Source: Allokutzneria sp. A3M-2-11 16
GTDB taxonomy: Bacteria > Actinomycetota > Actinomycetes > Mycobacteriales > Pseudonocardiaceae
Direction of reading: 5' to 3'
NCBI RefSeq assembly: GCF_024213555.1
Contig: NZ_JANAVO010000004.1
Span: forward strand, 434,001-498,000
DNA length: 64,000 bases
Position numbers and translations under genes: made by a program. The notes beneath the pieces are model-generated. The model was not told the origin of the DNA. It saw only the letters and a program-made list of their open reading frames with translations, and ran no database searches. This document shows, piece by piece, positions 1-64,000 of this stretch (the stretch's first letter is position 1; each line of letters opens with the position of its first letter).

Positions 1-1
1 G

Positions 2-3000
2 CCCGAGCCGAAGGTGCGCGCGCTGCTGGCGGCGCTGCTCGCCCACGAGGGCCGGGTGGTCTCGGCGGATCGCCTTGCCGAGGACCTGTGGGGCGGGAAG
101 CAGCCCGGCAATCCGCTGAACACGTTGCAGACCAAGGTTTCCCAGCTGCGCAGGACACTCGGCAGGGACGTCGTCCTGCGCGAGGCTCCGGGTTACCGGA
201 TCAACGCGGAGTCCGTCGACGTCGAGGAGTTCCGTTCGCTGGCCACGCGGGCGCGGACCGCTCAGGACCCGCGCGAGCGGGCCGAGTTGTTCGGCTCGGC
301 GCTCGCGCTCTGGCGCGGTCCGGCACTGGCCGACTTCGCCGACGAAGCCTTTGCCGCGCCCCTGGTCCAGCGCCTGGAGGAGGAACGGCTGTCGGCGCGG
401 GAGGACTGGGCCGACGCGCGGCTGGCCCTCGGCGAGCACGGCGCGGTCATCAGCGAACTCGGCGAACTGCTCGCGCGGCACCCGCTCCGGGAACGCTTGC
501 GGTCACTGCACATCCGCGCGCTCTACCGCGCGGGCAGGCAGAGCGAGGCGCTGGCCAGCTACACCGAGCTGCGCGACCGGCTCGCCGACGAGCTCGGGCT
601 CGACCCCGGTCCGGAGCTGACGGCGCTGCACCAGGCAGTCCTGGAACAGGCTCCGGCGCTGGACGTCGCCCCACCGAAGACCAACCTGCCCGCGGCGGTC
701 GGGGAGCTGATCGGCCGGGCGGAGGCAGTGCGCGCGGTGCGGTCCCGGCTCGGCGAATCGCGGCTGGTGACGCTGATCGGGCCGGGCGGTGTCGGCAAGA
801 CCCGGCTCGCGGTGGAGGTCGCGCGCGTGCTCGGCGACTCCTTCACCGACGGCGCGTGGCTGCTGGAGTTCGCGGGCGTGGACCGCCAGGCCGCGTGCCC
901 GCCGGACGAGTGGGTCGTCGCGGCGATCGCCGCGACGCTCGGCATCCGCGAGGAGCCGACGCCGGGTCCGCGCCTCGACCTGGCCGACCGACTGGCGGAG
1001 GCGTTGCGGCACAAGGAGATCCTGCTCGTCGCCGATAACTGCGAGCAGCTGGTGGAGCAGATCGCCGAGGTCGTGGCGCGGGTGCTGCGCCGGGCTCCCG
1101 GCGTGCGCGTCCTCGCCACCAGCCAGGAGCCGCTGGGCCTGGCCGGGGAGGTGCTGTGGCCGGTGCCGCCGCTGGAGGTGCCGGGCCGTTCCAGCGACCT
1201 CGCCACCGCGCGCGGGTTCAGCGCGATCCGGCTGTTCGAGACTCGAGCGGGCATCACCGTCGACGAGGACACGGCGCCGGTGGTGGCCGAGATCTGCCGC
1301 AGGCTGGACGGCATCCCGCTCGCGCTGGAGCTGGCCGCGACCAAGGTCCGGGTGCTCGGGGTGCACCAGCTGCTCAACCGCCTCGGTGACCGGTTCCGGC
1401 TGCTGGCCGGGGGTCCGAGGGACGCGCCCGCCCGTCAGCGCACGCTCCGCGCGATGATCGACTGGAGCTGGGAGCTGCTGAGCGAGCCGGAGCGGGTCCT
1501 GCTGCGGCGGCTGGCGATCCACGCCGAGAGCTGCTCGCTGGAGGCGGCCGAGGCGGTGTCCGGCGACGGGGCCGACGTGCTGGAGCTGGTGTCCTGCCTG
1601 GTGGACCGGTCCCTGGTGGTCTCCCAGGTCCGCGGCGGCGCCGAGCCGCGCTACCGCCTGCTCGAATCCGTCGCCGCCTACAGCCTGGAGCGCGTTCACG
1701 AGGCGGGCGAGTTCGAGGAGCTGCGCCTGCGCCACGCCCACTTCTACGTCGATCTCGCCGAGCGCGCCGCGCCGCTGCTGCACGGACACGACCAGCGGCT
1801 GTGGCTCGAACGGCTCGACGCCGAGACCCCCAATCTGCGCGCGGCCCTGGAAACCGCTGTGCGGCAAGGGGACTACGCTCTCGCGCAGCGCCTGGTCACC
1901 GCGCTGACGTGGTACTGGTTCCTCCGCGGCAGGCTCGCCGAGGCGAGCAGGTCGCTGCGTCTGGCAGGCGGATCGCCCACGACGCGCGCCTGGCTGACCG
2001 GGATCGCCGTTTTGGAAGGGCAGCGCCCGGACCTCGACGTGCTCGACGCGGTGGAGGAGCTCGACGACCCGCGCGCGCTGTGGTTCCTCGGCTACTGCAT
2101 GTCCACGGTGGGCGATATGCACACCGGCGAGCGGCTGACCCTGTTGGCGCTCAAGCGGTTCGAGGAGGCGGGCGACCAGTGGGGCGTCGCCGCCGCGACC
2201 AGCGACCACGTCAGCCAGCAGATGCACAAGGGCGCGTTCGCCGAAGCGAAGGAACTCGCCAACCGCAGCGCGCGGCTGTTCGCCGAACTCGGTGACCGCT
2301 GGGGCCAACTCCAAGCGTCGTTCACCCTCGGCACCCTCGCCGAGGTCACCGGTGACTACGAGCGCGCCGCCGCCCTGCACCGCGACGGCCTCCGCATGGC
2401 CGAGGAGCTGGACCTGTGGCCCGAGGTGTCCTACCAACTGTCCTGGCTCGGCCGGATCGCGTTGCTCACCAAGGACTTCGACCGGGCTCGGGACCTCCAC
2501 GAACGCGCGCGGCGCCTCGGCGCGGAACAGAGCTTCCCGCCCGCCGAGATGTACGCGGTGACCGGCCTCGCCCTCGGCGCGCGCCGCGAGGGCAAGTTCG
2601 ACGAGGCGGAGGAGCACCTGCGGCGCGTCCTCGCCTGGCACCGCGGCGTCGGCTACCTGGAGGCGGGCGCCCTCTCGCTGGCCGAACTCGGCTTCATCGA
2701 AGAGCAACGCGGCAATGCTCCTTCGGCGCGTCGGCTGCACGAGGAGGGGCTCGCGTTGGCGCGGCGCACCGGTGATCCGCGTGCGATCGCGTTGGCTTTG
2801 GAGGGATTGGCGGGGGCGCACGCGCTCGTCGGCGAGCTTTCGCGGGCGGCGACGTTGTTGGGGGCCGCGGATGCCGCTCGGCGGTCGGTGGGTGCGCCGT
2901 TGCCCGCGGCGGAACGTGGGGACGTGGACCGGATCTCGGCCGTGGTGGGTGATGGTTTCTCAGCGGACTTCGAATGGGGGACAGGCGCTTCGCTGACCGA

Positions 3001-3022
3001 TCTCGGATTTTCCGACACGTAG
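2..3022 (+). CDS. AfsR/SARP-type STAND transcriptional regulator (5' end outside window)
   Basis: The reading frame is open to the first base, so the true start lies upstream. The visible N-terminus is the second half of an OmpR-type winged helix (ALLAHEGRVVSADRLAEDLW), followed by a bacterial transcriptional activator domain (about residues 75-215, ending in the typical ADELGLDPGPEL). A STAND/NB-ARC ATPase follows, with Walker A GPGGVGKT near residue 256, a Walker B-like LLVADNCEQ near 336 and a GIPLALELAA motif near 432. The last 450 residues are helical TPR-like repeats. Family knowledge: such proteins are cytoplasmic activators, often of secondary metabolism, switched by ATP and ligand binding. 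What it controls cannot be deduced. The next gene is convergent, and a hairpin repeat lies between them. Confidence 0.9.
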   Translation, partial: PEPKVRALLAALLAHEGRVVSADRLAEDLWGGKQPGNPLNTLQTKVSQLRRTLGRDVVLREAPGYRINAESVDVEEFRSLATRARTAQDPRERAELFGSALALWRGPALADFADEAFAAPLVQRLEEERLSAREDWADARLALGEHGAVISELGELLARHPLRERLRSLHIRALYRAGRQSEALASYTELRDRLADELGLDPGPELTALHQAVLEQAPALDVAPPKTNLPAAVGELIGRAEAVRAVRSRLGESRLVTLIGPGGVGKTRLAVEVARVLGDSFTDGAWLLEFAGVDRQAACPPDEWVVAAIAATLGIREEPTPGPRLDLADRLAEALRHKEILLVADNCEQLVEQIAEVVARVLRRAPGVRVLATSQEPLGLAGEVLWPVPPLEVPGRSSDLATARGFSAIRLFETRAGITVDEDTAPVVAEICRRLDGIPLALELAATKVRVLGVHQLLNRLGDRFRLLAGGPRDAPARQRTLRAMIDWSWELLSEPERVLLRRLAIHAESCSLEAAEAVSGDGADVLELVSCLVDRSLVVSQVRGGAEPRYRLLESVAAYSLERVHEAGEFEELRLRHAHFYVDLAERAAPLLHGHDQRLWLERLDAETPNLRAALETAVRQGDYALAQRLVTALTWYWFLRGRLAEASRSLRLAGGSPTTRAWLTGIAVLEGQRPDLDVLDAVEELDDPRALWFLGYCMSTVGDMHTGERLTLLALKRFEEAGDQWGVAAATSDHVSQQMHKGAFAEAKELANRSARLFAELGDRWGQLQASFTLGTLAEVTGDYERAAALHRDGLRMAEELDLWPEVSYQLSWLGRIALLTKDFDRARDLHERARRLGAEQSFPPAEMYAVTGLALGARREGKFDEAEEHLRRVLAWHRGVGYLEAGALSLAELGFIEEQRGNAPSARRLHEEGLALARRTGDPRAIALALEGLAGAHALVGELSRAATLLGAADAARRSVGAPLPAAERGDVDRISAVVGDGFSADFEWGTGASLTDLGFSDT

Positions 3023-3136
3023 TTTCGGCCGCCCATTTCCTCTAAGTCATCAAGCACCCCGCACACCACGTAAACTGTGCCTATGCGCCCCGACCGCCTC
3101 CACACCCAACGTGAGGCGGCCGCAACCTAGAGAACC

Positions 3137-3197
3137 CCGTTTCGTACTCATAGCGGGCAAGAGAGCGCTCCCAAATCCCGGCAAGAGTACGAAACGG
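3137..3197. repeat. Hairpin repeat, family CCGTTTCGTACTC, copy 1
   Basis: Inverted repeat with 13-bp perfect arms (CCGTTTCGTACTC at 3137-3149, GAGTACGAAACGG at 3185-3197) and a 35-base loop. A second copy lies at 20141-20203. It sits between two convergent coding regions, so it may act as a bidirectional terminator, but there is no T-run and its recurrence suggests a REP-like element. Confidence 0.75.
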
Positions 3198-3256
3198 AAG
3201 ATCTTGGCGGCCTCAGCGCGGGATGAGGGTGAGGTGGAGAGATGCGGGACGGGGCG

Positions 3257-5166
3257 CTAGGAGTCGGTCAGGCGGGTGCGGAGTGAGGCGACGTCGGGGT
3301 GCCGGGACGCCTCGTACACCTCCAGCAGGCGCTCCAGGTGGAGGCGGACCATCGCGGTGTCACCACGGGATTCCGCGACGGCGATCAGGCGCACCAGGAC
3401 CCCGGCCTCGTACTTCGGCATACCGCGAGCGCGGTAGATCTCGGCGGCCCTGACGAGCCACGGGTGCGCGTCACTGTCCACTTCGGACAGAGTCTCCATG
3501 ATGCGGGCCTCGGTCCTCGCGTCACCCTCGCCCTGGCGGGCCAGCGGAAGCGCCTCGTTGAGCAGGCGCAGCGCGTCATCGGTGCGGCCGTCATGGGCGG
3601 CTATGCGGCCGAGGTAGTGCTTGGCGAGGGCCTGCGGAGCGGGGCTGATGTCCTTGACCAACTCCAGGAAGCGCTCGTAGGCGTGCTTGGACTCCGTGAA
3701 CTGGCCGCGGTGGAAGAGAACCCGGCCGGTCAACTCCCAGACGGAACCCTGCAGGCGCCTGTTGGCCGAAGCCAGCTCCCGCGCCGCCTCCACACCGGCC
3801 AGGGCGGCGTCGGAATCACCGTGATCCAGGTCGAAACGAGCACGCTGACTGAGCATCCTTGCCTCTGCTTCCCTGTTGCCCCACAGCTTCGCCGCCCGGA
3901 GGCCGAGATCGTCCAGCTCCTGCCAGATCAGCCGGTGCGGCCGGTTCATGTGCAGGGCGAACATCGCTTCCGCGATCGACACCACCAGCTCGAACCAGCC
4001 CTGCCGCAACGCGATGGCCGCGACGCCGACCAGCGCGGTCCGCTCCGCCTCCTGCCAGTCCAACGCCTTCGCCGCACTGCCGAAGGGGTTCTCCCCTGCC
4101 ACAGAAAACAGGCGGAACCGGTCCTTCTTGATCGCGAGGTCGGCGAGCTGGGCCTGCCGCGCGAGCTTCTTCGCGAGGCGCAGCTCGGCGTCGTCGCGGT
4201 CCTCCCCACTGGGCCGCTTGCCGATGGCGTGTTCGCGGACGGGGCCCAGGAAACGGAAGCGGCCCGCGTGGTCCTCGATGATCAGGTTCGCCTCGACCAG
4301 CTCGTCGAGGGCGTCGGCGGGCGGAGCACCGAGCAGAGCCTCGGCGACGTCCTCGGTCCACGCGGGGCCCGGGTAGAGCGGAAGCAGTCCGTACAGGAGC
4401 TGAGCCCGCGGGCTGAGCTGGTCGTACGGCACCTCGAAGAGATCCACGACGAGCTTCCCTCCGTCGAGCGCGCGCACCAGGCGGGCGATCTCCCGCGTCG
4501 GGTACTTGCGGAGCCGGGCGCCCATGGTGCGCAGCGGCAACGGGAGGCGGCCGCACTTCGCGATCAGCTCGGCGACCGCGTCGGGTTCCCGGTCCAGGCG
4601 GTCCTGCGAGCAGAACCGGGTCAGCAGCTGCATGGCGTGCTCGGGGCTCAGTTCGGCGAGGGACCGGTTCTCCGCACCAAGGGTGAGAACGTGGTCGAGC
4701 TGCCAGTGGCTCGCCACGACCACCGCGCTCGCGGCCGACGCCGGGATGAGCGCGGAGATGTCGTCTTGCAGCTTCACGTTGTCCAGCAACAACAACACGC
4801 GCTGACTCGCGCTGTGCCGCCAGTACTGCTCTTTGCGCGCCGGAAGCCGACCTTCACCCACTCCCGCCCGACGCCGAGCTGGACGATGAGGTCACCGAGA
4901 ACGTCCTCGTAGTCGACGGTCTCTTCGTGGCGGTAGTCGTCGAGGTCCACGTAGAGCACGGCGTCCACGTCGGCCTCGTTGCCGTACTCCAGGAGCAGCG
5001 CCGTCTTGCCGGAGCCCGGCGGCCCGGACAACAGCATGAGCAGCGGTGCTGTCTCGCGCGGTGCTCGCGCGTGGGTCCGGAACCAGGCGCGCTCGTCGTC
5101 GCGGTTCACGAAGCCGGGTTGACGGGGTGGCAAGCCCCAGGTGGCGGGAGGCGGTGATCCGGGCAT
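3257..5166 (-). pseudogene. NB-ARC/TPR ATPase-like protein, frameshifted
   Basis: Two minus-strand frames together make one STAND protein. The first (5166 down to about 4774, about 130 aa) carries a short lead and Walker A GPPGSGKT. The second (from about 4861 down to 3257) carries Walker B RVLLLLDNV, an RNBS-like region, a winged-helix stretch (YDQLSPRAQLLYGLLPLYPG) and C-terminal TPRs. Family order needs Walker A and B in one chain about 60-80 residues apart, and the frames cross near 4820-4860. No DNA-binding domain precedes the ATPase, unlike the SARP gene at the window start. It lies 89 bp downstream of pucR on the same strand. It may be a real pseudogene, a sequencing or assembly error, or, less likely, a programmed frameshift. 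The second frame has a GTG at 4861 that could allow reinitiation. Confidence 0.75.
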
Positions 5167-5255
5167 CTCGACTCTCTCCCCTGTGCGACGCGAGCGGAGA
5201 TGATCTTTTCACGGTCCGCCGCGCGCAGCAGGCTTCTCGGGCGAATGCCCAGGTG

Positions 5256-6641
5256 CTACTCGCGCCGCCAGCGCAGGGCCAGCCACAGCTCAGCGCGGGT
5301 GTCGGGGGTGGCGAGATCCCGCCCGAGCAGCTCCCCGATTCGGGTGACGCGGTGCCGGACGGTGTTGCGGTGCACGCCCAGGGCCTCGGCGGCGGCGTCC
5401 CACCCGCCGTGGTGGGCCAGCCACGCGTGGAGCGTGTCGAGCAACCCCGCCTCCGCGACCGGTTGCAGGATACGCCGCGCGAATGCCCGAGCGTCCTCGC
5501 CGGACACCAATGAGTCCACAGTGGAGTCATCGACGCGGGAACGGCCTTCGATCACTGCCTCCGCGAACAGCCGCGAAGCGCGTACAGCAGCGGAACGCAG
5601 CTCTCCCAACGGAACCGGACCGCTGGCGCCGACCAGCCAGCCCCTCGGCGCATGCGGCCGATCTTCCGGCAGGACAACGAGAACCCCGTCCGCGACCGGA
5701 GCCACGAGCGGTGTGTCGAACGCGTGCGCGCTCTTCTGGACACGGCGCGCGCGAACGACTCGCCACCGCGTGTTCGACGGAGCCTCCAGGGCTTTTTCCA
5801 ACAGTGCAGCCGAATCCACGCCCTCCACCGCCAACCCGAGCAGCCCTGCCGTGAGGTCCGGCGACGACCTGGTGGACGCGACCAGCAGCGACAGCAGAGC
5901 GACGCCGACGCTGAGCACAGCGCGGTCGGCGGGCTGGAAGGAATCTCCGGCGACGAGCACGGATCGTGGACCGGAACCGGCTCCGCGCAAAGCATGCGCG
6001 ACAAGCTGGCGCGAACCCTGGTGCGCCGTGGCCGCAGAAGGGCCTTTCGGTGCGCGAACGCGTTCAGCGAGACGAAGAACATCATCGGGCGGCGCGGCAC
6101 CGCCGGACGCGACGCGGCGGCCGGACGGGTCGAACAGCACGGTCCAGCCGGAGAGCAGGCTCGCCAGGCGACGCACCACCGCCGCGGCACCTTCGCTCGC
6201 CGCGGCCTTCGTCAGCGCGGCCTGCGCCGTGGACAGCCTGCGCATGCCCGCGCGCTCCGCCTCCGCGAGCATCAGCGACACTTCCTGGCCGATCCGCAGG
6301 AACGTGACCTCGATGGACACCAGCAGCAGCGGCAGGCCGTGCCGTTCGCACGCGGAGATCAGCAGCGGCGGCACCGTGTCGTGAACCGGGGTCACCCCGA
6401 AGCCGAGCGCTGCGGCCCCCGCCTCTGCCAGCCGCCGGACGTAGACATCGATTTCCTTTGCCTTGGAAGGGAAATCGACACCGGCGGTGAAGAGCAGCTC
6501 GTTGCCGATCAGGTAGCGCCCCGGGTCCCGCAACTCACTGACGTGCACCCACCGAACGCACCGCCCTTCGACCGGCCCCACCAACACCGTCAACCCGAGA
6601 TCGGCGCGCGCGACCAGATCGCTCAACGCCACCGTCGGCAT
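5256..6641 (-). CDS. PucR-family transcriptional regulator
   Basis: Predicted 461 aa. The N-terminal PucR ligand-sensing domain begins MPTVALSDLVARADLGLTVL and continues through HVSELRDPGRYLIGNELLFT. The C-terminus holds the PucR helix-turn-helix (HHGGWDAAAEALGVHRNTVRHRVTRIGELL). The ATG at 6641 is chosen over the longer frame from 6782 because the domain starts there, a purine-rich GGAG precedes it, and the longer frame would read through the palindrome at 6665-6738. PucR proteins often sense metabolites and control adjacent catabolic or transport genes. This one is divergent from the symporter-aminotransferase operon and probably regulates it through that palindrome. Substrate unknown. Confidence 0.88.
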   Translation of the reverse strand: MPTVALSDLVARADLGLTVLVGPVEGRCVRWVHVSELRDPGRYLIGNELLFTAGVDFPSKAKEIDVYVRRLAEAGAAALGFGVTPVHDTVPPLLISACERHGLPLLLVSIEVTFLRIGQEVSLMLAEAERAGMRRLSTAQAALTKAAASEGAAAVVRRLASLLSGWTVLFDPSGRRVASGGAAPPDDVLRLAERVRAPKGPSAATAHQGSRQLVAHALRGAGSGPRSVLVAGDSFQPADRAVLSVGVALLSLLVASTRSSPDLTAGLLGLAVEGVDSAALLEKALEAPSNTRWRVVRARRVQKSAHAFDTPLVAPVADGVLVVLPEDRPHAPRGWLVGASGPVPLGELRSAAVRASRLFAEAVIEGRSRVDDSTVDSLVSGEDARAFARRILQPVAEAGLLDTLHAWLAHHGGWDAAAEALGVHRNTVRHRVTRIGELLGRDLATPDTRAELWLALRWRRE

Positions 6642-6664
6642 CTCCACGCCCCACCCCTCCCTCC

Positions 6665-6738
6665 CCAGCGTTGTGTACCCAATGCGGCATTCGTTACGTC
6701 TGGCGAAACAAATGCCACATTGGGTACACAACCGCTGG
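6665..6738. promoter_or_regulatory. Large imperfect palindrome between pucR and the symporter gene, probable operator
   Basis: The arms TTGTGTACCCAATG(C)GGCATT at 6671-6691 and AATGCC(A)CATTGGGTACACAA at 6711-6731 are inverted copies with one mismatch in 21. They extend outward by CCAGCG (6665-6670) and CGCTGG (6733-6738), with one unpaired base at 6732. The loop is 19 bases. It lies wholly in the divergent gap, ending 101 bp before the symporter start and beginning 23 bp upstream of the pucR start. Two inverted 21-mers spaced this way fit a paired operator bound by a dimeric or tetrameric regulator, most simply the PucR protein. A cruciform or RNA hairpin is the alternative. Confidence 0.65.
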
Positions 6739-6839
6739 ACAAAACATCCTATGTGAAGGCCGCGATTGTGCGAGTTGTCCACTTCGATGTGGCTCAGCGA
6801 TTCCCTACGGTCGCGCTAACCCCCGGCAATGGAGGCAAG

Positions 6840-8252
6840 ATGCCCATCGACTCCCTGGTGATGGTGAGCTACCTGCTCGCCATGGTCGCGGTCGGCTGGT
6901 GGGCCGCCCGCCGCGCAGGCACGAAGAGCGAGTTCCTGGTCGCGGGGCGGCGCCTCGGCACCACCATGTACTCCGGCACGATGTCCGCGGTCGTGCTCGG
7001 CGGCGCGTCCACCGTTGGCGGGGTCCGGCTCGGCTACCTCTACGGGATCTCCGGCGCGTGGCTGGTGCTGACGATCGGCCTCGGCGTGCTCGGGCTGAGC
7101 CTGCTGTTCGCGCGGCGGATCACCCGGCTGAAGGTCTACACGGTGTCGGAGATGCTCCAGCTGCGCTACGGCGGCGGCGCGGCCGCGATCTCCGGTGTGG
7201 TGATGTGGATCTACGCGCTGATGCTGATGGTGACCTCGACGATCGCCTGCTCGACGATCTTCGGCGTGCTGTTCGGGATGGGCCGGGTGTCCTCGGTGGT
7301 CCTCGGCGGCGGCATCGTGGTGCTCTACTCCGTGCTCGGCGGGATGTGGTCGATCACCCTCACCGACATGGTGCAGTTCGTGGTGAAGACGGTCGGCATC
7401 CTGTTCGTGCTGCTGCCAGTCGCGGTCGCGAAGGCGGGCGGTTTCGACGGGCTCGCCGCCGCGCTGCCCGCCGACTACTTCTCGTTGTGGCACATCGGCG
7501 CGGAGACGATCCTGACCTACGTCCTCGTCTACTTCTTCGGGCTGTTGATCGGCCAGGACATCTGGCAGCGCGTGTTCACCGCGCGCGATGACAAGGTGGC
7601 CACGGTCGGCGGCACGTTCTCCGGGCTGTACTGCCTGGTCTACGCGTTCGCGGGCGCGGTGGTGGGCATGTCGACGAAGGCGCTGTTCCCGAACCTCGCC
7701 TCGCCCGACGACGCTTTCGCCACCATCGTCACCGACGCGCTGCCGACCGGGTTGCGCGGACTCGTGCTCGCGGCGGCCCTCGCGGCGGTCATGTCCACCG
7801 CGAGCGGAGCGCTGATCGCGTGCGCGACGGTGGCCAGCAACGACATCTGGCCGCGCCTGCGCCGATCGGAGATCCGCGACGAGGTCCGCACGGCACGGAT
7901 CTTCACGCTGGTGCTCGGCATCGCGGGCATCGCGATCGCCTCGATGCTCCAGGACGTGGTGGGCGCGCTGACCGTGGCCTACAACCTGCTCGTCGGCGGA
8001 CTGCTGGTGCCGATCCTCGGCGGGCTGGTGTGGCGGCGCGGGACCCGGCAGGGCGCGCTCGCCTCGATCGTCGCGGGCGGGATCACCGTGGTGGTGCTGA
8101 TGTTCACCCACGGCATGCTTGCCAACGAGCCGATCCTGTGGGGCCTGCCGATCAGCCTGGTGACCTACGTGGCGGTCAGCGTCGCCACCCCGCCGACCGA
8201 CACCGAGAAACTCGCGGAATGGCAAGCCCGCCTGACAGGAGAGCCCCGATGA
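6840..8252 (+). CDS. Sodium:solute symporter family permease
   Basis: Predicted 470 aa, about 13 membrane helices. The fold signature is that of SSS transporters: FLVAGRRLGTTMYSGTMSA after helix 1, then TVGGVRLGYLYGISGAW, and GQDIWQRVFTARDDKVA in the middle. It starts at ATG 6840 behind a GGAGG ribosome site; the long upstream frame is a shadow of pucR. Family knowledge: inner-membrane uptake driven by Na+ or H+, with substrates ranging from sugars to amino acids, ureides and monocarboxylates. Its stop overlaps the aminotransferase start by 4 bp (ATGA), and the divergent PucR regulator points to an inducible nitrogen compound, but the substrate is inference. Confidence 0.87.
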   Translation: MPIDSLVMVSYLLAMVAVGWWAARRAGTKSEFLVAGRRLGTTMYSGTMSAVVLGGASTVGGVRLGYLYGISGAWLVLTIGLGVLGLSLLFARRITRLKVYTVSEMLQLRYGGGAAAISGVVMWIYALMLMVTSTIACSTIFGVLFGMGRVSSVVLGGGIVVLYSVLGGMWSITLTDMVQFVVKTVGILFVLLPVAVAKAGGFDGLAAALPADYFSLWHIGAETILTYVLVYFFGLLIGQDIWQRVFTARDDKVATVGGTFSGLYCLVYAFAGAVVGMSTKALFPNLASPDDAFATIVTDALPTGLRGLVLAAALAAVMSTASGALIACATVASNDIWPRLRRSEIRDEVRTARIFTLVLGIAGIAIASMLQDVVGALTVAYNLLVGGLLVPILGGLVWRRGTRQGALASIVAGGITVVVLMFTHGMLANEPILWGLPISLVTYVAVSVATPPTDTEKLAEWQARLTGEPR

Positions 8253-9415
8253 TCCCCCGCATCAGCAGCAAGGTCGCCTCGTTCACCGAGTCGGTGATCA
8301 GGGAGATGACCAGGGAGGCGGACGCGCACGGCGCGGTCAACCTCTCGCAGGGGCTGCCGGACTTCCCCTGCCCGCCGGAGCTCAAGCGCGCCGTGGCCGA
8401 CGCGGTGAACGCCGACCTGAACCAGTACCCGACCACCTTCGGCGAGGCGGCGCTGCGCGAGGCCATCGCGGTCAAGACCGAGGCGGCCTACCCCGGCTGG
8501 CGGGTCGATCCGGAGACCGAGCTGTGCGTGACCTGCGGCGCGACCGAGGCGATGGTGGCCACCATGCTCGCCCTGCTCGAACCGGGCGACGAGGTGATCA
8601 TGTTCGAGCCGCGGTACGAGAACTACGGGCCGGACGCGATCTTCGCCGGGGCGAAGCCGGTGTTCGTGCCGTTGCACCGTCCGGAGTGGACGATCGACGA
8701 GGCCGAGCTGCGCGCCGCGTTCAGCGACCGCACCAGGGCGATCGTGGTGAACACGCCGCACAACCCCACCGGCAAGGTGTTCTCCGCCGAGGAGCTGGCG
8801 CTGATCGCGGAGCTGTGCCAGCGGCACGACGTGCTGTGCTTCACCGACGAGATCTACGAGCACATCCACTACCTCGGCGAGGGCGGCCACGTCCCGCCCG
8901 CCACCGTGCCCGGCCTCGAGGACCGCACGGTCACGATCAACAGCCTGTCCAAGACCTACGCGGTCACCGGCTGGCGGGTCGGCTGGACGATCGCGCCCGC
9001 CTGGGCCACCAAGGCGATCCGCACCGTGCACGACTTCCTCACGGTGGGCGCGCCGACCCCGTTGCAGGCCGCCGGGGTGACCGCGATGCGGCTGCCCCGC
9101 AGCTACTACACCGACCTGGCCGAGCACTACCGGAGGCTGCGTGACCTGCTGTGCCCGGTGCTGGCCGACCTCGGTTTCGAGCTGCGCGTGCCGGACGGCG
9201 CCTACTACGTCCTCTGCGGGACCGGGAAGTTCGACCCGGCGAAGGACGATGTGGCGTTCGCCCGCAGGCTGATCACCGAGGTGGGGGTGGCGACCGTGCC
9301 CGGCTCCTCGTTCTACGCCGAGCCCGCCAAGGGCGGTGACCTGGTCCGCTTCGCCTTCCCGAAGCGGGAGGAGACGCTGCTGGCCGCCATCGGGCGCCTG
9401 GGCACGCTTGGGTAA
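8249..9415 (+). CDS. Class I/II PLP-dependent aminotransferase
   Basis: Predicted 388 aa, standard family length. Fold-type I features in order: substrate-binding segment AVNLSQGLPDFPCP near residue 30, TCGATEAM near 95, NTPHNPTGKV near 170, DEIYEHI near 204, and the PLP-lysine motif SLSKTYAVTGWRVGW near 232. The order and spacing resemble the kynurenine/glutamine/methionine-glyoxylate aminotransferase group. It is translationally coupled to the symporter (ATGA overlap at 8249-8252), so it probably deaminates the imported compound. Specificity is not readable. Confidence 0.9.
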   Translation: MIPRISSKVASFTESVIREMTREADAHGAVNLSQGLPDFPCPPELKRAVADAVNADLNQYPTTFGEAALREAIAVKTEAAYPGWRVDPETELCVTCGATEAMVATMLALLEPGDEVIMFEPRYENYGPDAIFAGAKPVFVPLHRPEWTIDEAELRAAFSDRTRAIVVNTPHNPTGKVFSAEELALIAELCQRHDVLCFTDEIYEHIHYLGEGGHVPPATVPGLEDRTVTINSLSKTYAVTGWRVGWTIAPAWATKAIRTVHDFLTVGAPTPLQAAGVTAMRLPRSYYTDLAEHYRRLRDLLCPVLADLGFELRVPDGAYYVLCGTGKFDPAKDDVAFARRLITEVGVATVPGSSFYAEPAKGGDLVRFAFPKREETLLAAIGRLGTLG

Positions 9416-9494
9416 AGATCACCACGTCGCGCCGCACCGGCCGATTTCCCCTGGTACTACGAGAGGAAGATCGTCTGGAGAACGGGGGGTCGGC

Positions 9495-10109
9495 GTGAGC
9501 GACACCAGCGTTTCCCGGACCGAGGGTCCCGGCCGATGGCTCGCCAAGGCGGCCACCGAGGTGCTTTCCCCGTACGTCGTGCTGATCGCGCTGCCCTTCG
9601 CGGTGGCCGCGGCCACCCAGGACCGGCAGGGCGAGGCACTGTGGTGGGCCGCGGTGCTCGCGGTGTTCTCCAGCTTCATCCCGTGGGTGCTGATCATGGG
9701 CGGGGCGCTGCGCGGGCGGTGGGAGGGCCACCACGTGCGCAACCGGGAGGGCCGCAAGACACCGTTGATCATCTGCGGCAGCTCGGTGGTCGTGGTGACC
9801 GCGCTGATGGCGGTCCTGGACGCGCCCGCGAGCATGCGGGCGCTCGGCGTCGCGGAGCTGGTCTTACTGCTGGTGACGGTCGGCGTGACCTTCGGCTTCA
9901 AGTGGAAGATCAGCATCCACGCCGCGGTGGCGTCGGCCGCGGCGCTGGTCACGGCGGTGCTCTACGGGCTGGCTTGGCACTGGTTGTGGCTGCTGGTGGC
10001 GCTCGTCGGCTGGTCGCGGGTGCGGGTGGAGGACCACGACCTGGCGCAGGTGCTCGCGGGCACGTTGCTCGGCCTGGTCGGCGGTGCGCTCTTCCTCGGC
10101 CTGGCCTGA
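9495..10109 (+). CDS. PAP2-like membrane protein
   Basis: Predicted 204 aa with about six hydrophobic helices. It contains the late PAP2 phosphatase signature SRVRVEDHDLAQVLAG, which follows SR-x5-H-x3 with Gln where Asp is common, and an earlier FKWKISIHAA segment in place of the PSGH motif. Family knowledge: membrane lipid phosphatases or inactive relatives. Starts at GTG 9495 behind GGGGGG; it lies 79 bp after the aminotransferase with no obvious link. The altered PSGH and final Asp leave catalysis uncertain. Confidence 0.6.
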   Translation: MSDTSVSRTEGPGRWLAKAATEVLSPYVVLIALPFAVAAATQDRQGEALWWAAVLAVFSSFIPWVLIMGGALRGRWEGHHVRNREGRKTPLIICGSSVVVVTALMAVLDAPASMRALGVAELVLLLVTVGVTFGFKWKISIHAAVASAAALVTAVLYGLAWHWLWLLVALVGWSRVRVEDHDLAQVLAGTLLGLVGGALFLGLA

Positions 10110-10143
10110 CGATCCCGCCTGACGGTCCCAGCCGGGTTGGGGC

Positions 10144-10265
10144 GTCTTCAAGTACCACCGACCCCCGCTGAAAACGTCTCAAACCGCTGCTAACCCCCGC
10201 GCCCGGGTTCGGGGGTTAGCAGCGGTTAGCGACCGCTGGGAGGGGGGTTCGTGGTACTTGAAGAC
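10144..10265. repeat. GTCTTCAAGT-ended palindromic element, copy A
   Basis: Outer arms GTCTTCAAGTACCAC (10144-10158) and GTGGTACTTGAAGAC (10251-10265) are perfect 15-bp inverted repeats. An inner perfect 17-bp palindrome (ACCGCTGCTAACCCCCG at 10183-10199, its complement at 10210-10226) surrounds a 10-base loop. Related ends occur at 35947-36084 and 47763-48127. It fills most of the gap between the PAP2-like gene and the HxlR gene. It carries no protein-coding signal and looks like a miniature inverted-repeat or REP element. Confidence 0.75.
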
Positions 10266-10304
10266 CTCCCAGCCTGCGTGGCGGAGTGATCGCGTGCGGG
10301 AAAG

Positions 10305-10310
10305 TAAGCT
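10305..10310 (+). promoter_or_regulatory. -10 hexamer TAAGCT, probable leaderless promoter of the HxlR gene
   Basis: A TANNNT hexamer occupies positions -12 to -7 relative to the GTG at 10317, which places the transcription start on the start codon. No Shine-Dalgarno sequence precedes the GTG, consistent with leaderless expression. Confidence 0.5.
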
Positions 10311-10316
10311 CGGCGG

Positions 10317-10946
10317 GTGCGGAGTTACCGGCAGTACTGCGGACTCGCGGCCGCGTTGGACGCGGTGGGCGAGCGGTGGACGCTGTTGGTCGTGCGGGAG
10401 CTGCTCATCGGCCCCCGCCGCTACGGCGAGCTGCTCGCCGATCTGCCGGGCATGGGCACCAACCTGCTCGCCGAGCGGCTGAAGTCGTTGTCCCACTTGG
10501 GGATCGTGACGAAGGACGAGCAGGTCTACACCCTGACCGAACGCGGCAGGGGGCTCATGGGCGCCGTGCGGGAGCTGACCCGGTGGGGCCTCGCCGGGAT
10601 GGACGAGCCGGACGAGGACTCGATCTGCCGCGCGCACTGGGCGCTGGGCGGGCTCGGCGCGGCGGCCGACGCCTCGCGGGTGCCGGGGTTGGCGGAGAGC
10701 TACGAGTTCCACATCGACGACGAGATCTTCCACCTGAAGGTCTCCGGCGGTGTGGCGCGGGCGCGGCGCGGTCCGGCCGATCAGCCCGCGATGACCATGA
10801 CCACCGACGCGAAGACCTTCGTGCGCCTGGGATCGGACAAGTACACCGCCCGCGACGCCCAGGCCGAGGGGCGCCTGACGATCACCGGTGACCCCGAGGC
10901 GGCGCGGCGCTGCGCGAAGGTGCTCGGGATGGGTGGCGAGTCGTGA
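10317..10946 (+). CDS. HxlR-family winged-helix regulator with C-terminal SCP2-like domain
   Basis: Predicted 209 aa. The first 90 residues show the HxlR/MarR-like wing: CGLAAALDAVGERWTLLVVRELL, RRYGELLADLPGMGTNLLAERLKSL and a LTERG strand. The rest (YEFHIDDEIFHLKVSGG to the end) resembles a sterol-carrier-like ligand domain often fused to this regulator type. Start is GTG 10317, supported by the leaderless -10. Its stop overlaps the next gene by 4 bp, so it is cotranscribed with the serine hydrolase and probably controls that operon. Confidence 0.82.
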   Translation: MRSYRQYCGLAAALDAVGERWTLLVVRELLIGPRRYGELLADLPGMGTNLLAERLKSLSHLGIVTKDEQVYTLTERGRGLMGAVRELTRWGLAGMDEPDEDSICRAHWALGGLGAAADASRVPGLAESYEFHIDDEIFHLKVSGGVARARRGPADQPAMTMTTDAKTFVRLGSDKYTARDAQAEGRLTITGDPEAARRCAKVLGMGGES

Positions 10947-11989
10947 TCATTCCGGAGCTGCGACCGCTGCGCGACGCCTTCGACGACCTGCTCGGCGCCC
11001 GGCCCGGGTGGAGCGGGGCCCTGGCCGTCCACCACCGCGGCAGGCTCGTCGCGCACCTGCACGGCGGCCCGGACTACCGCTCGGACAGCGTGCAGCTGAT
11101 CTGGTCCTCCTCCAAGGGGATCGCGGCGCTGGCGATGGCGGCGCTGATCGATGACGGCAGGCTCGACCCGGAGGCCCCGGTCGCGGAGTACTGGCCGGAG
11201 TTCGCCGAGGGCGGCAAGGCGGGCGTCACGGTGCGGCTGCTGCTCTCCCACCAGGCCGGTCTGTCCTCAGTGGACGGTGGGTTCGGGCTGGACGACGTGA
11301 TCGAGCACGACGGCCTCGCCAAACGGCTGGCCGCCCAGGAACCCCTGTGGGAGCCCGGAACCGCGCACGGCTACCACGCGCTGACCTTCGGCCCCCTCGT
11401 CGGTGAGCTGTTCCGGCGGATCACCGGTGGCACCGTCGGCGACTGGCTGGCGACCGAGTTCCCCGAGCTCGACGTGTGGTTCGGCCTGCCGGAGTCGGTG
11501 GAGCCGCGCCTGGTCCCCCTGTTCACCCCCATCGGTTTCGATCCGAAGAGCCCGGTGGTGCGCGCGCTGCTGACCCGGGACACGCTGACGCGGCAGGCCT
11601 ACAGCGCGGACTTCGGCGCCCGCGTCGGCAACGAGCGGAGGCTGCGCGCGGCCGAGGTGCTCTCGATCGGCGGCGTCGCGTCCGCGAAGGGCCTCGCGGG
11701 CCTGTACGCGGCGTTCCTAGACCGGCTCTCCCCCGCCACGATCGACCTCCTCGCGCGCCCGCACGCGTCCGGCCACGACCTGGTCCTGTTGCAGGAAACC
11801 GCTTACAGCCTGGGTTTCCAAGTCAGCGACACAACGTTCGGGCACGACGGGCTCGGCGGCTCGCTGGCCTTCGCCGATCCGGCCGCCGAGCTGACCTTCG
11901 CGTTCGTCACCAACCACATGCCGGTCCGCGGCTTCGCCGACGAGTGCACGGGGCCACTGGTGGACGTGCTGCGCGGCTGCCTGTCCTGA
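10943..11989 (+). CDS. Serine hydrolase, beta-lactamase/esterase (class C) fold
   Basis: Predicted 348 aa without a signal peptide, so cytoplasmic. The nucleophile motif S-x-x-K is visible as SSSKG near residue 54 and the Tyr motif as YHALTFGPLVGEL near 144. The C-terminal FGHDGLGGSLAFADP supplies the usual HxGxGG-like third motif. This pattern is that of the EstB/LpqK-type esterase branch rather than a true beta-lactamase. The GTG start overlaps the HxlR stop (GTGA). Substrate unknown. Confidence 0.82.
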   Translation: MIIPELRPLRDAFDDLLGARPGWSGALAVHHRGRLVAHLHGGPDYRSDSVQLIWSSSKGIAALAMAALIDDGRLDPEAPVAEYWPEFAEGGKAGVTVRLLLSHQAGLSSVDGGFGLDDVIEHDGLAKRLAAQEPLWEPGTAHGYHALTFGPLVGELFRRITGGTVGDWLATEFPELDVWFGLPESVEPRLVPLFTPIGFDPKSPVVRALLTRDTLTRQAYSADFGARVGNERRLRAAEVLSIGGVASAKGLAGLYAAFLDRLSPATIDLLARPHASGHDLVLLQETAYSLGFQVSDTTFGHDGLGGSLAFADPAAELTFAFVTNHMPVRGFADECTGPLVDVLRGCLS

Positions 11990-12139
11990 ACCCGGCGAAC
12001 AGGGACACGCCACATAACCAATTCGGCACCCCGACACAAAAGCATGAATGCTTCGCCTTCCTCCGAATCGGAAATGTGAAAACAATGGAATCGGCTTATC
12101 CTGTGCCCGCTTACCCTTCAAGCGCACAGGAGAGCAAAA

Positions 12140-12427
12140 GTGAAGACAGTGAGCGGAAGAGTGCTGGGAAGCCTCCTGGGGCTCGCACTGATCGCCGCGG
12201 TGCCCGTGGTCACCGCGACCCCGGCGCTGGCCGCCGAGCACGTCAGCTGCGCGAAGTTCGCCACCTGGGTCGGCTGGGGTTCGATCACCAACAAGTGCAA
12301 GACGACGAAGCGCCTGAAAGGCATCGTCGACAGCGGGACCGACACCAAGTGCGAGACCTACTCGCCCGGCCAGAAGCGCAAGTACTTTACGGGCATCGGC
12401 TTTATCGAGAAGGTCGTAGCCTGCTGA
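12140..12427 (+). CDS. Small secreted four-cysteine protein
   Basis: Predicted 95 aa from GTG 12140. Residues 1-32 form a Sec signal peptide (basic start, hydrophobic GLALIAAVPVV, cleavage after TPALAA). The mature part is about 62 residues, basic, with four cysteines (SCAKF, NKCKT, KCETY and a C-terminal VVAC) that could form two disulphides. I do not recognise the family. Size, charge and the terminal Cys would suit a small extracellular signal, inhibitor or antimicrobial peptide, but that is inference. A strong terminator follows, so it is monocistronic. Confidence 0.7.
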   Translation: MKTVSGRVLGSLLGLALIAAVPVVTATPALAAEHVSCAKFATWVGWGSITNKCKTTKRLKGIVDSGTDTKCETYSPGQKRKYFTGIGFIEKVVAC

Positions 12428-12440
12428 CCGAGGCACGATG

Positions 12441-12473
12441 AAAGGGACGCCCGCCACCGCGGGCGTCCCTTTT
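12441..12473 (+). terminator. Rho-independent terminator after the small secreted protein
   Basis: AAAGGGACGCCCGC, a CACC loop, then GCGGGCGTCCCTTTT: a 13-bp perfect GC-rich stem followed by a T-run, starting 13 bases after the stop codon. Confidence 0.9.
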
Positions 12474-12871
12474 CGCGTTTCCGGGTCAGCGACGCCACGG
12501 TCGGCCGACCGGGCGGCGCCGACCCGTGCGCGACTGCTGCGATCGGAGTAAGCCACCCGGGTCGATAGTAGGACACCCTCTGGACTCGACCGATCCCGGT
12601 TTGTTCAGATTCCAGACCGGGAATTCCAACCCCCGGCAAGATCGACACGAACGGCCTATTACCTGAATAAGGACTGCCCGTTACCGGATGTGAGGATGGT
12701 CGCCGCGAGCGGACATCTCCCCAGGTCAAGACTATATAGAATATTTTTCTGAGGTTTCGGGCGTTAGGATGTGAGACGCCTTCGGTCCGCCGACCGAACC
12801 CCTATCCACGTCCTATCCGTCCTGTTCGTGTGCGCCCGAGCAGGATTCGAGTGCTGCCCGAAGGAGACGCG
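12474..12871. other. Gene-free leader of the LuxE/LuxC operon, with AT-rich promoter zone
   Basis: No coding sequence is convincing here. It contains an unusually AT-rich island at 12729-12750 (ACTATATAGAATATTTTTCT) and a TAGGAT -10-like hexamer at 12765-12770, about 100 bp before the first gene of the 12.8-20.1 kb operon. AT-rich DNA of this kind is rare in the window and fits a regulated promoter. Confidence 0.45.
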
Positions 12872-14002
12872 TTGACCCCCGTTTTCGACCGTGCCCGCGT
12901 CGAGGACATCGACGAGCTGCTGCGGCTCTACCGACGGGTCTACGGCGCCGCCTACGCGCTGCCCCTCGGCACCGAGCCCGCCGTCATGGCCCGGGAGATC
13001 ACCTCGGACCTGACCACCTGGATGGTCGCCCGCGAGGCGGGCGGCGGACTGGTCGCCTCGATCGTCGGCAACGTCGATCCGGCCGACCGGCTCGGCAAGA
13101 TGCAGGGCCTGGTGGTGGACCCGGCGTGCCGCGGCGGCGGCCTCGCCCAGCAGGCGGTCAGCTCGATGAGCGACGAGATGCTCGCGGACGGCCGCATCGA
13201 CTCGGTCTACGGCACGGCGCGCACCACGTCGACGGCACCGCAGCGGGTCTGCCTGCGCAGCGGTTTCCGCGCGCTGGGGATCTTCCCCAACCTCCGCAAG
13301 GCCGCCAAGCACGAGACGATGGTCCTGCTCGCCCGGCACCGCGAGGGCGTGATCGAGCGGCGGCACCCGGTCGAACGCGTCCCGGCCGCCATCGGCCCGA
13401 TCGTCGCGGCGCTCAACACGGTCGCGGGCATGCCGATGCAGCCGGAAGTGGTCCCCGAGAACGAAGCTCCCGCGGAGCAGGGGCCCTCGGTGGGCGTCGA
13501 GCTGATCAACGCGCCGGAGTTCGTGCTGCGCCGCTTCGCCGAGGTGGTCGAGCCGGACCGGGCGTTCTACCCGTTCCACAAGCCGAACATGCTGCTCGCG
13601 GCCTCCGACGGCTCGTACGAGGTGTACACGCACCTGAGCATCAGCGACGGCTACTGCACGCTGATCGGCGCCGCGCCCAACCCGATGGCCGTCGACCCGC
13701 ACATGGACCAGCTGATCAGCCAGCTCGGCAACTTCGGCGCGTTCTACGTCGAGACCCTGGTCCCGCTGCACGCCTTCGACGAGCTGTCCTCGTTGCTCGC
13801 GCACGGGTTCCTCCCCGCGGCCGTCTACCCGGCGATGCGCAGGGACGGCGACCTGTTCCGCGACTACGTGGTGATGGCGCGGACGATGCAGCCGCTGGAC
13901 TTCCGCGGACTCGCGATCGACGCGGCGTTCCGGCCGTTCGTCGAGCAGTACATCGACCTCTGGAAGCAGAAGTACCTCAACACGATCGGGGTGTTCCGGT
14001 GA
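12872..14002 (+). CDS. GNAT-type acetyltransferase, first gene of the LuxE/LuxC operon
   Basis: Predicted 376 aa from TTG 12872, chosen because AAGGAG lies five bases upstream; GTG 12851 is an alternative. Residues about 5-150 form a GNAT domain: RARVEDIDELLRLYRRVYG, then GLVVDPACRGGGLAQQAV (the acetyl-CoA pyrophosphate loop), and RVCLRSGFRALG. The remaining ~220 residues form a second alpha/beta region (FVLRRFAEVVEPDRAFYP, YEVYTHLSISDGYCTLIGA) that I do not recognise. It may be a degenerate second GNAT fold. Its stop overlaps the LuxE-like gene by 4 bp, so it probably acts in the same pathway, acylating or deacylating an amine intermediate. Confidence 0.75.
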   Translation: MTPVFDRARVEDIDELLRLYRRVYGAAYALPLGTEPAVMAREITSDLTTWMVAREAGGGLVASIVGNVDPADRLGKMQGLVVDPACRGGGLAQQAVSSMSDEMLADGRIDSVYGTARTTSTAPQRVCLRSGFRALGIFPNLRKAAKHETMVLLARHREGVIERRHPVERVPAAIGPIVAALNTVAGMPMQPEVVPENEAPAEQGPSVGVELINAPEFVLRRFAEVVEPDRAFYPFHKPNMLLAASDGSYEVYTHLSISDGYCTLIGAAPNPMAVDPHMDQLISQLGNFGAFYVETLVPLHAFDELSSLLAHGFLPAAVYPAMRRDGDLFRDYVVMARTMQPLDFRGLAIDAAFRPFVEQYIDLWKQKYLNTIGVFR

Positions 14003-15159
14003 GCAGTTACCTCGGCCCGGTCACGGTGCCGGACCCCTCGGCCCTCGCCGAGGTCCAACGGCTGTGCGATCTCGCGGAGCCCTACGACGTCGGCCCGGGC
14101 GCCGACGCGTTGTTCGTCGCCGCGATGAACGAGTCGAACCGGTGGCACGCCGAGCGCTCGCCGTTCTTCGCGAACCTCTGGGGCGCGGGGGAACCGCTGG
14201 AGTCCATTGAGGACATTGCGCGGCAGCCCTTCGTGCACGCGAACTTCTTCAAGATGCACGAGGTCGTCTCGATCCCGCGCGAGGACGTCAAGCTGCACGT
14301 GACCTCCTCGGGCACCACCGGGCAGAAGTCGCAGATGTTCTTCGACGACTGGACGTTGCGCTCCGGGCAGCGCATGGTGGCGCGGATCTTCGAGCACTAC
14401 GGCTGGATCGACCCGAGCCGCCCGGTGGACTACCTGATCTACACCTACCAGCCCAAGCCGGGGGTGAACCTCGGCGCGTCGTTCACCGACCACTACCTGT
14501 GCGACTTCGCACCGGTGCGGCGGGTGGAGTACGGGCTGCCCAGCACCGGGAACGGCCACGAGTTCGACGCTTTCGGCGCTGTGCGGGCACTTCTGCGCTC
14601 GGCCGAGGACGGCGTGCCGGTGCGGATCTTCGGCTTCCCCGCGTTCCTGTCCTTCACCCTTGACCGGATGCGCTCGCTCGGCCTGCCGCCGGTGAACCTC
14701 TCCGACGACTCGCTCGTGCTCTTCGGCGGCGGGTGGAAGGGCAACGCGGACAAGCAGATCAGCAAGCGCGAGCTGTACGCGAAGATCACCGATCAGCTCG
14801 GCATCCCGGACGAGCGCATTCGCGACGGCTTCGGCTCGGTCGAGCACTCCGTGCCCTACATCGAGTGCGCGCGGCACAACATGCACGTGCCCGTGTGGTC
14901 GCGCGTGCTGATCCGCGACGTGCGCACGCTGGAGCCGATTCCGTTCGGCGAGCCCGGCTACCTCCAGTTCGTCTCGCCGTTCATCACCTCGGCGCCCGCG
15001 CAGAGCGTGCTCATGGGCGACCTCGCGACGCTGCACACCCCGGCGGAGTGCGGTTGCGGCCTGGACACGCCGTGGTTCGAGATCCGCGGCCGCGCCGGGC
15101 TGAGCCGCAACAAGAGCTGCGCCATCGCCGCCGCCGAACTCCTGAAGGACAAGTCGTGA
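13999..15159 (+). CDS. LuxE-like acyl-protein synthetase (adenylate-forming)
   Basis: Predicted 386 aa, near LuxE length. The adenylation loop SSGTTGQKS is at residues 103-111, followed by TYQPKPGVNLGASF and GFPAFLSFTLDRM typical of LuxE. FGSVEHSVPYIEC matches the Gly-x-Glu-His segment, and CGCGLDTPWFEIRGR ends the core. The tail SRNKSCAIAAAELL places a Cys near residue 374, where LuxE carries its acyl-accepting cysteine. Known role: ATP-dependent activation of a carboxylic acid and transfer to the reductase LuxC. GTG 13999 overlaps the GNAT stop, and its own stop overlaps the LuxC-PaaK fusion. No luciferase genes are present, so the acid feeds another product. Confidence 0.85.
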   Translation: MSSYLGPVTVPDPSALAEVQRLCDLAEPYDVGPGADALFVAAMNESNRWHAERSPFFANLWGAGEPLESIEDIARQPFVHANFFKMHEVVSIPREDVKLHVTSSGTTGQKSQMFFDDWTLRSGQRMVARIFEHYGWIDPSRPVDYLIYTYQPKPGVNLGASFTDHYLCDFAPVRRVEYGLPSTGNGHEFDAFGAVRALLRSAEDGVPVRIFGFPAFLSFTLDRMRSLGLPPVNLSDDSLVLFGGGWKGNADKQISKRELYAKITDQLGIPDERIRDGFGSVEHSVPYIECARHNMHVPVWSRVLIRDVRTLEPIPFGEPGYLQFVSPFITSAPAQSVLMGDLATLHTPAECGCGLDTPWFEIRGRAGLSRNKSCAIAAAELLKDKS

Positions 15160-17672
15160 ACCAACATTACTGGCAGGGCGAGTGGGTCGACGACGCCGAG
15201 GCCGACCGCAGACTGTCCACTTTGGAGGAAGCGACCCAGGCCGTGCTCGGCCAGGAGCCGCTGAGCCCGCTGATCGTGATGGCCGCGGCGGAGCGCGTGG
15301 TCAAGCACCTCGCCGACGCGGAAAGCCCGGTGCGCCAACGGCTCGCGCAGCGTCTGGTGGACTGGAACGTGCCCGCGGAGGAGATCGAGCAGACCCTCGG
15401 CGGGCTGTGCGGGGCGCTGGCCCGGCCGACCATCGAGAAGAAGGTCGTCCGCGAGCTGGGCAGCGTCGACCCGAACCGCTTGGCGCGCTTCGACTTCCGC
15501 AAGCAGGTCTTCGAGGCGTGGGTGCCGGTCGGCCTGCTCGCGCACATCGCCCCGGGCAACGCGCCCGCCGCGGGTGCGCTGAGCTGCCTGGAGGGGCTGC
15601 TCTCCGGCAACCTCAACGTGGTCAAGACCAGCGGCGACGACTCGCGGTTCACCGCCGAGCTGCTGTCCGCGCTGGCCGAGGCCGACCCGACCGGGCAGAT
15701 CGCCGAGCGGGTGATCGTGCTGCACTACTCCTCCAGCCGCCGCGAGTGGCTGGAGCGGATGTGCGCCCCCGCCGACGCCGTCGCCGCGTGGGGCGGCGAG
15801 GAGGCCCTGGCAGGCGTCGCGTCCGTGCTGCGCCCGGGATGCCGACTGGTGGACTGGGGCCCGAAGCTCTCTTTCGCTTACCTGACAAGCGATTCCTGGT
15901 CGAACACGGAGACCCTGCGCGCGGTGGCCGCCGATGTTTGCGCCATGGACCAGCAGGCGTGTTCGAGTCCGCAGGTGATCTACCTGGACACCGACGACGC
16001 TGAGGTCTTCGCGTTCGCCGAGCGCTTCGCCGCTGTGCTGGACGATGTGGTCGCCACCGTCGAGTGCCGCGAGCCGAGCGCCCCGGAATGGGCCGAGATC
16101 ACCAACACCGTGCTCGTCACGGAGCTGGAGCAGCACCTCGGCCTCACCAAGGTCCACAAGACCGACTCGTGGCGCGTGCTCGCCGACACCCGCTCCGCGC
16201 TCCGGGCCTCGCCGCTCTACCGCACGGTCTGGGTGAAGTCCTTGGCGCGCAAGGAGATCTCCGCGGTTCTGCGGCCGATGCGGCGCTATCTCCAGACGGT
16301 CGGCCTCGGCGCGAACCGGCAGGACACCGCGGCACTGACCCGCAGCCTCATCGCGGCGGGCGTGCAGCGCGTGACCGTGCCCGGTGCGATGCTCGGCAGC
16401 TACGACGGCGAGCCGCACGACGGTGTCTACGCGTTGCAGCGCTACAGCCGCCGCGTCGATGTGCAGCTGGACGAGCGTTTTGACCGCGACGCGTGCCTGG
16501 ACGACCTGGTGAGTGCGCGGAAGTTGCCGCCGCCCACTGTGCCGGTCACCACGAAGGCGCGGTTCGACGAACTCCAGGACGACCTCAGCCGCGCCGAGGT
16601 GTTCTTCCGCAGCGGTGGCACCACGGGCGCTCCGAAGCTGTCCGCGTTCAGCTGGGCCGACTACGACGAGCACATGCGCCACGGCGCCGAGGGCATGATC
16701 GCGGCCGGGTTCGACCCGCGCACCGACCGCACGATGAACCTGTTCTTCGGCGGTCAGCTCTACGGCGGTTTCCCGAGCTTCTTCTCGGTGCTGGAGCGGC
16801 TTGAGGCCGTGCAGTACCCGATGGCGGGCCAGCAGAACGAGCACGAGATGGTCGCTCAGTCCATTGTGGACAACAAGGTGGACACCGTGCTCGGGATGCC
16901 GAGCTACCTGTTGCGGTTGTTCGACGAGGCCGGAGACACGCTTCGCGCCTACCGCGGCATCCGCAAGGTCTTCTACGGCGGCGAGCACTTCAGCGAGCAG
17001 CAGAAGCGTTGGCTGACCCAGGAATTCGGCGTAGAGCTGATCCGCTCCGCCGCCTACGGAAGCGTCGACGGCGGGCCGCTGGGCTACCAGTGCCTGGAGT
17101 CGCCGTCGCGGGTGCACCACCTCTTCGCCGGTATCCAGACGCTGGAGATCCTGGACCAGGAGGAGGACCGCCCGGTCGGCCCCGGCGAGACCGGACGCCT
17201 CGTCTTCACCGCGCACACCCGGCGCGGGCAGCGGCTGGACCGCTACGAGATCGGCGACCTCGGGCGCTGGCTGGACGAGGAATGTCCTTGTGGCAGAAGG
17301 ACTCCGCGTTTCGAGCTGCTCGGCAGGGTCGGTGATGTGTTCCGCAGCGGCGGGCACTTCCTCAACTACCGCAGGTTCGTCTCGGCGGCGGGCGAGGCGT
17401 TCGACTACGCCGGTGACCTCCAGATCGTGCTGGACGAGATCGGCGACCAGGAGCGGCTGACCATCCGCCTAGACCGCGACCGCGCCCCGTCCGACACCGA
17501 GGAGGTGTGGGCGGAGTTCGTCCAGCGCTACCCCGACCTGGAGACCACCGCGGTGCGGGACCAGCTGGTGTCCCTGCACATCGAACTCGCCCCCGCCGAG
17601 GAGTTCAAGCGCACCACCAACAGCGGGAAACTTGTTGCCGTCGTGGACAACCGGGAGCGCAACGGTGCTTGA
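15156..17672 (+). CDS. LuxC-like acyl reductase fused to a PaaK-like adenylate-forming domain
   Basis: Predicted 838 aa, about twice the length of LuxC. Residues 1-435 are LuxC-like (aldehyde-dehydrogenase fold): HIAPGNAPAAG near 130 and catalytic-cysteine motif QQACSSPQ with Cys269. Residues about 445-838 are a phenylacetate-CoA-ligase-like adenylation domain: loop RSGGTTGAPK at 485-494, AYGSVDGGPLGYQ near 632, YEIGDLGRW near 699, and a CPCGR motif followed by GRVGD. LuxC reduces an enzyme-bound acyl thioester to aldehyde with NADPH. The fused ligase could activate a second acid or load the reductase directly. The fusion is unusual. GTG 15156 overlaps the LuxE-like stop by 4 bp. Confidence 0.85.
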   Translation: MNQHYWQGEWVDDAEADRRLSTLEEATQAVLGQEPLSPLIVMAAAERVVKHLADAESPVRQRLAQRLVDWNVPAEEIEQTLGGLCGALARPTIEKKVVRELGSVDPNRLARFDFRKQVFEAWVPVGLLAHIAPGNAPAAGALSCLEGLLSGNLNVVKTSGDDSRFTAELLSALAEADPTGQIAERVIVLHYSSSRREWLERMCAPADAVAAWGGEEALAGVASVLRPGCRLVDWGPKLSFAYLTSDSWSNTETLRAVAADVCAMDQQACSSPQVIYLDTDDAEVFAFAERFAAVLDDVVATVECREPSAPEWAEITNTVLVTELEQHLGLTKVHKTDSWRVLADTRSALRASPLYRTVWVKSLARKEISAVLRPMRRYLQTVGLGANRQDTAALTRSLIAAGVQRVTVPGAMLGSYDGEPHDGVYALQRYSRRVDVQLDERFDRDACLDDLVSARKLPPPTVPVTTKARFDELQDDLSRAEVFFRSGGTTGAPKLSAFSWADYDEHMRHGAEGMIAAGFDPRTDRTMNLFFGGQLYGGFPSFFSVLERLEAVQYPMAGQQNEHEMVAQSIVDNKVDTVLGMPSYLLRLFDEAGDTLRAYRGIRKVFYGGEHFSEQQKRWLTQEFGVELIRSAAYGSVDGGPLGYQCLESPSRVHHLFAGIQTLEILDQEEDRPVGPGETGRLVFTAHTRRGQRLDRYEIGDLGRWLDEECPCGRRTPRFELLGRVGDVFRSGGHFLNYRRFVSAAGEAFDYAGDLQIVLDEIGDQERLTIRLDRDRAPSDTEEVWAEFVQRYPDLETTAVRDQLVSLHIELAPAEEFKRTTNSGKLVAVVDNRERNGA

Positions 17673-18903
17673 TCAACTCGTCAAACTCGTCCGGGACAGC
17701 TCGCCGTTCTACGGGGAGCTGTACAAGGACCTGCCGGACGCGCCCGCGCTCGAAGACCTCCCCGTGGTGGAGCACGGCGCGTACTGGGCGGCGAACACGT
17801 TGCTGGACAACAAGCTGCGCACCGGTGAGCACATCGGCGGGATCATCTTCAAGAGCGGTGGCACCACGAGCGCGCCGAAGGTATCGGTCTACACGCGGGC
17901 CGAGTGGCGGGAGATGAGTGAGACCTTCTCCAAGGGGCTCGTCGCCGCCGGGCTGCGCGAGGGCGACCGCGTCGCGAACCTGTTCTACGCCGGGGAGCTG
18001 TACTCCAGCTTCATCTTCACCCTCAACGCGTTGCAGGACGCGCCGGTGGACACCGTGCAGCTGCCGATCGCAGGCTCCGCGACGCTGGAGTTCGTCACCA
18101 GCGCGCTGCTGGAGTTCGACGCCACGGTGCTCACCGCGCCGCCCACGTCGCTCTGCCAGCTCGCCCAGCACGTGCGGGACACCGTCGGCTCGCTGCCGCT
18201 GATCCGCCTGGTGCTGTTCAGCGGTGAGGCGTTCTACGGTGATCAACGCGAGCTGCTGGCGTCGGCGTTCCCCAACGCGTCCGTGCGCTCCATCGGCTAC
18301 GCCAGCGTGGACGGCGGCATCATCGGCGCGCCCGTGCACGGCGAGGACGACGCCCGCGTGCACCAGGTCTACCCCGGCCGGATCATGGAGATCCTGGACG
18401 AGGACAACGGAAATCCCATCACCGAGTCCGGCCGCGCGGGCCGCATCGTCGTCACCGACCTGGTTCGGACGCTCCAGCCGGTGCTGCGCTACCCGGTCGG
18501 TGACCGCGCCGAGTGGGTGGACTTCGACGCGAGGACCTTCCGTCTGCTCGGCCGTTCCGGCGAGGGCGCCCGCGTCGGCCCGGTGACCCTGTATCTCGAT
18601 GATCTCCTGGAAATCGTGCGGAATGCCGCTGGTGGACAGGGGATCACCGGTGGACAGGTCGTGCTGCGCCGCCGCGAGGCCAAGGACCAGCTCGTGCTGC
18701 GCCTTGCCGGGGACGTGACGGACCCGTCCGAACTGTCGAGGGCCATCGCGGCGCGGCTGGACGAGACCCGGCCGATGTTCGCCGACCACGTGGCGCGCGG
18801 GCTGATCCAGCCGTTGGCCATCGAATGGGTCGGCACCACCGGGCTGACCACCAACCCCCGCACCGGCAAGCTCGTGCGGCTGATCGACGAGCGTGGCGCA
18901 TGA
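17665..18903 (+). CDS. Stand-alone PaaK-like adenylate-forming ligase
   Basis: Predicted 412 aa. Adenylation loop KSGGTTSAPK at residues 63-72, GYASVDGGIIGAP in the place of the second ATP motif, and RYPVGDRAEWVDF as the YxxGD-like motif. It is similar in layout to the C-terminal half of the preceding fusion (shared SVDGG and PVG/EIGD segments), so the two are probably paralogous. The start GTG 17665 has GGGAG upstream and overlaps the fusion's stop by 8 bp. Likely role: activation of an acyl or amino-acyl substrate as adenylate or thioester in the same pathway. Substrate unknown. Confidence 0.82.
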   Translation: MLDQLVKLVRDSSPFYGELYKDLPDAPALEDLPVVEHGAYWAANTLLDNKLRTGEHIGGIIFKSGGTTSAPKVSVYTRAEWREMSETFSKGLVAAGLREGDRVANLFYAGELYSSFIFTLNALQDAPVDTVQLPIAGSATLEFVTSALLEFDATVLTAPPTSLCQLAQHVRDTVGSLPLIRLVLFSGEAFYGDQRELLASAFPNASVRSIGYASVDGGIIGAPVHGEDDARVHQVYPGRIMEILDEDNGNPITESGRAGRIVVTDLVRTLQPVLRYPVGDRAEWVDFDARTFRLLGRSGEGARVGPVTLYLDDLLEIVRNAAGGQGITGGQVVLRRREAKDQLVLRLAGDVTDPSELSRAIAARLDETRPMFADHVARGLIQPLAIEWVGTTGLTTNPRTGKLVRLIDERGA

Positions 18904-20126
18904 GCACTCCTACGCGGCAGCGCCCGCTTTTGTTGCGCAACAAGAACTTCGCGCTGGTCTGGATCGGCCAGGTGCTCAGCCAGGGCGGCACGCGGGTCTA
19001 CCAGATCGCGTTGCTGTGGTGGTTGCTCGGCCAGCTGCCGGAGAACGTCCGCGGCATCGCCTCCGGCGCGTTCCTGGTGATGGGCGCGCTGCCGCCGTTG
19101 CTCCTGATGCGCCACATCGGCGGGCTGATCGACCGCGTGCCCAGCCGCAGGGTGATGCTCCGCGCGGAGCTGATCGCGTGCGCCGTGGTCACCGTGCTGG
19201 CCGTTTTCGCTTGGCAGGACGCGGTTCCGGTGTGGTCGGTGTACGTGGTCGCGCTGATCCTCGCGGTGTGCCAGGCGTTCTTCGACCCGTGCCTGCTCAA
19301 GGCGATGCCGGAGTTGGTGGAGGGCAAGGACGTCGAGCGCGCGGTCGGCTTCGGCACGTCGACGCAGTCGGTGGCGAACTTCGCTGGTGCCGCCTTCGGC
19401 GCGGTGCTGCTCGCCACGGTCGGCTTCACCGGCGCGGTCATGATCAACGCGGCGAGCTACGCGGTGGCCGCGGTGTGCCTGTACTTCGCGCGCTTCACGC
19501 CGCTGCCCGTTTCTCCTCCGCCCCCTGGGGAAGCTCCTCCGCAAGAGCACAAGAGCACGTGGAAGTTCCTGGGCTCCATGCCTTCCGTGCGCCCGCTGCT
19601 CGTGTGCTTCGCCGCCGCGAACTTCTTCTCCGCGCCGACGCTGCTGGTGCTGCCGCTGTACACGAAGCTCGTGCTGGAGCAGGAAGCCGGGACGCTCGCG
19701 ATCCTGGAAGCCGCGCTGTGGCTCGGATTGCTGCTCGGTGCCTTCAGCGCGGCGAACATCCCGACCGCGGGCCGCACCGTGCGCTTCGGGGCACTGTGCA
19801 TCGCCGCGTTCGGTGTCTTCCTCGCGATCCCGGGCTTGGTGACGAACACGGTGATCTACGCCGTGGTGCTCGCGCTGGCCGGACTCTGCCTGGGCGTGTC
19901 GAACGTGAAGTTCACCGCGTTGTTCCAGGTAGCCGTCCCGAACGAGGTGAAGGGCCGCTTCTTCGCGGCACTCCAGGCCGCCATCAGCTCCACGTTCCCC
20001 GTCGCATTCCTAGCCTTCGGCGCCTTCGGCGACGCCATCGGCCCCCAACTCCTCACCCTGGCCCAGGGCGCGGGCCTGCTCATCTTCGCGTTGGTCCTGG
20101 CCCGCATCCCCGAACCCCCCACCTAA
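18900..20126 (+). CDS. MFS transporter, probable exporter for the LuxE/LuxC pathway
   Basis: Predicted 408 aa, about 10-12 helices. The first half has the MFS_3 pattern found in enterobactin/macrolide-type exporters: FALVWIGQVLSQGGTRVYQIALLWW, GGLIDRVPSRRVML (the loop 2-3 motif A) and LVEGKDVERAVGFGTSTQSVANFAGAAFG. A proline-rich central loop (PVSPPPPGEAPP) separates the halves. ATG 18900 overlaps the ligase stop by 4 bp, making it the last gene of the operon; a hairpin repeat 15 bp downstream may end transcription. Export of the pathway's product is the simplest role. Confidence 0.85.
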   Translation: MSTPTRQRPLLLRNKNFALVWIGQVLSQGGTRVYQIALLWWLLGQLPENVRGIASGAFLVMGALPPLLLMRHIGGLIDRVPSRRVMLRAELIACAVVTVLAVFAWQDAVPVWSVYVVALILAVCQAFFDPCLLKAMPELVEGKDVERAVGFGTSTQSVANFAGAAFGAVLLATVGFTGAVMINAASYAVAAVCLYFARFTPLPVSPPPPGEAPPQEHKSTWKFLGSMPSVRPLLVCFAAANFFSAPTLLVLPLYTKLVLEQEAGTLAILEAALWLGLLLGAFSAANIPTAGRTVRFGALCIAAFGVFLAIPGLVTNTVIYAVVLALAGLCLGVSNVKFTALFQVAVPNEVKGRFFAALQAAISSTFPVAFLAFGAFGDAIGPQLLTLAQGAGLLIFALVLARIPEPPT

Positions 20127-20140
20127 CCCAGCCACCTTTT

Positions 20141-20203
20141 CCCGTTTCGTACTCTTAGCCGGATTTTGGATCGTTCAAAAACCCGATAAGAGTACGAAAC
20201 GGG
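20141..20203. repeat. Hairpin repeat, family CCGTTTCGTACTC, copy 2
   Basis: Perfect 17-bp arms (CCCGTTTCGTACTCTTA at 20141-20157, its complement at 20187-20203) around a 29-base loop. It shares the 13-bp CCGTTTCGTACTC core with 3137-3197. It follows the MFS stop by 15 bp, where a terminator would be expected. Confidence 0.8.
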
Positions 20204-20315
20204 ATTGGTTTGGACCACGTTAGCCCGCGTTGAGGGGGCGCGGGGTGTGCCACATGGGGTGGAGAGTACTTCAAATCGCGGACGCGGGCGAAGTTCAGCG
20301 GGCAGGATCAGCGGC

Positions 20316-22184
20316 GTGAAGCTTCGTGTGCTCAGTGTGGTGATCGTGCTGGCCGGGGCTGTGGGCCCGGCCGCGGCGAACGCGAGAGAAGCGGCGGTCG
20401 AACCGTGCAACCGCGTCGCGGTGGGGCCAGCGCAGGTCGTCGTGGACAATCCGACGCGGCAGCGGCTCGGGCTCAACGGCTGGCCGGACACGGCCTTCGG
20501 CGTGCTGCCGGAGGGCAACGGCAACTACAAGTTCCTGTCCACGGCCGCACTGGTCGGCGCGGGCGGGCAACCGCAGAGCATCGCCGTCACGCGCGGCACG
20601 CTGGACAACCCGGTCGCGGGCGGCGTGGTCAGCATGAAGCAGGTGACCGGGCTCGCGCCGCCCTACCAGTACGCGGGCGGCGGGCCGGTCTACCGCGATC
20701 CGGGCAGCGGACTCGTCCTCCAGGTGCTGCACCTGGAGCGCAAACTCAGCGAGCAGCACCACTTCTACGCCGACCTGCATCTCGGCGTGCACGACCCGGC
20801 CACCGGCGCGACCACGTTGATCGGCGAGATCGTCAGTCCCGACATGGACTTCGCCACCGCCGACCAGCACGACCTGACCGCCGACATCGGCACCTCCTCG
20901 CTGGTGCCCCGCGACGGCCACCTGTACCTGTACTTCCCGGACTACTCCTTCGAGAACGGCGGCTTCAAGGCGACCGGCCTGTCCGTCGCGCGGGCGCCGC
21001 TCGCCGAGGTGATCGACGCGGCGAAGCGCAAAACCGTTACCCCGTGGGCGAAATTCCACCAGGGTGGGTGGAGCTCGGCGGGCAAGAACGGGCCGTCGAC
21101 GTCACTGCGCGAGGCGGTCGGACCGTGGCACCCCAACGTCGTGCGCACCACCCGCGGTGGCACGATCATGGTGGCGGGCAACAGCATCACGGAGTTCGAG
21201 TTCTCCCACTCGCCGAACGGCATGACCGGCTGGACGCCCGCGCAGCCGCTGTTCCGCGACCCCGAGCGCGGCAACGCCTATCCCACCGTCGTCGGTCTCG
21301 GCGCCGATCCCTCGGTGGTGGACGACAAGTTCTACGTCTACTACCTCCAGTGGGCCAAGGCCGGTGACTGGAGCAACGCCGTGGCGATGCGCCGCCTGAT
21401 CACCTGCGTCGCGGGGCGCCCCGCCGGCCAGAGCGCGTTGGTGGGTTTCTCGAACGGCACGCAGCACCGGACCACCACGGACGCCGAGCGCACCCCGGGT
21501 TTCGCTCCGGTGGAAGGAAAGCTGTGGCACCTGGCCGACGCTCCAGCCGACAACACCACGGGCATTCACAGCTGCCGCAACGGTGCGAGCGACCAGTTCC
21601 TGTCGAAGGACCCGGGTTGCGAGGGCAAGCAGAACTCGATCCTCCAAACGGAGGGCTGGCTGTACAACGCTCCCCCTGCCGCACCGTCGACGCCGTTGTA
21701 CCGCTGCCGCGTGGGCGGCACGCACTACACCGCGACCACAGAAGCCTGTGACAACAAGGCGGGTGCGGTCTCGGACGGTCTGCTCGGCCACGCGCTCACT
21801 TCGCCCAAGCGCGCTTTCTCCCGCTTCTACGACGGCCGCGAGCATTGGGACACCAGCGGCCCGGTCACCGCGCGCTACTCGTTGGAGCACCGATACTTCC
21901 TGGAGAACTCGACCAAGCCGGGCACGGTGCCGCTCTACGGCTGCTCCTACACGAGCGCCAAGGGGCTCAACCACTTCACGTCGCTGCGCGAGGACTGCGA
22001 GGGGCAGACGAAGCTGCGCGTCGAGGGATGGATCTACCCCGCCAAGCCCGCCGAGCCGTCGGTCGAACTGCACCGGTGCTACTGGAAGGACCAGGACGAC
22101 CACTTCCTGACGCCGTTCCGAAACTGTGAGAACGTTCCGAACCACGTCTACGAGAGCTCATTCGGCTTCGCGCTCACGAGTTGA
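20316..22184 (+). CDS. Secreted protein: propeller-like N-domain plus cysteine-bearing C-terminal repeats
   Basis: Predicted 622 aa from GTG 20316. Residues 1-23 are a Sec signal peptide ending AAANA. Residues about 30-370 look like a beta-propeller (GNYKFLSTAALV, GGPVYRDPGSGLVLQVLHLE, SSLVPRDGHLYLYFPDYS, VYYLQWAKAGDW), reminiscent of GH43/GH32-type sugar hydrolases, though no catalytic triad could be assigned. From about 370 there are roughly six 35-50 residue units of the type LYRC..HYT..T..AC and LYGC..NHFTS..DC..EGWIYP, a repeat common in secreted lectin-like modules (DUF5648-like). Probably an extracellular carbohydrate-binding protein. It overlaps the minus-strand neighbour tail-to-tail by 11 bp. 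Confidence 0.7.
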   Translation: MKLRVLSVVIVLAGAVGPAAANAREAAVEPCNRVAVGPAQVVVDNPTRQRLGLNGWPDTAFGVLPEGNGNYKFLSTAALVGAGGQPQSIAVTRGTLDNPVAGGVVSMKQVTGLAPPYQYAGGGPVYRDPGSGLVLQVLHLERKLSEQHHFYADLHLGVHDPATGATTLIGEIVSPDMDFATADQHDLTADIGTSSLVPRDGHLYLYFPDYSFENGGFKATGLSVARAPLAEVIDAAKRKTVTPWAKFHQGGWSSAGKNGPSTSLREAVGPWHPNVVRTTRGGTIMVAGNSITEFEFSHSPNGMTGWTPAQPLFRDPERGNAYPTVVGLGADPSVVDDKFYVYYLQWAKAGDWSNAVAMRRLITCVAGRPAGQSALVGFSNGTQHRTTTDAERTPGFAPVEGKLWHLADAPADNTTGIHSCRNGASDQFLSKDPGCEGKQNSILQTEGWLYNAPPAAPSTPLYRCRVGGTHYTATTEACDNKAGAVSDGLLGHALTSPKRAFSRFYDGREHWDTSGPVTARYSLEHRYFLENSTKPGTVPLYGCSYTSAKGLNHFTSLREDCEGQTKLRVEGWIYPAKPAEPSVELHRCYWKDQDDHFLTPFRNCENVPNHVYESSFGFALTS

Positions 22185-23136
22185 GCAGGGCGGGGCGCTG
22201 AATCCACTGGTGCGTCCCGGCGGTGAACTGCCGCAGGTGGTCGATGTGCCGGAGCAGGCGCTCCCCGTCCGTCAGGCCGAGACCGAGTTCGACGGCGAGC
22301 GCGGGGACCTCGGTGATCGCCAGGTTCTCGAAGCGGCGCAAGCGTTCCGTGCCGAGGTTGTTCAGGATCTCGCCCGCCCGTTGCGACGAACAGCCGAGGA
22401 ATCGTGCGTACACGTGGACGCCGTTGTTGGTCGTCATGCCGCGGCTGCCGTCCTCCTGGTAGCTCCACGCGTCCCGTTGCGGCGCGGTGGCTTCGAAGAA
22501 AGCGGCCAGCAGCGCGCGCATGGGCCACGTCGAAAACACCTGTCGCGGCAGCTCGTCGTCGATGAGGTGCCGGATCAGGTCGTGAGCCCAAGGCACGCCA
22601 AGGGTTCTCGTGCGCGTCGCCAGATAGCTGCTCGGGTCGGGCACCCGGTTCTGGCAGAGGTTGAACAGCTCCTCCACGTGGGCGTCGACGTAGCACTGGA
22701 TGTTGCGGCGTAAGCGTTCTCTCTGCTCGGCTGGCATCGTCCGCGTCGTGCGGGGCCACAGGTCCACGAGGCCCCGCTCGGCCGGGTTCCCGGGCGTCAA
22801 CGCCTCCGTCGTCGTGAACGCCACCAGTCTGCGGGCGAAGAGCTTCGCTCCGCCGATGTCACGTGTTCGTCGGTACTCACCGAAGTGCCCGGCCAGGTAG
22901 AAACCCCAGATGTGCCATTCGCTGAGCAGGAACAGCGCCGCTTCCGCGGCCTCCGGGTGCGTGTGCGCGGCGAACGTGGCCGCCCCGAGCTCGTCGATGT
23001 CGCGCTCGTCCCACAGGCCCGCGAGCATGCCCGTCCGGCGCGCCCAGTCCCTCGCGTGCGCGCCCGCCTCGGCCGCGCGCGGATTGCTCCGCGCGGGATA
23101 GGGCCGGTACATCTCCGGTTGCCGGTAAGCGGACAT
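22174..23136 (-). CDS. Terpene-synthase-like protein lacking the metal-binding motifs
   Basis: Predicted 320 aa from ATG 23136 (AAGGGG upstream). The start YRPYPARSNPRAAEAGAHARDWARRTGML matches bacterial class I terpene synthases, as do the C-terminal stretch FLGCSSQRAGEILNNLGTERLRRFE and the overall length. Where active enzymes have a DDxxD/DDHFD box, this protein reads AGHFG. Where they have NDxxSxxxE it reads RDAWSYQED: the Ser is kept, Asn is changed to Arg and Glu to Asp. Mg2+/diphosphate chemistry is therefore unlikely by the usual mechanism. It may be a non-catalytic or repurposed member. No prenyltransferase or P450 is adjacent. Confidence 0.72.
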   Translation of the reverse strand: MSAYRQPEMYRPYPARSNPRAAEAGAHARDWARRTGMLAGLWDERDIDELGAATFAAHTHPEAAEAALFLLSEWHIWGFYLAGHFGEYRRTRDIGGAKLFARRLVAFTTTEALTPGNPAERGLVDLWPRTTRTMPAEQRERLRRNIQCYVDAHVEELFNLCQNRVPDPSSYLATRTRTLGVPWAHDLIRHLIDDELPRQVFSTWPMRALLAAFFEATAPQRDAWSYQEDGSRGMTTNNGVHVYARFLGCSSQRAGEILNNLGTERLRRFENLAITEVPALAVELGLGLTDGERLLRHIDHLRQFTAGTHQWIQRPALLNS

Positions 23137-23328
23137 GCTGCGCACCCCTTGTCGACGGCGCCAGGACCTGCCGATCAAAGCGCAGGGCCGCTAGCCCGGA
23201 CGACGTGGCAAACGGGTGACTCGTGCGGGAAATGCCGATCAGTCCATAAAGGACGGTGACGTCGTGGTTTCACCTCACCGACGCGGAGTGTTCAGGATGT
23301 CGCCACTCGAACTGGCTTCGGTGTCGTC

Positions 23329-24873
23329 ATGAGACCGAACCTGAACCGCCGCGACCTCCTCCGCTCCGCCGCCGCTGCCGGGGCGCTCGGCGCGGTCTGG
23401 CCGCTGAGCGAATCGCTCTCCCCCGCGCAGGCCATGGCCGCGGCCGTCGACCTCGGCGTCTCCTACGATCCCGCTCCGTTCACGCTGGGCGTCGGTTCGG
23501 GGGACCCGTTGCCGGACGGGGTCGTGCTGTGGACGCGGCTCGCCCCGGAGCCCCTTTCCCTCACCTCGTCGCTCGCCGATTCCGTCGATGTGGCGTGGAG
23601 CGTCGCCGAAGACCCCTTGTTCCACCGAAAGATCGCCGGCGGCACGGTCGCCGCGACCGCCGCACAGGGCCACAGCGTGCACATCCCCGTTCACGGATTG
23701 CGCCCGGGAAGGCGCTACTACTACCGGTTCTCGGCGCTGGGGAAGACGAGCCGCGTCGGCCGCACGAAGACCGCTCCGGTCGGCCCCGTCGCCGAAGTCC
23801 GCTTCGCATCAGCGAATTGCCAGGCGTTCCACGACGGTTTCTACGCCGCGCACCGGGGTATCGCCGGTGAGAATCTTGATTTCGTTGTACATCTTGGGGA
23901 TTACATCTACGAGCACGGAAAGGTCGGCGGGCAGCACGTTCGAGACCACGAAGGCCCAGAGGTTTTCACGCTGGCCGACTACCGGCGGCGGCACGCGCTC
24001 TACAAGGGCGATCCGTCTTTGCGCGCCATGCACGCCGCGCACCCCGTCTTCCTGACGTGGGACGACCACGAGGTGGTCAACGACTACAGCGGCACCACGG
24101 TCTTCCGGGAGCGCCGCGCCGCCGCTTATCAGGCGTACTACGAGCACATGCCGCTGCGCGACGGGAGCGGCCCGCAGATCTACCAGACCCGGCACTGGGG
24201 CGACCTGCTGGAGCTGGACGTGCTCGACCTGCGGCAATACCGCTCCGCGCAGAACCTGCCCAACGGCACGATCCTCGGCGCGGAGCAGAAGACCTGGCTG
24301 AAGAACCGCATCGGTTCCGCGGGCGACTCGTGGCACTGCTGGGTCAACTCGATCATGCTCAGCCAGCTGGCCAAGCCCGGCGGCGGCTACTACTTCACCG
24401 ACCAGTGGGACGGGTTCCGCGCGGAACGCGACGAGGTGCTCGGGCACGTGCACCGCAGCGGGATGCGGGACCTCGTGGTGATCACCGGGGACTGGCACTC
24501 CGCGTTCGTCGACGACGTGGTGCCGGACTTCGACGAGCCGGACGCGCCCGTGATCGGCACGGAGTTCACCGCGCACTCGATCACCTCCGGCGCGTACTCG
24601 CCGGAGTGGAACGCCACCAACGGCCCGGTGATGGGCCGGGCCAACCCGCACCTGAAGTACTTCGAGGGCAACCGGTACGGCTACGACGTCTACGAGGTCA
24701 CGCCGCGGCGGTGGAGCACGCACCTGCGGGTGATCGAGGACCGCCGCGACCCCTACTCGCCGGTACGGACGCTCACCACCTTCCACGTGGACCGCGGCGT
24801 CCCCGGCAGCCGCGAGGACCGGCGGGGAGCGGATTCGCCCGCGCAGTACCGGCGTGGTGCGCCAAGTGGATGA
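23329..24873 (+). CDS. phoD: Alkaline phosphatase D (PhoD-like), Tat-exported
   Basis: Predicted 514 aa. Twin-arginine signal peptide LNRRDLLRSAAAAGALG at the start. N-terminal PhoD domain FTLGVGSGDPLPDGVVLWTRLAP. Metallophosphatase motifs in order: ASANCQAF, VHLGDYIYEHG, TWDDHEVVNDYSG, and GDWHSAFVDD. Secreted Ca2+/Fe3+-dependent phosphodiesterase/phosphomonoesterase used for phosphate scavenging. No Pho box was looked for with a model. Transcribed alone. Confidence 0.92.
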   Translation: MRPNLNRRDLLRSAAAAGALGAVWPLSESLSPAQAMAAAVDLGVSYDPAPFTLGVGSGDPLPDGVVLWTRLAPEPLSLTSSLADSVDVAWSVAEDPLFHRKIAGGTVAATAAQGHSVHIPVHGLRPGRRYYYRFSALGKTSRVGRTKTAPVGPVAEVRFASANCQAFHDGFYAAHRGIAGENLDFVVHLGDYIYEHGKVGGQHVRDHEGPEVFTLADYRRRHALYKGDPSLRAMHAAHPVFLTWDDHEVVNDYSGTTVFRERRAAAYQAYYEHMPLRDGSGPQIYQTRHWGDLLELDVLDLRQYRSAQNLPNGTILGAEQKTWLKNRIGSAGDSWHCWVNSIMLSQLAKPGGGYYFTDQWDGFRAERDEVLGHVHRSGMRDLVVITGDWHSAFVDDVVPDFDEPDAPVIGTEFTAHSITSGAYSPEWNATNGPVMGRANPHLKYFEGNRYGYDVYEVTPRRWSTHLRVIEDRRDPYSPVRTLTTFHVDRGVPGSREDRRGADSPAQYRRGAPSG

Positions 24874-24946
24874 TTAGGGCCGATCCCGCAGGTCATCACC
24901 CCTACGATTGGAGGACTGCCGCCTGCCCCGAGAATGCGAGTGGATC

Positions 24947-25171
24947 ATGTCGTCTCCGCTGTCCCCCGACTCCGGCGGTCCGGGCCGGGCGCTGGCCCGG
25001 TTCATCGGCGGGCCGCTGGACGGGCGCGAGGACGCGATCCCGGTGGCCAGGGCGGTCGCGGGCAGCACCGTCACGCACACCTACCTGCACGGCGGGCCGA
25101 AAATCGAGACCCACTACCAGCTGCACCGCACCGCAGAGGGCGGCTGGGAGTACCGGCTCAAGCCCGGCTGA
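24947..25171 (+). CDS. Small hypothetical protein
   Basis: Predicted 74 aa from ATG 24947. Residues 18-40 (RFIGGPLDGREDAIPVARAV) and GWEYRLKPG at the end resemble short conserved actinobacterial proteins with a GGPLDG motif. No signal peptide or membrane segment. 73 bp after phoD on the same strand; function unknown. Confidence 0.55.
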   Translation: MSSPLSPDSGGPGRALARFIGGPLDGREDAIPVARAVAGSTVTHTYLHGGPKIETHYQLHRTAEGGWEYRLKPG

Positions 25172-25679
25172 GCGGCGTCCGGGCTAGTTCGCCTGGGTAA
25201 CTATCCATCGCGTTTTCGATACAGACGCTGGCACCGCACCCCCAGGAGGCTCTGGATCGGTGCGGTGCCGTGCATTTCGGGCATTGGTGACCCCATCCGG
25301 TCTCCGACCGGTCACGAGACTGACCCGATCGGGTTGCTCCCGGGCCCGGGTGGCCCAGCCCCGGCGTCTCCCGTACGGGCGACCTTGGTCGTGTTTGACC
25401 GCCCAAACGAGCCCCTGAACTGCGATAACGCGGATGTGTACAAACGTGTGATTTCGGTTTCCTGATGGGACCTTCATATCAGGGTTGTCTCTGCCGATTC
25501 CCTTTTCAGCTCGACGTACAACAGAATTCCGGCAGGCTTCTCAGTGCTTGTCGCCGGAGTCACGACAAGCTGGTGACAAGCACCGGAAAGGACCACAGGC
25601 ACGCAGCGACGTCAACGTGAATCCAAGACTCGCAAGTTCAGGTTTAGGTTCAGCTTCAGCAGTTCGACGGGGAGAGTTC
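25172..25679. other. Gene-free region with two short inverted repeats
   Basis: No convincing gene. A 10-bp perfect inverted repeat (GGCACCGCAC 25230-25239, GTGCGGTGCC 25260-25269) lies just after the small gene and may help end its transcript, although no T-run follows. A second, 9-bp one (GTGCTTGTC 25545-25553, GACAAGCAC 25576-25584) with an extra direct half CGACAAGC between the arms sits about 100 bp before the next start and could be an operator. Nothing else is seen. Confidence 0.5.
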
Positions 25680-26084
25680 GTGAAGCACTCCAAGGACCTC
25701 GGAACCCATCGCGCGCTGCCGCACGGCACCAGGGGGCTGCCGAGCGGGCGCGCCGACATCACGGTCGGCCGCTGGTACCTGGCGGCGGCGGAGGCCCATG
25801 AGGGCACCGACCGTGGGCGATCGCTGGTGCGCGCCGAACAGGCCGTGCAGAGTCTGGAAAACGCGCTGAACTCGTTGACCGACGCGGACGAGTACGAGCT
25901 GGCGATCGTGATGCACGGCCTCGGCCGCGCGCACCGCCTGCTCGGCCAGGACGAGATCGCGCGACACTGCATGGAGTTCGCCGACCGTTCGCTGCACCGC
26001 TTCGGCATGTCGGTCGACCAGGCCGTCGCCGCCGCCGTAGACCCCCGCGCCGACGCGGTCCGCCGCCACCAGGTCAACGCCTGA
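25680..26084 (+). CDS. Hypothetical helical (TPR-like) protein
   Basis: Predicted 134 aa from GTG 25680 with GGGGAGAG eight bases upstream; longer in-frame starts lack a ribosome site. The middle is two or three amphipathic helix pairs (GRWYLAAAEAHEG, SLVRAEQAVQSLENALNSL, ELAIVMHGLGRAHRLLGQDEIARHCMEFADRSL) that read like a single TPR-type repeat array. No signal peptide. Such short proteins occur next to regulators in Pseudonocardiales, but no role can be given. Confidence 0.6.
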   Translation: MKHSKDLGTHRALPHGTRGLPSGRADITVGRWYLAAAEAHEGTDRGRSLVRAEQAVQSLENALNSLTDADEYELAIVMHGLGRAHRLLGQDEIARHCMEFADRSLHRFGMSVDQAVAAAVDPRADAVRRHQVNA

Positions 26085-26100
26085 CCACCGCGGTTTTTCC

Positions 26101-26182
26101 CTGAACGAGTCGTTCGGGGCGTTGGGTTCCCCGAACGACTCGTTCAGGGAATCTAACGCCCCAAACGCGACATTGGGGACGC
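26101..26182. repeat. TGAACGAGTCGTTC palindrome family, copy 1
   Basis: A perfect 19-bp inverted repeat (CTGAACGAGTCGTTCGGGG at 26101-26119, complement at 26129-26147) is followed by a smaller hairpin CCCCAA..TTGGGG (26159-26178). Translating it gives low-complexity NDSF/NAPN peptides in every frame, so apparent ORFs here are spurious. Sister copies are at 26306-26390 and within 47831-48070. The 124 bp between copies 1 and 2 hold nothing recognisable. Confidence 0.8.
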
Positions 26183-26305
26183 CCTCGTCCAGGCTCGCCG
26201 GGCTGATGGATCGTGCTCCGACCCGAACCCTCGCAGACCCCCACTCGACCAGGCGCTTTTGGTCTCCCATGCCTCTTTCCGCCCTCGACCTACCCTTCTC
26301 GATAA

Positions 26306-26390
26306 GCCCTGAACGAGTCGTTCGGGGCGTTGGGGTCCCTGAACGACTCGTTCAGGGCACCTAACGCCCCAAATGCGTCGTTGGGGGCGT
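26306..26390. repeat. TGAACGAGTCGTTC palindrome family, copy 2
   Basis: Perfect 18-bp arms (GCCCTGAACGAGTCGTTC at 26306-26323, complement at 26341-26358), then the same second hairpin ACGCCCCAA..TTGGGGGCGT (26364-26390). Same layout as copy 1 in the same gap and orientation. The rest of the gap to 26516 contains only the promoter region of the next gene. Confidence 0.8.
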
Positions 26391-26516
26391 GGGGTGTGGA
26401 GGGGGCGGCCGGGCGGGGGTGAAGGGTGGGCGAACATCTGCCCCTTTGGCCCTGGTCAGCGGGGCGCGCGCGGCTAACGTGAATCGTATTCACCCTGCGA
26501 TCCCCGGGAGACCGCG

Positions 26517-27431
26517 ATGCGCCGCTGGACTCTGTTGCTGACCGTCGCCGCCCTGCTGAGCGCCCCACTGCCTGCCGTGGCGGCCCCGCCGGTGCGCGTG
26601 CTCACGCACAACGTCAAGTTCCTGCCGAAGATCGCCGCGCCGACGGACGCCCAGGACACCCGGGCCGGGCTGATCGCCAACGCGAGCTACATCAAGGGCT
26701 ACGACGTCGTCGTGCTCAACGAGGTCTTCGACAACCCGGCCTCGGAAAAGCTGCTCCAAGGGCTGCGCGCGGAGTACCCGTACCAGACGCCGGTGGTGGG
26801 CCGGGGCGACGCGGGCTGGGACGGGACCTACGGCGACCCGCAGTTCGACCTGGAGGACGGCGGCGTCGCGATTGTCAGCAAGTTCCCGATCTCCGCGCGC
26901 AACCAGTACATCTTCACCAACGGTTGCGGCGCGGACGGCTTCTCCAGCAAGGGTTTCGCCCACGCGAAGATCACTGTGCGCGGGCTGACGGTGAACGTGG
27001 TCGGCACCCACGTCCAAGCCGACGACAGCACGTGTCCCGCCGGAAGGGCGCGGGCGCTGCGCGCCGAGCAGTTCCGCGAGATCGACTCCTACCTGGACCA
27101 GCGGGTCACCGGGACGACGGTCATCGCGGGTGACCTCAACGTGCACCGCGACGGGCCGGAGTACCCGGGCATGCTCACCGACCTGGACGCGCTCGCGCCG
27201 ACCTCATACGCCGGTCCGCCGTCCTGGTCGCCGTCGCGCAACTCCATGGCGAGCGGATCGGAGGAGCACTTGGACTACGTGCTGCTGCGCCGGGGCGCGG
27301 GCAGGGCGGCGTGGCGCAACGAGACGCTGCTGGTGAAGTCGCCGGAGTGGCAGGTGAAGATGCTCGGAGTGGTGGTCCGGCGCGACGACGAGTACTCCGA
27401 CCACTTCCCGGTCGCGGGGTCCGCGGGATGA
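26517..27431 (+). CDS. Secreted sphingomyelinase-type endonuclease/exonuclease/phosphatase-fold protein
   Basis: Predicted 304 aa. Signal peptide MRRWTLLLTVAALLSAPLPAVA. EEP-fold motifs: LTHNVKFLP (Asn), NEVFDN (catalytic Glu), GTHVQADD, AGDLNVHRD (Asp/Asn) and the terminal SDHFPV (Asp-His pair). The HNV, NEVF and THxQA forms are those of the neutral/bacterial sphingomyelinase C branch rather than DNase I. Likely a secreted phospholipid or sphingolipid phosphodiesterase, possibly a virulence- or phosphate-related hydrolase like the neighbouring phoD. Confidence 0.82.
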   Translation: MRRWTLLLTVAALLSAPLPAVAAPPVRVLTHNVKFLPKIAAPTDAQDTRAGLIANASYIKGYDVVVLNEVFDNPASEKLLQGLRAEYPYQTPVVGRGDAGWDGTYGDPQFDLEDGGVAIVSKFPISARNQYIFTNGCGADGFSSKGFAHAKITVRGLTVNVVGTHVQADDSTCPAGRARALRAEQFREIDSYLDQRVTGTTVIAGDLNVHRDGPEYPGMLTDLDALAPTSYAGPPSWSPSRNSMASGSEEHLDYVLLRRGAGRAAWRNETLLVKSPEWQVKMLGVVVRRDDEYSDHFPVAGSAG

Positions 27432-27500
27432 GACGGCTTTGAGACGCTTTCGGCAACAGTGAGCCCGTTTTCGCAGCTCAACGGCTCATAACCTGCTCAC

Positions 27501-28844
27501 ATGGCCCTCCCGATCACCGTCGACCGCGACCGCGGCGTCCCGCTCCACCGGCAGATCGCCGAGCAGCTGACCGAGCTGGTCGAGCGCGGAGTGCTCGGGG
27601 CGGGCACGCGGCTGCCGTCCACGCGCGCCCTCGCCGCGTCCTTCGGCGTCTCGCGCGGGGTGGCCGTCGCCGCCTACGACCTGTTGTTCGCGGCTGGGGT
27701 GCTGCGCGGGCGGCGCGGCGCGGGCAGCTACGTGCAGGGCTTGCCGAGCGTCCGCAGGACGACGGGCCCGATGCACGGGATGCCGCCGCCGATCGATCTT
27801 CGGCCCGGGCAGAGCAACCTGACCCGCTTCCCCCGCGAGGCGTGGCGGGCGGCGTGGCGCGCGGCCGGGCACGTCCTGCCGAGACCCGCGCCACCACTGG
27901 GATTGCCCAGGTTGCGGGCCGCGCTGACGGACTACCTGGAGCGCAACCGCGGACTGGCGATGGCCAATCACGAGGTGATCGTGACTGGCGGGCCGAGCCA
28001 TTCGGCGGAGCTGCTGGTCCGCGCGGTGTGCAAAGCCGACGACATCGTCGCGGTGGAGGACCCGGCGCCGTGGCCGCTGCGCGCGTTCGTCGGCGCACTC
28101 GGCCCAATGGTGCGGCCGGTGCCGGTGTGGCCGGACGGCTTGTGGCTGGACCTGCCGTCCAAGGCGCGCCTCGTGTTCACCTCGCCGGACGGCCACGATC
28201 CGCTCGGCACGCGGATGCCCTTGTGGCGGAGGCGGGCGCTGCTGGACTGGTCGCGCGCGGCGGACTCGGTGCTGGTCGAGCTGGGCCAGGAGGTTCCGGA
28301 GCACCACGAGCCGGTGCCGAGCCTTCTCCAGCTCGGAGACCGAGCATCGGTGGTGCACATCGGTTCTCTGCGCTCGCTGTTCGGTTCCGCGCTGCCACTG
28401 GGCTATCTCGTGGTGCCGCGGCGGTTCGTGCCCCGGCTGGAGGTGGTGCTGACCGAGACCGTCGCGCGGCCCGCCCCGGTTCCACAGGAGGCGGCGGCCG
28501 AACTCCTCCAGCGCGGCGCGGTGCAGCGCTACCGCACCCGGCTCACCGAGCTGCACGCGCTGCGGTTGGCCGCGGTCCGTTCCGGGTTGGAGGACCTGCC
28601 GGTGGAGGTGCGCGGGTCGATCAGCGCGGGCACGGCGACGGTGCTGCTGCCGCAGGGCGTCACCGCGGGCGCCGTGCTGGAGCGGCTGCGGCCGAAACTC
28701 GTGGTCGACCCGATCGTGTTCAACGGGGGCGAGGGCCTGGTGCTCGGCTGCGCGCACCTCGACGAAGGCACCTTGCGCACCGCGATCTCCTTGCTGGGCA
28801 AGGCGATCGCCGATGTGCCACCCATGCTCAGCCGCGCGGGCTGA
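27501..28844 (+). CDS. MocR/GntR-type regulator with degenerate aminotransferase domain
   Basis: Predicted 447 aa. Residues 1-75: GntR winged helix (PLHRQIAEQLTELVERG, TRLPSTRALAASFGVSRGVAVAAYDLL). Residues about 95-447: fold-type I aminotransferase-like domain (VTGGPSHSAELLVRAVC, VAVEDPAPWPLRAFV). Where MocR proteins have the PLP lysine in GTFSKTLAPALRLGY, this one reads GSLRSLFGSALPLGY, so no Lys is available. The upstream EDDYDSEF element reads ELGQEVPE, losing the PLP-contacting Asp and Tyr. It may bind a ligand without PLP, or not at all. It is convergent with cutA and overlaps it by 17 bp. Confidence 0.82.
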   Translation: MALPITVDRDRGVPLHRQIAEQLTELVERGVLGAGTRLPSTRALAASFGVSRGVAVAAYDLLFAAGVLRGRRGAGSYVQGLPSVRRTTGPMHGMPPPIDLRPGQSNLTRFPREAWRAAWRAAGHVLPRPAPPLGLPRLRAALTDYLERNRGLAMANHEVIVTGGPSHSAELLVRAVCKADDIVAVEDPAPWPLRAFVGALGPMVRPVPVWPDGLWLDLPSKARLVFTSPDGHDPLGTRMPLWRRRALLDWSRAADSVLVELGQEVPEHHEPVPSLLQLGDRASVVHIGSLRSLFGSALPLGYLVVPRRFVPRLEVVLTETVARPAPVPQEAAAELLQRGAVQRYRTRLTELHALRLAAVRSGLEDLPVEVRGSISAGTATVLLPQGVTAGAVLERLRPKLVVDPIVFNGGEGLVLGCAHLDEGTLRTAISLLGKAIADVPPMLSRAG

Positions 28845-29151
28845 CCTGTTCGGTAACCCAGTCGAGGTAGTCCTGCGAGCCACCGGTGATGGGCACGGCC
28901 ACCAGTTCGGGCACCTCGTAGGAGTGGTGCGCGCGCACGTGCTTGCTGAGCTCCTCCATGCGCTCCTCGGCCGTCTTGATCACCAGCTGCCACTCCTGGT
29001 CGACGCACACCTCGCCCCGCCACCGGTAAACGCTGCGCACCGGGCCGACGACCTGCACGCACGCGGCGAGGCCATCGGCGACCAGCGAGCGCGCCAGGTC
29101 CTCGGCGGCGTCCGCGCTGTCCAGGGTGGTGAAAACCATCAGGTGTCCCAC
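28828..29151 (-). CDS. cutA: CutA1-like divalent-cation tolerance protein
   Basis: Predicted 107 aa. Standard CutA sequence: MVFTTLDSADAAEDLARSLVADGLAACVQVV, SVYRWRGEV, EWQLVIKTAEERMEEL, HSYEVPELVAVPI and DYLDWV. These are the conserved trimer-forming ferredoxin-like core. GTG 29151 is chosen because a TAGCCT -10 stands six bases before it; ATG 29139 is an alternative. It lies directly downstream of yidC and its promoter overlaps the yidC stop. Confidence 0.88.
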   Translation of the reverse strand: MGHLMVFTTLDSADAAEDLARSLVADGLAACVQVVGPVRSVYRWRGEVCVDQEWQLVIKTAEERMEELSKHVRAHHSYEVPELVAVPITGGSQDYLDWVTEQVSPRG

Positions 29152-29157
29152 ACCACG

Positions 29158-29163
29158 AGGCTA
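29158..29163 (-). promoter_or_regulatory. -10 hexamer TAGCCT, probable leaderless promoter of cutA
   Basis: The minus strand reads TAGCCT then six bases then GTG at 29151, i.e. -12 to -7 of the start codon. The hexamer begins inside the yidC TAG stop. The same hexamer and spacing occur before the ornithine aminotransferase gene at 34547. Confidence 0.45.
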
Positions 29164-29853
29164 GGACGAAGCCCCATGCTTGTCACGCAACAGGATCGCG
29201 CGCTGCACAGCCGTCCACGCGGTGGTGACCAACAGGTAAATGCCTGCCGCGAGCGGGACGAACAAGGCGATCACCACGGTCACGTAGTGCACCATCCGCA
29301 GGCACCCGGGGCCGCCCGGCGGCTGTCTGCGCGCGGTCCACCAACCGACCAGCGTGATCAACCCGAGCAGCGCGCCGAAGACGACGACCGCCTCCACGCT
29401 GAACCCGACCCCGAACACGTACGAGCCCAGCGGAACCCCGAGCACGTCCTCGGTGAGCAGGTCGTTGGCCTGCCCGTTGACGGCGGGCATGCTGAACAGC
29501 CGGTACATGACCACGAAGAACGGGATCTGCGCGAGCGTGGGCAGCATCCCGACGAAGATCCCGGAGCTGCGGTAGAACGCCAGCGTCTCGCGCTGCAACC
29601 GCTCCTGGTCGTCGGAGTACTTCTCCTGGAGCTCCTTCAGCCGCGGCAGCAGCACCTCGCGCTTGCGCTCCGCCTTGGCCTGGGCGAACCCCAAGGGCAG
29701 CAACAGGATTCGCACGGCCATGGTGAACAGGACGATCGCGACGGCCGTCGCCGCGCCCCCGAAGACGGATTGGACGGCACCCGCGATGGCGCTGACGAGG
29801 TGGTAGGCACCTTCGATCGGCGCACCGAAGACGGTGTCGAGGAAGTCGGACAT
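29161..29853 (-). CDS. yidC: YidC/Oxa1-family membrane protein insertase, short actinobacterial type
   Basis: Predicted 230 aa from ATG 29853 (GTG 29865 would add four residues). About five membrane segments: AGAVQSVFGGAATAVAIVLFTMAVRILLLPLG is the first insertase helix. A basic cytoplasmic loop AKAERKREVLLPRLKELQEKYSDD is followed by FVGMLPTLAQIPFFVVMYRLF and two late helices. No N-terminal lipoprotein or periplasmic domain. There is no rnpA, rpmH or jag nearby, so it is probably an accessory copy. Inserts small membrane proteins. Confidence 0.88.
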   Translation of the reverse strand: MSDFLDTVFGAPIEGAYHLVSAIAGAVQSVFGGAATAVAIVLFTMAVRILLLPLGFAQAKAERKREVLLPRLKELQEKYSDDQERLQRETLAFYRSSGIFVGMLPTLAQIPFFVVMYRLFSMPAVNGQANDLLTEDVLGVPLGSYVFGVGFSVEAVVVFGALLGLITLVGWWTARRQPPGGPGCLRMVHYVTVVIALFVPLAAGIYLLVTTAWTAVQRAILLRDKHGASS

Positions 29854-29874
29854 TGCACCGTCCACAGTAGATGG

Positions 29875-30444
29875 TCAATCCCGGTGCGCCCGGAACCGCA
29901 TCTTTTCCTTCGGGCGCACGGTCATTTCTACCCTGTCGAAGCCCGCCGCGCGCAGCCTCCCGGGCAGCGTGTCCGGATCGACCGGGTTGAAGGTGTCCCC
30001 GATGTGGATCAACCTGAAGCCCAGCGAGTGGACGCCGTCCGAACCGGTGAACACCCCGCCGGGCCGCAGCACCCGGAACGCCTCGGCGAAGAGCCGGTCC
30101 TGCAACGCCGCGGTGGGCACGTGGTGCAACATCGTGAAGCACACGACCGCGCTGAAGTCCTTGTCCGGCAAGGGAAGTGCGGTGCCGTCACCCTGGAGGA
30201 CGCGAACCCGGCCACCGTGCAGCCGCTCCAGCCGCCCCGCCATCGCCTCGTCGATCTCGACCGAGGTCAGCCGGGGAACCAGGTCGACGAGGGCCCGGGT
30301 GGTGGCGCCGTATCCCGGCCCGATCTCCAGGACGTCCTCACCCAGGTCCGTCCCGTCCAGCGCCCACGGGATCTGCTTGTCCCGCACGTCCTTCGCCCAC
30401 GTCTCGGAGCCGCACAACCACTGGTGGTACCGGTTCATCCCCAT
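29875..30444 (-). CDS. SAM-dependent class I methyltransferase
   Basis: Predicted 189 aa. Motif I VLEIGPGYGATT near residue 39, acidic motif II VEIDEAMAGRLER, motif post-I QGDGTALPLPDKDFSAVVCFTMLHHVP, and LRPGGVFTGSD. These are the features of small ubiquinone/menaquinone-type methyltransferases. ATG 30444 is fixed by a TACCGT -10 six bases upstream. Divergent from an AraC-type regulator across a 55-bp gap, and yidC follows 21 bp downstream. Substrate unknown. Confidence 0.87.
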   Translation of the reverse strand: MGMNRYHQWLCGSETWAKDVRDKQIPWALDGTDLGEDVLEIGPGYGATTRALVDLVPRLTSVEIDEAMAGRLERLHGGRVRVLQGDGTALPLPDKDFSAVVCFTMLHHVPTAALQDRLFAEAFRVLRPGGVFTGSDGVHSLGFRLIHIGDTFNPVDPDTLPGRLRAAGFDRVEMTVRPKEKMRFRAHRD

Positions 30445-30450
30445 GCCGCG

Positions 30451-30456
30451 ACGGTA
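30451..30456 (-). promoter_or_regulatory. -10 hexamer TACCGT, probable leaderless promoter of the methyltransferase
   Basis: The minus strand reads TACCGT, six bases, then ATG at 30444 (positions -12 to -7). With 30486-30491 it makes a compact divergent promoter pair in a 55-bp gap. Confidence 0.45.
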
Positions 30457-30485
30457 GGGACGGCGCCGCCGTGACCGCTACGAGC

Positions 30486-30491
30486 TACGCT
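30486..30491 (+). promoter_or_regulatory. -10 hexamer TACGCT upstream of the AraC-type regulator
   Basis: TACGCT ends eight bases before ATG 30500 and no ribosome site lies between, so the mRNA would start at or within two bases of the ATG. The spacing is slightly longer than in the other leaderless promoters here. Confidence 0.4.
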
Positions 30492-30499
30492 GCCAACTG

Positions 30500-31267
30500 A
30501 TGTCGCTCAACGGCCAGCTGGTCCCGGAACCCTCCTTCAACGTGATCATGGTGGGCAGCCTCGACATGCCGGGCGGGCTGCGCTTCGAGCGGCACACCCA
30601 TCCCGTGCACCAGCTGAACTGGGCGACCGACGGCGTGATCACGGTGACGGCCGACAACGGCACCTGGGTTCTGCCGAGCACGCGCGCGCTGTGGATTCCG
30701 GCCGAGGTCGAGCACAGCACCGCCGCGATCGGCCCCGCGGTCATGCGCAGCGTCTACTTCCCGTTGCGGGACTGCCCGATCGACTGGTCCGAGCCGACCG
30801 TGATCGCGGTCAGCCCACTGCTCGGCCAGCTCATCGACCACCTCAGCCGGGACGGCCTCGCCCCGGACGAGCGCACACGCGCCGAGGCCGTGGTTTTCGA
30901 CCTGCTACAGCCGGTTTCGGTGACCACGTTGGAGCTGCCGATCCCTGCCGACGCACGGGCCCGCGCGGTGGTCGACGCGCTGCGCGCCGATCCCGCCGAC
31001 GACCGCGACCTCGCGAGCTGGGGTCGCTTCGCCGGGGCCAGCGAACGAACACTGGCCCGGCTCTTCGTCGGCGAGACCGGCATGACCTTCGGCCACTGGC
31101 GCGCGCAGAACCGCATGTGCGCCGCCCTGCCGCTGCTCGCGGAAGGGATCGCGGTGGGCACGGTGGCCCGCCGCGTCGGCTACGGCACCGCGAGCGCCTT
31201 CGTGGCCGCGTTCCGCCGTGCGTTCGGGGTTTCCCCCGGCAGCTACTTCTCGAGGGCCTCTTTGTGA
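30500..31267 (+). CDS. AraC-family transcriptional regulator (cupin sensor)
   Basis: Predicted 255 aa. N-terminal cupin half: RFERHTHPVHQLNWATDGV and WVLPSTRALWIPAEVEHS. C-terminal AraC domain with two helix-turn-helices: SWGRFAGASERTLARLFVGETGMTFGHWRAQNRM and VGTVARRVGYGTASAFVAAFRRAFGVSPGSYF. This resembles the NimR/YidZ-type group that often controls an adjacent transporter. Here the divergent gene is the methyltransferase. The last codons lie inside one arm of the inverted repeat at 31254-31416. Confidence 0.88.
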   Translation: MSLNGQLVPEPSFNVIMVGSLDMPGGLRFERHTHPVHQLNWATDGVITVTADNGTWVLPSTRALWIPAEVEHSTAAIGPAVMRSVYFPLRDCPIDWSEPTVIAVSPLLGQLIDHLSRDGLAPDERTRAEAVVFDLLQPVSVTTLELPIPADARARAVVDALRADPADDRDLASWGRFAGASERTLARLFVGETGMTFGHWRAQNRMCAALPLLAEGIAVGTVARRVGYGTASAFVAAFRRAFGVSPGSYFSRASL

Positions 31268-31416
31268 GGTCTCGTTCGATGAGAGTCGGGATCGAGGTCG
31301 TTCCTGGCAAGACTCGGGGGAGGCCGCGTACCGGTGTTGTACGTGGCCTTCGCCGAGGCGCAGCCAGGGGCGGGCTCGGCCCGGCTATCGCGAACACGGA
31401 CCTCTCAAAGAGGCCC
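31254..31416. repeat. 18-bp inverted repeat holding the stop codons of two convergent genes
   Basis: Left arm GGGCCTCTTTGTGAGGTC (31254-31271) and right arm GACCTCTCAAAGAGGCCC (31399-31416) are inverted copies with one mismatch. The araC TGA (31265-31267) lies in the left arm and the TGA of the minus-strand gene (31405-31407) in the right. The 127 bp between carry no gene. This could be a bidirectional processing/termination structure or the ends of a small inserted element. Confidence 0.65.
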
Positions 31417-31662
31417 TAGATAGGTGTCTGTTCGTTCTCGGGCCAGGGCGAAGTCGTCCGCGGCGGAGAGCAGGTCCCCCGCGGCCGCTCCGAGCAGGGC
31501 CATCGCGTCCTGCAGCTCGTAGCCCGATCCCGGCTCCATCACCGAGTTCAGCTCCGGCCGCAGCTCGTCGAGGATGCGCCCGGCGAGCTCGCGCAGCTGC
31601 TCCTCCGGGAGCGTGCCGCGCGCCATCGCCAGGCGCCGGTGCACCGCGCCGATGGAGGTCAT
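31405..31662 (-). CDS. Small helical protein of a two-gene pair (second gene)
   Basis: Predicted 85 aa from ATG 31662, overlapping the stop of its upstream partner by 4 bp. Almost entirely helical: GAVHRRLAMARGTLPEEQLRELAGRILDEL, then DAMALLGAAAGDLLSAADDFALARERTDTYL. No signal peptide, no Cys. Not recognised. The coupling says the two small proteins are made together and may bind each other, like other short helical partner pairs. Confidence 0.55.
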   Translation of the reverse strand: MTSIGAVHRRLAMARGTLPEEQLRELAGRILDELRPELNSVMEPGSGYELQDAMALLGAAAGDLLSAADDFALARERTDTYLGPL

Positions 31663-31940
31663 ACGTCCTCCCGCGCGGCGCGTTCGCGGACGGCGGCCTC
31701 GCGCAGCAGTTCCGCGGCGCGGTGCAGCCGGTAGACCGCGTCGTTGATCTTCTGGACCCCTGTCGCGGCATACGCCTGGGCCGTGGCGGCTTCCGGATGG
31801 GACGAGCCGACCCACGTCAGCACCAGTTCGGAGTGCGCGTGCTCGGCGGCTTCGCGGTGCCCCGCCGTCTCCCCCGCGCACTCCCCGGTGCGGTCGGCGA
31901 GGGCATACAGCACCTCGGTCCCGGTCTCCAGCGTCGTCAA
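31659..31940 (-). CDS. Small helical protein of a two-gene pair (first gene)
   Basis: Predicted 93 aa. The start is a TTG at 31940 with AGGAGGG seven bases before it, the best ribosome site available. The chain is helical throughout (TGTEVLYALADRTGECAGETAGHREAAEHAHSEL, then QKINDAVYRLHRAAELLREAAVRERAA). Function not recognised. The length and coiled character recall WXG100-like or chaperone-like partners, but no WxG motif is present. Confidence 0.55.
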   Translation of the reverse strand: MTTLETGTEVLYALADRTGECAGETAGHREAAEHAHSELVLTWVGSSHPEAATAQAYAATGVQKINDAVYRLHRAAELLREAAVRERAAREDV

Positions 31941-32136
31941 CGCCTAACCCTCCTCGCCAGCTCCCGGCCCCGGACGCGTACCCCTTGATCGTGCCAGCAA
32001 CCGCGGCCCGCCCGCGCGCGGGTCACCGCTACGGAGTACTGGCGGAAACGGTGGACCCCGCGAGGAAAGTCAAGTCTTTCGACTCACGAAGAAAACTGTT
32101 AGCCGGTTCGGCCCAACCTATTCACACGCGGTCCAC

Positions 32137-32173
32137 AAAAAACCGCCGCCGCCCTCATCGAGGACGGCGGCGG
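32137..32173 (-). terminator. Rho-independent terminator of the SGNH hydrolase gene
   Basis: On the minus strand: CCGCCGCCGTCCT, a short loop, AGGGCGGCGGCGG and TTTTTT. The stem is about 13 bp with one mismatch and the T-run is six bases, beginning about 15 bases after the stop codon of the gene at 32189-32983. Confidence 0.88.
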
Positions 32174-32188
32174 AGTGAACTCAAAATG

Positions 32189-32983
32189 TCACCCGATAGC
32201 GGCCTTGAACGCCGCGAGGTAGCCCTGGGAATGTCCGTTGGTGTTCGGGTGGTAGGACTCGTTGATCGGCCAGGACAGGCCGTTGAGCCATTCCGCGCTG
32301 GAACAGATGCCGTGTCCGTTGAACCGGTCGCGGATGTCGGCGAAGCGGAAGCCCGCCGCGGCGACCCGGCCGGAGATGACGCCGGAGAGGATGTCGGCGC
32401 CCTGGTTCAACCGCTCCCGCTTGGCCTTGCTCAGGCCGCCGAGGCCGCAGGTGCCCAGGTCGAAGAGGCGGGGGTAGTTGAACACCACGACCTTGGCCGA
32501 CGGCGCCTTGGACTTGATCTTGGAGTAGGTGGCGTCGAGCTTCGCGGGCAGGGTGGTCCGCGCCTGGTTGACCGCCTCGGCCACCTTGTCGAAGCAGCTC
32601 TGGTCGCTGCCGAGCTGGCAGGAGGTGAGCACGCTGGCGAAGCCGACGTCGTTGCCGCCGACCGACAGGCTGATCAGCGAGGTGGACGCGGTGAGCTGGT
32701 CGGCCTGCTTCTGCACGTCCGGCGTGCGCCCGCCGGAGCACGCGATGAACTTGAAGGAGGCCGGGTTGTTGGCCTTCGCCCACAGCGGCGCGTAGGCCAC
32801 CGGGCTCCTGCGGCAGTCACCGCTGGAGGAGTCGTAGGTCCGGGTGCCCACCCCGGAGTCGTACGAGTCGCCCATCGCCACATAGTTCTCCGCCGCCCTC
32901 GGAGCCGCAATTGCGGGCGTCGCGGCGACAATGCTTAACGAGATGGCCGCGGCTGCCACCGCGAAATATGCCTTTGCGCCCAC
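32189..32983 (-). CDS. Secreted SGNH/GDSL hydrolase (lipase/esterase)
   Basis: Predicted 264 aa. Signal peptide through ATPAIAAPRA. Block I YVAMGDSYDSGVGT (nucleophile Ser), block III LSVGGNDVGF (Gly and Asn), block V SYHPNTNGHSQGY (His). Six cysteines in the mature part fit three disulphides, as in the Streptomyces extracellular lipase/esterase family (SsEst and rimosus lipase type). The usual GDSYSSG reads GDSYDSG here. Monocistronic with its own terminator. Confidence 0.9.
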   Translation of the reverse strand: MGAKAYFAVAAAAISLSIVAATPAIAAPRAAENYVAMGDSYDSGVGTRTYDSSSGDCRRSPVAYAPLWAKANNPASFKFIACSGGRTPDVQKQADQLTASTSLISLSVGGNDVGFASVLTSCQLGSDQSCFDKVAEAVNQARTTLPAKLDATYSKIKSKAPSAKVVVFNYPRLFDLGTCGLGGLSKAKRERLNQGADILSGVISGRVAAAGFRFADIRDRFNGHGICSSAEWLNGLSWPINESYHPNTNGHSQGYLAAFKAAIG

Positions 32984-33126
32984 AAGGGCCTCCCCACGAC
33001 GTTGCGTGACCTAACACATAACTCATGAGTAGCACGCAGCGTCGCGGGGAGGAAGATGCAGAATTCGCCGGTGAGGCGAAATTAGCCTGAACAGCTCTCC
33101 TTATCTGCTCCATCCGCCTGACGACG

Positions 33127-34284
33127 TCAGGCTGGCACCACGCAGACCGGCCTCGGCGTGCTCAGCGCGGTACCGGCCCGGGTGAGCCCGCCGGTGGCCC
33201 GGTCCACCTGGAACACGGCCACCCCGGGCGAGCGCTCGTTGGCCACGTACAGGAAGCGGCCGTCGTTGGTGAGCACGATGTGCCGCGGCCACGCACCGCC
33301 GCAGGAGGGCGTCCCGACCGGCTTGAGCGCCCGCCCGGCCGCGCCGACCGCGAAGATCGCGATGCTGTCGTGGCCGCGGTTGGACAGGTACACGAAGCGC
33401 CCGTCCGCGGAAACGATCACCTCGGCCGGGTAGTTGCGCACCGCCCCGCCCGCGGGAGCAGTTGGCACCGTGGCGCCGGGCGTGAGCTTGCCGGTCACCG
33501 CGTCCCACGCGCAGACGGTGATCGTGGAGTCCAGCTCGTTGGCCACGTAGGCCGCGGTCCCGTTGGGGTGGAAGGCGATGTGCCGGGGACCCGCGCCCGG
33601 CTTCAGCTTCGCCTGCGAGTGCCGCTTCAGCTTCCCGGTGCCCAGATCGAGCCGGTAGACGTACACCGAATCGGTGCCGAGGTCGACCGCGTGCAACCAC
33701 CGACCGCTCGGGTCGGTCAGCACCTGGTGCGCGTGCGGTCCCTGCTGCCGATCGGGGTCCGGCCCGGAACCCTTGTGCTGCACCAGGTCCGTCGCCGGGC
33801 CCAGCGCTCCGCCCTCGCGGATCGGGTGCACCGCGACCGATCCGGAGGAGTAGTTGGCGGTCAGCACGTACCGCCCGCTGGGGTGGACCGCGAGGTGGCA
33901 CGGGTCGGCGCCGAGCGCGGACTGCGATCCGAGCGCCTTGAGCCCGCCGTTGGCGTCCACCGCGAACGCGCTGACCCGGCCCTCCGTTGTCTCGTTGACC
34001 GCGTAGACGGTCCTGCGGTTCGGCGCGAGGGTGAGGAAGGACGGGTTGACCACGCCTTCCACCGTGGAGACGACCTTGAGCGCTCCGGTATGGAGGTCCG
34101 CGTCGGCCAGGCCGATGCCCTTCCCGCCACCCGTGCCCAGGGTGTAGCAGCCGAGGTACACCCGCCGCGTCGCGACGCCGTGCGTCGACGCCTGCGCCCC
34201 GTGCGTCATGAGCACGCTCCCCCCGACCACACCACCGAGCACACCGAGGAACCGCCGCCTGCCGAAGCCGTCGCTCTCGATCAT
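33127..34284 (-). CDS. Exported lactonase-family (6-phosphogluconolactonase-like) beta-propeller protein
   Basis: Predicted 385 aa from ATG 34284 (GGAAGGG upstream). The N-terminus GRRRFLGVLGGVVGGSVL is a Tat-like signal. Seven-bladed propeller repeats are visible: VNPSFLTLAPNRRTVYAVNE, DPCHLAVHPSGRYVLTANYSSGSVAVHPI, GPRHIAFHPNGTAAYVANELDSTITV, WPRHIVLTNDGRFLYVANERSPGVAVF. These are signatures of the YbhE/Pgl lactonase family. The export signal makes a pentose-phosphate role unlikely; it more likely acts on an extracellular lactone or is a carbohydrate-binding scaffold. Confidence 0.85.
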   Translation of the reverse strand: MIESDGFGRRRFLGVLGGVVGGSVLMTHGAQASTHGVATRRVYLGCYTLGTGGGKGIGLADADLHTGALKVVSTVEGVVNPSFLTLAPNRRTVYAVNETTEGRVSAFAVDANGGLKALGSQSALGADPCHLAVHPSGRYVLTANYSSGSVAVHPIREGGALGPATDLVQHKGSGPDPDRQQGPHAHQVLTDPSGRWLHAVDLGTDSVYVYRLDLGTGKLKRHSQAKLKPGAGPRHIAFHPNGTAAYVANELDSTITVCAWDAVTGKLTPGATVPTAPAGGAVRNYPAEVIVSADGRFVYLSNRGHDSIAIFAVGAAGRALKPVGTPSCGGAWPRHIVLTNDGRFLYVANERSPGVAVFQVDRATGGLTRAGTALSTPRPVCVVPA

Positions 34285-34546
34285 CCCAGACCCTTCCGCT
34301 CGTCCGCCGCAGCAGCACAGTGGACTGGACCATTGACCTTTGGGAAGGGCTCTTGGCAAAGATTGCACAGCGGGCAATCCGCGGCCCCCGCGATGCCTGC
34401 CGATGGCGCAGCGGATGCCGCCATCGGGTGGAAAACCGGCCCCGAACACCCCTTGACACAACGGATCACCGTGGAATCACCCGATCGCGCAACAAACCGC
34501 TGCCCTGAGCAACACCTGACGGCTGAAATCGTCGGCTGGCGCGGCT

Positions 34547-34552
34547 TAGCCT
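34547..34552 (+). promoter_or_regulatory. -10 hexamer TAGCCT, probable leaderless promoter of the ornithine aminotransferase gene
   Basis: TAGCCT then six bases then ATG at 34559, positions -12 to -7. No ribosome site between. Same hexamer and spacing as the cutA promoter. Confidence 0.5.
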
Positions 34553-34558
34553 TACGGC

Positions 34559-35797
34559 ATGACCGCCATCGCCGATCGCCCGACCACCGGCCCGCTGAGC
34601 TCCTCGGCCGAGTTTGTCGCCCTCGACGAAACCTGGAGCACGCACAACTACCACCCGCTCCCGGTCGTCATCGCCCACGCCGAGGGCGCGTGGGTGACCG
34701 ACGTGGAAGGCCGCGGCTACCTCGACTTCCTCTCCGGGTACTCCGCGCTCAACTTCGGCCACCGGCACCCCGACCTGGTCGCCGCCGCCGTCGAGCAGCT
34801 GAACCGGGTCACGCTGACCAGCCGCGCCTTCCACCACGACCAGCTCGGCCTGTTCTGCCAGGAGCTGGCCGAGCTGACCGGCACCGACCTGGTGCTGCCG
34901 ATGAACTCCGGTGCCGAGGCGGTCGAGTCCGCGATCAAGGTCGCCCGCAAGTGGGCGTACCGGGTCAAGGGCGTCCCGGCGGACCAGGCGCAGATCATCG
35001 TCGCGGGCTCCAACTTCCACGGCCGCACCACCACCATCGTCTCCTTCTCCGACGACGAGGTGGCCCGCGCGGACTACGGCCCCTACACCCCGGGCTTCGT
35101 GGCGACGGCCTACGGCGACGCGACCGAGGTGGCCGCGGCGATCACCCCGAACACCGCCGCCGTGCTGGTCGAGCCGATCCAGGGCGAGGCGGGCGTGCTC
35201 GTCCCGCCGCCGGGCTACTTCACCGAGCTGCGGCGGATCTGCGACGAGAACAACGTGCTGCTGATCGCCGACGAGATCCAGTCCGGCCTGGCCCGCACCG
35301 GTGAGCTGCTTGCGCTGGACCACGAGGGCGTGCGGGCCGACCTCTACACCCTGGGCAAGGCGCTTGGCGGCGGCATCGTCCCGGTCTCGGCCGTGGTCGG
35401 CCGCCGCGACGTGCTCGGCGTGCTGCGGCCCGGCGAGCACGGTTCCACCTTCGGCGGCAACCCGCTGGCCTGCGCGGTGGGCCGCGCGGTGATCAAGCTG
35501 CTGGCCACCGGCGAGTTCCAGCGGCGTTCCCGCGAGCTCGGCGAGCACCTGCACGGCCGCCTCGCCGACCTGGTCGGCAAGGGCGTCTCGCAGATCCGCG
35601 GCCGGGGCCTGTGGGCCGGTGTGGAAATCGCGCCCGGCGGACCGGCGGGCCGGGAGGCGTCGAAGGCCCTGGCGGCGCGCGGGATCCTCTGCAAGGAGAC
35701 CCACGACAACACCCTCCGCGTGGCCCCGCCGCTGGTGATCACCCGCGAGGAGATCGACCGCGGCGTCGACGCCATCGCCGAGGTCGTCCGCCCCTGA
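34559..35797 (+). CDS. rocD: Ornithine aminotransferase
   Basis: Predicted 412 aa. Class III aminotransferase with the ornithine type signature: YHPLPVVIAHAEGAWVTDVEGRGYLDFLSGYSALNFGH, PMNSGAEAVESAIKVARKW, VEPIQGEAGVLVPPPGYF, IADEIQSGLARTG, the PLP lysine in YTLGKALGGGIVPVSAV and HGSTFGGNPLACAV. Converts ornithine plus 2-oxoglutarate to glutamate-semialdehyde, in arginine/ornithine catabolism to proline or glutamate. Usually paired with an arginine/DDAH gene, but no partner is next to it here. A tandem repeat starts at its stop codon. Confidence 0.93.
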   Translation: MTAIADRPTTGPLSSSAEFVALDETWSTHNYHPLPVVIAHAEGAWVTDVEGRGYLDFLSGYSALNFGHRHPDLVAAAVEQLNRVTLTSRAFHHDQLGLFCQELAELTGTDLVLPMNSGAEAVESAIKVARKWAYRVKGVPADQAQIIVAGSNFHGRTTTIVSFSDDEVARADYGPYTPGFVATAYGDATEVAAAITPNTAAVLVEPIQGEAGVLVPPPGYFTELRRICDENNVLLIADEIQSGLARTGELLALDHEGVRADLYTLGKALGGGIVPVSAVVGRRDVLGVLRPGEHGSTFGGNPLACAVGRAVIKLLATGEFQRRSRELGEHLHGRLADLVGKGVSQIRGRGLWAGVEIAPGGPAGREASKALAARGILCKETHDNTLRVAPPLVITREEIDRGVDAIAEVVRP

Positions 35798-35889
35798 CCC
35801 ACAGCGTTCCTGACCCACAGCGTCACTGCCCCACAGCACCCCTGACGCACCGCGTCCGTGACCCACCCCGTCACTGACGCACCGCGTCA
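35794..35889. repeat. Six-unit 16-bp tandem repeat at the end of rocD
   Basis: Units are CTGACCCACAGCGTTC-like, 16 bp each and contiguous, beginning over the TGA stop. Variation among units is modest: the CTGA and CGTC positions are kept, with CACAGC/CACCGC alternation. Sixteen is not a multiple of three and the units lie beyond the stop, so this is non-coding. A terminator hairpin follows at once. Confidence 0.8.
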
Positions 35890-35890
35890 C

Positions 35891-35930
35891 GAAGGCCCGC
35901 TCACCCCCGCGGTGTGCGGGCCTTCTCCTT
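35891..35930 (+). terminator. Terminator-like hairpin after rocD
   Basis: GAAGGCCCGC (35891-35900) pairs with GCGGGCCTTC (35916-35925), loop about 15 bases, followed by TCCTTTCC, a weak T-run. Probably ends the rocD transcript after the tandem repeat. Confidence 0.65.
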
Positions 35931-35946
35931 TCCGCGCAGGGGTTCA

Positions 35947-36084
35947 CCCGTCTTCAAGTCCTACGAACCCACCCCTCAGCGGTCGCTAACCGCCCCCAAC
36001 CCCCAGCACCTGTGTGCCGACAGCCGGGGGGTTTGTCGTCGTTTGCGACCGCTGGAGCGGGGGTCGGCGGTACTTGAAGACGGG
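35947..36084. repeat. GTCTTCAAGT-ended palindromic element, copy B
   Basis: Outer arms CCCGTCTTCAAGT (35947-35959) and ACTTGAAGACGGG (36072-36084), 13 bp perfect. Inner arms CAGCGGTCGCTAAC (35977-35990) and GTTTGCGACCGCTG (36041-36054), one mismatch. Its left end is identical over 20 bp (GTCTTCAAGTCCTACGAACC) to the inverted right end of the element at 47763-48127. It occupies the gap between rocD and the amidase; the remaining ~80 bp hold only the amidase leader. Confidence 0.75.
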
Positions 36085-36167
36085 CGAACCCGGGTGGGAC
36101 GCGGCGGCGGGCCCACGGGTGGGTGATGTGGAGGGCGGAGGGCGCGGGGGTGCTCCACGCTGACGGC

Positions 36168-36944
36168 ATGACTACGCGGCGGGCGTTGCTGGGCGGGATC
36201 GTTGCGGCGGCGGGAGCCCTGGCGGTGGGTGCGGGGGCGACCGCCAAGCCCCGGGCGCGCAACGCCGGAGGGCTCACACCACCGGGGCGGAGCGATCTCG
36301 CGATCACCGCGCGGAAGCGGGCCGCGTGGGGCGCCAACGAGGCGGTGCGGGTGAAGCCGGACGGCTCGGAGCAGTGGCCGTTGCGGTTCTCACCGGTGCA
36401 GGGGCTGGTGGTGCACCACTCCGCGCTCCCCGTCGAAGCCGACCGCGACGCGACGATGCGCGGCATCCACGACCTGCACGCGGTGCGCCGCCAGTGGGCC
36501 GACATCGGCTATCACCTGATCATCGATCCCGAGGGCGTGGTCTACGAGGGCCGCTACTCCGGGCGTGATCCGGTCCCGGTCTTCGACGCGCACCCGGTGC
36601 AGGGCCGCAAACCGCTCGTGGTGACCGGCGGGCACGTGTCCGGGCACAACATGGGCAACATCGGGATCTGCCTGCTCGGCGATATGACCGCGGTGCAGCC
36701 CGGAGCGGGCGCGCGGTCAAGCCTGGTGCGCACCCTCGCCGGGCTCAGCCTGCTGTGCGGCGTGGACCCCGCGGGCTCCTTCGAGTACGTCAACCCGGAC
36801 AACGGCGCCCGCGTCACCAAGCCGGTGATCAGCAGGCACCGCGACTGGGTCGGCACCGCGTGCCCCGGCGAGGCGTTCGCCGCGCAGTTCGACACGGTGC
36901 GGGCCGAAGTCGTGCGGCTGGTCAAGGGTCACCGTGCGCGCTGA
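36168..36944 (+). CDS. Exported N-acetylmuramoyl-L-alanine amidase (PGRP/amidase_2 fold)
   Basis: Predicted 258 aa from ATG 36168. The N-terminus MTTRRALLGGIVAAAGALAVGAGA is a signal peptide, possibly Tat. The core holds the PGRP zinc/peptidoglycan site: VQGLVVHHSALP (first His), DIGYHLIIDPEGVVYEGR, GHNMGNIGICLLGD, and HRDWVGTACPG (second His and Cys). Cleaves the amide between muramic acid and the stem peptide. Its last 16 bp overlap the minus-strand ABC-F gene tail-to-tail. Confidence 0.88.
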   Translation: MTTRRALLGGIVAAAGALAVGAGATAKPRARNAGGLTPPGRSDLAITARKRAAWGANEAVRVKPDGSEQWPLRFSPVQGLVVHHSALPVEADRDATMRGIHDLHAVRRQWADIGYHLIIDPEGVVYEGRYSGRDPVPVFDAHPVQGRKPLVVTGGHVSGHNMGNIGICLLGDMTAVQPGAGARSSLVRTLAGLSLLCGVDPAGSFEYVNPDNGARVTKPVISRHRDWVGTACPGEAFAAQFDTVRAEVVRLVKGHRAR

Positions 36945-38560
36945 ACCCGGGCCTCGTCCCAAACCGGCTCATCCGACTCGACCACCGAACCGTCCGAGCG
37001 GAACACCACGAACCGATCGAACGAGCGGGCGAACCACCGGTCGTGGGTCACCGCGACGACCGTGCCGGTGAACTGCTCCAGCGCGGACTGCAACGCCTCC
37101 GCCGAAGTCAGGTCCAGGTTGTCGGTCGGCTCGTCGAGCAACAGCAGCGTGGCGCCGGTCAGCTCCAGCAACAGGATCTGGAACCGCGCCTGCTGCCCAC
37201 CGGACAGCGTCTCGAAGCGCTGGTCCCCAGACTCCGCCAGGCCGTAGCGCTGCAACGCGCCCATGGCCTTGCCGCGATCCAGACCGGAACGCTGGTCGTC
37301 GCCGTGCCACAGCACCTCGGTGAGGGTCTTGCCGACCCACTCGGGATGCTCGTGGGTCTGCGCGAACAGCCCCGGCTCGACCCGCGCGCCCAGCCGACAC
37401 GCCCCCGTGTGCGCCACGGAAGCCTTGTCCGACAACAACCTCAGGAAGTGGCTCTTGCCGGAGCCGTTGGAGCCCAACACAGCCACGCGGTCGGCGAAGA
37501 ACACTTCCAGGTCGAACGGCTTCATCAGCCCGGTCAGCTCAAGCCGCTCGCAGGTGATCGCGCGGATACCGGTGCGGCCACCGCGCAGGCGCGGCGTCAC
37601 CTTCTCCTCGCGCGGCATCTCCGGCGGTTTGCCCGCCTCCTCGAACTTCCTCAGCCGCGTCTGCATCGCGCGGTACCGCGACGCCATGTCCGGGCTGTTC
37701 GCCGCCTGCTGTTGCAGCGTCCGCACGAGATCCTTGAGCCGCTGGTGCTCTTCGTCCCACCGCCGGTGCTGCTCGGCGACGCGTTCCCAGCGCGCTTCTC
37801 GCGCCGCGTGCCAGGTGCCGAAGCTGCCGACGTGCGTCCAGGCCGTGTGCGCCTCGACGGTCACCACGTGCGTGGCCGCGACCGCGAGCAGTTCGCGATC
37901 GTGCGAGACGAGCAGCACCGCCTTGTCGGTCTCGGCGAGTTTCTGTTCCAGCCAACGCTTTCCGGGCACGTCGAGGTAGTTGTCCGGCTCGTCGAGCAAC
38001 AGCACCTGCTCGCGGCCGCGGAACAGCGCCTCCAGCACGAGCCGCTTCTGCTCACCGCCGGAGAGCGTCTTCACCCCGCGGTACTGCGCGCGGTCGAAGG
38101 GCACGCCCATCGCCGCGACGGTGACGGTGTCCCACAGCACCTCGGCGTCGTAGCCACCGGCCTCGCCCCACGCGGTGAGCGCGTTGGCGTAGCGCATCTG
38201 GGTGGTCTCGTCGTCGACCTCCATCAGCTTCAGCTCGACCGCGTCCAGCTCCGCCGCGGCAGCTCGAAGTGGTTGGGGCGCAACGGAAAGCAGCAGATCG
38301 CGAACCGTGCGCTCATCGCGGACGGAGCCGACGAACTGCGGCATCACCGCGAGGCCGCCGTGTACGACGGAGGACCCCTCGTCCGGCTTCAGCTCGCCGG
38401 AGAGCAGCCGCAGCAGGGTGGTCTTGCCCGCGCCGTTGGCGCCGACGAGCGCGACGACCGCGCCCGCGTTGACCTTGATGGCGACGTCCCGGAACAGCTC
38501 TCGTCCGTCCGAGAGGTGATAGGACAGACCAGCCGCGTCGAGATATCCCACGGTCCCCAT
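36929..38560 (-). CDS. ABC-F type ATP-binding protein
   Basis: Predicted 543 aa. Two nucleotide-binding domains without membrane segments: Walker A GANGAGKTT near residue 40 and GSNGSGKS near 364, signatures LSGGEQKRL near 173 and LSGGQQARF, Walker B VLLLDEPDNYLD and LLLLDEPTDNLD. A charged linker (AAREARWERVAEQHRRWDEEHQRLKDLV) lies between, as in EttA/Vga-type factors. Family proteins act on ribosomes, either as translation factors or as antibiotic-protection proteins. The divergence of the two halves suits an antibiotic-resistance-like subfamily, but this is inference. Confidence 0.88.
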   Translation of the reverse strand: MGTVGYLDAAGLSYHLSDGRELFRDVAIKVNAGAVVALVGANGAGKTTLLRLLSGELKPDEGSSVVHGGLAVMPQFVGSVRDERTVRDLLLSVAPQPLRAAAAELDAVELKLMEVDDETTQMRYANALTAWGEAGGYDAEVLWDTVTVAAMGVPFDRAQYRGVKTLSGGEQKRLVLEALFRGREQVLLLDEPDNYLDVPGKRWLEQKLAETDKAVLLVSHDRELLAVAATHVVTVEAHTAWTHVGSFGTWHAAREARWERVAEQHRRWDEEHQRLKDLVRTLQQQAANSPDMASRYRAMQTRLRKFEEAGKPPEMPREEKVTPRLRGGRTGIRAITCERLELTGLMKPFDLEVFFADRVAVLGSNGSGKSHFLRLLSDKASVAHTGACRLGARVEPGLFAQTHEHPEWVGKTLTEVLWHGDDQRSGLDRGKAMGALQRYGLAESGDQRFETLSGGQQARFQILLLELTGATLLLLDEPTDNLDLTSAEALQSALEQFTGTVVAVTHDRWFARSFDRFVVFRSDGSVVESDEPVWDEARVQRAR

Positions 38561-38581
38561 GATGCAGCAGGGCGCGACCGA

Positions 38582-39601
38582 TTATCGGTTGGCCATGCGC
38601 GAAAGGGCGGTGAGCCTGCTGATCGCGCGCAGGTACTTCTTGCGGTAGCCGCCGCGGAGCATGTCCTCGGTGAACATCGCCGACAGCGGGCTCCCGGAGA
38701 CTGCGACGGGGATGTTGCGGTCGTACAGGCGGTCCGCGAGCACCACGAGCCGCAACGCGACGTCCTGGTCCGCCGCGGGGCGCACTCCGCTGATCAACAC
38801 CAGGGGCACGTCGTCGACGAGGCGCCCGTAGCGCGAGGGGTGCAGGCGAGCCAGGTGCGCGCACAGCTCGTCGAAGGTGTCCAAAGTGGCGCCTTCGACT
38901 TCCGAAGCACGCGATGCCAGCTCGTCGTCGGTCAACGGCTCCGGCGCCTCCGGCAGCCCGCGATGGCGGTAGTCGGGCCCGTCGACCCTGGCCACGTCGA
39001 AGCGCGCGGACAGCGCCTGGATCTCGCGGAGGAAGCTGTCGGCGGCGAAGCGCCCCTCGCCGAGCTTGTCCGGCAACGTGTTCGAGGTCGCCGCCACGTG
39101 CACACCCGCGTCGGTCAGCTCCGCGAGCAGGCGGGTCACGAGCATCGTGTCACCGGGATCGTCCAGCTCGAACTCGTCGATGGCCAGCAGCTTGTGCGCG
39201 GACAGCCGCCGCACCGCCTCGCCGAAGCCGAGCGCGCCGACCAGGTGGGTCAGCTCGACGAAGGTGCCGTAGGACTTGGGTTCGGGCGCGGCGTGCCAGA
39301 TGGAGGCGAGCAGGTGCGTCTTGCCGACGCCGAAGCCGCCGTCGAGGTACAGGCCGGGCTTGCCCCCCGGCTTGCCCCCGCCGAACAGGCTGCTCCACCA
39401 CGACGTGGCGCGCTCGTCCTCGACCACCCGTTCGGCGAAGTCCCGGCCCCGTTCGAGGGCCTCGGCCTGGCTGGGCTCCTCGTGGCTGGGCAGGTAGGTG
39501 TCGAAGGAGACGTCGTCGAACATCGGGGGCGGGACCATCGCCGCGACCAGCTCATCGGTGCTGACCTCCGGCAACCGGTCCACCAGGCGGGGCGCGGACA
39601 T
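38582..39601 (-). CDS. zapE: ZapE/AFG1-like AAA ATPase
   Basis: Predicted 339 aa from ATG 39601, with a TAGGCT hexamer seven bases before it. Walker A GGFGVGKTHLL near residue 90, Walker B LLAIDEFELDDPGDT, sensor ATSNTLPDKLGEGRF (with the conserved PxxL) and an SGSPLSAMF motif close to the end. Cytosolic AFG1-family ATPase linked to membrane protein quality and division in other bacteria. Divergent from the reductase gene by 29 bp. Confidence 0.9.
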   Translation of the reverse strand: MSAPRLVDRLPEVSTDELVAAMVPPPMFDDVSFDTYLPSHEEPSQAEALERGRDFAERVVEDERATSWWSSLFGGGKPGGKPGLYLDGGFGVGKTHLLASIWHAAPEPKSYGTFVELTHLVGALGFGEAVRRLSAHKLLAIDEFELDDPGDTMLVTRLLAELTDAGVHVAATSNTLPDKLGEGRFAADSFLREIQALSARFDVARVDGPDYRHRGLPEAPEPLTDDELASRASEVEGATLDTFDELCAHLARLHPSRYGRLVDDVPLVLISGVRPAADQDVALRLVVLADRLYDRNIPVAVSGSPLSAMFTEDMLRGGYRKKYLRAISRLTALSRMANR

Positions 39602-39630
39602 GCGGCTGAGCCTATCCGTGCTGAGATGGG

Positions 39631-40389
39631 GTGGTGGACGGACTGTGGCCAACGACCGGTTTCGACGACAGCCGGATCGAGGAGTTCTACGCCTACCCCC
39701 CGGGGCTGGACCGGCCGTGGGTCCGGGTCAACTTCGTGTCCAGTGTGGACGGTGCGGTGACGGTGGCCGGCCGCTCCCGCGGGCTGTCCACCCCGGCCGA
39801 CCACCGGGTGTTCCAGCTCGGCCGGGACCTGGCCGACGTCGTGCTGGTCGGCCTCGGCACGGCGGCGGTCGAGGGCTACGGCGGGGTGCCCGTCGGCGAG
39901 CGCCGCACCGAGCGGCGGCGGCGCCTCGGCCTGTCCCCGGTGCCGCCGATCGCGGTGGTGACCGGGCGGTGCGCGTTGAGCCCGGACTCGCCGCTGCTCA
40001 CCGACACCGCCGTGGCACCGCTGGTGTTCACCTGCTCGTCCGCCCCGGGAAGCGCCCGCGAGGACCTCGTGGCCGCGGGCGCTGAGGTGATCATCGCCGG
40101 GGAGGACCGGGTGGACCTGCACCGGATGCTGGCCGAGCTCGGTGAGCGCGGACTGCACCGCGTCGACTGCGAGGGCGGACCGACGCTGTTCGGGAACCTG
40201 ATCGCCGATGACCTGGTCGACGAGCTGTGCCTGACCCTCTCCCCGCTGCTCGCGGGCGGCGACGCCGGGCGGATCGCGACCGGGCCGCTGCCCGTGGAGC
40301 CGCGCGCGCTGTCGCTGGTCTCCGTGCTGCACGAGGACGACACGCTGCTGCTCCGCTACGGACGGGGGCCGGGGTCTCCGGTCGGGTGA
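39631..40389 (+). CDS. RibD C-terminal-type pyrimidine/dihydrofolate-like reductase
   Basis: Predicted 252 aa (GTG 39631 or 39634). The RibD reductase/DHFR-like fold shows as RPWVRVNFVSSVDGAVTVAGRSRGLS, LGRDLADVVLVGLGTAAVEGYG, and CEGGPTLFGNLIADDLVDELCLTLSPLLAGG. Standing alone without the deaminase half, it belongs to the group annotated as pyrimidine reductase family. NADPH-dependent reduction of a ribosylated pyrimidine is the family role, but the actual substrate of stand-alone members is uncertain. Confidence 0.85.
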   Translation: MVDGLWPTTGFDDSRIEEFYAYPPGLDRPWVRVNFVSSVDGAVTVAGRSRGLSTPADHRVFQLGRDLADVVLVGLGTAAVEGYGGVPVGERRTERRRRLGLSPVPPIAVVTGRCALSPDSPLLTDTAVAPLVFTCSSAPGSAREDLVAAGAEVIIAGEDRVDLHRMLAELGERGLHRVDCEGGPTLFGNLIADDLVDELCLTLSPLLAGGDAGRIATGPLPVEPRALSLVSVLHEDDTLLLRYGRGPGSPVG

Positions 40390-40439
40390 CGCATCGGGAT
40401 GATCTCCCCCGCACCGGCGTGATCGGAAAGGGAGCACCC

Positions 40440-40874
40440 ATGGCTCAGAAGAACGAAACGGCCCTCGCACCCGTGCAGCGCGCGGCGGCCCCCGCGCCCG
40501 CCAGGCTCGGCGACGACGCGGTTCAGGGCAGGACCACCATCGCCTCCTCGGTGGTGCAGAAGATCGCCGGTGTCGCGGCGCGCGAGGTCTCCGGCGTGCA
40601 CGCGCTCGGCGACGGCCTGTCCAGGGCGTTCGGCGCGATCCGGGAGCACATCCCTGGTGGCGGCGGTGCGGTGAGCGCGGGCGTGGGCGTCGAGGTCGGC
40701 GAGAAGCAGGCCGTGATCGACCTCGACATCGTCGTGGAGTACGGCGCGTCCATCCTCGACCTCGCGCGGGCGGTGCGGCGCAACGTGATCACCGCGGTGG
40801 AGCGGATGACCGGGCTCGAGGTCGTCGAGGTCAACATCTCGGTCAACGACATCCACCTCCCCGAGACCGAGTGA
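40440..40874 (+). CDS. Asp23/Gls24-family envelope stress protein
   Basis: Predicted 144 aa. After a low-complexity lead of about 28 residues comes the Asp23 core: GRTTIASSVVQKIAGVAAREVSGVHAL, AVSAGVGVEVGEKQAVIDLDIVVEYG, LARAVRRNVITAVERMTGLEVVEVNISVNDIHL. In firmicutes such proteins coat the membrane through an AmaP anchor. Here the gene heads three overlapping genes. GGAAAGGGAG precedes the ATG. Confidence 0.9.
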   Translation: MAQKNETALAPVQRAAAPAPARLGDDAVQGRTTIASSVVQKIAGVAAREVSGVHALGDGLSRAFGAIREHIPGGGGAVSAGVGVEVGEKQAVIDLDIVVEYGASILDLARAVRRNVITAVERMTGLEVVEVNISVNDIHLPETE

Positions 40875-41167
40875 GCGGAGGGGGACCCGGCTCGCTGGAG
40901 ATCCACCCCGGCGTGCTCCGCAAACTGGTCGAGCGGTTCGTCGACGACGCGCCGGAGACCGCGCGCGAGTGCACCGCCCGGATCACCGGGACCGCGCCGG
41001 TGATCGACATCGCGCTCCGGCTCGCGCTGCGCTACCCGGCTCCGGTCCGGGACGCGGCCGAGGCGGTGCGCGACCGGCTCGTCGCCGAGGTCGGCCGGGT
41101 CACCGGCTATCACGTGCGGCGACTGGACGTGACCGTGTCCGCGCTGGTGCCACGAGGTGACAAGTGA
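40871..41167 (+). CDS. Small Asp23-like/companion protein
   Basis: Predicted 98 aa, GTG start overlapping the Asp23 stop (GTGA). The C-terminal half (LAEVG-like DRLVAEVGRVTGYHVRRLDVTVSALVP) mirrors the end of Asp23 domains (TAVERMTGLEVVEVNISV). The first half, RKLVERFVDDAPETARECTARITGTAPVIDIALRLALRYPAP, is helical. Probably a truncated Asp23 paralogue that pairs with its neighbours. Confidence 0.65.
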   Translation: MSGGGPGSLEIHPGVLRKLVERFVDDAPETARECTARITGTAPVIDIALRLALRYPAPVRDAAEAVRDRLVAEVGRVTGYHVRRLDVTVSALVPRGDK

Positions 41168-41505
41168 TCTGGCCGTGGCCGTGGAGGAAGCACGACCTGG
41201 TGCTGAACTCGTGGCTGAGCGTGACGGCCGACGCGGTGAACGAGCTGATCAGCGCGGAGGCGGGTGCGATCACCGGAGTCAGCCGCGCCCGCGCACGCCT
41301 GCGCGGCAGGAAACCCGCGCTCCGGCTGGTCCTGTGGCTGACCGAGGACACCGACCCCCACGAGGTCCGGCGGTCCATCGAAGCCGACGTCCTGCCCGCG
41401 ATCCGCTCCGCGCTCGGCATCACCACGCTCCCCACCACCCTCCGCCTGAAACGGGGTCAGCTGTTGAAGCCGCGGTCGCCGAAGCGTTCCTGGCGCTGGT
41501 CGTAG
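41164..41505 (+). CDS. Hypothetical protein of the Asp23 group
   Basis: Predicted 113 aa, GTG start overlapping the previous stop by 4 bp. Pattern VLNSWLSVTADAVNELISAEAGAITGVSRARARLRGRKPALRLVLWLTEDTDPHEVRRSIEADVLPAIRSAL resembles the soluble part of AmaP-like proteins that accompany Asp23, but no membrane helices are present. Its 3' end runs 49 bp into the minus-strand gene at 41457, an unusually long antisense overlap. Confidence 0.62.
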   Translation: MIWPWPWRKHDLVLNSWLSVTADAVNELISAEAGAITGVSRARARLRGRKPALRLVLWLTEDTDPHEVRRSIEADVLPAIRSALGITTLPTTLRLKRGQLLKPRSPKRSWRWS

Positions 41506-41759
41506 CGCGACATGTAGCGGTCTTTGCCGCGGTGGCCATCGCCCACGCTCGCGATCAGCGCCCCGCCGACGCCGCCGACCAGCAGCAGCCCCGCCGCGGC
41601 GAGACCGGCCACCCATGCCTTGGCGTGCACCATCTTCGGCTGCTTCGGGGCGGGCGGCGGGGGCACCGGGGCGGCCTGCGCCTCGGGCTGTTCAGGTTGG
41701 GACTGCTCGGGCTGTTCCGGCTGGGGCTGCTCGGGCTGTTCGGGCTTGTCGTTGCTCAT
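41457..41759 (-). CDS. Small membrane protein with a PEQ-rich N-terminus
   Basis: Predicted 100 aa. Residues 4-28 are PEQPEQP-type low complexity, then a proline stretch PVPPPPAP, one membrane helix (AWVAGLAAAGLLLVGGVGGALIASV near 48-72) and a charged exposed tail with DRYMSRYDQRQERFGDRG. A single-pass protein with a cytoplasmic disordered tail is the likely topology. Next to the ApbE module and the Asp23 group; function unknown. Confidence 0.65.
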   Translation of the reverse strand: MSNDKPEQPEQPQPEQPEQSQPEQPEAQAAPVPPPPAPKQPKMVHAKAWVAGLAAAGLLLVGGVGGALIASVGDGHRGKDRYMSRYDQRQERFGDRGFNS

Positions 41760-41769
41760 CTTCTTCTCC

Positions 41770-42534
41770 TCAACTCAGTTCCACGACAGAGCGGATACCG
41801 GTGGTGCACTCGACGGAGCCGTCGAGGCCGACGACGACGGCGTCGTAGCCGTCCTGGGTCTGCAACCACTCCAGGGCGCCGACGCCGCGCACGAACGCGG
41901 CGGTGGCCAGGACGTCGGCCCACATCAGCGACGGTCCGACCACGGTCACCGACCCCAGCTCGGCGGCGGGTTCCCCGTTGTCCGGGCGCACCAGGTGACC
42001 GCCGCGGTGGGCGTTGCCGGAGGTGGCGATCCCGCCGTCGAACAGCGGCAGCACGCCGACGAGCGTGTCCGCCGACCCGCCCTCGATGCCGATGCGCCAC
42101 GGCCGGTCTCCCCTGGAGCACAACGCGATGTCGCCGCCCGCGTTGACGTAGTAGTCACCGGCCCACCGCTTGCCGAGCCGGGCCGCCGCGCGCTGCACCG
42201 CCCAGCCCTTGACCAGCCCGGAGGGGTCAAGCCGGTAGGTGCCGTCCGGCTCCGGCAGCAGCACGTCGAACCAGCCGTCGGTGGCGGCGCGGGCCTCGTC
42301 GGAGAGGGCGAGCACCTCCGCGACCAGTGGATCGCAGTCGCCGAGTTCGAGTTCTCCCTTGCCCAGCAAGCTGATCTGGCTGTCCGGGCGGTAGGTGCTG
42401 AACAGCCGGTCCACTTCGCGCAGCTCGGCGAAGACGTCCGTGACCGCCTTCGGCGCGCGCTCGCCCACCTCGGCTCCGCGCAGGTGGATGCTCACCGGCA
42501 TGCCCATGATCTGTTCGACCCATGCCGCCGTCAT
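41770..42534 (-). CDS. apbE: FAD:protein FMN transferase (ApbE-like)
   Basis: Predicted 254 aa, shorter than the usual 300-350. ApbE motifs: MGMPVSIHLRG at the N-terminus, REVDRLFSTYRPDSQIS, LDPSGLVKGWAVQRAA, the NAGGDIALCSRG loop and a late PSLMWADVLATAAFVRG (the D/T metal region). Transfers FMN from FAD to a Thr of a partner. The partner is evidently the FMN-binding protein just upstream, whose stop overlaps this start by 4 bp. Confidence 0.9.
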   Translation of the reverse strand: MTAAWVEQIMGMPVSIHLRGAEVGERAPKAVTDVFAELREVDRLFSTYRPDSQISLLGKGELELGDCDPLVAEVLALSDEARAATDGWFDVLLPEPDGTYRLDPSGLVKGWAVQRAAARLGKRWAGDYYVNAGGDIALCSRGDRPWRIGIEGGSADTLVGVLPLFDGGIATSGNAHRGGHLVRPDNGEPAAELGSVTVVGPSLMWADVLATAAFVRGVGALEWLQTQDGYDAVVVGLDGSVECTTGIRSVVELS

Positions 42535-42950
42535 GTCAGCCCCGCCTCGTCCAAGGCCGCCTGCAACGAGTCGCGGTAGCCCTGGCTGGTGGCCGTCGCG
42601 CCGGTGACCGCGTCGATGTCGGCGCTCTGCGCGCGCACGGCCTGCGCGTTGAGCTGCGGGATCGCGCGGCTGTTGATCTCGCGGTGCCGTCCGGGCTCGT
42701 TCGGGAAGCGGACCGCCTCGGATACGGAGATCTTGTTGTCCTGCAAGGTGATCCGCACCTGCACTACACCGCGGCTGGTGGTCACCGCCGGACCCGTCAC
42801 GGTGCGCGCGCCCGCGACGGGAGCGGGCGCGGGCACCGCGGGAGCGGCCTGCACCTGCTCGGCGGACTCCCCCGTGCTCGTGCGGTAACCGAAGAGCAGC
42901 ACCAGCACCGCGACGGTGCTCAACAGCGCGAAGGAAATGCGCCCCATCAT
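42531..42950 (-). CDS. Exported FMN-binding domain protein, probable ApbE substrate
   Basis: Predicted 139 aa from ATG 42950 (the next codon is also ATG; GGGAG upstream). Hydrophobic anchor FALLSTVAVLVLLFGY, a Pro/Ala linker, then an FMN-binding domain with the flavinylation motif DAVTGATAT near residues 113-121; Thr119, in the place of the NqrC SGAT threonine, would carry FMN. Carries electrons outside the membrane. Lies between the ferric-reductase-like gene and apbE. Confidence 0.88.
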   Translation of the reverse strand: MMGRISFALLSTVAVLVLLFGYRTSTGESAEQVQAAPAVPAPAPVAGARTVTGPAVTTSRGVVQVRITLQDNKISVSEAVRFPNEPGRHREINSRAIPQLNAQAVRAQSADIDAVTGATATSQGYRDSLQAALDEAGLT

Positions 42951-42960
42951 CTTCTCCCAG

Positions 42961-44334
42961 TCACCATGCGAAGCGTTCGAAGTGGATGCGCGCGCGGGGC
43001 ACTCCCGCGGTGCGCAGCGTCGCGACGACGGTTTCCATCCACGGCTCCGGGCCGCACAGGAACACGTCCCGCTCAAGCAGATCGGGCACCATCCGGTACA
43101 GGGACTCGACATCGTCGCCGTACCCGCGCGGCAACCACGAGTCGCCGCGCGGTCCGTCCAAATAGGACACGTTCACGCCGCGGTTGGCGGCGAACCACTC
43201 CAGTTCCCCGGCGAAGACCGCCTCGGCCCGCGACCGGACCCGGTAGAGCAGCGTCACCTTGCCGGGCTGGAAAGCCAGCTCCTCCAGCAGCGACCGCATC
43301 GCGGTGATGCCCACTCCGGCCGCGATCAGCAGGGACCGGTCCGAGCTCCGCTTCGCCGAGGTGACCGCGCCGTAAGGCCCCTCGATCAGCACCCGCGTCC
43401 CCGGGCGGAGGGTGGCGACGCGCGCCCCGCCGTCACCCAGGTCCTTGACCGTGATCCTGAGCCGATCCCGTTGCGGCACAGCGGAAAGCGAGAACGGGTT
43501 GGCCCGAGTCCTGCCGCGGCCGTCCAGGAATCGCCACAGGAAGAACTGCCCGGCCCGCGCGGGGAGCTTGTCGAGTCCGTGGCCCGCCATGTGCACCGAG
43601 ACGACGCCGGGGGCCTCGGGGGTGACGGCGACGACCCGCAACTTGTGGCGCCACGACCGCCACAGCGGCAGGCCGACGCGGAAGACCAGGACGGCCGCGA
43701 GCGTGCACAGGTAAGCGCTCCACCAGTACGCGGTGGCCAGCGGGGAGTCGAGGAAGTCGGAGCCGGTCCACAGCTGGTGCGGCAGCGCGAGCCCGACACC
43801 GAGGTAGGCGTAGAGGTGGATCAGGTGCCAGGACTCGTAGCGCAGCCTGCGCCGGGCGGCCCTGATGGACAGCACCACCACGGCGACCAGCGCGACCGCT
43901 CCGGCGAAGGCGAGCAGCATGCCGGGTTCGGTGGTCACCAGCAGCCAGCCCTGCTCCAGGAAGCCCGTGCCCGCGTCCGCCGCGTACCCGGTGGTGATCA
44001 GCACGATGTGCGTGATCATCAGCCAGAACGAGGTGAACCCGGTGACGCGGTGCAGCCTGGCCAGCTTGTCCTGGCCGAACCGGCGCTCCAGCAAGGGGAT
44101 GCGCGCCATCAGCAGCACCTGGATCAGCAGCAAGTTCGACGCGATCAGCCCGCCGAGCCTGCCCAGCGCGGACACGGCGCCGCCCTGGGCGAGACCGCCG
44201 TTGCCCTGCCACAGCGCGACGACGAAGAGCAGGGACAGGGCGGCCGCGCCGATCAGCGCTCGCCCGGCCCACGGGCCGGGAGCGCGGTGCCGCGCCGCGG
44301 GGAGCGGGCGGGCTACTGGAGATGTCGTGGTCAC
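42961..44334 (-). CDS. Ferric-reductase-like transmembrane protein with FAD/NAD(P)-binding domain
   Basis: Predicted 457 aa. About six helices with paired heme-ligand His (RLHRVTGFTSFWLMITHIVL and WHLIHLYAYLGVGLALPHQL). The cytosolic ferredoxin-reductase part has ANPFSLSAVPQRDRLRITVKDLGDG (FAD), LIAAGVGITAMRSLLEEL (NADPH) and DVFLCGPEPWMETV at the end. Passes electrons from NAD(P)H across the membrane through heme. With the downstream FMN-binding protein and ApbE it forms a compact trans-membrane electron-transfer module. Confidence 0.88.
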   Translation of the reverse strand: MTTTSPVARPLPAARHRAPGPWAGRALIGAAALSLLFVVALWQGNGGLAQGGAVSALGRLGGLIASNLLLIQVLLMARIPLLERRFGQDKLARLHRVTGFTSFWLMITHIVLITTGYAADAGTGFLEQGWLLVTTEPGMLLAFAGAVALVAVVVLSIRAARRRLRYESWHLIHLYAYLGVGLALPHQLWTGSDFLDSPLATAYWWSAYLCTLAAVLVFRVGLPLWRSWRHKLRVVAVTPEAPGVVSVHMAGHGLDKLPARAGQFFLWRFLDGRGRTRANPFSLSAVPQRDRLRITVKDLGDGGARVATLRPGTRVLIEGPYGAVTSAKRSSDRSLLIAAGVGITAMRSLLEELAFQPGKVTLLYRVRSRAEAVFAGELEWFAANRGVNVSYLDGPRGDSWLPRGYGDDVESLYRMVPDLLERDVFLCGPEPWMETVVATLRTAGVPRARIHFERFAW

Positions 44335-44413
44335 ACCACAACGGTGCTGGCGTCACATAAGCGCCGCTTCAACCCACCATGAGAAAAGGATGAGACCCGC
44401 CCTCACAAGCACT

Positions 44414-44677
44414 TCACAGCAGGTGGGCGTAGCCGTGGTGGATTGCCTGCGCGGTGAGGAAGGCGGCCAGCTCACCGGTGCCGGGACCGAGCTCCACGAC
44501 GTCGGGGAGCCCGAACTCGCGCTCCGGGTTGTGCAAGACGAAGCCCCGGAACCCGAGGCCCTCGCGCTCGGGTTCCGGGGTGGCGGGCAGGAGAGCCACG
44601 AGGCGGCGCGCCTCGGCGCCGGACAGGGTCCAGCGGGGGTTGGGAACCCCGCTGAACACGTCGAGTTCGATCTCCAT
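44414..44677 (-). CDS. Small VFSG-domain protein
   Basis: Predicted 87 aa. Starts MEIELDVFSGVPNPRWTL and continues with GLGFRGFVLHNPE. The same pattern (MRVELEVFSGRTNPVWHL, then LGFRGLVIS) opens the adjacent upstream 278-aa protein, so the two are paralogous over this domain. No signal peptide. Function unknown. The motifs are conserved enough that the domain must be a defined family, but I do not recognise it. Confidence 0.7.
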   Translation of the reverse strand: MEIELDVFSGVPNPRWTLSGAEARRLVALLPATPEPEREGLGFRGFVLHNPEREFGLPDVVELGPGTGELAAFLTAQAIHHGYAHLL

Positions 44678-44702
44678 CGCGTTCTCCTCCCCGCCGGGGC
44701 GG

Positions 44703-45539
44703 TCAGCGGATCAGCAGGCCCACCGGCACCCAGAAGTATCCGCAGAACTGCGTGTACGGGCCGCGGTTGCAGTTCGCCGGGTTCAACGACCCGCCGATCA
44801 CGTTGCCGGAGTTGTCGGTGTTGCGCGCCGCGGTCTTACCGGGCTTGTGCCCCCAGAAACCGTCGGAGTGGTAGCGGTACCAGTGGTAGTCGCCGCCCGG
44901 CCAGACCACGAGCGCGACCAGCCGCTGCTGCCCGTCGCACGAGGGCCGGACCCCGTCGCACAGGGCCGCGGCGCGCACCGCCGCACAGGTGAGCGAGGTG
45001 TACTGGTGCCCGCACTGGCGGCCCGGCTGGGCGAAGGTGTTGGTGCGGCGGTTGACCGCGTAGTTGTAGCAGTTGTTGGTGGTTCGGACGGTGGCGTCGT
45101 TGTTCCAGAACCCCGGGTTGTACGGCGTGTGGTACGGCTGGCACGGCGCCGCGGGCTGGAGGTCGGCCTTGGCCTCGATCGAGCGGCTCTCCAGGTTGCC
45201 GCGCAGTGCCCGCATGACGTGCTCGCGGATCTGGTCGTCCACGTGGTGCCGCGAGGTTTCCAGCAGCCAGCTGACCGCGTCGACGGACTCGTCCGCGGTG
45301 AGCGCGTCACGCGAGTCCTGCGCGACGCCGACCGCGAACCGTTGCGGCAGCTCGCTTTCGGTCGGGTCGTCGGTGTCCGCGGAGATCACCAGACCGCGGA
45401 ACCCGAGTTGGTCCGGCAGGTCGGCCGGTTCGGCGAGGGAGCGCCCGGAGAACCGGTCGAGCGCTTCCCTCACCTGGCTGTCGTCCAAGTGCCACACCGG
45501 GTTCGTACGTCCGGAGAAGACTTCCAGTTCGACTCGCAT
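44703..45539 (-). CDS. VFSG-domain protein with a cysteine-peptidase-like C-terminal domain
   Basis: Predicted 278 aa, ATG 45539. Residues 1-90 are the VFSG domain shared with the next gene downstream. From about 130 a Cys-rich domain reads PYNPGFWNNDATVRTTNNCYNYAVN, NTFAQPGRQCG, then LVALVVWPGGDYHWYRYHSDGFWGHK. An NNCYNYA cysteine followed by a DYHWY histidine about 60 residues later, in a globular domain, is the arrangement of NlpC/papain-type active sites. Nine Cys in total. No signal peptide is visible. Peptidase function is inference; it may instead be an effector or toxin-like protein. Confidence 0.68.
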   Translation of the reverse strand: MRVELEVFSGRTNPVWHLDDSQVREALDRFSGRSLAEPADLPDQLGFRGLVISADTDDPTESELPQRFAVGVAQDSRDALTADESVDAVSWLLETSRHHVDDQIREHVMRALRGNLESRSIEAKADLQPAAPCQPYHTPYNPGFWNNDATVRTTNNCYNYAVNRRTNTFAQPGRQCGHQYTSLTCAAVRAAALCDGVRPSCDGQQRLVALVVWPGGDYHWYRYHSDGFWGHKPGKTAARNTDNSGNVIGGSLNPANCNRGPYTQFCGYFWVPVGLLIR

Positions 45540-45663
45540 GGCAGGACCCCTTCTGTGGAGTGCCCCTCACTCCACAGCCCAAGCTGCTCGGGATCCCGTT
45601 GCCGGATAAGGGTATTTCTACTCACCGGCTTCGCACGAAGGGGCAGACTTCCGGGCCGGGAAC

Positions 45664-47022
45664 CTAGAGATCAGGTCGACCTACCGGGAGGCGAAACCGC
45701 ACCGTAGCACCGATGCCATCGATTGGTTCGACGAACTCCACCGAGCCCCCGTGCGCCGCCGCGGTCTGCGCCACGATCGCCAGCCCGAGCCCGGAACCCG
45801 GCAGGCTCCGCGCCGACTCCGAACGCCAGAACCGTTGGAACACCATGGCTCTCTCGTCTCGGGCGATTCCCTGTCCAGCGTCCGCCACGGTGATTTCCCC
45901 TGCCACCGAATGGATGCGCACGGTCGAGGACGGCGGCGAGAACTTCACCGCGTTGTCCAACAGGTTCAGCACCGCGCGCTCCAGCTCGCCCGGATCGCCC
46001 ACCACCGTCCAGGGTTGGCTGTGCACGTCGAAAACGTGGCCCCTGGCCCGGGCTCGCGCCCGCTCGACCGCGCGTTCGACGACCGCGCCCATCGACACCG
46101 GAACGCGCTCGGTCTCGTGCTCGTCCCGTGCCAGCACAACGAGCTCGCCCACCAGGTCGCCCAGTTCCCTCGCCTGGTCCTGCAAGCTCGCCAGCAACGC
46201 GCGCCGCTGCTCGTCCGGGATCGACCTGCCGGTCTTCTCGCTGCGCACCAACAGGTCGACGTTGGTGCGCATGCTCGTCAACGGCGTGCGCAGCTCGTGC
46301 GCGGCGTCCGCGACCAGATCCTGCTGGCGTTTCCTCGACTCCGCCAGGGCCTTGGTCATCCGCGAGAACGCGCGGCCCAACCTGCCGATCTCGTCGCGGC
46401 CGCGCACGTCCACCGGTGCGGCCAGGTCCTCGGTCTCGGCGATGTGCTCGACGGTCTTGGTGAGCCGCTCCACCGGGCGCAGCGCGAGCCTGGTCAGCAG
46501 CAGCCCGGACACCGCGGCCACCAGCACGCCGACCACCGACACGATGGCGAGCACGGTTCCCAGCTGCCGCAACGTGTCCCGCACATCGGCCGTGGAGCGA
46601 CTGGTCACCACCGAGTACCCCGCGCCGATCGGCTCGACCAGAACGCGCACGCCCACGTGGCCGTAGGTCATGCCGTCGCGGAACGTCGGCACCGGCTCCC
46701 GGTCGCGCGGGCCGAGCTTGACCTTGTCGACCCCCTTGGGGCAGCACGTCGTCCCGTTCGGCCGCAACAGCTGAACACCGACGATGTACTTCTGGTAGCC
46801 CTCTTTGTCCTGTTCGCTGCCGCACAGCGACTCCGGGTCGACGCCCGGCTTCTTCAGCTCCTTCGCCGGTGACGACGTTTGGAGCGACACGTCGATCTGG
46901 CGGCGCATCGTCACGTCCGCGCCGAACCACGCGAACACGCTCACCACGATGATGCCCAGCGCCACCACCAACGCCGTCACCAAGGCGACGCGGCTGCGCA
47001 GCAGGAGTCTGCGCTCCCTCAT
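45664..47022 (-). CDS. Sensor histidine kinase (MprB-like)
   Basis: Predicted 452 aa, ATG 47022 overlapping the response-regulator stop by 4 bp. N-terminal helix [22 protein letters not shown], an extracytoplasmic sensor of about 120 residues with three Cys (SLCGSEQ, TTCCPKG), a second helix, HAMP ([18 protein letters not shown]), H-box [18 protein letters not shown]-box [10 protein letters not shown], and the catalytic GSGLGLAIV. The CC pair in the sensor is distinctive and could bind metal or respond to redox stress. Confidence 0.92.
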
Positions 47023-47717
47023 GAGCGCGACCGCAGCACGTAGCCGACGCCGCGCACCGTGTGCAGCAACCGCGAACCGCCCTCGGCCTCGGTCTTGCGC
47101 CGGAGGTAGCCCACGTAGACGTCGAGGATGTTGGTCCCTGGGTCGTAGTCGTAGCCCCAGACCTCGCGCAGCAGCTGCTTGCGGGTGAACACCTGCTTCG
47201 GCGCGGAGAGGAACAGCGCCAGCAGGTCGAACTCCGTGCGGGTCAACTCGATCTCCTGGCCGCCGCGGTGCGCCTCGCGCGTGCCAACGTTGACAACAAG
47301 ATCTTCGTACTTGAGCACCCCGTCGGACTCCGCCACCACCCGGCCCCGCCGCAGCAGCGCGCGCAGCCGGGCCAGCAGCTCCTCCAGCGCGAAAGGCTTC
47401 GGCAGGTAGTCGTCCGCGCCCGCGTTCAGCCCCGACACCCGGTCGCTGACGGCGTCGCGGGCGGTCAGCATCAGGATCGGCACGTCCGCCCCCGCCGACC
47501 GCAACCGCCTGCACGTCTCCAGGCCGTCCACGCCCGGCATCATCAGGTCCAGCACCAGGGCGTCCAGCTTGCGCCCGTCCGGATCGAGCACCCGCTCCAG
47601 CGCACGCTGACCGTTCTCGGCCGTCTCCACCGTGTACCCCTCGAAGAGCAGACTGCGCTCCAGGCTCTCGCGCACGGCGGGCTCATCGTCCACCACCAGC
47701 AGGTGCATGCCCGCCAT
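47019..47717 (-). CDS. OmpR-type response regulator
   Basis: Predicted 232 aa from ATG 47717; GTG 47723 or ATG 47708 are possible alternatives. Receiver: [14 protein letters not shown], phospho-Asp in [34 protein letters not shown]-terminal winged helix: [19 protein letters not shown] and [22 protein letters not shown]. Partner of the kinase that follows. The region upstream is filled by a composite repeat. Confidence 0.92.
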
Positions 47718-47762
47718 CTTCACCCATCCCCCCGGGTACAACCGTCTCCAAGTGGAGTACGG

Positions 47763-48127
47763 CCGTCTTCAAGTCCCCCCAACCCCCTCCCCCGCAGTCT
47801 TCAACCACCCCCAACCCCCCACGCTGACGTGCTGAATGAGTCATCGGGGTGACTGAACGCACCGAATGAGTCATTGAGGTACTTGAGCGCCCTCAATGAC
47901 TCATTCAGCACGCTCAACGCACCAAACGCGTCATTGGCGGCACACGATCACGAACCTGAACACCGGAGCACATCGTGGGGTTATGCCCTGAACGGGTCGT
48001 TGAGGGCACTGAACGCCCCGAACGACCCGTTCAGGGAACCCAACGCCCCAAAGGCGGCGTTGGCGCGCGGGGGTTGGGGGCGGTTTGAGACGCGTGGAGG
48101 TGAGGTTCGTAGGACTTGAAGACCGGA
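47763..48127. repeat. Composite repeat: GTCTTCAAGT-type ends around TGAACGAGTCGTTC-type palindromes (copy C)
   Basis: Ends: CCGTCTTCAAGTC (47763-47775) and GACTTGAAGACCGG (48114-48127), inverted over 11 bp. The right end is 20 bp identical, inverted, to the left end of copy B (35949-35968). Inside lie two palindrome copies of the other family: 47831-47909 (14-bp and 16-bp perfect arms, GAATGAGTCATTGAGG type) and 47986-48036 (16-bp arms CCCTGAACGGGTCGTT). CCCCAACCCCC and GGGGTTGGGGG sit near the two ends. It fills the gap of about 420 bp upstream of the response regulator; no gene is present and apparent ORFs here are shadows. Confidence 0.7.
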
Positions 48128-48136
48128 GAACCGGGC

Positions 48137-48808
48137 TCAGCGAAGGAGAGCGCGCATCCGGGCGATCTCGGCGGTCTGCGTCGCGATCACATCGTCGGCC
48201 ATCTGCTCGACGAACACGTCGGCGCCGTCGCGGCGGACCTGTTCGGCCATCACCAGCGCGCCCTCGTGGTGGGCGATCATCAGCTCGACGAAGCGCTTCT
48301 CGAACGCCGCTCCGGTGAGCCCGGCCAGCTCCCGCAGTTGCTGCGGCGTCGCCATGCCCGGCATTCCCACATGCTGGGAAGCATCTCCGCCGTGGCCGTG
48401 CCCGGTTCCGGGGACCGGCTTGCCGTTGTTGCGAAGCCAGCCCTTCATCCCCTCGATCTCCGGCCCCTGCGACTTCTCGATCCGGTCGGCCATCGTCTTG
48501 ACGGGTTCGGAGCCCGCCCGCGAGGGCACCAGCCTGGTCATCTCCAGCGCCTGCGCGTGGTGCGGGATCATCCGCTCCACGTACAGCGCGTCGGCGTCGT
48601 TTGGCTTCGGCTTCTGCTGCGCTCCGGCCGCCTGATCTGCGGGAATGGTGCGCGCGGACTGCCCGGGACCGCCGGGGAGGATCACCGGGGCGCTGGTCTC
48701 CTCGCGGCTGGAGGCGGCGCATCCGGCGGCCACGATCGCGGGCACCGACATCGCCAGCACCAGCCCAGCGGCGCGCAGCGCGCGACCGCGCCGGTTCCCG
48801 TTCGTCAC
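48137..48808 (-). CDS. DUF305 lipoprotein
   Basis: Predicted 223 aa from GTG 48808, fixed by GGAGG eight bases upstream. Lipobox SVPAIVAAGC. The four-helix DUF305 fold has two copies of the metal-type motif: YVERMIPHHAQALEMTRL and VELMIAHHEGALVMAEQ, with a HGHGG linker. Family members bind copper or act in metal tolerance. The adjacent two-component system carries a CC motif in its sensor and may control it. Confidence 0.85.
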   Translation of the reverse strand: MTNGNRRGRALRAAGLVLAMSVPAIVAAGCAASSREETSAPVILPGGPGQSARTIPADQAAGAQQKPKPNDADALYVERMIPHHAQALEMTRLVPSRAGSEPVKTMADRIEKSQGPEIEGMKGWLRNNGKPVPGTGHGHGGDASQHVGMPGMATPQQLRELAGLTGAAFEKRFVELMIAHHEGALVMAEQVRRDGADVFVEQMADDVIATQTAEIARMRALLR

Positions 48809-48986
48809 CTCGTCCGCCTCCACGCTCGTCGACCTCGCACGTCGAACGGTAATGGCTAGCACGGTATTCCCGGGCGCGCGGGCACATCAAGATGCTCTAT
48901 TCGGCCCTATGACCGCCGGTTTCCACCGCGCAGACTCCCCCGTGGGCGGGCGTGATGCCCGCCTGTGGTCGAGGGGAGCAACTTAC

Positions 48987-50444
48987 GTGACGCCGGGCAA
49001 GAAGAGGACTACGGCGCGAGCGATCGCGATCGCCGCAGCCGGTCTGCTGGCGTTGTCGCTGACGACCGTTCTGGGCGGAACGGCCGCGGCACAGGACACC
49101 GCCGGACGGCAAGACACAGTTGCGGCTCCGGGCGAGAACGAGATCTCGTCGAGCCGCAACATCCGTCAGATCGCCAACATCCCGAAGCAGGCCCCGTTCA
49201 ACACCGAGGCCGCGCTGGGCACCGACATCGCCTTCACCGGCAAGTACGCGGTGGTGGGCAACTACGACGGCTTCATCATCTACGACATCTCCCGGCCGGC
49301 GAAGCCGAAGATCGTCAGCCAGGTGCTCTGCCCTGGCTCGCAGAACGACGTGTCGGTCTCCGGGGACCTGCTGTTCCTATCGACCGACTCCTCGCGCAGC
49401 GACGACAGCTGCAACAGCTCGCCCAAGCCCGCGACCGAGAAGGACGCGTGGGAGGGCATCAAGGTCTTCGACATCAAGGACAAGGCCAACCCGAAGTACG
49501 TCTCGGCGATCGAGACCAAGTGCGGTTCGCACACCAACACCCTGGTGCCGGACAAGCGGAAGCAGAACGTCTACATCTACGTCTCGTCCTACAGCCCGAG
49601 CGCGACGTTCCCGGACTGCCAGCCGCCGCACGACCTGATCTCCATCGTCAAGGTGCCGGTGAAGAACCCGGCCGCGGCCAAGCTCGTCGGTGAGCCCGTG
49701 CTCTTCCCCGGCGGCGGCAACCCCGGCCTTCCGGGCTCGTTCCCGGCGCCGTACGTGACGCCGACCTCCGGCTGCCACGACATCACCGCGTACCCGGAGA
49801 AGGACCTCGCCGCCGGCGCCTGCATGGGCGAGGGCGTGCTCTTCGACATCTCCGACCGCGAGAAGCCGCGCGTGATCAACACGGTCAAGGACGACAAGAA
49901 CTTCGCGTTCTGGCACTCCGCGACCTTCAACAACGACGGCACCAAGGTCGTCTTCACCGACGAGCTCGGTGGCGGCGGTAGCCCGGCCTGCACCGCGGCG
50001 ATCGGCCAGGTCCGCGGCGCCAACGGCGTCTACGACATCACCGGCCGCGGCGACAAGCGCAAGCTGGAGTTCCGCAGCTACTACAAGATCCCCCGGGTGC
50101 AGACCGAGACGGAGAACTGCGTCGCCCACAACGGCTCGCTGATCCCGGTCTTCGGCCGCGACATCATGGTGCAGGCGTGGTACCAGGGCGGGATCTCGGT
50201 GTGGGACTTCACCAACTCCGCCCGCCCGGTCGAGATCGCGCACTGGGAGCGGGGCCCGTACAACGCCAACAAGCTGGTGACGGGCGGCTCGTGGTCGGCG
50301 TACTACTACAACGGCCACATCTACTCCAGCGACATCCAGAAGGGCCTGGACGTGCTGGAGCTCAACGACTGGCGCACCTTCAGCGCCCAGTTCGTCCGGA
50401 TGCGTGAGTTCAACCCGCAGTCCCAGGGCCACTACCTGGGCTGA
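48987..50444 (+). CDS. Secreted LVIVD-repeat propeller protein
   Basis: Predicted 485 aa from GTG 48987 with AGGGGAG upstream; earlier in-frame starts have no ribosome site. Signal peptide AIAAAGLLALSLTTVLGGTAAAQ. LVIVD-type propeller blades: DIAFTGKYAVVGNYDGFIIYDISRPAKPKIVSQ, WEGIKVFDIKDKANPKYVSAIET, GVLFDISDREKPRVINTV, HNGSLIPVFGRDIMVQAWYQGGISVWDFTNSARPVEIAHW. Extracellular, function unknown; such proteins are abundant exoproteins of actinobacteria. A strong terminator follows. Confidence 0.85.
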   Translation: MTPGKKRTTARAIAIAAAGLLALSLTTVLGGTAAAQDTAGRQDTVAAPGENEISSSRNIRQIANIPKQAPFNTEAALGTDIAFTGKYAVVGNYDGFIIYDISRPAKPKIVSQVLCPGSQNDVSVSGDLLFLSTDSSRSDDSCNSSPKPATEKDAWEGIKVFDIKDKANPKYVSAIETKCGSHTNTLVPDKRKQNVYIYVSSYSPSATFPDCQPPHDLISIVKVPVKNPAAAKLVGEPVLFPGGGNPGLPGSFPAPYVTPTSGCHDITAYPEKDLAAGACMGEGVLFDISDREKPRVINTVKDDKNFAFWHSATFNNDGTKVVFTDELGGGGSPACTAAIGQVRGANGVYDITGRGDKRKLEFRSYYKIPRVQTETENCVAHNGSLIPVFGRDIMVQAWYQGGISVWDFTNSARPVEIAHWERGPYNANKLVTGGSWSAYYYNGHIYSSDIQKGLDVLELNDWRTFSAQFVRMREFNPQSQGHYLG

Positions 50445-50456
50445 GCCCGACCACGA

Positions 50457-50493
50457 AGAGGGCCGTCGCTCGATCGAGCGACGGCCCTCTTTG
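50457..50493 (+). terminator. Rho-independent terminator after the LVIVD protein
   Basis: AGAGGGCCGTCGCTCGATCGAGCGACGGCCCTCTTT: the stem is about 16 bp without mismatch and almost without a loop, followed by TTT, 13 bases after the stop. Nearly symmetric, so it can also act for transcription from the other side. Confidence 0.9.
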
Positions 50494-50572
50494 GCATTTC
50501 CCGTGATCTCCCCGTGCCCCGGCCGCGCTCCTGGTTCCATGGGCATGCGGGGGTGGCAAAGCGAGGTGGGGA

Positions 50573-50980
50573 ATGTCGGGTTCGTCCGCAGGCCAGGACC
50601 AGGGTCCGGCGCCGTACCAGGTCTCGGAAATTCCGCAGGTGGTGATCGGCGGCAGCGCTCCGGCGGGCGGCTACTCCGTCAGCCCGGAGTACGCCCCGAT
50701 GCTGATCAAAGGCTTGCGGGAGGCACAAAAGAAGCTGCAGGAGATCGACCGGCAGCGGCAGCACCTCCAGTACGTGAAGGATCCCGACACGGATCCGTAC
50801 AGCATCATGGTCGCGGCCGCGATGCGAAGAATGCTGGGTGATGAGCCAGGTGGCTACGGCTACGCCAACCGCCGAGCCCAGGAACAACTGGTCAGGCTGA
50901 TCGAGAGGCTGGAGGCTTCGCTGAAGGTGTACCGGGACAACGAGGACCGCATCCGGCGCAACTTCATGCGGGGGAAGTGA
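50573..50980 (+). CDS. ESX-associated hypothetical protein (coiled)
   Basis: Predicted 135 aa. After a Pro/Gly lead come two long helices: EYAPMLIKGLREAQKKLQEIDRQRQHLQYV and ANRRAQEQLVRLIERLEASLKVYRDNEDRIRRNF. Size and helical hairpin are those of small type VII partners, though no WxG turn is seen. It is coupled to a DUF3558 lipoprotein and a PPE-like protein. ATG 50573 has GGTGGGGA upstream. Confidence 0.6.
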   Translation: MSGSSAGQDQGPAPYQVSEIPQVVIGGSAPAGGYSVSPEYAPMLIKGLREAQKKLQEIDRQRQHLQYVKDPDTDPYSIMVAAAMRRMLGDEPGGYGYANRRAQEQLVRLIERLEASLKVYRDNEDRIRRNFMRGK

Positions 50981-51582
50981 TGCGCGGACCAACCGCCTGG
51001 GCCGTCACAGCAGTTCTGCTGGTCGTGGCGACTGGATGCACGGCGATCAGCGCGGGAGAACCAGTCCCCGGAGTCACAAGCGGCTCAACCGAGAACACGG
51101 TCGCGCCGCCGGTGACCCAGCCAGCGCTGTCCTTCGGGCGTTTCACATCCCAGCCCTGTCAGATCCTGCGTCGGGAGCAGCTGGCCGCGTCGGGGACGAC
51201 CAAGGACCCGGGTGAGGCGAAGACACAGGTCGTCGGACCCGAATGCGGTTGGCAGGCGGACGCTGTGTCAGGAACCCACATCGCAGTGACATTCCTGACC
51301 AACACCCGCGGTCTGGACGCCCTCTACTCCACCCGGGACGAGGGCTTCGGGTACTTCGCGCCGACCGAGGTTTCCGGCTATCCGGCGGTCAATACAGACA
51401 ACAGGAAGCCCATCGGAAGAACCACGCCGGAAGGGGTGTGTTTCACCGCGGTGGCGGTCGCCAAGGCCGTGGCGTTCCAGGTGCACGTGACGGCGTTCAA
51501 CCCGAATCCTGACAATGACGCGCCGTGCAAGGCGTCGGAGCGGATCGCGGCGATGGTCCTGGAAAACCTCAGGGCGGGCTGA
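50977..51582 (+). CDS. DUF3558-family lipoprotein
   Basis: Predicted 201 aa; GTG 50977 overlaps the previous stop, with ATG 50980 right after. Signal with lipobox VLLVVATGC. DUF3558 core: PCQILRREQLAASG, PECGWQADAVSGTHIAVTFL, GVCFTAVAVAKAVAFQVHV and a final PCKASERIAAMVLENL, with paired cysteines. Surface-anchored. This family is regularly next to PPE/ESX-like genes in Pseudonocardiales, as here. Confidence 0.85.
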   Translation: MMRGPTAWAVTAVLLVVATGCTAISAGEPVPGVTSGSTENTVAPPVTQPALSFGRFTSQPCQILRREQLAASGTTKDPGEAKTQVVGPECGWQADAVSGTHIAVTFLTNTRGLDALYSTRDEGFGYFAPTEVSGYPAVNTDNRKPIGRTTPEGVCFTAVAVAKAVAFQVHVTAFNPNPDNDAPCKASERIAAMVLENLRAG

Positions 51583-51585
51583 GCG

Positions 51586-52734
51586 ATGTTCACCAACGAG
51601 ATCGCGGGAGAACCCAGACCGGCGGGCTACGACGCGGAGACCATCTACAACTGGTTCCACGACAGCGAAGGCCCGCAACCGATCCTCTCCGCCAGCGAGA
51701 CGATCCTGAGGCAGATCGTCACCGGCCACGCCGAGGTGAACGCGATGATCAAGCGCGTGATCGAGGACTCCCGGGCGGTGTGGGACGGGCGCGCCGCCGA
51801 CGCCGCGCGGGGTGGGATCGGCCCGATGGGAACGTGGGCCGACCAGATCACCGACGGAGCGACCAGCGCGCAGGGCCAGGTCGCGGCCGCCCGCGACGCC
51901 TTCCACCGCGCGAAGAACAGCGTCGAACCGCCGCTCCGCCAACCCGATCCGCGCCAGGTCACCATCGAGTTCACCCCGTTCGGCGGAATGGACCCGACGA
52001 AGTTCGTCAAGGCGGTGGAGAAGTGGCAGGCGAACCAGAGCCACAACGTCCACGTGCTGGAGAGCTACGGGACGAGCACGAACACCGCCGTGCGCGCCCT
52101 TCCCGAGTTCGTGCTGCCGGAGGGCGTCGGCGGCGAGGTCAAGCCACCCGCCCCGCCGTCACCGGACCCCGGCGGACCGCCGATCGGGCCGCCCAGCGAT
52201 CCCGGTGGTCGCGGGCCGCGAGGCGGCAACCTCGACGAAAGCGGCCCCGGAGTCACCAACGGCTCCGGGCAGCGCGGCGAGTCGGAGAACGCCGCGTTCG
52301 CACCGCAGCCTGGGCAGCACGGCCAGGCGGGCCCAGCGCCTTGGCGGCCCGAGCCGGGCAACCAGGGCACCCCGGACCAGAGCGGCTTCACCGGTGCGAT
52401 CGGCGGCTTGGGCGCCTTCGGAGGCGGCCTCGCAGTCGGTGGTGGAGTCGGCGCCGGTGGCTGGGGCGGCGGCGACTCACGCGAGAAACCCGGCCAGGGC
52501 GGACGCGGCGCGCCAGGCGAGAACAACCGTGGCACCACCGGAACATCCTCGACCACCCGAGGCGGCGGGAAGCCGACAGCCACTCCCTTGGCCGGGCCCC
52601 TGCCCGGGCCGACCGGCAAGGCCGAGGACGAGGAGCGCCAACGGCCGTCCTGGCTGGTGGAGGTCGACGACGTGTTCACCAACGACATGCAGCGGGTCGC
52701 GCCCCCGGTGATCGGCGAAGACCCCGGGGACTGA
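51586..52734 (+). CDS. PPE-like ESX substrate candidate
   Basis: Predicted 382 aa, ATG 51586, three bases after the lipoprotein stop. N-terminal ~180 residues are helical (ETIYNWFHDSEGPQPILSASETILRQIVTGHAEVNAMIKRVIEDSRAVWDGRAADAAR, then DQITDGATSAQGQVAAARDAFHRAKNSV), like the PPE/WXG part. Residues ~180-355 are a Gly/Pro-rich disordered linker. The C-terminus PSWLVEVDDVFTNDMQRVAPPVIGE is the short conserved end typical of Pseudonocardiales ESX proteins. No EccC or EccD is in the window. Confidence 0.72.
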   Translation: MFTNEIAGEPRPAGYDAETIYNWFHDSEGPQPILSASETILRQIVTGHAEVNAMIKRVIEDSRAVWDGRAADAARGGIGPMGTWADQITDGATSAQGQVAAARDAFHRAKNSVEPPLRQPDPRQVTIEFTPFGGMDPTKFVKAVEKWQANQSHNVHVLESYGTSTNTAVRALPEFVLPEGVGGEVKPPAPPSPDPGGPPIGPPSDPGGRGPRGGNLDESGPGVTNGSGQRGESENAAFAPQPGQHGQAGPAPWRPEPGNQGTPDQSGFTGAIGGLGAFGGGLAVGGGVGAGGWGGGDSREKPGQGGRGAPGENNRGTTGTSSTTRGGGKPTATPLAGPLPGPTGKAEDEERQRPSWLVEVDDVFTNDMQRVAPPVIGEDPGD

Positions 52735-52739
52735 CCCCG

Positions 52740-53480
52740 CTACAGGCCGACGAGGCGGTACAGCTCGCCGATCTCGGTCGCGGTGAGATCGCGCATGACA
52801 CCCGGCTTCTGCGTGCTCAGGAAGACCGGCCCGATCGCGGTGCGGACCAGCCGCTGCACCGGGTGGCCGACCGCGTCCAGCAGCCGCCGCACGATGTGGT
52901 TGCGGCCCTCGTGCAGCACCACCTCGACCAGCGCGCGGCCGGAGTTGTTGTCCTTCATCTTGAAGCCGTCGACGACGACGGGGCCGTCCTCCAGCTCCAC
53001 CCCGGCCCGCAGCTGCCTGCCGACCTCCTTGGAGACCGGTCCGGGCACCTCGGCCAGGTAGGTCTTGAGCACCTTGTACGACGGGTGCGTCAGCCGGTGC
53101 GCCAGCTCCCCGTCGTTGGTCAGCAGCAGCAGCCCCTCGGTGTCCGCGTCCAGCCTGCCCACGTGGAACAGCCGCTCGTCGCGCTCCCGCACCAGGTCGC
53201 CGACGCAGGACCGGCCGCGGTCGTCGGACATCGTGGTGTGCATGCCGCGCGGCTTGTTCAGCGCCACGTGCGCCAGCTCGTCGGTGATCATCACGCGGAG
53301 GCCGTCCACGTGGATGACGGCGGTCTCCGGGTCGACGCGGCGGCCCTGCTCGGTGACGACCTCGCCGTTCACCTTGACCCGCCCGTCGGCGATCATGTCC
53401 TCGGCGACGCGGCGCGAACCCACGCCCGCCTTGGCGAGGACCTTCTGCAACCGGACGCCATCCGGCTCTTCGTCATACAT
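52740..53480 (-). CDS. rluB: 23S rRNA pseudouridine synthase RluB-like
   Basis: Predicted 246 aa. S4 domain VRLQKVLAKAGVGSRRVAEDMIADGRVKVNG first, then the pseudouridine synthase core with the catalytic HVGRLDADTEGLLLLTNDGE and the late HEGRNHIVRRLLDAVGHPVQRLVRTAIGP. Modifies large-subunit rRNA. Overlaps the scpB stop by 8 bp, the usual actinobacterial arrangement. In a coupled operon parA-scpA-scpB-rluB. Confidence 0.93.
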   Translation of the reverse strand: MYDEEPDGVRLQKVLAKAGVGSRRVAEDMIADGRVKVNGEVVTEQGRRVDPETAVIHVDGLRVMITDELAHVALNKPRGMHTTMSDDRGRSCVGDLVRERDERLFHVGRLDADTEGLLLLTNDGELAHRLTHPSYKVLKTYLAEVPGPVSKEVGRQLRAGVELEDGPVVVDGFKMKDNNSGRALVEVVLHEGRNHIVRRLLDAVGHPVQRLVRTAIGPVFLSTQKPGVMRDLTATEIGELYRLVGL

Positions 53481-54462
53481 CGTCGATCATGTCCACTTCG
53501 GGCAGCAGGGGGGCGAGTTTGGGCAGGTCCTCCAGCGAGGTCAGCCCCAGTCGCTCCAGGAACAGCTCGGTCGTGCGGTAAAGGATGCCGTTGGTGTCGG
53601 GGTCGGCGCCGGTCTCCTCGATCAGCCCACGGGCCAGCAGCGTACGGATGACGCCGTCGACGTTCACCCCGCGCACCGCGGCGACCCTGGCCCGGGTCAC
53701 CGGCTGCCGGTAGGCGATCACCGCGAGGGTCTCCAGCGCGGCCCTCGTCAGCTTCGCCCGCTGCCCGTCCAGCAGGAAGCGTTCCACGTACGGCGCGAAC
53801 CGGTCCCGCGTGTAGAACCGCCAGCCGTCGGCGACGCGGCGCAGGTCGATCCCGCTGCCCGCCTCGGTGTAGCGGGCCGACAACCGGCGCAGCGCCGCCG
53901 CGACCCTGGCCACCGGCTGGTCCACCGCGTTGGCGAGCACCTCGTCCGAACCGGGGCTGTCGATCACCAGCAGCAGCGACTCCAGTGCCGCCTCCAGCTC
54001 GGACTCCTCGACCAGTTCCGGTCCGGCTTCCTCGATCTCCTCGCCCTCCGGCTCGGGTTCGGGGTCCGGCTCGGGCGCGGGTCCGGGTTCCGGTGCGGCG
54101 TCGACGGTGGGCGCGGGCGCACCCGTCGCGAACCGCCCGGCCGCCTCGGAGTACGCCGCGATCCGCCGGGACTCGGCGTCGTCCTCGGGCACCTCTCCCG
54201 TGACGGCGACGGTCTCGGCCTCGGCCACGGCCGCTTCCTCAGCGGCGGCAACGATCTCGGGCGCCTCCACCGGTTCGGTCACCTCGGCGCAGGCGGCGTC
54301 GACGGCCTCTTCCGCCGAAGCCACCGGCTCGTCCTCTGGCCGGGGCAGGCCGAGCAGCAGCTCCACCGGCTGTCTGCGCGTGGTCTCCGAGGCCCGCATC
54401 CACTCCGGCCGCGGCCGGTCCCCGGAACCTGAACCGTCCACAGTGGACTCCGGGTCGTTCAC
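53473..54462 (-). CDS. scpB: Segregation and condensation protein B with long acidic N-terminus
   Basis: Predicted 329 aa, long for ScpB. The first ~155 residues are low complexity and Glu/Pro/Ala-rich (PAPEPDPEPEPEGEE), not part of the fold. The winged-helix core follows: ELEAALESLLLVIDSPGSDEVLANAV, GIDLRRVADGWRFYTRDRFAPYVERFL, RAALETLAVIAYRQPVTRARVAAVRGVNVDGVIRTLLARGLI. Forms the kleisin complex with ScpA and SMC. GTG start overlaps the scpA stop (GTGA). Confidence 0.9.
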   Translation of the reverse strand: MNDPESTVDGSGSGDRPRPEWMRASETTRRQPVELLLGLPRPEDEPVASAEEAVDAACAEVTEPVEAPEIVAAAEEAAVAEAETVAVTGEVPEDDAESRRIAAYSEAAGRFATGAPAPTVDAAPEPGPAPEPDPEPEPEGEEIEEAGPELVEESELEAALESLLLVIDSPGSDEVLANAVDQPVARVAAALRRLSARYTEAGSGIDLRRVADGWRFYTRDRFAPYVERFLLDGQRAKLTRAALETLAVIAYRQPVTRARVAAVRGVNVDGVIRTLLARGLIEETGADPDTNGILYRTTELFLERLGLTSLEDLPKLAPLLPEVDMIDDV

Positions 54463-55331
54463 CCGTACTCCTCCTCATCGCTTTCGGCCCGCTCCAGTGC
54501 GACGGCCGCGTCCCGCCTGGCCTCCTCGGCGCTGCCGCCGACCCACCGCACGGCCAGCTCGCCGAGCGGCTCCGGCTGGTCGAACTGCAGCACGGCCTCG
54601 CGGAAGAGCTCCAGCAGCGCCAGGAACCGCGCCACCACCTCGATCGGGTGCTCGCAGTCGGCGACCAGTTCGCTGAACGTGAGCTGCCCGCACTCGGCCA
54701 GCCGCACCCGGATCGCCGCGACCTCCGAGCGCACCGACACCTGGTGCATGTGCAAGTGCGCCAAGGACACCGTGGGCGGCGGCTTCGGCCGGAACACCGT
54801 CGCGGCGATCTCGGCGAACTGCCGGGGGCTGACGCCGAGCATCACCTCGGGCAGCAGGTCGGCGTAGCGGTCCTCCAGCGCGACCGAACGCGGGTAGCGG
54901 CGCAGCGCCCCCGCCTCCAGTTCGCCGAACAACGCCGCGACCTGCTTGTAGGCCCGGTACTGCAGCAGCCGCGCGAACAGCAGGTCGCGGGCCTCCAGCA
55001 GCGCCAGGTCCTCCTCGTTCTCCACGTCCGCCGACGGCAGCAGCCGGGCCGCCTTCAGGTCGAGCAGGGTCGCCGCGACCACCAGGAACTCGGTGGTCTC
55101 GTCCAGGTCCCAGTCCGAGCCCAGTCCGCGGATGTGCGCGATGAACTCGTCGGTGACCTTGTGCAGCGCCACCTCGGTGACGTCCATCTCGTGCTGCGAG
55201 ATCAGTTGCAGCAGCAGGTCGAACGGGCCCTCGAAGTTCGCCAGGTGCACCCGGAACTTCCCGTCCGGCGGCGGCACGAGGACCGGCTCGCCACCGGCCT
55301 CGGCGACGAGTGCGTCTTCGCCAGAACTCAC
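54459..55331 (-). CDS. scpA: Segregation and condensation protein A
   Basis: Predicted 290 aa. Classic ScpA: FRVHLANFEGPFDLLLQLISQHEMDVTEVALHKVTDEFIAHI at the start, FLVVAATLLDLKAARLLP, and the C-terminal winged helix with VVARFLALLELFREAVLQFDQPEPLGEL. Kleisin that bridges SMC heads. GTG 55331 lies four bases after the parA stop. Confidence 0.93.
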   Translation of the reverse strand: MSSGEDALVAEAGGEPVLVPPPDGKFRVHLANFEGPFDLLLQLISQHEMDVTEVALHKVTDEFIAHIRGLGSDWDLDETTEFLVVAATLLDLKAARLLPSADVENEEDLALLEARDLLFARLLQYRAYKQVAALFGELEAGALRRYPRSVALEDRYADLLPEVMLGVSPRQFAEIAATVFRPKPPPTVSLAHLHMHQVSVRSEVAAIRVRLAECGQLTFSELVADCEHPIEVVARFLALLELFREAVLQFDQPEPLGELAVRWVGGSAEEARRDAAVALERAESDEEEYG

Positions 55332-55335
55332 GCCA

Positions 55336-56274
55336 TCACCGGGCGATCACCTCGCGGGCCAGCGCCCGGTACGCCTTGGCACCGCTGGAGCGCGGGGCCC
55401 AGCTGGTGATCGGCTCACCGGCGACGGTCGTCTCCGGGAACCGGACGGTGCGGTTGATCACCGTGTCGAACACGATTTCTCCGAACGCCTCGACCACTCG
55501 GGCCATCACTTCGCGGGAGTGCAGCGTACGGGGGTCGTACATGGTGGCGAGGATGCCGGTGATCTCCAGGTCCGGATTCAGCCGTTCGCGCACCTTCTCG
55601 ATCGTGTCGATCAGCAGCGCCACCCCGCGCAGGCTGAAGAACTCGCACTCCAGCGGGATCAGCACGCCGTGCGCGGCGGCCAGCGCGTTCACCGTGAGCA
55701 GGCCGAGCGAGGGCTGGCAGTCGATCAGGATGTAGTCGTAGTTGTCGATCACCGGCCGCAGCGTGCGGCCCAGGGTCTGCTCCCGGCCGACCTCGGAGAC
55801 CAGCTGCACCTCGGCGGCGGAGAGGTCGATGTTGCTCGGCAGCAGGTCCATGGCGGGGACGCAGGTGCGCAGCACCGTCTCCTCGACGGTGGTCTCGCGC
55901 TCCATGAGCACGTTGTAGATCGTCCGTTCGAGGTGGTGCGGCTGCATGCCGAGGCCGACCGAGAGCGCGCCCTGCGGGTCGAAGTCCACCAGCAGCACCC
56001 GGCGGCCGAACTCCGCGAGCGCCGCGCCGAGGTTGATCGTGGACGTGGTCTTGCCGACCCCGCCCTTCTGGTTGCACAGGGCCAGGATTCGCGCCGGGCC
56101 GTGCTCGGCGACCAGCGGCGGCTCCGGGACCTGGCGCAGCGGGCGGCCGGTCGGGCCGAGACCGCTCTCGCCGAAGTCGACGTCCTCCTCGGTGTGGTCG
56201 GCGGGCCGCGGTGCGAGATTGAGATCGTCCACCTCACCACGGGACCGTCCCCAGGACGGTTGCGGTGTCGACAT
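55336..56274 (-). CDS. parA: ParA/Soj-family chromosome partitioning ATPase
   Basis: Predicted 312 aa from ATG 56274 (GAGGAG upstream; the extra 17-residue lead from 56325 lacks a ribosome site). Deviant Walker A CNQKGGVGKTTSTINLG, then LLVDFDPQGALSVGLG, ILIDCQPSLGLLTVNAL, and GVALLIDTIEKV. It lies in the scpA/scpB operon, not beside parB and oriC, so it is the second, scp-linked ParA seen in actinobacteria. Confidence 0.9.
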   Translation of the reverse strand: MSTPQPSWGRSRGEVDDLNLAPRPADHTEEDVDFGESGLGPTGRPLRQVPEPPLVAEHGPARILALCNQKGGVGKTTSTINLGAALAEFGRRVLLVDFDPQGALSVGLGMQPHHLERTIYNVLMERETTVEETVLRTCVPAMDLLPSNIDLSAAEVQLVSEVGREQTLGRTLRPVIDNYDYILIDCQPSLGLLTVNALAAAHGVLIPLECEFFSLRGVALLIDTIEKVRERLNPDLEITGILATMYDPRTLHSREVMARVVEAFGEIVFDTVINRTVRFPETTVAGEPITSWAPRSSGAKAYRALAREVIAR

Positions 56275-56466
56275 GGCGAACCGGCTCCTCGTCTCCGCGT
56301 CCCCGGGCCGCCCCCGGAGGATCATGATCTGCGCATAACCTTCCGCAGCCTAGGCGGCGCCCGGCGACATCAGCAACGTACCGCCCGGCGTGTTGTCAAG
56401 GCAGGTCAGCACGGTGCACCCAAGCGGATGACGGAAGCCAACTCCCGCCATCCGCCGGGTGGGAGA

Positions 56467-58005
56467 TCAGTAGCGGCTGATCGGGGCGAACTCGGTGGTG
56501 TCGTCCTGGTCCTCCGGCCTGCCGAGGCCGAGACCGGTCCGGGTGACGCTCTTCGCGCCCAGCCCGATGTTGGCGTACACCCTCGGCTTGCGGCCGCGCA
56601 GGCGGAAACCCCACAGCAGACCGACGAGCAACAGCACCAGGTAGCCGCCGGGGATCGCCCAGTGCAGCGTCGAGTTCGGCGGCACACCGAGCGTCACGTC
56701 GAAGTTCGCCAGCACCAGCACGAACGCCACCAGCGTGCTCGCCGCGGCCAGCACCGGAGCGATCGTGCGCTTCCACGCGCTCTCCGGCGTGAGCGTCCTC
56801 GCGAAGAACAGGACGATGGCGAAGGAGGTCAGCACGATCAGCAGCAGGATGCCCATGGCGCCCGCGCTGGTCCAGATGAAGAACACGTCCCGCAGCGGGT
56901 GCAGCCCCGCGACACCGAAACAGATGATCGCGACGAAGCCGAGCACGCTCTGCAGGATCGACCCGCCCCTCGGCGAGCTGTTGCGCGAGGAGGTCTGCCC
57001 GAAGAAGGAGGGCAGGAGCCGCTCGCGGCCCATGGCGAAGGCGTAGCGCGCCGCGGCGTTGTGGAAGGCGATCAGGCACGCCAGCACACTGGTGACGTAG
57101 AGGAACCGGCCGATGCCGACCATCATGACGCCGAGCTGGTCCCCGGCGAGCCGGAAGACCAGCTCCGACCCGTGGGTCCCGGCCTGCTCGGTGATCCGGC
57201 CGGGGCCGGTGGACACGCTCATCGCCCAGGAGCCGAGCACGTAGAGCAGCGTGGTCACGCCGAGCGAGAGGTAGGTGGCCACCGGCACCGTCCGGCCGGG
57301 GACCTTGGCCTCCTCGCTGAAGACCACCGCGGTCTCGAAGCCGACGAACCCGAGGACCGCCAGGCAGAACAGCGCTCCGACACCGGGCTCGAACAGGTGT
57401 TGCGGCGCAAGGGTTTCCAGGCTCACGGTGCCGCCTGCCGGATGCAGGAGGAAGGAGACCGCGTACACGAGGATCACCAGGCACTCGGCGATCATCAGCA
57501 CCGCGAGGATCTTGCCGTTGAGGTCGATGTGCTGCGTGCCCAGGACCGCGACGATCGCCCAGCCGACCAGCGAGATGACCCACCAGGCGACGTCGATGCC
57601 GAACCAGGCTCGCAGCAACGGCTGCGCGGCGTCCCCGAGCGCGCCGTACACGCCGATCTGCATGGCGTTGTAGGACGCCAGCGCCAGCCAGCTCGCGGCG
57701 ACGCCCGCGGGTCTGCCGAGCCCCTTGGCGATGTAGGCGTTGAACGCTCCCGCGTTGGGCACGTACGGGGCCATCGTCACGTAGCCCACGCAGAACACGG
57801 CGAGCACGACGCCCATCGCCAGGAAACCGATCGGGATGCCGATCTGGCCGGTGACCGCGTAGCCGGTGGTGGTCACACCGGCGAGCACGGTGAACGGCGT
57901 GCACATGGAGATGGCGAAGTACGTCACCGCCGGGACACCCAGCCGGTTGGCCGCGAGGGCCGAGGTGACTTTGGTGTCCCCTCCTGCTGCGTTTGTGTTG
58001 AACAT
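56467..58005 (-). CDS. APC-superfamily permease 1 of 3
   Basis: Predicted 512 aa from ATG 58005 (GGAG upstream). Twelve predicted helices. Opening LGVPAVTYFAISMCTPFTVLAGVTTTGYAV, then VGYVTMAPYVPNAGAFNAYIAKGLGRPAG and GFETAVVFSEEAKVPGRTVPVATYLSLG, which is the APC consensus near helix 6-8. Tail LGLGRPEDQDDTTEFAPI. Nearly identical in layout to the next gene upstream, with long identical stretches, so it is a recent tandem copy. Amino acid or polyamine uptake is the family role; substrate unknown. Confidence 0.9.
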   Translation of the reverse strand: MFNTNAAGGDTKVTSALAANRLGVPAVTYFAISMCTPFTVLAGVTTTGYAVTGQIGIPIGFLAMGVVLAVFCVGYVTMAPYVPNAGAFNAYIAKGLGRPAGVAASWLALASYNAMQIGVYGALGDAAQPLLRAWFGIDVAWWVISLVGWAIVAVLGTQHIDLNGKILAVLMIAECLVILVYAVSFLLHPAGGTVSLETLAPQHLFEPGVGALFCLAVLGFVGFETAVVFSEEAKVPGRTVPVATYLSLGVTTLLYVLGSWAMSVSTGPGRITEQAGTHGSELVFRLAGDQLGVMMVGIGRFLYVTSVLACLIAFHNAAARYAFAMGRERLLPSFFGQTSSRNSSPRGGSILQSVLGFVAIICFGVAGLHPLRDVFFIWTSAGAMGILLLIVLTSFAIVLFFARTLTPESAWKRTIAPVLAAASTLVAFVLVLANFDVTLGVPPNSTLHWAIPGGYLVLLLVGLLWGFRLRGRKPRVYANIGLGAKSVTRTGLGLGRPEDQDDTTEFAPISRY

Positions 58006-58120
58006 TGGCACTGCTCCGGAGGGGAGAGGGGAACTGCTCGTCGGGGAAGGGGATCCGAGGCCGAAGGCCCGTGCGCGCCGCGATCTTCGCGACGCCGAAG
58101 GAGGGGATGCGCCGGTGGCT

Positions 58121-59659
58121 TCAGTAGCGGTTGATCGGGGCGAACTTCGCCGTGTCCGCCTGGTCCTCCGGTCTGCCGAGGCCGAGACCGGTCCGGGTGA
58201 CGCTCTTCGCGCCCAGCCCGATGCTGGCGTACACCCTCGGTTTCCGGCTGCGCAGGCGGAAACCCCACACCAGGCCCAAGAGCAACAGCACCAGGTAGCC
58301 GCCGGGGATCACCCAGCGAAGCGGCGAGTTCGCGGGCACGTCGAGGGTCTTGTCGAAGTTCGCCAGCACCAGCACGAACGCCACCAGCGTGCTCGCCGCG
58401 GCCAGCACCGGAGCGATCGTGCGCTTCCACGCGCTCTCCGGCGTGAGCGTCTTGGCGAAGAAGGACACGATCGCGAAGGCGGTCAGCACGATCAGCAGCA
58501 GGATGCCCAGGCTGCCCGCGCTGGTCCAGATGAAGAACACGTCCCGCAGCGGGTGCAGCCCGGCGATGGCGAAGGCGATGATCGCGACGAGCCCGAGCGC
58601 GCTCTGCAGGATCGACCCGCCCCTCGGCGAGCTGTTGCGCGAGGAGGTCTGCCCGAAGAAGGCTGGCAGCACCCGCTCCCGGCCCATGGCGAAGGCGTAG
58701 CGCGCCGCCGCGTTGTGGAAGGCGATCAGGCCCGCGAGCACACTGGTCGCGTAGAGGAACCGGCCGATGCCCATCATCGCGACGCCGAGCTGGTCCTGCG
58801 CGAGGTGGAAGACCAGCTCCGAGCCGTTGGCCCTGGCCATCTCCGCGACCCGGCCCGGACCCGTGGCCACGCTGATAGCCCAGGAGCCGAGCACGTAGAG
58901 CAGCGTGGTCACGCCGAGCGAGATGTAGGTGGCCACCGGGACCGTGCGGCCGGAGACCTTGGCCTCCTCGCTGAAGACCACCGCCGTCTCGAAGCCGACG
59001 AACCCGAGGATCGCCAGCGAGAACAGCGCCCCGGCTCCGGGCTCGAACAGGTGCGCCGGGTCCAGCGTCTCGAAGCTGACCACCCCGCCCGCGGGTTGCA
59101 GCAGGAAGGACACCGCGTACACGAGGATCACCAGGCACTCCGCGGCCATCAGCACCGCGAGGATCTTGCCGTTGAGGTCGATGTGCTGCGTGCCCAGGAA
59201 CGCCACGAGCGCCCACGCGCCCAGCGAGATGACCCACCACGCGATCTCCACGCCGAACCAGCTCTTGATCAGCGGCTGGGCGGCGTCGCCGAACGCCCCG
59301 TACACGCCGACCTGCATGGCGTTGTAGGACACCAGCGCCAGCCAGCCCGCCGCGACGCCCGCGGGCCTGCCGAGCCCCTTCGCGATGTAGGCGTTGAACG
59401 CCCCCGCGTTGGGCACGTAGGGCGCCATCGTCACGTACCCGACGCAGAACACGGCGAGCACGACGCCCATCGCCAGGAAGCCGATCGGGATGCCGATCTG
59501 CCCGGTGATGGCGTAGCCGGTGGTGACGGCGCCCGCCACCACGGTGAACGGCGCGCACATCGAGATGGCGAAGTACGTCACCGCCGGGACGCCCAGCCGG
59601 TCGGCGGCGAGGGCCGATGTGACGTCGGGGGCCCCTCCTGGCGCGTTTGCGTTGAACAT
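58121..59659 (-). CDS. APC-superfamily permease 2 of 3
   Basis: Predicted 512 aa, the same length as copy 1 and colinear with it. MFNANAPGG start and GVPAVTYFAISMCAPFTVVAG opening; copies differ mainly in helix 4-6 and the extracellular loops. Start ATG 59659 has GGAG upstream and the same GGAGCA..TGTTCAAC leader as copy 1. 115 bp separate it from copy 1 downstream. Distinct substrate tuning after duplication is likely. Confidence 0.9.
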   Translation of the reverse strand: MFNANAPGGAPDVTSALAADRLGVPAVTYFAISMCAPFTVVAGAVTTGYAITGQIGIPIGFLAMGVVLAVFCVGYVTMAPYVPNAGAFNAYIAKGLGRPAGVAAGWLALVSYNAMQVGVYGAFGDAAQPLIKSWFGVEIAWWVISLGAWALVAFLGTQHIDLNGKILAVLMAAECLVILVYAVSFLLQPAGGVVSFETLDPAHLFEPGAGALFSLAILGFVGFETAVVFSEEAKVSGRTVPVATYISLGVTTLLYVLGSWAISVATGPGRVAEMARANGSELVFHLAQDQLGVAMMGIGRFLYATSVLAGLIAFHNAAARYAFAMGRERVLPAFFGQTSSRNSSPRGGSILQSALGLVAIIAFAIAGLHPLRDVFFIWTSAGSLGILLLIVLTAFAIVSFFAKTLTPESAWKRTIAPVLAAASTLVAFVLVLANFDKTLDVPANSPLRWVIPGGYLVLLLLGLVWGFRLRSRKPRVYASIGLGAKSVTRTGLGLGRPEDQADTAKFAPINRY

Positions 59660-59697
59660 TGCAGTGCTCCGGGGGATGTGGGGGGTGGGGGGAACAG

Positions 59698-61206
59698 CTA
59701 CTGCTCGTCGGGGGCACCGAGCCCGAGTCCGAGCCCGGTGCGGGCCGCGCTCTTCGCGCCGCGGCCGATGTTGGCGTAGATCTCCGGCCGGTTGGCCCGC
59801 AGGTGCAGGCCCCACAGGACGCCGAACACCCCGATGAGCACGTAGGCGCCGGGGATCGCCAGCAGCACCGGCGAGGAGGAGGGCAGGTCGAACACCTTGT
59901 CCAGGTTGACCAGCACCAGGACGAGCGCGATCACGGTGCAGACCGAGGAGATCGCCGGGGCCACCACGCGCCGGAACACCGGCTCGCCGGAGGGGTTGCG
60001 GGCGAAGTAGACCAGGACCGTGATCGAGGTCAGCGCGAGCAGGATGAGGATGCCCAGCGCGCCGGCGGAGTTCCACAGGTAGAACAGGTCGCGCAACGGG
60101 TCACCGCCGATGACCGCGTACACGAGGATCACCACCAGGCCGAGCGCGCTCTGCGAGAGCGAGCCGACCTTCGGCGAGCTGTTGCGGTGCGAGGTCTGCC
60201 CGAACACGGCGGGCAGCACGCGCTCGCGCCCCATGGCGAAGGCGTAGCGCGCCGCGGTGTTGTGCACCGCGATCATGCACGCCAGCACGCTGGTGAAGTA
60301 CAGGAAGCGGCCGATGCCGACCATGGCCGGGCCGAGCTGCTCGCCGGCGAGGTGGAACACCAGGCCGGAGCCGTACTGGTGGGCCATGTCGCCGATGTGG
60401 GCGGGGCCCGCCGCGACGCTCATCGCCAGCGAGGCCAGCAGGTACAGCACGGCCATCACGGCGAGCGCGGAGAAGGTGGCGACCGGGACGGTGCGGCCGG
60501 GCGAGCGCGCCTCCTCGCTGAACACCACCGCAGTCTCGAAGCCGATGAAGGCCAGCAGGGCCAGGGCGAGCAGGGCTCCGACGCCGGGCTCGAACAGGTG
60601 CGAGGGTTCGAGCGCGACCAGGCTGACCGAACCGTCCGCGGGGTGGAACAGCGACGAGACCGCGTAGACCAGGACCACGAGCACCTCGGCGGCCAGCAGC
60701 ACCGCGAGGACCTTGCCGTTGAGGTCGATGTGCTGCATGCCCAGGAACGCCACGATCGCCCAGCCGACCAGCGCGATCACCCACCAGGCCACGTCGATGC
60801 CGAACCAGGCGCGCAGCAACGGTTTCGCCGCGTCGCCCAGCGCCCCGTAGAGCCCCACCTGCATGGCGTTGTAGGACAGCAGCGCCATCCAGCCCGCCGC
60901 GACGCCCGCGGGCCTGCCGATGCCCTTGCTGATGTAGGCGTTGAACGCCCCCGCGTTGGGCACGTAGGGCGCCATCGTCACGAACCCGACGGCGAACAGC
61001 GCGAGCACCGCCCCCATCACCACGATGCCGACCGGGATGCCGACCTGCCCGGTGATGGCGTACCCGCTCGTGATGACCCCGGCCGTGGCCAGGAACGGCG
61101 ACCCCATGGAGATGGCGAAGTAGGTCACCGCGGGAACGCCGAGGCGATCCTTGGCCAGCACCGAGGTGACTTTTCCGGTCTTGCTGGGCTTCGGGGTGGT
61201 GTGCAT
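59698..61206 (-). CDS. APC-superfamily permease 3 of 3
   Basis: Predicted 502 aa from ATG 61206 (GAGG upstream). Same family and order of motifs as copies 1 and 2 (GVPAVTYFAISMGSPFLATAGVITSGYAI, VTMAPYVPNAGAFNAYISKGIGRPAG, GFETAVVFSEEARSPGRTVPVA) but clearly more diverged, so this was the older duplication. The tail is LGLGLGAPDEQ. 38 bp upstream of copy 2; the GPP34 gene lies 40 bp upstream. Confidence 0.9.
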   Translation of the reverse strand: MHTTPKPSKTGKVTSVLAKDRLGVPAVTYFAISMGSPFLATAGVITSGYAITGQVGIPVGIVVMGAVLALFAVGFVTMAPYVPNAGAFNAYISKGIGRPAGVAAGWMALLSYNAMQVGLYGALGDAAKPLLRAWFGIDVAWWVIALVGWAIVAFLGMQHIDLNGKVLAVLLAAEVLVVLVYAVSSLFHPADGSVSLVALEPSHLFEPGVGALLALALLAFIGFETAVVFSEEARSPGRTVPVATFSALAVMAVLYLLASLAMSVAAGPAHIGDMAHQYGSGLVFHLAGEQLGPAMVGIGRFLYFTSVLACMIAVHNTAARYAFAMGRERVLPAVFGQTSHRNSSPKVGSLSQSALGLVVILVYAVIGGDPLRDLFYLWNSAGALGILILLALTSITVLVYFARNPSGEPVFRRVVAPAISSVCTVIALVLVLVNLDKVFDLPSSSPVLLAIPGAYVLIGVFGVLWGLHLRANRPEIYANIGRGAKSAARTGLGLGLGAPDEQ

Positions 61207-61246
61207 CGGCCTACCTCGGCTCGGGGTGGTGTTGGCGTACCGGTGG

Positions 61247-61879
61247 TCAGCGTCGGTGTCGGAGGACCGCGTCACCCACCGCGGCCTCGGTTTCACTGAG
61301 CAGTGCGCGCAGCGCGGGCGGCAGCCCGGTGAGCTGGCGGCGCAGGGGCCGCGCCACCTCGGACGCGACGTGCTGGAAGACCTCCAGCTCCAGTTCGGTC
61401 GCCACCACGAGCCCGGAGAGCACGACGTCGGGGACGGGCAGCTGCTCGTTCTTGGACAGCGCGTTGGCCAGGCGGGCGGCGACCCAGGCGGCCACGTTCA
61501 TGTCCGTCGGCACGTAGATCGTGCGGGTCTGCAACAGCCGCCGGACCTCGGTGGGGCGCAGGTGTCCCGCGTGCAGCAGCCGCTGCACGACCTGGGACTG
61601 CGCCTTCTGGCTGAGGTACTGCAACCAGTCGGGGACCGAGGTGACGTCGCTGTTGCGGAGCAGTTCCTCCAGCAGCGCGCGGGCGAGCGCGTCCCCGGGC
61701 GAGGGCGCGTCGAGTATCACGATGTTGCGGCGCTCGATGTCGATGGAGCCGAAGAGCACGAGTTCGCCGAGGAGGGCGCCGGCGAGTCCGAGCCCGGCGC
61801 GTCCCTCTCCGCACCGGGCCGTGCCGGAGACGTCGTCGTGCGCGATGAGGTAGTAGTCGTCGGCCAGCAGCAGGGGCAC
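61247..61879 (-). CDS. GPP34 (GOLPH3-like) family protein
   Basis: Predicted 210 aa from GTG 61879 with GGAG eight bases upstream; the longer frame to 61951 is not needed. GPP34 hallmarks: LLLADDYYLIAHDDVSG at the start, GLAGALLGELVLFGSIDI, LLHAGHLRPTEVRRLLQTRTIYVPTDMNVAAWVAARL and a helical C-terminus. In eukaryotes GOLPH3 binds PI4P at Golgi membranes; bacterial members have an unknown membrane-linked role. First of four co-directional genes with the three permeases. Confidence 0.87.
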   Translation of the reverse strand: MPLLLADDYYLIAHDDVSGTARCGEGRAGLGLAGALLGELVLFGSIDIERRNIVILDAPSPGDALARALLEELLRNSDVTSVPDWLQYLSQKAQSQVVQRLLHAGHLRPTEVRRLLQTRTIYVPTDMNVAAWVAARLANALSKNEQLPVPDVVLSGLVVATELELEVFQHVASEVARPLRRQLTGLPPALRALLSETEAAVGDAVLRHRR

Positions 61880-62148
61880 GGTCAGGACTCCCCGCCGGTG
61901 TCGGCATGCGGTCGAACGCCACAACGCCGCGCTTGTAAGACGCGCCGACACGCCATCATCGCTACCACCGTCACCTTTTCCCGCCTACTGGGCCCTGGAG
62001 AGGCGAAATGCTAGCGCCATCGCCAAGAGTAGTTTCGCCAATCTCCTTCACCCCGCCGCGTATCCAATCGGACAGCGAGGCGCGATCCATGACAGTGCGG
62101 GCGTCACAACCCGTTGATGACAACCCAAAAGAGTGAAAGGGATGGGGC

Positions 62149-63131
62149 TCAGCCCAGCGCCCTCGGGTGCGCCGTCGCGTACACCTCGCGCAGCGTCGTG
62201 ACCGTGACCAGCGTGTAGATCTGCGTCGTGGTCACCGAGGCGTGGCCGAGCAGCTCCTGCACCACTCGAACGTCCGCGCCGCCCTCCAGCAGGTGCGTGG
62301 CGAAGCAGTGGCGCAGGGTGTGCGGGGAGATCTCGCTGCTCACTCCTGATCGTTCCGCAGCCCTTTTAAGCACTTGCCAAGCACTTTGACGCGACAACCG
62401 CCCACCGCGGGCGTTCAGGAAGACGGCCCCGGCGGGGCTTCTTTCCGCTGAGGCGGCAGATGTCCGGCGTCCGGCGAGGGCGGGGCGGGCGCGCACCAGG
62501 TAGGCGTCGAGCGCGGCCAGCGCCGGACGGCCAACGGGTACCAACCTTTGCACGCCACCCTTGCCGCGCAACAGAAGCGTGCGTTCAACTGCGTCGAGGT
62601 CGTCCAGGTCGGCGCCGACCGCCTCGGAGATCCGCGCACCGGTGGAGTACAGCAACTCCAGCAGCGCCCGGTCCCGCAGGCCGAGCGCGTCGTCTCCCCC
62701 GGCGTGGTCGAGCAGCCTCAGCACGTCCTCCACCGGCAACGCCTTGGGCAGTCGCCTGGGTGGCGCGGGCGGGCGCACCGCGCGCGCGACGTCCTTGGCC
62801 ACCTTGCCTTCCCGCGTCGCGAAGCGGTGCAGTCCGCGCACCGCCACGACGGCCCTCGCGGCGGAGGAGGGCGCGAGCGGGGGTCTGCCATCGGCACCCT
62901 CGCGCAGCGCGACCAGGAACGAGCCCACGTGCGCCTCGGTCGCTTCGGCCAGCGCTGAAACCCCAAGCGCCGCAAGGTGTTCGAGGTAGCGGCGAAGATC
63001 GCGGCCGTAGGAGTCGAGGGTGTTGCGCGCCGTCCCGCGCTCCACGGTGAGGTGGTCGAGGTAGGCGGCGAGCAGGGCGGACAGGGCGGGCGGGATCTCC
63101 TCCCGGCCCGCCCCGCCCGCCGGATCCGCTG

Positions 63132-63135
<4 letters not shown>
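62149..63135 (-). CDS. xerD: Site-specific tyrosine recombinase XerD
   Basis: Predicted 328 aa. N-terminal SAM-like domain [31 protein letters not shown]. Catalytic residues: Arg in [12 protein letters not shown], Lys in [29 protein letters not shown] (His, Arg), [14 protein letters not shown] (His and nucleophile Tyr). Resolves chromosome dimers with XerC at dif. GTG 63135 overlaps the ald stop by 4 bp, the common ald-xerD arrangement. Confidence 0.93.

Positions 63136-64000
<865 letters not shown>

Follow-up and report, generated by a model that had tools for sequence, protein, structure and literature searches.

The operon and its proteins

Five overlapping genes lie in one orientation between positions 12872 and 20126 (+ strand) of the window, by which we mean the whole 64,000-nucleotide stretch of DNA that was analysed (Table 1). 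A sequence-only reading of this DNA had described GNAT, LuxE, LuxC-PaaK fusion, PaaK and MFS genes here, and our analysis confirmed all five as real and intact and their joining overlaps as 4, 4, 8 and 4 bp in gene order; that reading had placed LuxE first, which we corrected, the first gene being that for the GNAT protein. The loops SSGTTGQK, RSGGTTGAPK and KSGGTTSAPK and the QQACSSPQ cysteine were all located in the operon proteins, and the joining of a LuxC half and a PaaK-like ligase in one 838-aa chain was borne out by matches to both Pfam families. For the operon genes, comparison of three Allokutzneria gave dN/dS values of 0.09 to 0.31; these values, together with conservation across many loci, indicate that the operon is not a product of chance. 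Folding of positions 20126 to 20215 gave a hairpin of −43.7 kcal/mol (z −7.4), with 0/200 shuffled sequences equally stable, and this hairpin is a possible end of the transcript.

Table 1. Features of the operon, with positions given in the window
Feature	Position	Strand	Details
GNAT-family acyltransferase	12872-14002	+	TTG start; 376 aa; PF00583
LuxE-family acyl-protein synthetase	13999-15159	+	386 aa; PF04443
LuxC acyl reductase fused to PaaK-like adenylating ligase	15156-17672	+	838 aa; PF05893 + PF00501
Second PaaK-like ligase (PaaK2)	17665-18903	+	412 aa; PaaK-like ligase 6siw match
MFS efflux transporter	18900-20126	+	408 aa; PF07690
Hairpin directly 3' of MFS gene	about 20140-20204	+	folding of window 20126-20215

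The GNAT protein, which we propose to be the N-capping enzyme of the pathway, matched PF00583 with 22.7 bits against a Pfam cut-off of 20.7, the domain forming its N-terminal part, and its best NCBIfam hint was the beta-lysine N-acetyltransferase AblB, at 33.4 bits far under the cut-off of 205.1. An in-frame GTG at 12851 is an alternative start that would give 383 aa instead of 376; TTG stands at the first codon position in the window and in two other Allokutzneria loci (3/3). The C-terminal half of the protein matched no assigned family. A tandem-GNAT reading was rejected, hhalign giving that half a probability of only 0.3% as a second GNAT domain.

Residue counts drew on 40 sequence stretches taken from 38 genomes or records. 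Matches were kept if they covered >85% of the query, and PaaK2 and MFS matches also had to reach 38% and 35% identity, respectively; broken copies were thereby excluded, which left 37 GNAT, 37 LuxE, 37 fusion, 38 PaaK2 and 17 MFS rows; loci L098, L106 and L126 lay outside this set, and L132 lay outside the locus counts. The LuxE protein matched PF04443 with 89 bits (cut-off 24.9) and the LuxC half matched PF05893 with 282 bits (cut-off 21), and they matched the LuxE and LuxC chains of the same solved entry, 7xc6, with E values of 5e-34 and 5e-19, respectively. Cys374 and the TSSGT loop of LuxE were constant in 37/37 aligned orthologues, as was LuxC Cys269 in 37/37 aligned fusion orthologues; Cys374 presumably has the role generally ascribed to this cysteine in the LuxE family. 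Because both proteins fall far under the NCBI fatty-acid equivalog cut-offs (LuxE 70.2 against 550, LuxC 87.8 against 750), Lux function can be transferred to them at the family level only.

The LuxE gene adjoined and preceded LuxC in all 41 loci counted, each of which had been chosen for its LuxE or fusion match. The closest LuxE-LuxC pairs without PaaK that we found, in the plasmid collection, lay one on a Streptomyces plasmid (51/46% identical) and one on a Chloroflexota plasmid (36/33% identical). The Streptomyces pair sits in a RiPP-type cluster with an MbnB/TglH/ChrH-family enzyme, YcaO and an MFS protein, surroundings that point to a peptide substrate. Two other LuxE matches were remote, at 28% identity (G260, G262). 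The fused PaaK half, and not LuxE, might load LuxC in cis and make the chain a one-chain carboxylic acid reductase, leaving LuxE and PaaK2 to activate other building blocks; such loading would suit a chain in which adenylating ligase and LuxC reductase are fused, and GriC and GriD, which convert 3,4-AHBA to its aldehyde according to excerpts of PMC10179220, offer a precedent. The constant pairing of LuxE with LuxC and the existence of related pairs without any PaaK speak against it, and we regard loading in cis as unlikely. Most likely, LuxE and LuxC act as one reductase pair.

In Pfam, the PaaK half of the fusion matched PF00501 (AMP-binding) with 34 bits against a cut-off of 29.9; PaaK2 reached 26 bits, under the cut-off, and its profile matched the PaaK-like ligase 6siw with an E value of 3.6e-12. 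Constant residues were Lys825 of the fusion (37/37 orthologues) and the loop GG, Asp280, Arg297 and Lys402 of PaaK2 (38/38); loop Lys494 of the fusion was replaced by Ala in 7/37 orthologues, and residue 72 of PaaK2 was Arg in 24/38. The NCBI PaaK equivalog scored 71 against a cut-off of 646. Under NCBIfam, both PaaK domains matched the BagE/FevW synthetase model weakly; BagE condenses without CoA. We propose that both PaaK domains are amide ligases. The MFS protein matched PF07690 with 98.8 bits (Pfam cut-off 33.4), named efflux models that it matched under cut-off included MefA, MefB and EntS, and we propose that it exports the product.

Conservation of the gene set

Across the 41 loci, PaaK2 was present in 40 and a GNAT match in 38, and the genes stayed together in relatives, where scattering would have counted against the sequence-only reading. 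The claim that all five form a unit everywhere did not hold, since an MFS gene lay beside or near the set in just 18/41 loci and PaaK2 changed place and orientation between loci. LuxE occurred in about 8% of the family genomes searched (30/390, own genome included), and in 27 of these 30 the four enzyme genes were all retained, at a coverage of >=85%. Protein distances within the set were correlated at 0.88 to 0.96 (33 loci; species relatedness uncontrolled). Further neighbour families recurred in at most 4 of the 12 genus groups, among them an SDR-like protein (4/12) and a regulator (3/12), and because of this the five-gene set looks nearly self-contained. The genes, their families, the conserved catalytic residues and the conservation as a set were all observed directly.

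These counts bear on two further explanations. The set might serve a lipid or aryl pathway with a non-peptide product, in which PaaK enzymes would form CoA esters, the GNAT protein would put one acid on an amine, and reduction of another acid would yield an aldehyde or alcohol. Phenylacetate and long-chain fatty acids are indeed familiar substrates of the PaaK and LuxC/LuxE families, but the low equivalog scores of LuxE, LuxC and PaaK and the scarcity of recurring neighbour families (a family-level count) both argue against such a pathway, which we consider quite unlikely. It is very improbable that the genes are a sugar or surface modification set like the LuxC-bearing flagellin glycosylation loci: LuxC, LuxE and GNAT terms do co-occur in a paper on Aeromonas flagellin glycosylation, but in the same family-level count no single neighbour family was shared by most loci, and the set has an MFS efflux protein nearby in 18/41 of them.

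The set recurs in other actinobacteria and, in part, on Salmonella plasmids, where relatives of LuxE, the fusion and PaaK (50, 38 and 39% identical) lie together with a GNAT gene in a four-gene stretch of 5.76 kb. The Salmonella and operon GNAT proteins were linked by profile comparison only (94.6%), pairwise BLAST giving an E value of 0.057. The Salmonella LuxE-LuxC DNA had no match in the E. coli genomes searched; 67 pattern matches in viral contigs held no relative, and three matching phage records each had <80% query coverage. No title or abstract listed in searches of an open-licence library dealt with the actinobacterial set.

A proposed carrier-free pathway

Taking LuxE and LuxC as one pair, the enzymes are better read as making two amide bonds and one reduction than as activating two or three acids; with this pair set aside, two PaaK domains and a GNAT protein remain, the enzymes required for an N-acyl tripeptide. 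With moderate confidence we suggest from the sequences that the product made and exported by the operon is a small N-acylated peptide with its C-terminal acid reduced to an aldehyde, a leupeptin-like protease inhibitor assembled without carrier proteins. The GNAT protein would cap an amino acid, for example leucine; PaaK2 and the fused PaaK half would each activate an acid by adenylation and join it to the amine of the amino acid that follows, for two amide bonds in all; LuxE would adenylate the completed peptide acid and hand it over to the LuxC cysteine, where LuxC, using NADPH, would reduce the thioester to the aldehyde; and the MFS protein would export the peptide aldehyde. We infer all of these reactions, the amino acids and the assignment of each PaaK domain to a bond. 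In favour of the proposal stand the adjacent reductase genes with their matches to one solved entry, the constant catalytic residues, the nearly self-contained set, the correlated protein distances and the leupeptin precedent; against it stand the variable adenylation residues, the unassigned GNAT half, the profile-only link of the Salmonella GNAT, the unmatched leup primers, the low equivalog scores, the few recurring neighbour families and the attribution of Streptomyces peptide aldehydes to NRPS.

The sequence-only interpretation fared unevenly. Its enzyme inventory stood, and the predicted non-luminescent set, with enzymes that would activate two or three acids and convert one of them to an aldehyde and with a transporter, is supported; neither the five-gene unit everywhere nor the undescribed system was upheld, the latter because carrier-free synthesis of leupeptin, by a reductase and separate AMP ligases, has already been published, as parts of PMC11212599 relate; the leup locus appears in PMC8283571 and PMC11480411.

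Among protease inhibitors, peptide aldehydes are a standard class, and their synthesis in actinomycetes is mostly credited to NRPS. If the proposal is true, capped peptide aldehydes are built here without giant assembly-line enzymes, by a five-gene, 7-kb carrier-free route small enough to express and dissect enzyme by enzyme; the Lux reductase has a peptide-reducing relative, the old leupeptin enzymology is tied to genes, and there is a sequence handle on peptide aldehydes missed by NRPS-based mining. A wider reading, which we offer only tentatively, is that actinobacteria have here their carrier-free pathway to peptide aldehydes, perhaps with the genes responsible for leupeptins, which were discovered first in actinomycetes, and with a Lux-type pair turned from fatty acids to peptides, a related pair serving RiPPs and a related set moved to enterobacterial plasmids.

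Comparison with known systems

The operon resembles the LuxC-LuxE fatty acid reductase (7xc6) in its matches to both chains, its adjacent genes and its invariant Cys269 and Cys374. It differs from that of luminous bacteria in the fusion of LuxC to PaaK and in equivalog scores far under cut-off. A Pfam scan of the 5 operon and 10 flanking proteins detected no luxAB or luxD, in agreement with the earlier statement that luxAB is absent nearby, and a luciferase operon was rejected on the lack of luxAB among these 15 proteins and the low scores.

To our knowledge, GriC and GriD have no LuxE or GNAT partner. In grixazone synthesis, as partly described in PMC10179220, the AMP-binding GriC and GriD turn 3,4-AHBA into its aldehyde, a likeness to the operon in pairing an AMP ligase with a reductase; their substrate is aryl, in contrast to the peptide proposed here, and the likeness is one of description, not of sequence. 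Streptomyces peptide aldehydes are otherwise credited to NRPS in the available part of PMC10548850. The proposed product class is shared with antipain, flavopeptin and livipeptin, according to parts of PMC10548850 and PMC11212599. These depend on carrier proteins and R domains, and livipeptin also on tRNA; in the five operon proteins, searches for A-PCP-R modules with Pfam and NCBIfam detected neither carrier nor R domains. A pyrazine reading suggested by the lentzeacin paper was rejected, since its authors, in the portion available, discuss a CAR-like NRPS, a different system.

Work on Streptomyces roseus in 1979-80 reportedly described a leucine acyltransferase, a leupeptin acid synthetase that depends on ATP and a leupeptin acid reductase that needs both ATP and NADPH, and Li et al. 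in 2020 are said to have described the leupABCD leupeptin pathway of Gammaproteobacteria. Xenorhabdus bovienii makes leupeptin without NRPS, through separate AMP-dependent ligases and a reductase, according to excerpts of PMC11212599; the Klebsiella leup locus has four genes in 5.8 kb with a transporter adjoining, in the part of PMC8283571 available, and is treated also in PMC11480411. On these partial accounts, the carrier-free logic itself is known and has its precedent in Gammaproteobacteria. The two published primers compared, leupA_f and leupB_r, were unmatched in the Salmonella locus at <=3 mismatches; one leup primer was also unmatched in the viral contigs. Because the primers were unmatched and the apparent leupA start read off the primer, MKIAIHN, is unlike that of the Salmonella LuxE, leupA may be an enzyme other than LuxE. 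The host phyla differ, Gammaproteobacteria as against a soil actinobacterium, and the likeness is drawn from published descriptions, not gene by gene. It consists in the size of the leup locus (about 5.8 kb for four genes, with a transporter beside them, close to the Salmonella four), in the two PaaK domains and LuxE of an operon that has no carrier domain detected in its five proteins, and in the presence of a reductase family predicted to make the aldehyde, LuxC.

Structure and surroundings of the operon

The five genes that the sequence-only reading had described as a single overlapping operon were confirmed as such, with overlaps of 4, 4, 8, and 4 bp; they encode a GNAT protein, LuxE, a LuxC-PaaK fusion of 838 aa, a second, stand-alone PaaK (PaaK2), and an MFS transporter, and a very stable hairpin lies directly 3' of the MFS gene. 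The operon was also found in Allokutzneria sp. NRRL B-24872 (genome G001, NZ_MUMH01000104.1), where the proteins are 89–97% identical; this name and the genus names of all comparison genomes were inferred. Upstream, the flanking proteins scanned with Pfam are an SSF transporter, an aminotransferase, PAP2, an HxlR regulator, and a serine beta-lactamase-like protein; downstream are a 622-aa protein, a terpene synthase, and a PhoD phosphatase. A protein 86–91% identical to the 622-aa protein lies directly behind the operon in two other Allokutzneria.

Coordinates of the operon, its downstream neighbors, and related loci
Feature	Location	Strand	Remark
Five-gene operon	12872–20126	+	GNAT start TTG 12872 or GTG 12851 possible
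622-aa protein	20316–22184	+	matches no Pfam family
Terpene synthase	22174–23145	−	PF19086; separate from operon
Salmonella enterica IncF plasmid, four-gene row	L105:10875–16633		
Streptomyces europaeiscabiei plasmid, LuxE-LuxC pair and neighbors	L108:1886–10344		NZ_CP109155.1
Chloroflexota plasmid, LuxE-LuxC pair	L109:7868–10269		CP069395.1
Klebsiella leupABCD	315353–321183 of CP011636.1		transporter adjoining (PMC8283571)

Conservation of the genes as a set

The LuxE search of 390 family genomes gave 32 above the threshold, two of these only 28% identical, and LuxE orthologues were counted in 30, the window's own genome included. In the class sample, orthologues were present in 6 of 394 genomes besides its own, all from one genus; the same six carried the fusion (five complete, one cut by a contig end), and the PaaK half alone was matched in two further genomes. 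These 30 family and 6 class loci, with Kitasatospora mediocidica, two Streptomyces-type plasmids, and two Salmonella plasmids, made up the 41 loci compared. As each locus was found by a LuxE or fusion search, the presence of LuxE and of the fusion at 41/41 follows from selection; 40 have PaaK2, 38 have a GNAT match, and 18 have MFS.

The order GNAT-LuxE-fusion on one strand was kept in 38 loci. All five genes lay close together on one strand in the window's order in 7 of the 41 and in the order PaaK2-MFS-GNAT-LuxE-fusion in 8; in 3 more, MFS adjoined a distant PaaK2. At the five Crossiella loci PaaK2 lies 3–9 kb away from the fusion, on the opposite strand in four. We read these counts of presence and order as a core of four enzyme genes that the transporter often accompanies; they do not support all five genes as the unit at every locus. 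Orthologue distances among the operon proteins correlated at 0.88–0.96 over 33 loci, a figure that includes any effect of species relatedness. Decay was seen as well: the G306 locus has a reduced LuxE and fusion, with neither GNAT nor PaaK2 found there. At two other loci a gene is broken, LuxE in genome G010 and the fusion in G307.

When neighboring families were compared over stretches of about 20 kb (30% identity, E 1e-15), the most widespread was SDR-like, in 4 of 12 genus groups, followed by an AfsR-like regulator and a doubtful open frame, each in 3 of 12. Of the window's own flanking genes, the beta-lactamase-like one was alone in having a counterpart close to the set outside its genus group; this lies on a single Streptomyces plasmid.

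Relatives beyond the actinobacteria

On the first Salmonella plasmid LuxE, a LuxC/AMP fusion, PaaK, and GNAT follow one another directly, the first three being 50, 38, and 39% identical to the window proteins over nearly their full length. Pairwise BLAST with the window GNAT was not significant; the GNAT was linked by its N-terminal domain profile match (94.6%) and its place in the gene row. A second S. enterica IncF plasmid (L106) has LuxE, the fusion, and PaaK, with GNAT matched in two pieces where there is no gene annotation. Both plasmids were typed as conjugative. The Salmonella LuxE-LuxC DNA gave no match among the E. coli genome records searched. A LuxE part was also seen on two other Salmonella plasmids and a GNAT part on a Serratia plasmid.

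Catalytic residues and the proposed product

LuxC Cys269, LuxE Cys374, the GG of the fusion adenylation loop, and the fusion C-terminal Lys were each conserved in 37/37 aligned orthologues, and PaaK2 GG, Asp280, Arg297, and Lys402 each in 38/38; variable loop positions included fusion Lys494 (Ala in 7/37) and PaaK2 residue 72 (Arg in 24/38). LuxE and LuxC would form a reductase, leaving two putative amide-forming ligases and one N-acyltransferase, the enzyme count expected for an N-acyl tripeptide aldehyde. This match is the core of the peptide-aldehyde argument, short of proof; the amino acid specificity of the set is a guess taken from leupeptin.

Structure 7xc6 was matched through two of its chains: its LuxE chain by the LuxE profile (E 5e-34) and its LuxC chain by the LuxC half of the fusion (E 5e-19). 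Two relatives have the LuxE-LuxC pair without PaaK. On the S. europaeiscabiei plasmid it sits with an MbnB/TglH/ChrH-family RiPP enzyme, YcaO, an MBL-fold protein, MFS, and a 51-aa open gene, possibly a cluster for a RiPP with a reduced C-terminus; the annotated neighbors of the Chloroflexota pair include no obvious biosynthetic gene. With one relative placed among RiPP genes, a peptide acid may be a possible substrate of the pair.

Comparison with known systems

Li et al. 2020 is reportedly the founding paper on the leup pathway. For the actinobacterial set, no published description was found in the available portions of the open-licence literature. For Streptomyces, small peptide aldehydes are attributed to NRPSs, and the system described for livipeptin employs tRNA as well (PMC10548850); in S. 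virginiae a leupeptin mass was assigned tentatively, without a gene link (PMC13273461). GriC/GriD provide a precedent for an AMP ligase and reductase yielding an aldehyde (PMC10179220), and the available portions of PMC11429834, PMC8658869, PMC9177418, and PMC10676414 held nothing decisive for interpretation of the operon. Xenorhabdus bovienii makes leupeptin without an NRPS, using separate AMP-dependent ligases together with a reductase (PMC11212599), products of Klebsiella leupABCD include leupeptin, a lysine analogue, and pyrazinones (PMC11480411), and a genome table for Photorhabdus khanii gives leupeptin as a region type (PMC12542766). The published leupA primer, which begins atgaagatagcg (PMC8283571), does not fit the start of Salmonella LuxE, and leupA may therefore be a different ligase. 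For this reason our claim stops short of identity with leup: by analogy, the set would work like the leup pathway.
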